Notes under the pieces: model-generated | Seen by the model: only the letters and a program-made list of their open reading frames with translations | What the model was told of the DNA's origin: nothing | Database searches by the model: none | IMG/VR virus record: IMGVR_UViG_3300042372_000172 | Location: 1-21,471 of that record | DNA length: 21,471 bases | DNA from: a virus | Strand: one strand, 5' to 3' | Translations under genes and position numbers: made by a program | In this document: positions 1 to 21,471 of the stretch, in pieces | How positions within the stretch are numbered: the first letter of the stretch is position 1 | Layout: each line of letters begins with the position of its first letter

Positions 1-347
1 CAGAAATTGATGGGTTTAGCAAGTTTGGGTCGTATACGGGTAATGGATCGACTGATGGTGTTTTTGTGTACCTTGGATTTAAGCCAAAGTTTGTGTTAAT
101 TAAATCTACATCTTTGGCTCAAAATTGGACAATTTACGACACTTCACGCAGCCCATACAATGCATCTAGTTTATTGCTGTTCCCAATGTCTGCAAATGCC
201 GAAATACTAGATACAGGTCAATCAATTGATTTGGTTTCTAACGGATTCAAAATTAGAAATTCAAATGCAAATGAAAACACAAACGGCGCAACATACATCT
301 ACATGGCATTTGCCGAAAACCCCTTCAAAAACGCACTTGCGAGATAA
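1..347 (+). CDS. Phage tail fibre / receptor-binding protein, C-terminal part (DUF7483-type end), 5' truncated by window
   Basis: The reading frame is open from base 3, so the gene starts left of the window; the GTG at 66 is an internal codon, not a start. The visible 114 residues begin EIDGFSKFGSYTGNGS, continue with VYLGFKPKFVLIKSTS and end in YIYMAFAENPFKNALAR. This arrangement (GSYTGNG, then LGFKPKFVLIK, and a closing YxAFAENPF) is the hallmark of the C-terminal DUF7483-type domain of fibre and tail-spike proteins in marine and freshwater phages. The domain is probably exposed on the virion; a role in receptor binding is inferred. It sits upstream of small tail-associated genes and, unusually, ahead of the scaffold and capsid genes. 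A second fibre module lies at 13412-15093. Confidence 0.75.
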   Translation, partial: EIDGFSKFGSYTGNGSTDGVFVYLGFKPKFVLIKSTSLAQNWTIYDTSRSPYNASSLLLFPMSANAEILDTGQSIDLVSNGFKIRNSNANENTNGATYIYMAFAENPFKNALAR

Positions 348-349
348 TT

Positions 350-877
350 ATGTTTGCAATCATTAAAGACAACGCTTTTGAACGGTTCTTGCCACAGGGG
401 ATTGCTTTCAAAATTGGCAATAACGTGTACGCACAGGACTGGCTCAATCTGTCTACCCCTGCTGAGAAAGCAGCACTTGGCATTGTGGATGTTATCTACG
501 GCGAGCGTCCTGATGATAAGTATTATTGGGTGACAGAGCAGCCTCCTGTGTACGCTGATGGCGTAGTAACGATTGGCTACACATCTACACCTAAAGACCT
601 ATCAGGGTGCATAAAGCAAGCTGTGGACGCAATCAACGCACAAGCCTATAGCATCTTACTACCTAGCGATTGGATGGCTGTAAAGGCGTTTGAGACGGGT
701 TCTGTTGTGGCAGAGGATTGGGCTGCATGGCGGCAAGAGATTCGCACCCAAGCTGCACAGGCTATCGCAGAGATTGAGGCTTGCGCTGATGTTGAGGCGT
801 TAGCTGCACTTGCAACAGTAAAATGGGCAAACGACCCTAATTGGGTTGAGCCAGCGGTTAAGGAGGAAGTAAAGTGA
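350..877 (+). CDS. Putative tail-fibre-associated / tail-assembly-type protein, 175 aa
   Basis: It starts 2 nt after the fibre gene's stop, with only a weak purine stretch (GAGA) upstream, so translational coupling is likely. The N-terminal half (FAIIKDNAFERFLPQ, then a WLNLSTPAEKAALGI segment) is the kind found in small accessory genes downstream of phage fibres. The C-terminal half, around residues 102-165, reads LLPSDWMAVKAFETG followed by an alanine-rich helix ending in EALAAL. This resembles the LxxTDWxxxRxxETG-type region of DUF4376 and fibre-assembly proteins. No catalytic motif or signal peptide is visible. A chaperone or fibre-attachment role is inferred from position and from this motif only. 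Confidence 0.6.
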   Translation: MFAIIKDNAFERFLPQGIAFKIGNNVYAQDWLNLSTPAEKAALGIVDVIYGERPDDKYYWVTEQPPVYADGVVTIGYTSTPKDLSGCIKQAVDAINAQAYSILLPSDWMAVKAFETGSVVAEDWAAWRQEIRTQAAQAIAEIEACADVEALAALATVKWANDPNWVEPAVKEEVK

Positions 878-1215
878 GTCACTTTGCAAAAGTCGTTGAC
901 GGTATTGTTGAGCAAGTGATTGTTGCAGAACAAGATTTTGTAGATACTTTGCCCGGTCAATGGGTACAGACTAGCTACAATACTTACGGCAATAAGCACC
1001 CTGAAAACCGCCCATTGCGTGGTAACTACGCAGGAATTGGCTACATATACGATTCTGTAAACGATGTGTTTATTCCCCCTCAACCTTTTTCATCTTGGTT
1101 GCTTAATAGCGCATACCTATGGGAAGCACCTGTTGTTGCACCGCAAGACGGTAAACAATACAGATGGGATGAAGATACAGTTTCTTGGGTAGAATCACTT
1201 TTAGTCGAACCTTAA
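874..1215 (+). CDS. Conserved small tail-associated protein (MSHFAKV family), 113 aa
   Basis: The start is GTG, overlapping the preceding stop as GTGA, with a strong AAGGAGGA ribosome binding site just upstream. The protein begins MSHFAKVVDGIVEQVIVAE and contains WVQTSYNTYGN, RPLRGNYAGIGYIYD, VNDVFIPPQPF and a final YRWDEDTVSWVE. This ordered set of motifs is typical of a small family found widely in cyanophages, pelagiphages and related aquatic phages, usually beside fibre or baseplate genes. The exact function is not established; I infer a structural or tail-accessory role. Its tight coupling to the fibre-like genes on its left supports that. Confidence 0.65.
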   Translation: MSHFAKVVDGIVEQVIVAEQDFVDTLPGQWVQTSYNTYGNKHPENRPLRGNYAGIGYIYDSVNDVFIPPQPFSSWLLNSAYLWEAPVVAPQDGKQYRWDEDTVSWVESLLVEP

Positions 1216-1225
1216 AGAGAGCGCA

Positions 1226-1657
1226 ATGGCAGCAGCTTTTCAACTAAATGCGTTTCAACCTAATGCGTTTCAAACTCTAGTCGTTACTGGCGTACTTAAC
1301 GCTACGGACGAGAACGACTCTGGAGCATTTACAGGTACGGTTGGTGGGGTAGTTCCTATTGTCGTGATGGATATGCACGATGGTGGCCCAAAACGCCGCA
1401 AGAAAGAAGCTGATAAACAAAAGAAACGCAGAGATGAAGTTATTGCGCTTTTTGAACACATTGTTGAGGGTAAACCATTAGTTGCAGAAGAAATTGCTGC
1501 GCCATTCATTAAGCAAGCTACAATAAGCAATCTAAAGTCGATAGATTTTATTAATACCGTTGACTTTGATGCGCTCATGGCTGACTTGGTAAGAGTGCAG
1601 CAAATTTATGACGCATACATTGAAATGGACGATGAGGAGGTTTTAGCTCTGCTATGA
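1226..1657 (+). CDS. Hypothetical phage protein with N-terminal NAFQ repeats, 143 aa
   Basis: It follows the previous gene by 10 nt, with AGAGAG upstream of the ATG. The N-terminus repeats FQxNAFQ units (FQLNAFQPNAFQ), a pattern seen in small virion-associated proteins of other phages. Residues about 20-45 are Gly/Val-rich, followed by a very basic stretch (PKRRKKEADKQKKRRDE, about residues 55-71). The C-terminal half is predicted to be helical and acidic (EMDDEEVLALL). It may bridge structural components, but no family function is recognised. The stop overlaps the next start as ATGA, with GAGGAGG a little upstream serving that next gene. Confidence 0.6.
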   Translation: MAAAFQLNAFQPNAFQTLVVTGVLNATDENDSGAFTGTVGGVVPIVVMDMHDGGPKRRKKEADKQKKRRDEVIALFEHIVEGKPLVAEEIAAPFIKQATISNLKSIDFINTVDFDALMADLVRVQQIYDAYIEMDDEEVLALL

Positions 1658-1980
1658 GAAAGACTTACGTTTATGTAGATGGTAAGTTGGTCGAAAAAGG
1701 TTCAGACGAGCATTTGGATAAATTGTATGGCCCGTTCGTGATGCCTGACATTCAACCCTATCAGTCGATGATTGACGGTTCTATGATTACAAGCAGATCA
1801 AGACATCGTGAGCATTTGAATGCACACGGTTGTATTGAGGTTGGTAACGAGAAGATGGAAACAAGGTATGCGCCTATCTCTCAGGACAACCGCAGGGAGG
1901 TGTTGCGCCAACAATTAGGCAATATGACACATAAAGAAGCACAAAAGATTTTGACGCAATTACGCAGAAAATATACTTGA
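1654..1980 (+). CDS. Conserved phage head-module protein of unknown function, 108 aa
   Basis: The ATG overlaps the preceding stop (ATGA) and is preceded by GAGGAGG about 12 nt away. The protein starts RKTYVYVDGKLVEKG, has a central PYQSMIDGSMITSRSRHREHL and then AHGCIEVGNE. The S(R/K)SRHREHLxAHGCxEVGNE pattern is shared by small proteins that usually lie between portal and scaffold or capsid genes in podo- and other phages. The C-terminus is helical and basic. The single CxE motif is not a zinc finger. Function is unknown; position next to the scaffold gene suggests a head-assembly role. Confidence 0.65.
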   Translation: MRKTYVYVDGKLVEKGSDEHLDKLYGPFVMPDIQPYQSMIDGSMITSRSRHREHLNAHGCIEVGNEKMETRYAPISQDNRREVLRQQLGNMTHKEAQKILTQLRRKYT

Positions 1981-1990
1981 GGGAGTAAGA

Positions 1991-2914
1991 ATGAGCGAAG
2001 CTGACAATGTTGGGCAACCAGACCGTAGAGAGCTACTATCTCAGCAGTTTGACGATGCACAACCACAAATAGACGCTACACCTGCTGTAAGTGTGCAATC
2101 AGAACCAGTTCCCGAACCTGCTGTTTGGGAGCGTCCCCCTGCATCGTGGAAGAAGGATTATCACGAAGTTTGGCAAACCGCTGACCCAAGATTGAAAGAA
2201 TACGCTTGGCAACGTGAAGAAGAAATGAAGAAAGGTGTAGAACCTTTACTTACCAAAGCACAGTTTGCTGACCAAATCCAACAAGCTATTGAACCGTACC
2301 AAAATAACATTAAGTCGCTTGGGATTGAACCAACGCAAGCTATTCAAGCGTTAATGAACGCTGATAATGTCTTGCGTCATGGTTCACCGCAACAGAAAGC
2401 GCAGATGTTTGCTACACTTTCTCAGCAATATGGTGTAAATTTAGGGGAAATCAACAATCTGCAACAACAGCCTGTTGACCCTACTGTGTCAATGCTTCAA
2501 AACGAACTATATAACGTCCGTAATGAAGTAATGTCATGGAAACAGCAGCAAGAAGCGGCACAAAACCAAGCTCTTTTGGGCGAAATTAGTGCTTTTTCTG
2601 AGAAAGCTGAGTTTTTTGAAGATGCAAGACCAACAATGATCCAGCTCCTAAATTCGGGAATGGCTCAAAACTTGGACGAAGCGTATAACAAAGCATTACG
2701 CCTAGATGAAGCTCTGTCTAGCAAGCTACAGCAAAGCACACAAGCTCAAGCTGAAGCAGCAAAACGAGAATCAGCTAACAAAGCAGCGAAAGCTGCTCGG
2801 GCGGCAGCGGTCAGCGTAAAAAGCTCTACACCCGGAGTGAACACGGCAGCCAAAGCGCAAGACAGACGTTCATTATTAGCCGAAGCATTTGACGGACTAA
2901 ATGAACGCTTTTGA
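1991..2914 (+). CDS. Capsid scaffolding-type protein, 307 aa
   Basis: The ATG has a good GAGGGAG site 6 nt upstream. The sequence is highly charged and Gln/Ala-rich with little hydrophobic core. After a disordered N-terminus (to about residue 45) comes WERPPASWKKDYHEVWQTADPRLKEYAWQREEEM, written in two parts here: WERPPASWKKDYHEVW, then a helix-rich stretch. The middle (about 75-140) and end (about 195-300) look coiled-coil, and the tail is Ala/Lys-rich. WxxPPxSWKxD followed by coiled coil immediately upstream of a major capsid gene is the usual appearance of podophage scaffolding proteins. These fill the procapsid and leave before DNA packaging. No protease motif is seen. Confidence 0.8.
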   Translation: MSEADNVGQPDRRELLSQQFDDAQPQIDATPAVSVQSEPVPEPAVWERPPASWKKDYHEVWQTADPRLKEYAWQREEEMKKGVEPLLTKAQFADQIQQAIEPYQNNIKSLGIEPTQAIQALMNADNVLRHGSPQQKAQMFATLSQQYGVNLGEINNLQQQPVDPTVSMLQNELYNVRNEVMSWKQQQEAAQNQALLGEISAFSEKAEFFEDARPTMIQLLNSGMAQNLDEAYNKALRLDEALSSKLQQSTQAQAEAAKRESANKAAKAARAAAVSVKSSTPGVNTAAKAQDRRSLLAEAFDGLNERF

Positions 2915-2934
2915 CAACCTAATCGGAGATTACT

Positions 2935-3936
2935 ATGGCATTTGCCAATAGCTCGATCAGCGACATCATTGCGACTAACATTCAAAGCCGTAGTGGTGAG
3001 CTTGCTGACAACGTGACAAATAACAACGCACTTTTGCGCCGCCTCAAAGAACGTGGCAACGTAAAGACGTTTTCTGGTGGTAACGTAATTTTGCAAGAAA
3101 TTATGTATACCGATGCAGCTACCGACAACACTAACTCCTATTCGGGTTACGAAGTGTTGAACGTGTCGCAGAACAGCCCAATTTCGGCTGCTCAATTCTC
3201 TATCACTCAGTACGCTGCTGCTGTGTCGATTTCTGGTTTGGAAATGATCCAGAACAGCGGCAAAGAAGCAATCATTGACTTGCTTGATGGTCGTATGCAA
3301 GTGGCAGAAGCTCAGTTGGCTAACCGTATTTCTCAAGACATCTACGGTGACGGTACTGGCAACAGCGGTAAGAACATCACAGGTTTGGCTGCGGCTGTTC
3401 CTGATGCTCCAAACACAGGCACATACGGCGGCATCAATCGTGCTACTTGGGCGTTCTGGCGTTCGGTGTCATTCTCAGGCGTAACTAACGGTGCTGCTGC
3501 TGTTTCTGCTTCCAACATCCAGAAGTACATGGATTCGGTTGCTGTTCAGTTGATTCGTGGAACAGACAAGCCTGATTTAATCGTTTGCGACAACAACTAC
3601 TACAGTCTGTATCTTCAGTCGTTGCAAGCTATTCAGCGCATTACCGATGGTGGCAACTCCAGCGCAGGTTCTGGCTTTGCATCACTTAAGTATTACGGTG
3701 CTGGTATGGCTTCTGATGTGGTTCTTGACGGTGGTATCGGTAACGATGCAACTGCAAACCATATGTTCTTCTTGAACACCAAGTACATGATGTTCCGTCC
3801 TCACGTTGATCGTAACTTTGTGCCGATTGGTGGAGAGCGTCAAGCTGTCAACCAAGACGCTATCGTTAAATTGATCGGATGGGCCGGCAACCTTACGTCC
3901 TCTGGCCCTCAGTTCAACGGCGTTTTGATCGCTTAA
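2935..3936 (+). CDS. Major capsid protein (HK97-like fold)
   Basis: 333 residues, starting MAFANSSISDIIATNIQ, with GGAG 8 nt upstream. An N-terminal helical region (about 1-45) is followed by GGNVILQEIMY, a YSGYEVLNVSQNSPI strand region and the long central helix containing LLDGRMQVAEAQLANRI. The terminal part has NTKYMMFRPHVDRNFVP and a short hydrophobic tail (FNGVLIA). Length, order of elements and position right after the scaffold gene agree with major capsid proteins of short-tailed phages that lack the long HK97 delta domain. It forms the icosahedral shell. Codon use in this gene looks richer in C-ending codons than in its neighbours, as expected for the most highly expressed gene. Confidence 0.9.
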   Translation: MAFANSSISDIIATNIQSRSGELADNVTNNNALLRRLKERGNVKTFSGGNVILQEIMYTDAATDNTNSYSGYEVLNVSQNSPISAAQFSITQYAAAVSISGLEMIQNSGKEAIIDLLDGRMQVAEAQLANRISQDIYGDGTGNSGKNITGLAAAVPDAPNTGTYGGINRATWAFWRSVSFSGVTNGAAAVSASNIQKYMDSVAVQLIRGTDKPDLIVCDNNYYSLYLQSLQAIQRITDGGNSSAGSGFASLKYYGAGMASDVVLDGGIGNDATANHMFFLNTKYMMFRPHVDRNFVPIGGERQAVNQDAIVKLIGWAGNLTSSGPQFNGVLIA

Positions 3937-3946
3937 AGGAAAAATC

Positions 3947-4243
3947 ATGGCTTATTCAGTATCGCCAATTATTGGCACAACCATTGGTTCAACCGCTAAC
4001 ACTAACCTTAATTCTGCTGGTGTTGCTATTCCAACAGAAGGCCCGTTGGGTTTGCAAGCGTTTGGTTCAGATGGTCTGCTTTATGTTTTTGCAAAAGCTA
4101 ACGCATCCATTCCAGCGTCAACCGCTGTGTGTACCGTTAGTCCAACAACATTCCTAGTTACTGCGTCTGGTGGAGCTTACACAAGCCCTGCTTATGCGCT
4201 AGTTTCTGGTGATTTTGCTTGGTTCAGCAAAGCATCGGTGTAA
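3947..4243 (+). CDS. Small post-capsid protein, possible head decoration protein, 98 aa
   Basis: The ATG is 10 nt after the capsid stop with an AAAGGA site. The protein is almost free of charged residues and rich in Ser, Thr, Ala and Gly, with beta-type pattern (VSPIIGTTIGSTANTNL, then YVFAKANASIPAS, ending YALVSGDFAWFSKASV). Such small neutral beta-rich proteins directly after the major capsid gene are often decoration or cement proteins. That role is inferred from position and composition. An intrinsic terminator follows within 10 nt, so this is the last gene of the highly expressed head unit. Confidence 0.6.
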   Translation: MAYSVSPIIGTTIGSTANTNLNSAGVAIPTEGPLGLQAFGSDGLLYVFAKANASIPASTAVCTVSPTTFLVTASGGAYTSPAYALVSGDFAWFSKASV

Positions 4244-4252
4244 AATAGTACA

Positions 4253-4281
4253 GGGGGTTGGGAAACCTTCCCCCTTTTTTT
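4253..4281 (+). terminator. Intrinsic terminator after the capsid unit
   Basis: GGGGG (4253-4257) pairs with CCCCC (4270-4274). Inside, either GG/CC closes a GAAA loop across two T-T mismatches, or GGTT pairs with AACC with a TT bulge. Seven T residues follow (4275-4281). It lies just behind the capsid and post-capsid genes and ahead of a TTG-started gene with its own strong ribosome binding site. It probably trims transcription after the most abundant virion proteins. Confidence 0.85.
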
Positions 4282-4300
4282 AAATCTACGGGAGAGGATT

Positions 4301-4846
4301 TTGGGACTAGATAGCGATATTCGTAATGCAGATTCACAATTGTTTGTAGAGTTTTACACTTTTGAGCATCCAAGCTCAGATGTGCAAAAACCATACCAAG
4401 ATGTTCCTTTTGTGCGAATCGTAGTACCGGGCGATAAGACTAATGTAGTTGAGCAACCTGTTCGTGACAGTCACAAGCAGCGGTTTCCTCGCCAATGGCT
4501 TCATTACCAGATGCAAAACAGCAATGCAGACGTAATTGGTACTCCGCTAAAGGATTGGCACATTGCAAGACCTGCTGAGTTTAATCAAATGCAGATGGAA
4601 GAATTAAGCATTTTGAAGTTTCAAACCGTTGAGCAAGTAGCAACAGCATCCGATATGCAACTTCAGAAGGTAGGCATGGGCGCAGCAGGTTTGCGTGAAC
4701 GTGCAAGAGCGTATTTATTGAACAAAAATCAGTCTGACAGCCAAATAGAGATGGAAAAGACAAAGCAAGAGTTAGCTGAATTAAAAGAGCAGCTTTCCGC
4801 TTTCATGGCTGATAAAAAGGTTGGTAGACCAAAGAAAGAGGAATAA
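4301..4846 (+). CDS. Conserved phage protein with HhH-like segment and AT-hook-like tail, 181 aa
   Basis: The start is TTG with GGAGAGG (4291-4297) upstream; no ATG or GTG is available in frame before residue 70, so TTG is well supported. The N-terminal half has a beta-type sequence (FVEFYTFEHPSSDVQKPYQ, VRIVVPGDKTNVVEQPV) and the conserved FPRQWLHYQ. Residues about 102-140 read as a helix-hairpin-helix-like unit: ELSILKFQTVEQVATAS, then LQKVGMGAAGLRERARAYL. A coiled coil follows, then a basic GRPKKE end resembling an AT-hook. These suggest DNA contact, perhaps at the capsid-DNA interface, but this is inference. Similar proteins occur just downstream of capsid genes in other podophages. Confidence 0.65.
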   Translation: MGLDSDIRNADSQLFVEFYTFEHPSSDVQKPYQDVPFVRIVVPGDKTNVVEQPVRDSHKQRFPRQWLHYQMQNSNADVIGTPLKDWHIARPAEFNQMQMEELSILKFQTVEQVATASDMQLQKVGMGAAGLRERARAYLLNKNQSDSQIEMEKTKQELAELKEQLSAFMADKKVGRPKKEE

Positions 4847-5752
4847 ATGTCAACAATGCTGCAATTAGTTACTCAGGTAACCAATGAGTTAGGCGTGTCT
4901 ACCCCTGCTTCTGTTGCAGGAAATACCAATCAAGACGTTATTCAAATCTTAGCTCTGATGAACGCATCAGGTTACGAATTGCTTAAGAAACATGATTGGC
5001 GCAGAATAACTAAGCAGCATTTGTTTACAACAGACTTCACCAATACTACTGGTGACGTTGCTCTTGATACTTACACAATCACAAACATCCCAAGCACCGC
5101 AGGGTTTGATACAACGTATCAAGTAACTGGTAACGGTCTTGGTAACGCTACCTACATTGTTAGCGTGGACTCACCAACGCAAGTAACGGTTAACCAACCA
5201 TCTACGGGAACGTATGTGGGTGCTGACTTATGCTTTATGAAAGTAAAGTATCCGTTACCCGCTGACTATGATGCTTCTGTTCCCCGTACTCATTGGGATA
5301 AGTCAAAAAGATGGGAGATGTTAGGCCCAACAGACGCACAGCAATGGGAATGGTTGCTTTCTGGGTATATCTCGACAGGCCCTCGCATTCGGTGGCGTTT
5401 ACTTGGTAACTTCTTCCAGATATGGCCCGGCGTGTCCACCAATGAGCTGCTAGGTTATGAGTACCGTTCCCAAGCGTGGGCAGAAAGTTCTGATGGAACA
5501 GCTAAAAACGCATTTACAAGCGATGATGATAGGTGCATTTATCCTGATCGTGTAATGGTTTTGATGACAAAGCTAAAGTATTTTGAAGCTAAAGGCTTTG
5601 ATACCACAGCAATGTATAGAAACTTCTTGACTGAGCTTGAAACAGTTATGGGTCAAGACATGAGTGCTGCTAACTTGTCGTTTGCACCAAGACCGGGTAC
5701 GGTTCTGATTGGTTACGACAACATCCCTGACACCGGATATGGCCCGAACTAA
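4847..5752 (+). CDS. Head-tail adaptor / P22 gp4-like tail accessory protein, 301 aa
   Basis: The ATG follows the previous stop directly, with AGAGG upstream. The N-terminus is helical (TMLQLVTQVTNELGV, then DVIQILALMNASGYELLKKHDWRRI in two parts: DVIQILALMNASG and YELLKKHDWRRI). This helix pattern is typical of P22 gp4-type head-completion adaptors, which plug the portal exit. A beta-rich insert (about 65-130) precedes the conserved KYPLPADYD and W-rich RWEMLGPTD / RIRWRLLGNFFQIWP region. The C-terminal part holds YEYRSQAW and a helix ending near a PGTVLIGYDN motif. Position after the capsid genes and before a gp10-like protein matches the P22 order. Family assignment is from pattern recognition, not alignment. 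Confidence 0.65.
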   Translation: MSTMLQLVTQVTNELGVSTPASVAGNTNQDVIQILALMNASGYELLKKHDWRRITKQHLFTTDFTNTTGDVALDTYTITNIPSTAGFDTTYQVTGNGLGNATYIVSVDSPTQVTVNQPSTGTYVGADLCFMKVKYPLPADYDASVPRTHWDKSKRWEMLGPTDAQQWEWLLSGYISTGPRIRWRLLGNFFQIWPGVSTNELLGYEYRSQAWAESSDGTAKNAFTSDDDRCIYPDRVMVLMTKLKYFEAKGFDTTAMYRNFLTELETVMGQDMSAANLSFAPRPGTVLIGYDNIPDTGYGPN

Positions 5753-5754
5753 CT

Positions 5755-7299
5755 ATGGCAACTCGCAGAGGTATCAATTCGTTAGTTCAAGGAACAGCAG
5801 CGAAGGTTGCGTCATTGCCTTCACCTGTGGGCGGTTGGAACGCTAGAGATTCGATTGCAAACATGGATTTGTTGGACGCTGTTCAACTTACTAACCTGTT
5901 TCCATCGGTCAATAACGTCATCCTTAGACCGGGTTTCACAAAACACGCTACAGGGTTGCCGGGTCAAGTTCAGACCTTAATGGGGTACTCATCTGGTGCT
6001 ACAAACGAGCTATTTGCTTGTGTTGGGACAGAAATCTATGACGTAACCACAAGCGGTGTTGTTGGCGCAGCAGTAGAAACTGGACTAACTAACGCTAGAT
6101 GGGAATACATAAACGTCACAACCCCTGCTGGCGGCTATCTGTACGCTGTCAATGGTGTAGATAGACCTTTGCTCTACGATGGTTCTACATGGACTAATCC
6201 AACAATTACAGGCGTTACTGACACAACGTTTAGCAATATCACTACGTTTAAAAACCAAGTTTGGTTTACGCAAAACGATACGCTAAAAGCATATTATTTG
6301 CCTACGTTGTCAATTCAAGGTGCAGCTAACTATATTGATATGAGTTCTGTTGCACAACTTGGTGGATACCTAATCGCTGTTGGAACGTGGACAATTGACG
6401 CAGGTTATGGAGTAGACGATAACTTAGTGTTTATTACGTCTAACGGTGAAGTCATTGTTTATGCAGGAACAGACCCATCAGACATTACTAAATGGGCTTT
6501 GATAGGCGTTTGGCGTACTGGTAAACCCGTAGGCAAGCGTTGCATGATTAAATACGGTGGCGATATTGTCATCTTGACGTATAACGGTGTTTATCCGCTT
6601 GCTGCAAGTTTGCAATCATCACGATTAGACCCAAGAGTAGCGTTGTCAGACAAGATTCAAGGTGCTTTTGCTAGAGCGTCACAAATTTACGGTGATAACT
6701 TTGGCTGGCAAATGATTTTTGACCCAAAGCATAACGCTTTGACTGTAAACATTCCGTTTGGATCAGGTTTGCAACAGCAATATGTAATGAACAACATCAC
6801 TAAATCGTGGTGTAACTTTACTAATTGGAACGCAAATTGTTGGGAAATTTTCGACAATGAACCGTATTTTGGTGGGAACGGATTTGTAGGTCATGCGTGG
6901 GATGAATCTTACTCCGATGACGGTGCAAACATCAATACTAACGCATTTCAAGCGTTTAATTATTTTGAAAGTCGTGGCGTAAAGAAATACTTTACAAGAG
7001 CTAGACCGTCTTTATTTACAAACGGTGATCCTACTGTATTCATTGGAATGAACGTAGACTTTGAGCTGCAAGACTTAGCTGCTGCTGCGGAGTTTTCACC
7101 TAGTAGCGCAGGATTGTGGGACATTGGAAGATGGGACGATTCTACTTGGGGTGCTGGGTTGCTTGTTTCTAACAACTGGCAAGGCATCACAGGTATCGGC
7201 TATTGTGGCTCTACGCAGTTTAAATCTGCATCACAAGGGGTGAATTTGCTTTGGGCATCGACAGACATTGTTTACCAGACGGGATGGGCTGGCATATAG
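5755..7299 (+). CDS. Tail hub / stabilisation protein, P22 gp10-like (beta-propeller type), 514 aa
   Basis: It starts 2 nt after the adaptor's stop with no clear ribosome binding site, so it is likely translated by coupling. After a short basic start comes PSPVGGWNARDSIANM and LTNLFPSVNNVILRPGF, the standard opening of a large family of podophage tail proteins between the adaptor and the ejection proteins. The rest is beta-rich with repeated short blades (for example LFACVGTEIYDVT, YLYAVNGVDRPLLYDG, QVWFTQNDTLKAYYLP, DIVILTYNGVYPL). These fit a beta-propeller. The C-terminus (WDIGRWDDSTWG) is Trp-rich. By analogy with P22 gp10 it caps the adaptor ring and carries the needle and spikes. Confidence 0.65.
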   Translation: MATRRGINSLVQGTAAKVASLPSPVGGWNARDSIANMDLLDAVQLTNLFPSVNNVILRPGFTKHATGLPGQVQTLMGYSSGATNELFACVGTEIYDVTTSGVVGAAVETGLTNARWEYINVTTPAGGYLYAVNGVDRPLLYDGSTWTNPTITGVTDTTFSNITTFKNQVWFTQNDTLKAYYLPTLSIQGAANYIDMSSVAQLGGYLIAVGTWTIDAGYGVDDNLVFITSNGEVIVYAGTDPSDITKWALIGVWRTGKPVGKRCMIKYGGDIVILTYNGVYPLAASLQSSRLDPRVALSDKIQGAFARASQIYGDNFGWQMIFDPKHNALTVNIPFGSGLQQQYVMNNITKSWCNFTNWNANCWEIFDNEPYFGGNGFVGHAWDESYSDDGANINTNAFQAFNYFESRGVKKYFTRARPSLFTNGDPTVFIGMNVDFELQDLAAAAEFSPSSAGLWDIGRWDDSTWGAGLLVSNNWQGITGIGYCGSTQFKSASQGVNLLWASTDIVYQTGWAGI

Positions 7300-7697
7300 T
7301 GCAAGGTGAGGAAATTGGCAACTGGGTTGCTGACCGAACTGATGGAAGTTATTTTGCAAAGCATTCAAGTGCAATCGGATTACAGAAAGACGCTAAAACA
7401 ATTGCGGGTGTTATTTACGAAAATTGGAACAGACGGACGGTTTTTTGTCATATAGCAATTGAAGGACGGTTAACAAAAGCGTATTTAAAAGCTATTTTTG
7501 ACTATCCTTTCAATGTGTTAAATGTAGAAAAAATCATTGTTCCCGTGGTCACAGATAACCAAAAAAGCATAAAATTAGTACAAAACATGGGTTTTGCTGA
7601 AGAAGCACGAATCAAAGACGGTTCACCGTTGGGTGACATTATATTTATGACATTGGCACGAAAAGATTGCCGATTCTTAGGGGTACGCTATGGGTAA
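7284..7697 (+). CDS. Phage GNAT-family N-acetyltransferase, 137 aa
   Basis: ATG 7284 is preferred over an in-frame TTG at 7251 because it begins MGWHIVQGEEIGNWV and overlaps the tail gene by only 16 nt. The fold signature is visible: a strand AGVIYENWNRRTVFCHIA (residues 41-58), the AIEGRLT turn, helix KAYLKAIFDYPF, strand VEKIIVPVV and the acetyl-CoA-binding helix region NQKSIKLVQNMGF (92-104), ending EARIKDGSPLGDII. This GNAT subgroup is common in tail modules of phages of Proteobacteria. The substrate is unknown; it may modify a virion or host protein. Its last bases overlap the next gene's start (TATGGGTAA). Confidence 0.85.
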   Translation: MGWHIVQGEEIGNWVADRTDGSYFAKHSSAIGLQKDAKTIAGVIYENWNRRTVFCHIAIEGRLTKAYLKAIFDYPFNVLNVEKIIVPVVTDNQKSIKLVQNMGFAEEARIKDGSPLGDIIFMTLARKDCRFLGVRYG

Positions 7698-9063
7698 GGA
7701 AGTTAAAACGCCACCAATGCCAGATTATCAAGCTGCTGCTAAAGAGCAAGGTGTGCAAAACATTGAGGCGGCTAGAGTTTCCTCAAGACTTAGTAACCCT
7801 AACATGGTGACACCATTTGGAAAACAAACCATCACCTACGGAACGTCAAAGTTTGATGAAACAGGCTACAACCAAGCATTGCAAGACTATCAAAACAAAG
7901 CCGGATCATTTGCTACCCCTGATAGAGCAGCGTTTACAAAAGAAGCACCAGTTACAAGTCAATGGGTTAACAACGGTGACTCTGGCTACTATCAAGATGT
8001 TGGTGGCACTACTTTTGACCAACAAGCGTATGACGAAGCATTGAGCAAAGTTGGCAAAACACCAACCAAAGAGATGTTTACTACTATTGAAAATGCAGAC
8101 ACTCCAACAATTACGCAAACATTAACACCTGAAGCGCAAGCAAACCTTGAAGCACAACAGCGTGTTCAACGTGCGTTGTCAGGTCTTGGTGAAATTGGTG
8201 TTAACAATGCTTCTCAAATTTTATCAACGCCATTTAAGCCTACATCAACGCAAATAAATAAAGATTTTGCTGATTATGGTCGAGCGCAAGGAACTATTGC
8301 TGATTATGGTCGAGCAATGGGCGAAGTTCCGCTGACTACTAATATTGATACGTCTAACTTTTCCAATATGCCTCTCAATGCGGGTACTACTGCACAAGAC
8401 CTTATCTTGCAGCGTTTAGACCCTACCATTCAAGCGGGTGACAGATCATTTGCACAAGCACTAGCAAACCAAGGTTTAGCACCGGGTACAGAAGCGTACA
8501 ACACAGCGTTTCGTAACCGTGAAATGAGCAAGAATGACTTGTACAGTCAAGCCGCTTTGCAAGGTATTAACCTTGATATGGGTGCTAGACAACAACAACT
8601 TAACGAAGCTCTTGGTATCGGTGGATTCCAAAACCAAGCGCAATTAAGTCGTGCTGGTCTTTACAATCAAGCTCTTGGGCAAGATTACAACACAGAATTT
8701 AATCGTGCAAATTTGTATAACTCTGCATTAGGTCAAGATTTCTCACAAGCCTTACAAAGAGCGCAGTTTGGTAACCAAGCACAGCAACAACAGCTTGCAC
8801 AAGATTTAACACTAAGGTCGCAACCTCTGAACGAGATTACTGGCTTAATGAGTGGATCACAGATTCAATTGCCGCAATTTGCGGGTTACACACCGTCACA
8901 AGCAGCACCAGCACCAACATTTGCTGCTACACAAGCAGGGTATAACGCTCAATTAGCTGCTGCAAACGCTCAGAACGCTGCTAATTCGCAATTGACGCAA
9001 GGTCTGTTCTCATTAGGCGGTGCTGCATTGCTTGCACCTACTGGCACGTTCATGCGTCCTTAA
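7690..9063 (+). CDS. Ejection-type internal virion protein (first of three), 457 aa
   Basis: The ATG overlaps the GNAT stop; a TAGGGG stretch lies 8 nt upstream. The protein begins GKEVKTPPMPDYQAAAKEQG and AARVSSRLSNPNMVTPFGKQ. The core DLILQRLDPTIQAGDRSFAQ / LANQGLAPGTEAYNTAFRN / GINLDMGARQQQL is a strongly recurring pattern in podophage virion proteins in this position. Gln, Asn and Ala dominate. Two internal repeats are visible: a 10-residue ADYGRA unit twice (about residues 195-212) and an 18-residue RAxLYNxALGQDF unit from about 320 to 365. By gene order it corresponds to P22 gp7-type DNA-ejection proteins, which line the path for genome transfer. That role is inferred. Confidence 0.65.
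   Translation: MGKEVKTPPMPDYQAAAKEQGVQNIEAARVSSRLSNPNMVTPFGKQTITYGTSKFDETGYNQALQDYQNKAGSFATPDRAAFTKEAPVTSQWVNNGDSGYYQDVGGTTFDQQAYDEALSKVGKTPTKEMFTTIENADTPTITQTLTPEAQANLEAQQRVQRALSGLGEIGVNNASQILSTPFKPTSTQINKDFADYGRAQGTIADYGRAMGEVPLTTNIDTSNFSNMPLNAGTTAQDLILQRLDPTIQAGDRSFAQALANQGLAPGTEAYNTAFRNREMSKNDLYSQAALQGINLDMGARQQQLNEALGIGGFQNQAQLSRAGLYNQALGQDYNTEFNRANLYNSALGQDFSQALQRAQFGNQAQQQQLAQDLTLRSQPLNEITGLMSGSQIQLPQFAGYTPSQAAPAPTFAATQAGYNAQLAAANAQNAANSQLTQGLFSLGGAALLAPTGTFMRP
8267..8315 (+). repeat. Direct repeat, 19 bp twice, 30-bp period, in the ejection protein gene
   Basis: TTGCTGATTATGGTCGAGC occurs at 8267-8285 and again at 8297-8315. The 30-bp period is ten codons and encodes two copies of ADYGRA followed by (Q/M)G. 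Exact DNA identity within a diverged coding region suggests a recent tandem duplication. Confidence 0.85.
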
Positions 9064-9081
9064 TTTTTATGGTGTAAAAAA

Positions 9082-10602
9082 ATGGCACAACCTGCAAACA
9101 TGATGAATCCGATAGCCTCTATGATGGGGCCGGACGTTACACGGCAACAATACGAGCTTCAGCAAAATCAGCGTTATGCGGATATTTTGATGCAGCAAGC
9201 GTTAATGGAACAGCCACAAGGACAAATGGTTTCTGGTCACTATGTGCCACCTAGTCCTGTGCAAGGTTTAGCGCAATTGTTAAAAGCGTATGTTGGTCGC
9301 AGAGCATCAGACTTAGTTCCTGAGAAACAAGCAAACTTAGCAGCAGCACAGCAACAACAAATTCAAAATATGTTTGGCATGGGTGGCGGAGTAACGCAAC
9401 CGCAAGCAAGAGATATGTCTTTGGCTGGTGGTGCAATGCAAGGCGATGTTGGCCCTACCAACACTAATGCACAGCGTATGCAAGGCGTACAAGCAGGGCA
9501 AGCGTCAGCAATGCCTATTCCTGCGGGAATGGACAGACGTACTGCAATGATGCAGTACATGATTAACCCACAAGCCTATGCAACTGCTCTTGGAACGCAC
9601 AGCAGCCCAACAGAAATACAAAAGATTGCTGCTGCGTCTGGTTTTGCACCGGGTACTCCACAATATCAAGCGTTGATGCAAGGCAACTTAGCTAAATCTA
9701 ATTACATTGCACCGACTGTTGTTGGTGAAGGTGGATCACTTGTGCCAGCAGGCGCAAACAGACCTACGTTCATTGCTCCAAAAGGTGGAATAAGTATCAA
9801 CGCACAAACTGGACAAGCAAATGTGTTGCCCGGATATTTGCAATCAACTGGCGCAATAGCTCAAAACGAATCCTATGCAAAAGGTTTGGGAGGCGCACAA
9901 ACAACGCCAGCCACAAGATTTGACGTTGACACAGGCAGAACTGTTGCAACCACACAAGCCGCAAACATGGGCTTGCCGACTCAAGGCATGGGCGGTCAAC
10001 AAGGTAGACAACCTGTAGTTACTGCTGAAAACCCCGTTGTTGTTAAAGCGGCTGAACAATTAAACAACCAATGGATTACAGGTCAATTTGAACCTGCTAT
10101 TGCTGCTGGTGAAGCTGCAAAAGGTGCAATGGAAAATGTACGCTTATTAAAGAGCATTGACTTGACTACAGGTTTTGGAACGGATGCACAAAAGACTGCT
10201 GCAAACGTCCTTGCTTCGTTTGGTGTTAAAGACGCAGCTAAGTTTGCTACAAACGCTCAAATATTTGAATCTAAGATTTATGAAGGACTTGTTGATACTC
10301 TAGCAAAGCAGAAAGGCCCACAAACCGACAAGGACTTTGCAAACCTTCAGAAAACATATGCAAGTCTTAAAAATACTCCGCAGGCTAACCAATTCTTGCT
10401 TGATGTTGTTGAAGCAAAAGCTATGCAAGATCAGCGTAAAGCGGGTTATTTTCAGAAAGCAGCGTCCATACCAGAGTTGCGTAGTAACTTGTCTGCAATT
10501 ACTAACGAATGGGGTAAAGTTTCTGGTTCAATGTTTGATTTACCAATCCAAGGTAAAGACGGAAGCACTTACACTCTTGCTCAAAGATACGGAATTAAGT
10601 GA
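9082..10602 (+). CDS. Ejection-type internal virion protein (second of three), 506 aa
   Basis: An 18-nt gap precedes the ATG and only a weak GGTG is present upstream. The N-terminus (PANMMNPIASMMGPDV, QYELQQNQRYADILMQQ) is Met/Gln-rich, followed by YVPPSPVQGLAQLLKAYVG, a motif seen in podophage internal proteins. Residues about 90-330 are low in charge and rich in Gly, Ala, Gln and Thr. Residues about 330-480 are helical (AAEQLNNQWITGQFEPAI, then LASFGVKDAAKFATNAQIF, KGPQTDKDFANLQKTYASL). No enzyme motif is seen. Place and size match P22 gp20-type ejection proteins. The gene's TGA overlaps the start of the next gene (TGATG). Confidence 0.6.
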   Translation: MAQPANMMNPIASMMGPDVTRQQYELQQNQRYADILMQQALMEQPQGQMVSGHYVPPSPVQGLAQLLKAYVGRRASDLVPEKQANLAAAQQQQIQNMFGMGGGVTQPQARDMSLAGGAMQGDVGPTNTNAQRMQGVQAGQASAMPIPAGMDRRTAMMQYMINPQAYATALGTHSSPTEIQKIAAASGFAPGTPQYQALMQGNLAKSNYIAPTVVGEGGSLVPAGANRPTFIAPKGGISINAQTGQANVLPGYLQSTGAIAQNESYAKGLGGAQTTPATRFDVDTGRTVATTQAANMGLPTQGMGGQQGRQPVVTAENPVVVKAAEQLNNQWITGQFEPAIAAGEAAKGAMENVRLLKSIDLTTGFGTDAQKTAANVLASFGVKDAAKFATNAQIFESKIYEGLVDTLAKQKGPQTDKDFANLQKTYASLKNTPQANQFLLDVVEAKAMQDQRKAGYFQKAASIPELRSNLSAITNEWGKVSGSMFDLPIQGKDGSTYTLAQRYGIK

Positions 10603-13409
10603 TGGAAAACCCAATTATTGCTGAGTTGTTGCCAAAGCTAAATGAACCGAATGTCCGAAGTTTTTTGGACATGATTGCGGCTGCTGAAGGCACTACAAAG
10701 CATGGGTACAACACACTTTTTGGCGGTGGTAAGTTTGATAATTTGCAAGACCACCCAAGACAATTGTTTGATTTTACGGAAACCACGGGCAGAAAGAACA
10801 AAACTTCTGCTGCTGGACGTTATCAATTCTTGTCAAATACTTGGGATGAGCAAGCAAAGAAGCTAGGATTACCTGACTTTGGCGAACAAAGTCAAGACTT
10901 AGCAGCGGTCAATCTATTGCGTGAACGTGGGATTCTTCCTGACGTTTTGCAAGGCAATTGGGAAGCTGCTGTAAAAAAGTCTGGCCCTATTTGGGCAAGT
11001 CTACCCTCTAGTCCGTATCCGCAACCAAGACAGTCTGAAGCGTTTGTAATGGGTCAGTTAAACAACCCAAGAAATCGTGTAGCTAGTGGGCCTGTAACCT
11101 CTGATGTGAATCCTATCACTATGCCTAATCAACGAGCAAATCCATTTTCTGCGTTGAATGAAGAATTTAGAATTGGTGCGCCAGTTCAACAACAGCAGCA
11201 GACAAGAAATCCTTTTGAGGAATTAAACGCAGAGTTTGCATTAAGACCTGTGGAAAGTACGGTTGCGCCCGTAACTGCTGCACCACAGCAAAATCAACCT
11301 TTTGACATTAATCAATTGTTGCGTCCTGTAGGACTAACAGCAAGGGCTGGAATTGAAGGTTTGGGTTCGTTGGTTGGGATGCCTTTAGAACCATCAAGAA
11401 TGGCATTGGAATCTTTGTCAACATCGTTGGGTGGCCCTAAAGTCGCATCAGCAGAGCAGTTATCTTCAAAACTTGCAAATCTACTGCGTTTGCCAAAACC
11501 TGCTGAACGGTCAATAATGGATCAAGGTGTAAACCTAGAGCGTGTAGGTTTTGACGTAGCTAAAACAATGGCAGGCGCAGCTGGCGGCGCAGGACTTGCG
11601 GGTAGATTAGCCCCTCTTGCAACAAACGCAACAAGCGCAAACGTGCTAAATCAACTATCTGCAAACCCTGTTTTGCAAACACTTTCTGGTGCAGGCGCAG
11701 GCGCAGGCGGAAGTATTGCAAGAGAGTACAACGCAGGGCCGGGCTTTGAACTTGGTGCAAGCATCTTGGGTGGCATTGCTGCACCTATTGCTGGCGCAGG
11801 TGCAAAGTCAGCTACTACTGCTGCGGTGCAAAAGCTAACCCCTGCTGCTAGTCCAGCGCAAGTCGATCAAATGATTACTTTGACACTTGGCAAATCGGGA
11901 ATTGACTTTAAATCCCTTGATGACCAAATTCAAAGAACATTAAGAAATGACGTTGCAAGCGCATTGCAAACGGGCGGTGAACTAAGCGGCGATACCTTGC
12001 GTAGATTGCTTGATTTCAGAATGGTTCAAGGTGCTACGCCCACTAAAGGCATGATTACCCAAGACCCAAGACAAATCACGCAAGAAATGAATTTAGCCAA
12101 AACAGGCATGAATTCTACAAACCCTGATTTGCAAACATTGGGTAATGTTCAGAATGCAAACAACCAAGCCTTGATACAAGCTCTTAACAAAGCAGGCGCA
12201 GGCAAAGTTGGCACTTTTGAAGCGGGTGAAGCTAACATTTCAAGCATTGCAGCTAAAGATTTAGCCAAGCAAGCAGAAACATCAGCTTTGTACAAACAAG
12301 CGCAAGGTATGCCCGGTGGGGATGTGCCATTGAATCGTGCTGATTTAATGCAAAATATTGATACGCTTTTGGCTAAAAACAATAAAGCAGCGTTTTTGCC
12401 GGAAGAAATAAGAACAATGCTTAACACGATTAGCAAAGGCGAAACCACTATTAACGGTCAAGTTTATCCTGTTCCATTTGATACGATGGCTATAGATAAC
12501 TTGATGACCACAATTGCAAAAGCGCAGCGTGGGACATCAGATGGAAACGTCAAGCAAGCGTTGAGCTTAGTTAGACAAGCTATTGATGAAACCGACATTA
12601 AGCCGATTAAGACGCAATTTGGCGGCAATCAGCTAGTTACTGAATCTGGCGCAAAATACTTGCAAGGCAAAGACGCTGAATCACAACAGTTACTTGATGC
12701 GCTTAACCAAGCAAGAGCATCACACAAAGCTCGCATGGATTGGCAGCAATCCTCAAACCCCGTTGAAGCAACAATTAACGGTATGCAGCCTGACAACTTT
12801 GTTAAGAAGTTTGTACTTGGCGGTACGGTTGCGGATGCTGCTGCGGTAGCAACTGCGGGAAATCCTGCGGCAACCAAAAACGCTATTTTGTCCCATTTGA
12901 AAGAAAAAGCTATCGGCGTGGGTCAAACTGACGAAACTGGCAAATTTGGTGCTAGATCATTTAATAAAGCGTTATCCGATATTGGTGATAAGAAGCTAGA
13001 ATTGTTTTTTAATAAACAAGAAATAGAAGAATTAAAGCGAATTGGTCGAGTAGGCACTTATATGACCAACCAACCAATTGGAACGGCTGTAAACAACAGC
13101 AACTCTGGTGCTTTAGTTATTGGTTCTATGATAGATGGGATTGCTACTTTAGCTGGCATCTCCCCAATGGGTGTTGGTGCTAGTTTAGCTGTGCCTGTGG
13201 CAAAATCGGTAGGCAGCAAAGCATTGCGTAATGTCACAAGCGCATCTGCACAAAAAGACGCTTTAAAGATAGCGGAAGCATTACAGAATAGAGTGCCGGG
13301 CATAGCTTTAGGCGATACGGTAAGCCCCGCAGTTCTTTACGGTAGTTTGTTGCAAAACCCACAATTGATGCAGCAACTTGGTCAAAGATTAACTGAAGAA
13401 CAGAGGTAA
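10602..13409 (+). CDS. Large ejection protein with N-terminal lambda-R-like GH104 lytic transglycosylase domain, 935 aa
   Basis: I chose ATG 10602, which shares its A with the preceding TGA (TGATG), over GTG 10599. Residues 17-150 closely follow the lambda R endolysin: FLDMIAAAEG (catalytic Glu at 29), HGYNTLFGGGKF, DHPRQL, SAAGRYQFLSNTWD, SQDLAAVNLLRERG and IWASLP. This domain cuts peptidoglycan by transglycosylation. Two NPFxxLNxEF repeats follow (about residues 180 and 203). Then come Ala/Gly-rich amphipathic or membrane-like stretches (about 325-405, and again about 840-890), separated by coiled helices. The combination suggests a virion protein injected into the host that locally opens the wall and helps form a trans-envelope channel, like P22 gp16 or T7 gp16. 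Confidence 0.8.
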   Translation: MENPIIAELLPKLNEPNVRSFLDMIAAAEGTTKHGYNTLFGGGKFDNLQDHPRQLFDFTETTGRKNKTSAAGRYQFLSNTWDEQAKKLGLPDFGEQSQDLAAVNLLRERGILPDVLQGNWEAAVKKSGPIWASLPSSPYPQPRQSEAFVMGQLNNPRNRVASGPVTSDVNPITMPNQRANPFSALNEEFRIGAPVQQQQQTRNPFEELNAEFALRPVESTVAPVTAAPQQNQPFDINQLLRPVGLTARAGIEGLGSLVGMPLEPSRMALESLSTSLGGPKVASAEQLSSKLANLLRLPKPAERSIMDQGVNLERVGFDVAKTMAGAAGGAGLAGRLAPLATNATSANVLNQLSANPVLQTLSGAGAGAGGSIAREYNAGPGFELGASILGGIAAPIAGAGAKSATTAAVQKLTPAASPAQVDQMITLTLGKSGIDFKSLDDQIQRTLRNDVASALQTGGELSGDTLRRLLDFRMVQGATPTKGMITQDPRQITQEMNLAKTGMNSTNPDLQTLGNVQNANNQALIQALNKAGAGKVGTFEAGEANISSIAAKDLAKQAETSALYKQAQGMPGGDVPLNRADLMQNIDTLLAKNNKAAFLPEEIRTMLNTISKGETTINGQVYPVPFDTMAIDNLMTTIAKAQRGTSDGNVKQALSLVRQAIDETDIKPIKTQFGGNQLVTESGAKYLQGKDAESQQLLDALNQARASHKARMDWQQSSNPVEATINGMQPDNFVKKFVLGGTVADAAAVATAGNPAATKNAILSHLKEKAIGVGQTDETGKFGARSFNKALSDIGDKKLELFFNKQEIEELKRIGRVGTYMTNQPIGTAVNNSNSGALVIGSMIDGIATLAGISPMGVGASLAVPVAKSVGSKALRNVTSASAQKDALKIAEALQNRVPGIALGDTVSPAVLYGSLLQNPQLMQQLGQRLTEEQR

Positions 13410-13411
13410 TT

Positions 13412-14296
13412 ATGAGTTTTAACGGAAATGGCGTATTTTTAATTAACTCAGCGGGTCAGCCTGTTACTGCTGGAACGGTCATTAGTTCTTCAACATTTAA
13501 CACGTTGACTACTGACTTAGCGGGTGGTTTGACCAACACAATTACTAAAGACGGTCAAAGCACACCTACAGCAAACATTCCTATGGGTAATTTTCGGATT
13601 ACTGGACTTGGTGCTGCTGTGCTTGCAACTGACGCTGTGCGGTTTGGTCAATTGCAAACTGGTGCTGTCAATCTATTGACCGTCACAGGTACAGATACGC
13701 TAATTGGCAACCTAGTCCCTGCGCTAACTGCTTACACAGCGGGAAATGCGTTTTACTTTGTTGCTGCTGCGACAAACACTAGCGCAATGACTATCAACAT
13801 TGATGGTCTAGGCGTAAAAGACATTAAGCGATTAGGTTCTGTAGCTCTTGCTGCGGGTGACATCGTTATTGGACAAGTCGCTTTAATTGTCTACAACGGA
13901 ACAAACTTCCAATTGTTAGACGGTAATGCGTTTAGCAATTTGCGAGTGTCTGACACCCTAAACTTGTCAGCTTACACAGAAACGGTTGCTGCATACAGTA
14001 CGGTTGGTGCAAGTCAAACGCTGTCAATTGCTGTGGGTACGGTTTTGACCGCAACGCTTACAAGTGCAACACCTTGTACATTTACGATGCCAGCAGCGAT
14101 TGCGGGTAAATCGTTTTTGTTCTTGCTTAAACAACCTGCTGCCGGAACTGCTACAACTGCCACGTTTACAGGTGTTAAATGGGGTTCAGCAGGTGCGCCT
14201 GTCATCACAGCAACGGTTGGAAAGATGGATATTCTGACGTTTGTAAGTGACGGTACTAACTGGTACGGAAGCGTTGCACAAGGATACACCCCATAA
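13412..14296 (+). CDS. Tail fibre-type protein, 294 aa
   Basis: The ATG is 2 nt after the ejection-protein stop, with AGAGG upstream. The N-terminus (SFNGNGVFLINSAGQPV, then TVISSSTFNTLTTDLAGGL) and TANIPMGNFRITGLGAAVLATDAVRFGQ are the usual head of phage fibres that sit on the virion through a conserved N-terminal segment. The rest is Thr/Ala/Gly-rich beta structure, with YTAGNAFYFVAAATNTSAMTI and a C-terminal FTFxxP-type barrel region ending ILTFVSDGTNWYGSVAQG. It is short for a complete receptor-binding fibre, so the adhesin encoded next may complete it. Confidence 0.75.
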   Translation: MSFNGNGVFLINSAGQPVTAGTVISSSTFNTLTTDLAGGLTNTITKDGQSTPTANIPMGNFRITGLGAAVLATDAVRFGQLQTGAVNLLTVTGTDTLIGNLVPALTAYTAGNAFYFVAAATNTSAMTINIDGLGVKDIKRLGSVALAAGDIVIGQVALIVYNGTNFQLLDGNAFSNLRVSDTLNLSAYTETVAAYSTVGASQTLSIAVGTVLTATLTSATPCTFTMPAAIAGKSFLFLLKQPAAGTATTATFTGVKWGSAGAPVITATVGKMDILTFVSDGTNWYGSVAQGYTP

Positions 14297-15093
14297 TGTT
14301 TTCCTCCTTTAACTTCTTTTTTGCCAAAGGTGGTCAGGGTCAATACTCTGTTGATTATCTTGTCATTGCAGGAGGCGGTGGAGGCTCTAACGGAGGTGGT
14401 GGTGGTGGTGGATACCGAACATCAAACCAAGACGTTTTTGGTGGAACAAGCTACACAGTCACAGTCGGTGCAGGCGGTGCAGTAGGGACGCAAGGTGCAA
14501 ACTCTGTGTTTGATGCCATTACTTCCACAGGCGGTGGTCGAGGCGGCTCTATAAGCTCTACAGGTGGAACGGGCGGTTCTGGCGGTGGCGGCAGTTATGA
14601 TGCAATCAACGGGACTCCTTTGTCTGGTGGCTCTGGAACTGGTGGACAAGGTAATGCTGGAGGTTTTGGCTACGCTTTACCAAACGAAGGCGGTGGCGGC
14701 GGTGGTGCGGGTGTTGGTGGCGATAACGGCAACGTAGGCGGTAAAGGTGGCGATGGTTTGCAGTCATCAATTAACGGCACATCTACCTACAGAGCAGGTG
14801 GCGGTGGCGGCGGTAATAACAACAACACGTTAAGCGGATCAGGCGGTGCTGGTGGTTTAGGCGGTGGCGGTAATGCAGGCCCTAACTACAACGACAACGG
14901 CACAGCAGGAACAGCAAATACAGGTGGTGGCGGAGGTGGTGCAAACACTAACTTTGCATCTGCTGCGGCTGGTGGCTCTGGTGTTGTTATCCTACGCTAC
15001 CTTGGCGCACAGCGTGGATCAGGCGGTACTGTAACGTCATCCGGTGGTTATACTATACACACGTTCACATCTTCTGGCACATACACGGCGTAA
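14296..15093 (+). CDS. Glycine-rich tail adhesin-like protein, 265 aa
   Basis: The ATG overlaps the fibre stop (TAATG). Residues 18-30 read YSVDYLVIAGGGG, the standard entry to phage glycine-rich domains, followed by about 190 residues dominated by Gly runs (up to eight in a row). It closes with SGVVILRYLGA and TSSGGYTIHTFTSSGTYT, the canonical C-terminus of this family in aquatic phages. Such Gly-rich arrays can form polyglycine-II bundles, as shown for T4-like phage S16 gp38 adhesins, where loops between Gly helices bind receptors. By position it is probably the distal, host-specific part of the fibre. The DNA is correspondingly GGN-rich. Confidence 0.8.
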   Translation: MFSSFNFFFAKGGQGQYSVDYLVIAGGGGGSNGGGGGGGYRTSNQDVFGGTSYTVTVGAGGAVGTQGANSVFDAITSTGGGRGGSISSTGGTGGSGGGGSYDAINGTPLSGGSGTGGQGNAGGFGYALPNEGGGGGGAGVGGDNGNVGGKGGDGLQSSINGTSTYRAGGGGGGNNNNTLSGSGGAGGLGGGGNAGPNYNDNGTAGTANTGGGGGGANTNFASAAAGGSGVVILRYLGAQRGSGGTVTSSGGYTIHTFTSSGTYTA

Positions 15094-15096
15094 ATC

Positions 15097-15351
15097 ATGG
15101 ATTGGCAAATCATCATTAACATTGGTGCAGCAGGACTGTTGACAATCGGCGGATGGTTTGCCCGTCAGCTATGGGATTCCGTCAAAGAGCTACGCAAAGA
15201 AATGTCCGATATGCGTTTACACGTTTCTGACGTTTATGTAAAAAAAAGCGAAATTGAGGGATTTCGTGCTGACATGGACAAGAGGTTTGACCGTATTGAA
15301 ATGTTGCTAGATAAACTCTATGGAAAGCTAGACCAAAAGGTCGATAAGTGA
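15097..15351 (+). CDS. Small membrane protein with coiled coil, possible holin partner, 84 aa
   Basis: It begins 3 nt after the adhesin stop, with little ribosome binding site. An N-terminal hydrophobic segment (residues 5-26, IIINIGAAGLLTIGGWFARQ) is followed by RQLWDSVKELRKEM and a charged heptad-type helix to the end (YVKKSEIEGFRADMDKRF, then DRIEMLLDKLYGKLDQK). One transmembrane helix plus cytoplasmic coiled coil is a common design for small proteins in phage lysis cassettes. The neighbours to the right (membrane protein, holin, lysozyme) support a lysis or lysis-timing role. No specific family is certain. Confidence 0.65.
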   Translation: MDWQIIINIGAAGLLTIGGWFARQLWDSVKELRKEMSDMRLHVSDVYVKKSEIEGFRADMDKRFDRIEMLLDKLYGKLDQKVDK

Positions 15352-15956
15352 CAGAGGATAAAGCTAAAGATACGCTAATGGGCGTACTCAGCTATATAAA
15401 CTCCCCGTTTAAGCTGTTTGTCGTTGTCCTACTAGGTATTCTTGGATTTATAGGCTATTTCGTGTACACCCATCAAGGAGTAATGGTTGGTGCGTACCTC
15501 AAAAGCAAAGAATTACCCAAGCTAGATGAAAGCAGATTTGATCTTGCTGCTTCTATGCTGTTTAGAGAAACAAAAGCAGAAACCGTAGCTATCTTTGCTG
15601 TAGACCCAATATTGAACAAGCGTGTACTTGTAAGAGCGTACGCTAAAGACGGTATTAGACACAAGATACTAGAGGGTGCAAACGTAGGCTTGTTCTCAGG
15701 AAGCCAAGCTAATAACGCTGACGTAGTAAAGCTCATGGCTGGTGAAATACCTTGTGGTCAATACTTGCGCCCCCAATCCGAAGCAGGACTTTGGTACATC
15801 CACCAAGGTGTACGCTATACCTGTCGGGTGTCTATCCCCCCTGATATTAGTCAGTTTATTGGTCAAATTACCGTAGGCTGGGCTGGTGAACCAGACCTAG
15901 ATTATTCACGTTCAATTATGGAAGTTGTAGCCCGTGGTCTTATATTGCAAAAATAG
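15348..15956 (+). CDS. Membrane-anchored protein with GAF-like soluble domain, function unknown, 202 aa
   Basis: The start is GTG, overlapping the preceding TGA (GTGA), with AAAGG upstream. One transmembrane helix at about residues 20-41 (SPFKLFVVVLLGILGFIGYF) is preceded by a short charged N-terminus, so the soluble domain probably faces the periplasm. The domain (50-202) alternates helices and strands: LAASMLFRETKAETVAIFAV, then KRVLVRAYAKDG, a cysteine-bearing GEIPCGQYLRP, VRYTCRVSIPP and GQITVGWAGE. The strand/helix order recalls GAF or PAS folds, but I could not confirm it. Its place directly before the holin suggests control of lysis timing, which is inference. Confidence 0.6.
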   Translation: MTEDKAKDTLMGVLSYINSPFKLFVVVLLGILGFIGYFVYTHQGVMVGAYLKSKELPKLDESRFDLAASMLFRETKAETVAIFAVDPILNKRVLVRAYAKDGIRHKILEGANVGLFSGSQANNADVVKLMAGEIPCGQYLRPQSEAGLWYIHQGVRYTCRVSIPPDISQFIGQITVGWAGEPDLDYSRSIMEVVARGLILQK

Positions 15957-15964
15957 GAGGTAGC

Positions 15965-16384
15965 ATGATTCTTGATATTCTGAACATTGGCGGAAAGATA
16001 ATTGACAAAATCTTTCCTGACGCAAACGCTGCGGAGCAGGCAAAGCTCAAGCTATTAGAGCTTCAACAATCTGGGCAACTTGCACAACTAAACGCAGACA
16101 TTACAGAGCAGCAAGAGCTTTCTAAGCGTCATTTGGCGGATATGAGTAGCGATAGCTGGCTATCAAAAAATATCCGTCCTATGACGCTTTTAATCATTTT
16201 GGGAGGGTATTTCACGTTTGCTTTAATGTCAGCGTTTGATATGGACACCCATAAACAGTATGTTGAGTTGTTGGGGCAATGGGGCATAATTATTATGAGC
16301 TTTTATTTCGGTGGCAGAACCGTTGAAAAGGTTGCTGACATGGTTGAACGTAGGAAAACAAAGGAGATTGAGAATGCAAAGTAA
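15965..16384 (+). CDS. Holin of the 3TM type (Holin_3TMs-like), 139 aa
   Basis: A perfect AGGAGG lies 5 nt before the ATG. The N-terminus has an amphipathic helix (ILNIGGKIIDKIFPDANAAEQ) and a helical linker (LELQQSGQLAQLNADITEQQ). Residues 70-73 read IRPM, then transmembrane segments at about 74-92 and 104-118 (WGIIIMSFYFGGRTVEKV). This N-terminal helix, K-I-F-P-D motif, RP turn and paired membrane segments are typical of the Holin_3TMs family linked to phage and gene-transfer-agent release. It would form the membrane lesion that lets the lysozyme out. The end overlaps the lysozyme start by 11 nt. Confidence 0.8.
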   Translation: MILDILNIGGKIIDKIFPDANAAEQAKLKLLELQQSGQLAQLNADITEQQELSKRHLADMSSDSWLSKNIRPMTLLIILGGYFTFALMSAFDMDTHKQYVELLGQWGIIIMSFYFGGRTVEKVADMVERRKTKEIENAK

Positions 16385-16910
16385 TTGGAAACAAGCGTTT
16401 GAGCAAATGCTTGCTAGTGAGGGAGGATTTACGGACGATGAACGTGATCCGGGCAACAAGCTACCAGACGGACGCAAGGGTTCGACTATGCTTGGAGTGA
16501 CGCAATTCAATTGGGAGCAGCACATTGGACACCAAGTCACGCATGAGCAAATGAAAAAGCTGACTCCTGCTGATGTCGAACCGTTATACAAAAAGAAGTA
16601 TTGGGACGCTGTAAGAGCAGACGAACTACCCTCTGGCATTGACTATCTGGTGTTTGATATGGGTGTGAATGCAGGGCCGGGCAGATCAATCAAGCTCTTG
16701 CAGTCTGCGGTAGGTGTTCCTGCTGATGGTGGGTTAGGGCCAATCTCAATGAAAGCGGTTTTAGCTGCTAACCCTGTAGAGCTTATTGACAGGTTTAGTG
16801 ATGAAAAAGAAGCCTTTTACCGCAGCTTAAACACCTTTGAAACGTATGGCAAAGGTTGGTTAAATCGGGTTGCTGCGGTAAAAGTTAAAGCCAATACAAT
16901 GCTTGCTTAA
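16374..16910 (+). CDS. Endolysin, GH108-type lysozyme (secretion activator family), 178 aa
   Basis: I chose ATG 16374 because it has AAGGAG 7 nt upstream and starts QSNWKQAFEQMLASEGGF; frame extension to 16311 lies inside the holin gene and is not expected. The SEGG(F/Y)xDD motif with the catalytic Glu at residue 16, DPGNKLPDGRKGSTMLGVTQ, and TPADVEPLYKKKYWD are the conserved GH108 sequence. YLVFDMGVNAGPGRSIKLLQ and GLGPISMKAVL correspond to the attached PG_binding_3-type region. It cleaves cell-wall glycan chains. No signal peptide is present, so it depends on the holin. The gene ends the late plus-strand module and its stop overlaps the stop of a converging minus-strand gene. Confidence 0.9.
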   Translation: MQSNWKQAFEQMLASEGGFTDDERDPGNKLPDGRKGSTMLGVTQFNWEQHIGHQVTHEQMKKLTPADVEPLYKKKYWDAVRADELPSGIDYLVFDMGVNAGPGRSIKLLQSAVGVPADGGLGPISMKAVLAANPVELIDRFSDEKEAFYRSLNTFETYGKGWLNRVAAVKVKANTMLA

Positions 16911-17056
16911 AAACAAGTAGTTGTGCAACTTCCGGAATAACAGCAAATAGTACAAACAACCATGCGTCCACCGCTAAACGTAGTGTTAGTTACGCAAGCC
17001 GCATAAGCTGCGGAGGCTGATAAAGCTAACACTACACCAATAATGTACTTTTTCAT
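16907..17056 (-). CDS. Secreted cysteine-rich small protein, 49 aa
   Basis: The ATG is at 17056-17054 with AAAGGA 6 nt upstream and overlaps the upstream gene's stop (ATGA). The first 19-20 residues are a clear Sec signal peptide: positive MKK, hydrophobic IIGVVLALSASA, and an AYA-A cleavage site. The mature protein of about 29 residues carries six cysteines (CVTNTT, then VVCTICCYSGSC and TTTCF). This suggests disulfides formed in the periplasm or outside the cell. Its stop meets the lysozyme stop from the other strand. Function is unknown; small exported proteins in early phage operons can act in superinfection exclusion or host takeover, but nothing here proves that. It was found by reading the minus strand directly, as it is very short. 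Confidence 0.75.
   Translation of the reverse strand: MKKYIIGVVLALSASAAYAACVTNTTFSGGRMVVCTICCYSGSCTTTCF
16980..17035. repeat. 10-bp inverted repeat inside the secreted-protein gene
   Basis: GTAGTGTTAG (16980-16989) is a perfect inverted copy of CTAACACTAC (17026-17035). Between the arms, CCGCA (16999-17003) can pair with TGCGG (17009-17013) around a TAAGC loop. The structure lies in the signal-peptide coding part of the mRNA. It could regulate decay or translation, or arrest converging transcription, but there is no T-run. Confidence 0.7.
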
Positions 17057-17253
17057 TTTCTATCCTTTAGAAAGTAACGTGCAAAACGGGTGTTTTCACC
17101 CTCAACCATCAAAGTAAAGATTTTAAAACCCTGCGCTTTCAGCTTGTAAATGATGTCTGCTAATCGGGTCGCTTTATATAGCTTTATAGCTTCCCAACTT
17201 GTGATGTGTCCATGTCTTTTAAGGTGCAGGTAAACAGCGTCTATTTTGGTCAT
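17053..17253 (-). CDS. Small HTH_39-type DNA-binding protein, 66 aa
   Basis: ATG 17253 is chosen because GAGG lies 6 nt upstream and the frame further upstream has no phage-like sequence. Residues about 1-45 follow the HTH_39 pattern: a helix KIDAVYLHLKRHGHITSWEAI, then KLYKATRLADIIYKLKAQGF, where the turn and recognition helix are typical of this winged-helix family. It ends with a basic KDRK. Such proteins are frequent in early regions of phages of Proteobacteria; a DNA-binding, regulatory role is inferred. The stop overlaps the start of the secreted-protein gene (ATGA), so the two are co-translated. Confidence 0.75.
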   Translation of the reverse strand: MTKIDAVYLHLKRHGHITSWEAIKLYKATRLADIIYKLKAQGFKIFTLMVEGENTRFARYFLKDRK

Positions 17254-17260
17254 GTTAGCC

Positions 17261-17476
17261 TCACAGAAACATAGCAAGAAAAATACATCCAACAACAAGC
17301 GCAGAACCAAACCAAGCTGACACAGGTATCTTGTCGCTATTAGGTTCGTAAGCACCATGCTCACTAACTCTGGGTGTACGCAACGTCCAGTTAGTATGTG
17401 ATTGGTTAGCAAAGTAACCGTAGTTGTCACGGTTAAGGTTGTTGCTTTCGCTTACAAATGGGCTAATCTTTTTCAT
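17261..17476 (-). CDS. C-tail-anchored small membrane protein, 71 aa
   Basis: ATG 17476 has AAGGGTGG about 7 nt upstream and overlaps the upstream stop (ATGA); a GTG three codons earlier is less likely. Residues 1-50 are hydrophilic and Asn/Ser-rich (SESNNLNRDNYGYFANQ, then SEHGAYEPNSDKIPVS). The final 20 residues (VSAWFGSALVVGCIFLAMFL) form a single hydrophobic helix ending at the C-terminus. That is a tail-anchor layout with the soluble part likely in the cytoplasm. No family function is recognised. Its partners in the operon are an HTH protein and a secreted protein. Confidence 0.65.
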   Translation of the reverse strand: MKKISPFVSESNNLNRDNYGYFANQSHTNWTLRTPRVSEHGAYEPNSDKIPVSAWFGSALVVGCIFLAMFL

Positions 17477-17757
17477 GGCAACCACCCTTCAATAGCTGCT
17501 TCAATTTCGTTCATAATCTCGCCAAACTCAGGCTTATGACGATTTTTGATGATAAGCAGCATGATGGTAGTGATTTCATCCCCTTCGCAGATGTGATGTA
17601 TCCATTCGTGATGGCTAGTGCCGTCAGTTGTGCTGCCACCTTTTTCTATTGCAAAAATCACATCGTAAATGTCAACAGCTTCTGCACCTAAATGTTCACG
17701 GTATTGTTCGTCACCGTGTATGTGGTCGTTTCTTCCTGATTCTGGCGATATGTGCAT
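17473..17757 (-). CDS. Hypothetical early phage protein, 94 aa
   Basis: The ATG at 17757 has AGGAAG 5-6 nt upstream. The sequence is His/Glu/Asp-rich (HISPESGRNDHIHGDEQY, HHEWIHHICEGDE) and then a helix IMLLIIKNRHKPEFGEIMNE with an acidic end. The clustered histidines with Glu/Asp could bind metal, but no family is recognised. It lies in a tight cluster of small genes and its stop overlaps the next start (ATGA). A hairpin lies just upstream of the gene. Confidence 0.6.
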   Translation of the reverse strand: MHISPESGRNDHIHGDEQYREHLGAEAVDIYDVIFAIEKGGSTTDGTSHHEWIHHICEGDEITTIMLLIIKNRHKPEFGEIMNEIEAAIEGWLP

Positions 17758-17774
17758 GATTCTTCCTAAGTGAT

Positions 17775-17788
17775 GGGGCTTGCGCCCC
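17775..17788. other. GC-rich hairpin between two early genes
   Basis: GGGGC (17775-17779) pairs with GCCCC (17784-17788) around a TTGC loop. It sits in the 38-nt gap between two minus-strand genes. No T-run follows on the minus strand, so it is not a terminator for these genes. It may be an RNA-processing or stability hairpin in the operon mRNA. Confidence 0.6.
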
Positions 17789-17795
17789 GTTTGGT

Positions 17796-17996
17796 TTATT
17801 TTGCTGCTTTAAGTACTTCTGTATCAATCCAATCGTTAATTTGAACTGGGTTAAAACCGTTTTTTTGTTGTTTGCCACGACACAAATTGGCTAAATGGCA
17901 AAAAGTGTTGTTGTCTGTCTGTGTACCTACAGCAATAACTTTCCAAACTTCACCCATGTGAACGATTGTTTTGTCGATAAATGTTTGCTTGTTCAT
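17796..17996 (-). CDS. Small conserved-type early phage protein, 66 aa
   Basis: The ATG at 17996 has AGGAAG 6-7 nt upstream, the same site as the next gene. This is the first gene after the minus-strand promoter at 18040-18068. The sequence reads as a small beta-type domain: VHMGEVWKVIAVGTQT, TFCHLANL, then RGKQQKNGFNPVQINDWID. The K-x-V-x-x-V-G ... T-x-C-H-L-A ... Q-Q-K-N-G-x-x-P-V-Q-I pattern resembles small accessory proteins of other phages of Betaproteobacteria, but I know no function for them. Confidence 0.6.
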   Translation of the reverse strand: MNKQTFIDKTIVHMGEVWKVIAVGTQTDNNTFCHLANLCRGKQQKNGFNPVQINDWIDTEVLKAAK

Positions 17997-18039
17997 AATG
18001 TTCTTCCTTGGTTATTTGTGGCGTTGTTGCCATGAATAG

Positions 18040-18068
18040 ATATTAAGCTAGCTAAATAGTTAATGCAA
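18040..18068 (-). promoter_or_regulatory. Minus-strand sigma70-type promoter with embedded operator dyad
   Basis: Read on the minus strand: TTGCAT (18068-18063), a 17-bp spacer, then TAATAT (18045-18040). A dyad TTAAG-CTAG-CTAAA (18043-18056, plus-strand view) covers the spacer next to the -10. The first gene is 44 nt downstream (17996). The same arrangement is found at 20733-20761. Confidence 0.75.
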
Positions 18069-18183
18069 CATTATTTTATAGGTGTTTACCCTTAAGTGTT
18101 GTATTTTTGTTGGGGTGCGGGTACTCATTGGTATAAGGAGTGAGGGAGGGACACCAACTTTCCCCGCAATTCATTATATGTGA

Positions 18184-18666
18184 TTAGCCATGACAAGCAT
18201 ACACACCATGATGCTTGTTTCTAGCTTCTGTGGCAGCAATTTTTGCTAACTCTAAATTGTCAAAGTAACCAATGCAATGATGTGCTTTGTTAACAGTTAG
18301 CACAACAGCCCATTTTCCTGACTGACTACTCCAAAATACATTTTTAATGCCTGTTTTGCTATTAGAGTTAATTTTTCTGTTGTGCTGATTTTGAGAAGTT
18401 GTTACTTCTCGTAGATTTTCAATGCGATTGTCTGTTTTTATGCCATTGGCATGGTCAATTGTTTCTGGCAAATACCCGTGGTGCATTAAAAAAATCAACC
18501 TATGGTTATAGTATGTTTTTTTCTTGAAAGTAGTTTTCCAGTAAGTCTGGTTGTTTAAATAGCCAGCAACACTTCCTGCTTTTAGCCGCCTTGATTGAAT
18601 TTCTTTCCAATACAAAACACCATTTTTGTAAAAAAACAAATTATTTACAATTTCTTTAGTAAGCAT
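18184..18666 (-). CDS. HNH homing endonuclease with AP2-like DNA-binding region, 160 aa
   Basis: ATG 18666 has GAGG 6 nt upstream. The N-terminal part (FFYKNGVLYWKE, then YNHRLIFLMHHG) and the HNH motif IDHANGIKTDNRIENLREVT (Asp71-His72, Asn80, Asn84) are standard for phage HNH nucleases. After SQNQHNR comes an AP2-type DNA-binding domain (TGIKNVFWSSQSGKWAVVL and IGYFDNLELAKIAATEARNKHHG, given in parts). These proteins nick DNA at specific sites and spread themselves as mobile genes. It sits 92 nt behind the exonuclease gene with a structured gap, as a free-standing insertion in the early operon. No intron boundaries are evident. Confidence 0.9.
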   Translation of the reverse strand: MLTKEIVNNLFFYKNGVLYWKEIQSRRLKAGSVAGYLNNQTYWKTTFKKKTYYNHRLIFLMHHGYLPETIDHANGIKTDNRIENLREVTTSQNQHNRKINSNSKTGIKNVFWSSQSGKWAVVLTVNKAHHCIGYFDNLELAKIAATEARNKHHGVYACHG

Positions 18667-18758
18667 AACTACCTCATCACGGCAGCATCACAAAAAAACA
18701 ATGGCAGGACGGTGATGATTCGTCTTTTCCCCCGCTAAAGGTAGCCGTTGCTTAAAAA

Positions 18759-19493
18759 TTATATATTGTTCTTCTTTTTGTAGAAAGCAAGAAGATACTG
18801 AAAACACTCCCAAGCATCAGATAAATCTTGCTCTGAATGCTCAATTAGTCGAACGTCACCAGATTCTGTAAAGTAGACGTTAGCGCATCGTGCTGTAGGC
18901 TTGCCTAGACCCATGCGATAAGCTGCAAGCTGCATGATCTGTTCGTGATAAGGGGTAATCTTACTTAAATCCCCCTCTTTGCTTTTGAAGTCTACGACAA
19001 TGTTTTCAGCAATAAGGTCAACTTTGCCGCCGTAGCCGCCATAACAAAAGCTGCGTTCTGCTTCCCAATTGGCAGGGCCAAAGTGTCCCTCAAGAGCAGA
19101 ATTAACCCTGTAAACAAAGTTTGGGAACTCAATTAATTTGCCTTGGTAAAAACTTTCAAGAACACCATGCAGTCGAGTTCCTCTATCTGCTGCTTCCCGT
19201 CCTGTAGACTTAGCGTCAGACATCACACGTTGCAACCAATTTTCTTCTGACTCACCCTCCATTCTGGGTAACGTCAGCGCCGCTAACAAAACTTGTTGTT
19301 GCAACCAGTTGGACAGACCGGGCTTTGCAAGCAATCCGCTGATAGTTGTTACTGACGGTACTAAACCACGTTCCCTAGCGTCAGTCAGTCGTGTATTGCG
19401 TTCTACACCGTTTTTACCGATAACCCGATAAGCTGGGCTACCGTCCTGTGCATACCAATGGCCTGACTCTGAATCTGCTGTTTTAACAATCAT
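18759..19493 (-). CDS. RecB/Cas4-type PD-(D/E)XK exonuclease, 244 aa
   Basis: The ATG overlaps the preceding small gene's stop (ATGA). The family's motifs appear in order: PSVTTISGLLAKPGL (46-60), a motif-I helix RGTRLHGVLESF with His109, then AERSF, GKVDL (Asp159), VVDFKSK (Asp168-x-Lys170) and HEQIMQLAAYRMG (183-195) with the QxxxY helper motif. Together Asp159, Asp168 and Lys170 form the metal-binding centre. Length fits phage exonucleases that resect double-stranded ends for recombination or replication. It lies beside an SSB-like protein, in keeping with a two-component phage recombination module. No annealase (RecT, ERF or Redbeta type) is seen in the window. Confidence 0.85.
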   Translation of the reverse strand: MIVKTADSESGHWYAQDGSPAYRVIGKNGVERNTRLTDARERGLVPSVTTISGLLAKPGLSNWLQQQVLLAALTLPRMEGESEENWLQRVMSDAKSTGREAADRGTRLHGVLESFYQGKLIEFPNFVYRVNSALEGHFGPANWEAERSFCYGGYGGKVDLIAENIVVDFKSKEGDLSKITPYHEQIMQLAAYRMGLGKPTARCANVYFTESGDVRLIEHSEQDLSDAWECFQYLLAFYKKKNNI

Positions 19494-19660
19494 TTTGCAC
19501 CTTTTGCGTCATTCATCACTATTTGATTGTTTATTTGATTGGTTATTAATGTTGCGTAATCAAAAAGATACTTTGTTTGATCTTGATTTGTTGTGTTTGT
19601 TACCAAATGATTTTCAAAAGCAAAAATGTATTCTTTTGCAAATTGTTCACACAATTTCAT
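19490..19660 (-). CDS. Small hypothetical protein coupled to the exonuclease, 56 aa
   Basis: ATG 19660 opens a frame that ends in TGA overlapping the exonuclease ATG (ATGA), the same coupling as elsewhere in this operon. It starts 14 nt after the upstream small gene's stop. No clear ribosome binding site is visible, so reinitiation is likely. The protein is KLCEQFAKEYIFAFENH, then a Thr/Asn/Gln-rich middle and an end with NQINNQIVMNDAKGAK. A nine-base ATTTGATTG repeat (19521-19529, 19533-19541) encodes the NQI pair. No function recognised. The short frame was found by reading the strand directly. Confidence 0.6.
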   Translation of the reverse strand: MKLCEQFAKEYIFAFENHLVTNTTNQDQTKYLFDYATLITNQINNQIVMNDAKGAK

Positions 19661-19674
19661 AAAAAGTCTGTTAT

Positions 19675-19839
19675 TTATTTATTCACCTGTTTAGCAAGGG
19701 TTTTAAGCATTTCAATAGCGTCCTGTACGTCTTGCATGGCTCTCTGGTCAAGAACCATGCCCTCATACCATTGCTGAAGCCGCCAGCTTATAAGGATAGC
19801 TTCTTCAGCTTGGTTCAAGATAAGCTCCTTAAAACGCAT
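19675..19839 (-). CDS. Small hypothetical early protein, 54 aa
   Basis: ATG 19839 overlaps the end of the upstream gene by 11 nt and has AAGG 5 nt upstream. A TTG start with AAGGAG 6 nt upstream, ten codons into the frame, is a real alternative and would give about 45 residues. The sequence is a single amphipathic helical region: LILNQAEEAILISWRLQQ, then MVLDQRAMQDVQDAIEMLKTL and KQVNK. No family recognised. Genes of this size and helical nature often lie between SSB-like and nuclease genes in phages of Burkholderiales. Confidence 0.6.
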   Translation of the reverse strand: MRFKELILNQAEEAILISWRLQQWYEGMVLDQRAMQDVQDAIEMLKTLAKQVNK

Positions 19840-20506
19840 ATACCTTGCGTCCGCCAACAGGCGCAAAGGGTATGTCGCTGTCCATATCCGCTACAGACCC
19901 ACCAGAAGCCTCTTGGTACGCTTTAGATTGCTCACCTATGCTTCGGTACTCAGGTGACTTTCTAATCGTTTCCTTGATGTTCTCAGACAACGAATCAAAC
20001 ATAGTTTCGTCAAACTTATCAAGGTTAAAAATCATTGTGGTGTTAATTCCTTCTGGCAACCCCTGTTTCTTGTAAATGCTAGGTACAGCAGAAACACCTT
20101 TAAGGTCTGCATACGTCATGTCACCCTTTTGACGGTGGCTAATGTTAACCATGCAAAAGTGTCCAAGAATGTTTTTAAGGTCAAAACCTTTTAGTTCATC
20201 CTCGCTAAAAGCCTTGCCTCTCCATGCTTCTAAATCACGGCGCAGGTTCGCTTTTTCGTTGAGGCTTACTGTGTACTCACGGGACTGAATTAGGGGTTTA
20301 CCGTCTAATGTGAGCAACGGTTTACCGTCAGCGTCCTCACCATGCAGCTCAAAAAAGAACTTTGCTTTGCGACTCATGTTGACTTTACCCTCGAACTCAC
20401 GCATTTGCGTACCAAGGTCGATAATGCGGTATAGACGGGCTAAATGCGTTCCAGCGGGTGCAATTTGAAATTGCTTACGGTCTGAGTTTGATCCTGTGAT
20501 AATCAT
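19829..20506 (-). CDS. NGO0469-family phage replication protein, SSB-like, 225 aa
   Basis: The ATG overlaps the stop of the preceding gene (ATGA). The N-terminal region has APAGTHLARLYRIIDLGTQ and KAKFFFELHGE, then SREYTVSLNEKANLRRDLEAW and FDLKNILGHFCMVNISH. This order is that of phage proteins annotated as NGO0469-family replication initiation proteins, with an OB-like beta core. The C-terminus (DMDSDIPFAPVGG) is acidic with an IPF, like the tails of single-stranded DNA-binding proteins that recruit partners. It most likely coats single strands during phage replication or recombination next to the exonuclease. Calling it SSB-like is an inference from the tail and neighbours. Confidence 0.75.
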   Translation of the reverse strand: MIITGSNSDRKQFQIAPAGTHLARLYRIIDLGTQMREFEGKVNMSRKAKFFFELHGEDADGKPLLTLDGKPLIQSREYTVSLNEKANLRRDLEAWRGKAFSEDELKGFDLKNILGHFCMVNISHRQKGDMTYADLKGVSAVPSIYKKQGLPEGINTTMIFNLDKFDETMFDSLSENIKETIRKSPEYRSIGEQSKAYQEASGGSVADMDSDIPFAPVGGRKVYAF

Positions 20507-20697
20507 TGTGTTGCTCCAAAAATTTCATCAAAGTTGTAGATAACGGGCAAAAGTTTTGCGGGTGAGTGGCTAGGTAGGTTGCAAGCATGGCGGATGATAG
20601 CTATGTAATCGTTTGTAATATTGCCTTGCTCGACTTGGTTAAGAGCTTCCTCTAAGCGTTGTTCGTATTCGTCTTGAAATTGCTTCTGTTCGTCCAT
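20503..20697 (-). CDS. Small acidic early protein, first gene of the minus-strand operon, 64 aa
   Basis: ATG 20697 has AAAGGA about 7 nt upstream and is the first gene after the promoter at 20733-20761, whose expected +1 leaves a leader of about 30 nt. The N-terminal half is a charged helix (DEQKQFQDEYEQRLEEALNQ) and the rest reads NDYIAIIRHACNLPSHSPAK, ending NFDEIFGATQ. No family recognised. The stop overlaps the SSB-like gene's start, so its translation should set the level of that gene. First-position early genes are sometimes regulators, but no DNA-binding motif is seen. Confidence 0.6.
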   Translation of the reverse strand: MDEQKQFQDEYEQRLEEALNQVEQGNITNDYIAIIRHACNLPSHSPAKLLPVIYNFDEIFGATQ

Positions 20698-20732
20698 GTT
20701 TTTTCCTTTGTAGGCGTGATTGCCTAATACGA

Positions 20733-20761
20733 ATATTAAGACAACTAAATATGCATGTCAA
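20733..20761 (-). promoter_or_regulatory. Minus-strand early promoter (near consensus) with embedded dyad
   Basis: Read on the minus strand: TTGACA (20761-20756), a 17-bp spacer, and TAATAT (20738-20733). The -35 is perfect consensus. It fires the recombination/replication operon starting at 20697. The dyad TTAAG-ACAA-CTAAA (20736-20749) overlaps the -10 and spacer, so a bound repressor would block it. Confidence 0.85.
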
Positions 20762-20776
20762 GTTAAGTATGTTAAG
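20736..20776. promoter_or_regulatory. Operator-like TTAAG half-sites in the divergent control region
   Basis: A dyad TTAAG-N4-CTAAA lies at 20736-20749. Direct repeats TTAAG at 20763-20767 and 20772-20776 follow, also with a 9-bp step. The same dyad sits in the second minus-strand promoter (18043-18056). The Cro-like gene starts at 20785. Operator function is inferred. Confidence 0.65.
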
Positions 20777-20785
20777 ATGTCTACA
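20770..20785 (+). promoter_or_regulatory. Candidate extended -10 promoter for the Cro-like gene, possibly giving a leaderless mRNA
   Basis: TGT-TAAGAT (20770-20778) is a plausible extended -10, and +1 would fall about at the A of the ATG (20785). The -35 position (TATGCA, 20750-20755) is poor. No ribosome binding site precedes this start codon. Leaderless cI mRNA from lambda PRM is the known precedent. The promoter overlaps both TTAAG direct repeats. Confidence 0.5.
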
Positions 20786-21006
20786 TGAATGATAACGAAA
20801 TTATCCAAACATTAGGTGGCACAACAAAGGTTGCTAAGTTGTGTGGTGTAACTTTGGCTGCTGTTTCCCAATGGCGCAACAACGGTATTCCGCAAGACAA
20901 GATGATATTTCTTGCAGCCAGCTTAGAGAAAGCGTCTGACGGTAAATACACAAGAAAACAAATGTTTCCCTCGACATGGCAAGATATATGGGTAGAATTA
21001 AAGTAG
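20785..21006 (+). CDS. Cro/YdaS-type helix-turn-helix regulator, 73 aa
   Basis: It runs opposite to the minus-strand early operon, 87 nt away, the classic position of a phage Cro or YdaS gene. Residues 13-32 form the HTH: TTKVAKLCGVTLAAVSQW, with the GVTxxAVSQW recognition helix. The protein begins NDNEIIQTLGG and continues NNGIPQDKMIFLAASLEKA, ending TWQDIWVELK. Size and pattern fit Cro-type repressors (P22 Cro, YdaS). It has no dimerisation extension typical of CI. It likely binds the TTAAG dyads around it and in the 18043-18056 promoter, switching the early units. Its start has no ribosome binding site. A terminator follows at 21012. Confidence 0.8.
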   Translation: MNDNEIIQTLGGTTKVAKLCGVTLAAVSQWRNNGIPQDKMIFLAASLEKASDGKYTRKQMFPSTWQDIWVELK

Positions 21007-21011
21007 TGAGC

Positions 21012-21037
21012 ATCAGGTGTTAGCGTCCTGATTTTTA
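21012..21037 (+). terminator. Intrinsic terminator after the Cro-like gene
   Basis: ATCAGG (21012-21017) pairs with CCTGAT (21027-21032) around a nine-base loop and is followed by TTTTTA. The stem is short, so it is probably leaky. It lies 5 nt after the Cro-like stop. Confidence 0.6.
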
Positions 21038-21115
21038 GGCAAGCGTCTAGCAGACCAAAGTTCCTTGGCAGGCACTTGCACTCTTAGACGTAGTGTTTAA
21101 TTTTCTAGTGAAAAT
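21038..21115 (+). other. Structured non-coding stretch between the Cro-like terminator and the leader promoter
   Basis: CGTCTA (21044-21049) pairs with TAGACG (21085-21090), enclosing a CCAA/TTGG hairpin (21055-21058 / 21065-21068). Next, ATTTTC (21100-21105) pairs with GAAAAT (21110-21115) around TAGT. No coding frame is convincing, and no tRNA features (T-loop GTTC pattern, acceptor stem) are present. Function unknown. Confidence 0.5.
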
Positions 21116-21135
21116 CCTGCTTTATGGAGGCTCAC

Positions 21136-21164
21136 TTTACTTTTTTTTAGAAGTTGTTTATAGT
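21136..21164 (+). promoter_or_regulatory. Sigma70-like promoter upstream of the structured leader
   Basis: TTTACT (21136-21141), a 17-bp spacer rich in T, and TATAGT (21159-21164). The -10 differs from consensus at one base; the -35 matches four of six. Transcription would start near 21171, exactly where the first hairpin of the leader begins. Confidence 0.6.
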
Positions 21165-21170
21165 TTGTGC

Positions 21171-21290
21171 ATCCCTTGGTCGGGGTGATTAACGAGGTAA
21201 AGCGTCACATGAAAACTCAGTAGGTTATCTCACCTACCCGACCAGACCCCTTAAAAAAGGGTTGAGTTTTCAGGTGACGCTTTTTTTTTA
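21171..21290 (+). ncRNA. Structured leader or small RNA upstream of the DUF1376 gene (candidate attenuator)
   Basis: About 120 nt with five pairings. The 5' hairpin is ATCCC (21171-21175) with GGGGT (21182-21186). TGGTCGGG (21177-21184) is also complementary to CCCGACCA (21237-21244). A GTAGGT/ACCTAC hairpin lies at 21220-21225 / 21232-21237 and CCCTT/AAGGG at 21248-21252 / 21257-21261. All inner elements sit in the loop of a 20-bp stem that ends as a terminator. The 5' arm of that stem contains a tiny ORF, ATG AAA ACT CAG TAG (21209-21223), with GAGG at 21194-21197. A terminator close to the start codon implies attenuation or a free-standing small RNA. Confidence 0.65.
21199..21289 (+). terminator. 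Long-stem intrinsic terminator closing the leader
   Basis: AAAGCGTCAC-A-TGAAAACTCA (21199-21219) pairs with TGAGTTTTCA-G-GTGACGCTTT (21263-21283), 20 bp with one A-G mismatch. Nine T residues (21281-21289) follow. The next gene's start codon is at 21301, and no new promoter is seen between. Confidence 0.85.
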
Positions 21291-21300
21291 AAGGCTTAAG

Positions 21301-21471
21301 ATGCACTACTATCAATTCAATATCGGTGACTACGCTAGTCACACAAGATATTTGACACCCATGCAAGACTTGATTTACAGGCGCTTACTTGACCTGTATT
21401 ACTTACATGAAAAACCCATTCCAGAAGACAATCCATCTCAATATATTGGATTGAACGACTGTTCAACGGAC
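21301..21471 (+). CDS. DUF1376 (YdaU-like) phage replication protein, N-terminal part, 3' truncated by window
   Basis: ATG 21301 has AAGG 7 nt upstream. The visible 57 residues begin MHYYQFNIGDYASHTRYLT and continue PMQDLIYRRLLDLYYLHEKPI, the conserved opening of DUF1376/YdaU proteins. These act in phage DNA replication, often together with a DnaC-type loader encoded next. The frame remains open to the edge of the window. Its expression must pass the terminator just upstream. Confidence 0.85.
   Translation, partial: MHYYQFNIGDYASHTRYLTPMQDLIYRRLLDLYYLHEKPIPEDNPSQYIGLNDCSTD

Follow-up and report, generated by a model that had tools for sequence, protein, structure and literature searches.

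In mode of working, the closest described systems are IsrK, an RNA of the Salmonella prophage Gifsy-1, and, through IsrK, the CI RNA of phage P4 and the C4 RNA. In Gifsy-1 one promoter gives rise both to the short IsrK RNA and to a read-through mRNA; the short form acts in trans, and downstream translation of the read-through mRNA depends on alternative folds (PMC4825925). The CI RNA of P4 and the C4 RNA of P1 and P7 are phage RNAs that control replication or antirepressor genes by pairing, and P4 CI acts via premature termination 5' of the replication genes (PMC4825925, PMC12197685).

It is important to compare these systems with the RNA found in the window, which is a linear virus record of 21,471 bp. 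The layout of the window RNA fits that of IsrK: a phage early region, a single putative promoter, and a predicted short RNA whose 3' end would lie at an intrinsic terminator, with read-through mRNA beyond it. However, IsrK is built on nested long-range alternative helices, while the window RNA has two pseudoknots inside its terminator, and the trans action demonstrated for IsrK is conjectured for the window RNA. The CI and C4 RNAs are described as pairing with outside complements, whereas the pseudoknot partners of the window RNA are both internal. No match to isrK or C4 was found among the Rfam models up to E 10 in window positions 20700-21471; together with the different fold, this means that the window RNA is not a member of the IsrK, CI or C4 groups as far as tested.

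Pseudoknots of other kinds also offer a comparison. In the rep leaders of the I-complex plasmids, the replication initiator is controlled by a pseudoknot between a loop and a strand, and the loop sequence of the antisense RNA sets compatibility. The I-complex plasmids differ in that a separate antisense RNA controls translation there, and we know of no terminator-linked pseudoknot described in them. The loop L1 in the form TTGGCG may resemble the IncI loop. In terminator riboswitches with pseudoknotted aptamers, such as those for fluoride and ZTP, a pseudoknot forms before the intrinsic terminator and competes with it, the terminator arm taking the pseudoknot strand by displacement. In the window RNA, by contrast, the whole 5' arm lies within the loop of the second pseudoknot (PK2), so that competition would be by strain, and the downstream genes are unrelated.

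The features of the locus are as follows.

18685-18751, minus strand: int-alpA RNA (RF02996), 37.8 bits, the only match of that model in the window.
20785-21006, plus strand: upstream Cro/YdaS-like repressor gene, 73 aa (PF15943, E 2.5e-10; PF14549, E 7.3e-10).
21136-21164, plus strand: promoter-like sequence, -35 TTTACT (21136-21141), 17-nt spacer, -10 TATAGT (21159-21164).
21170-21187, plus strand: P1 hairpin, CATCCC, loop TTGGTC, GGGGTG (stem 21170-21175/21182-21187), from the fold, with a covarying stem.
21176-21181, plus strand: L1, TTGGTC, the 5' strand of PK1 (partner 21240-21245).
21194-21199, plus strand: strand a, GAGGTA, the 5' strand of PK2, with no linker to the terminator 5' arm.
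21200-21219, plus strand: 5' arm of the terminator stem P2 (lower 9 nt 21200-21208, mismatch A21209, upper 10 nt 21210-21219), from fold and covariation.
21220-21237, plus strand: P3 hairpin, GTAGGT, loop TATCTC, ACCTAC; 98.6% of cells paired.
21226-21231, plus strand: L3, the P3 loop and 3' strand of PK2 (partner 21194-21199).
21240-21245, plus strand: c', GACCAG, the 3' strand of PK1 (partner 21176-21181).
21246-21262, plus strand: P4, small hairpin ACCC ... GGGT; 4 pairs, all covarying, 99.7% paired.
21263-21282, plus strand: 3' arm of P2 (upper 21263-21272, mismatch G21273, lower 21274-21282), from fold and covariation.
21281-21289, plus strand: T9 tract, intrinsic terminator read from the sequence; expected 3' end of the short RNA.
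21279-21295, plus strand: candidate helix P5, the base of the P2 3' arm with the first T (GCTTT) against the RBS region (AAAGGC), the T tract forming the loop; suggested by the relatives in aggregate.
21301-21471, plus strand: start of the downstream DUF1376 gene, truncated at the record end, with its ATG 11 nt past T9.

The promoter-like site, the 20-bp terminator stem, the nine T residues and the 11-nt gap to the DUF1376 start, as described in the original prediction, are all present. The terminator stem consists of 9 bp (21200-21208/21274-21282), an A/G mismatch and 10 bp (21210-21219/21263-21272), and the first two T of T9 also pair in it. The minimum free energy of the window fold is -49.4 kcal/mol (z = -5.4), and none of 200 shuffled sequences was equally stable. 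The downstream gene was assigned to DUF1376 through a full-length relative, L074, which matches PF07120 with E 1.8e-23. Taken alone, the promoter match in the window is weak (9/12; 5 sites of this quality occur in the region, where 2.7 are expected). Support comes from the relatives, in which a -10-like hexamer occurs at a near-equal distance 5' of the RNA: of 69 relatives, 35 have a best -35/-10 pair with a score of 9/12 or more, where about 5 would be expected from shuffles, and this pair lies mostly 6-11 nt 5' of the P1 stem. Transcription would be expected to start near 21170. Directly 3' of the Cro-like gene, on the plus strand at 21010-21040, there is a small hairpin followed by TTTTT (ATCAGG...CCTGATTTTT), which looks like a terminator between that gene and the leader's own putative promoter.

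The int-alpA RNA (RF02996) resembles the window RNA in its place, since it is found directly 5' of DUF1376 genes in many related phages (L026). It differs in size, sequence and fold and in being without a terminator, and its model does not match the window RNA. The copy in the window ends 18 nt 5' of an HNH gene (18666-18184, minus strand). By a simple motif, an int-alpA-type RNA is found directly 5' of DUF1376 at 29 of 80 loci, and in such RNAs one loop can pair with a variable strand near the RBS.

To collect relatives of the window RNA, the N-terminal part of the DUF1376 protein was used as a query against viral contigs. This gave 80 loci, some of which share the layout despite very different letters. 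A covariance model, R1, was built from seven relatives with the window excluded, because MAFFT misaligned the long stem of window-like members; R1 finds the window as an outsider with 54.3 bits (E ~1e-11). Further copies came from protein-led scans and from a scan by RNA pattern alone. At least 142 copies were located, of which at least 120 are distinct in sequence, and nearly all are on phage contigs. The pattern scan fixed the PK1 letters TTGGCGG and CCGCCAACA, so that both the diversity of PK1 and the total of copies are underestimated. Weak matches of the model on the minus strand proved to be shadows of the palindromic stem and not copies. Each of 15 viral records of 34-60 kb holds one copy.

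The original prediction had recognised no known riboswitch, in agreement with Rfam 15, which gives no match for this RNA either at the gathering threshold or, in window positions 20700-21471, at E up to 10, and likewise none for the relatives. By DNA similarity only three relatives, all derived from metagenomes, were found among phage records and none among plasmids, and the literature on int-alpA and on DUF1376 leaders offered nothing useful for this RNA. We regard the RNA as a new family absent from Rfam 15, probably a leader with a competing terminator, that is set apart by the Rfam comparison and by its fold. With it, early regulation in freshwater phages gains a well-supported RNA family.

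The RNA occurs in many freshwater phages, where it directly precedes the leading gene of early operons, with hosts among the Burkholderiaceae and Betaproteobacteria. On genome contigs the pattern gave 84 matches, of which only two are real, about 58 being expected by chance according to our estimate. One real match is in Polynucleobacter sp. UK-Kesae-W10 (L413). Replication-like genes follow it, and the opposite strand carries a repressor-like gene, which makes this locus look like a prophage. The other is in a betaproteobacterial metagenome-assembled genome (L384). Among sequenced bacteria the RNA is rare: it is present in 1 of the 186 genomes from the L413 genus and in 3 of 398 sampled from its family.

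The original prediction had named a lack of compensatory changes in the paired arms of related phages as a refutation, and the RNA passed this test strongly. The seven initial sequences have 99.6% of cells paired and 18 covarying pairs. A set of 72 representatives with less than 93% identity was used for the tests. In these, 97.1% of 3,020 pair cells are standard pairs, compared with 77.2% in shuffles and 35-48% in slid controls, and for 37 of 42 pairs one sequence or more has changes at both positions. Relatives do not count as independent observations, and the argument rests on the slid and mismatched controls and not on shuffles alone. All 18 modelled pairs of the terminator stem P2 covary (98.1% of cells paired), and for P1 two-sided changes occur in three of the four counted pairs, with 100% paired.

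The pseudoknot PK1 joins the six-nt loop of P1 with the linker between the inner hairpins P3 and P4. All six pairs are present in 72 of 72 representatives; 98.8% of cells are paired, and two-sided changes occur in three pairs, with covarying variants such as TTGACG/CGTCAA, TTGGAA/TTCCAA and TTGCAG/CTGCAA. This corresponds to the pairing of TGGTCGGG with CCCGACCA that had been put forward as a pseudoknot or an exclusive alternative state. The pairing is real and covaries, but it is not necessarily an exclusive state. Its core is TTGGTC (21176-21181) with GACCAG (21240-21245); the 5' strand of this core is the P1 loop, so the P1 stem (21170-21175/21182-21187) can stay formed, and PK1 is a pseudoknot that need not exclude it.

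The second pseudoknot, PK2 (21194-21199 with 21226-21231), was absent from the first reading. It joins the strand just 5' of the terminator arm with the P3 loop, and all 72 representatives have 5 bp or more of it. Matched strands form 6.2 bp on average, compared with 3.9 bp for strands taken from different members, and in an alignment-free test none of 301 permutations attained the observed score. On the model alignment pairing in the PK2 columns reaches 81%; this value is lower because loop lengths differ, and the alignment-free test is the better one. Two members with longer loops (L006 and L269) were missed by the automatic 5-bp parse and were parsed correctly in the test of 72 representatives. 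The distance from strand a to the terminator arm is -2 to +1 nt in 72 of 72. PK2 varies far faster than the rest of the RNA while remaining paired. Where the downstream proteins are at least 95% identical over the compared stretch, 35% of the sites in strand a and 34% of those in a' differ, compared with 3-13% in the other helices. This comparison was conditioned on the downstream protein, since conditioning on identical P2 biases P2 divergence low. The five-letter PK2 strand occurs in 34 versions among 120 RNAs, and the P3 strand in 11.

A T tract of 5-9 T follows the stem in 71 of 72 relatives, and in all 69 relatives measured it lies 8-14 nt from the start codon. This gap leaves little room for another promoter, so that the gene most likely depends on read-through. 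The genes themselves are diverse. Among the 112 RNA-pattern matches listed there are 16 DUF1376-like starts, 5 cases off the contig end and 91 other genes, most of the latter at the same short spacing. DUF1376, Lin1244_N, AntA antirepressor, HNH and T5orf172 are found by Pfam among the downstream genes, with GIY-YIG under the Pfam cut-off; the common replication-like proteins with KNWxKFQHFKDR have no Pfam match. The upstream genes vary, many of them coding short repressor-like proteins. A role specific to DUF1376 is not supported, given the many unrelated genes that the RNA also precedes. The constant 8-14 nt before unrelated genes shows a modular leader cassette, usually one per phage, which is reused before unrelated early genes. 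The structure, covariation, position and modularity of this leader are established by the present data.

Homing-endonuclease-like first genes (HNH, GIY-YIG, T5orf172) are frequent after the RNA: L009, L243, L254, L268, L280 and L295, and further L317, L318, L332, L384, L430 and L431. Insertion of these genes may favour the conserved RNA sequence, or their products may preferentially target it.

These features allow us to propose, with moderate confidence, that the region from about 21170 to 21289 is a 5' leader RNA acting as a transcription attenuator, in which PK2-dependent read-through competes with the terminator. Transcription would begin at P1, and P1, P3, PK1 and PK2 could form before the 3' arm of the terminator is transcribed. 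PK2 would then link strand a, which lies 5' of the terminator stem, to the P3 loop, which lies at the stem's other end. As strand a has no linker to the foot of a stem of 19-20 bp, it could reach the far loop only if the lower stem half were open; by this geometry of zero linker length, PK2 and the base of P2 should exclude each other, and PK2 is thus probably a built-in antiterminator. It is PK2, not PK1, that is most likely to be the pairing apt to compete with the terminator. While PK2 is held, the lower stem half beside the T tract would be kept open and the polymerase would continue into the gene. If PK2 fails to form or is opened, closure of the 20-bp stem would terminate transcription about 11 nt 5' of the start codon, and the product would be a short RNA some 115 nt in length. 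We infer both the read-through and the direction of this control. Mean nearest-neighbour estimates are -28.5 kcal/mol for P2, -10.6 for PK1 and -6.2 for PK2; on paper P2 is stronger than either pseudoknot, so read-through would need kinetics or a helper. With its terminator arm held in a pseudoknot loop, this topology offers a transcription switch of simple design. The attenuator interpretation of the original prediction is thereby retained as to the leader RNA, the promoter-like site, the conditional-looking terminator and the competing pairings, and is given up as to attenuation on a tiny ORF and PK1 as the exclusive alternative.

A second, translational layer of control is plausible, in view of an excess of P5 pairing and of two copies lacking the T tract. 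The P5 value in relatives is 11.0, compared with 8.4 +/- 0.25 for shuffled spacers and 9.0 +/- 0.3 for spacers from other groups, and the excess persists with one member per arm type. P5 is not universal: no more than 42 of the 64 distinct cases have a helix of at least 5 bp. The stem base could also pair with the RBS region in many members, and closure of the stem after read-through may free the start site. The two copies L430 (1501-1602) and L431 (1602-1501), from genomes of the Burkholderiaceae family, have no T tract, keep the pairing strands and carry a perfect GGTCT-TTCCG-AGACC hairpin over the presumed RBS. Intrinsic termination is therefore impossible for at least those copies, which suggests that they may be a translational version of the switch.

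A possible though unlikely addition to the attenuator is that the terminated RNA acts in trans on RNAs of its own kind, in immunity or copy number, like the CI RNA of P4, the C4 RNA of P1 and IsrK of Gifsy-1; the trans step and the attenuator do not exclude each other. With the stem closed, as it would be in the terminated RNA, strand a and L3 would be free to pair with L3 or strand a of a nascent leader, blocking its PK2 and enforcing termination, and the PK2 sequence would set the specificity. The divergence of the PK2 strands (35% and 34%) and the 34 distinct five-nt versions among 120 RNAs are consistent with this, as are the prophage-like character of L413, the precedent of IsrK, whose short form acts in trans on the read-through mRNA (PMC4825925), and antisense-controlled plasmids, in which loop changes decide compatibility (PMC10724649). 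However, a cis pairing free to drift would also explain all the PK2 variation, and among the genomes and large viral records searched for a compatibility comparison none was found with two different copies. The divergence pattern looks like that of a specificity determinant, though neutral drift of a structural pairing may also produce it. That the hypervariable PK2 is in fact a specificity code, by which a terminated leader shuts off early operons of the same code through a block of the antiterminator, giving superinfection immunity or copy control by RNA only, seems to us rather unlikely. If it were so, paired substitutions in the two short strands could re-code the immunity or copy control. 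Because PK2 drifts fast and yet stays paired, RNA-based phage immunity could be tested directly by swaps of a few nucleotides.

The conservation of P3 and PK1 in sequence, although they are paired, suggests recognition beyond pairing. This could point to an aptamer-type switch in which a protein or small molecule binds the core of P1, PK1 and P3 (TTGG loop, GCTGGT, CCAGTCCGCCAACA) and stabilises the pseudoknotted state. We consider such a switch improbable: the downstream genes (replication proteins, antirepressor, homing endonucleases and small ORFs) have no common metabolic theme, and fixing TTGGCGG and CCGCCAACA in the pattern searches inflates the apparent conservation of PK1.

It is very improbable that the RNA is a stand-alone small RNA directed at host or phage transcripts, with the next gene merely nearby and read by leakage. 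The promoter-like site of its own, the compact fold and the strong terminator would suit such an RNA, but it would have no reason to keep the gap of 8-14 nt from T tract to start codon (69/69) before unrelated genes, and the segment that varies fastest has its pairing partner inside the RNA, which is not how a conserved seed behaves. Scarcely credible is the ribosome-coupled attenuation of the original prediction, in which a ribosome on the tiny ORF at 21209-21223 would cover the terminator arm, since the ORF (ATGAAAACTCAGTAG) is present in the window but is not conserved among relatives, L004, L007 and L008 having no ATG there, no conserved leader peptide being found, and any ATG-to-stop mini-ORF anywhere in the RNA occurring in only 27 of 120 relatives.

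Other RNA elements were observed in these phages. The phage of L283 carries both the present RNA and a match to RF02932 (Betaproteobacteria-1 RNA, 100.8 bits, L283 10563-10680), which is a separate element. A third pseudoknot-like element (CGCCGTGGAAAGCG ... TTTCCA) lies before DUF1376 in L019 and L020 (about 2670-2810 and 2859-3000), L052 and L075. In L013 and L106-L110 the last 150 nt 5' of DUF1376 contain a terminator hairpin, the apical loop of which is paired with a strand upstream of it. This loop-strand pairing covaries (GGACTAG/CTAGTCC, GGACAAG/CTTGTCC), and the hairpin is followed by T8-T9 and a short gap to the ATG.
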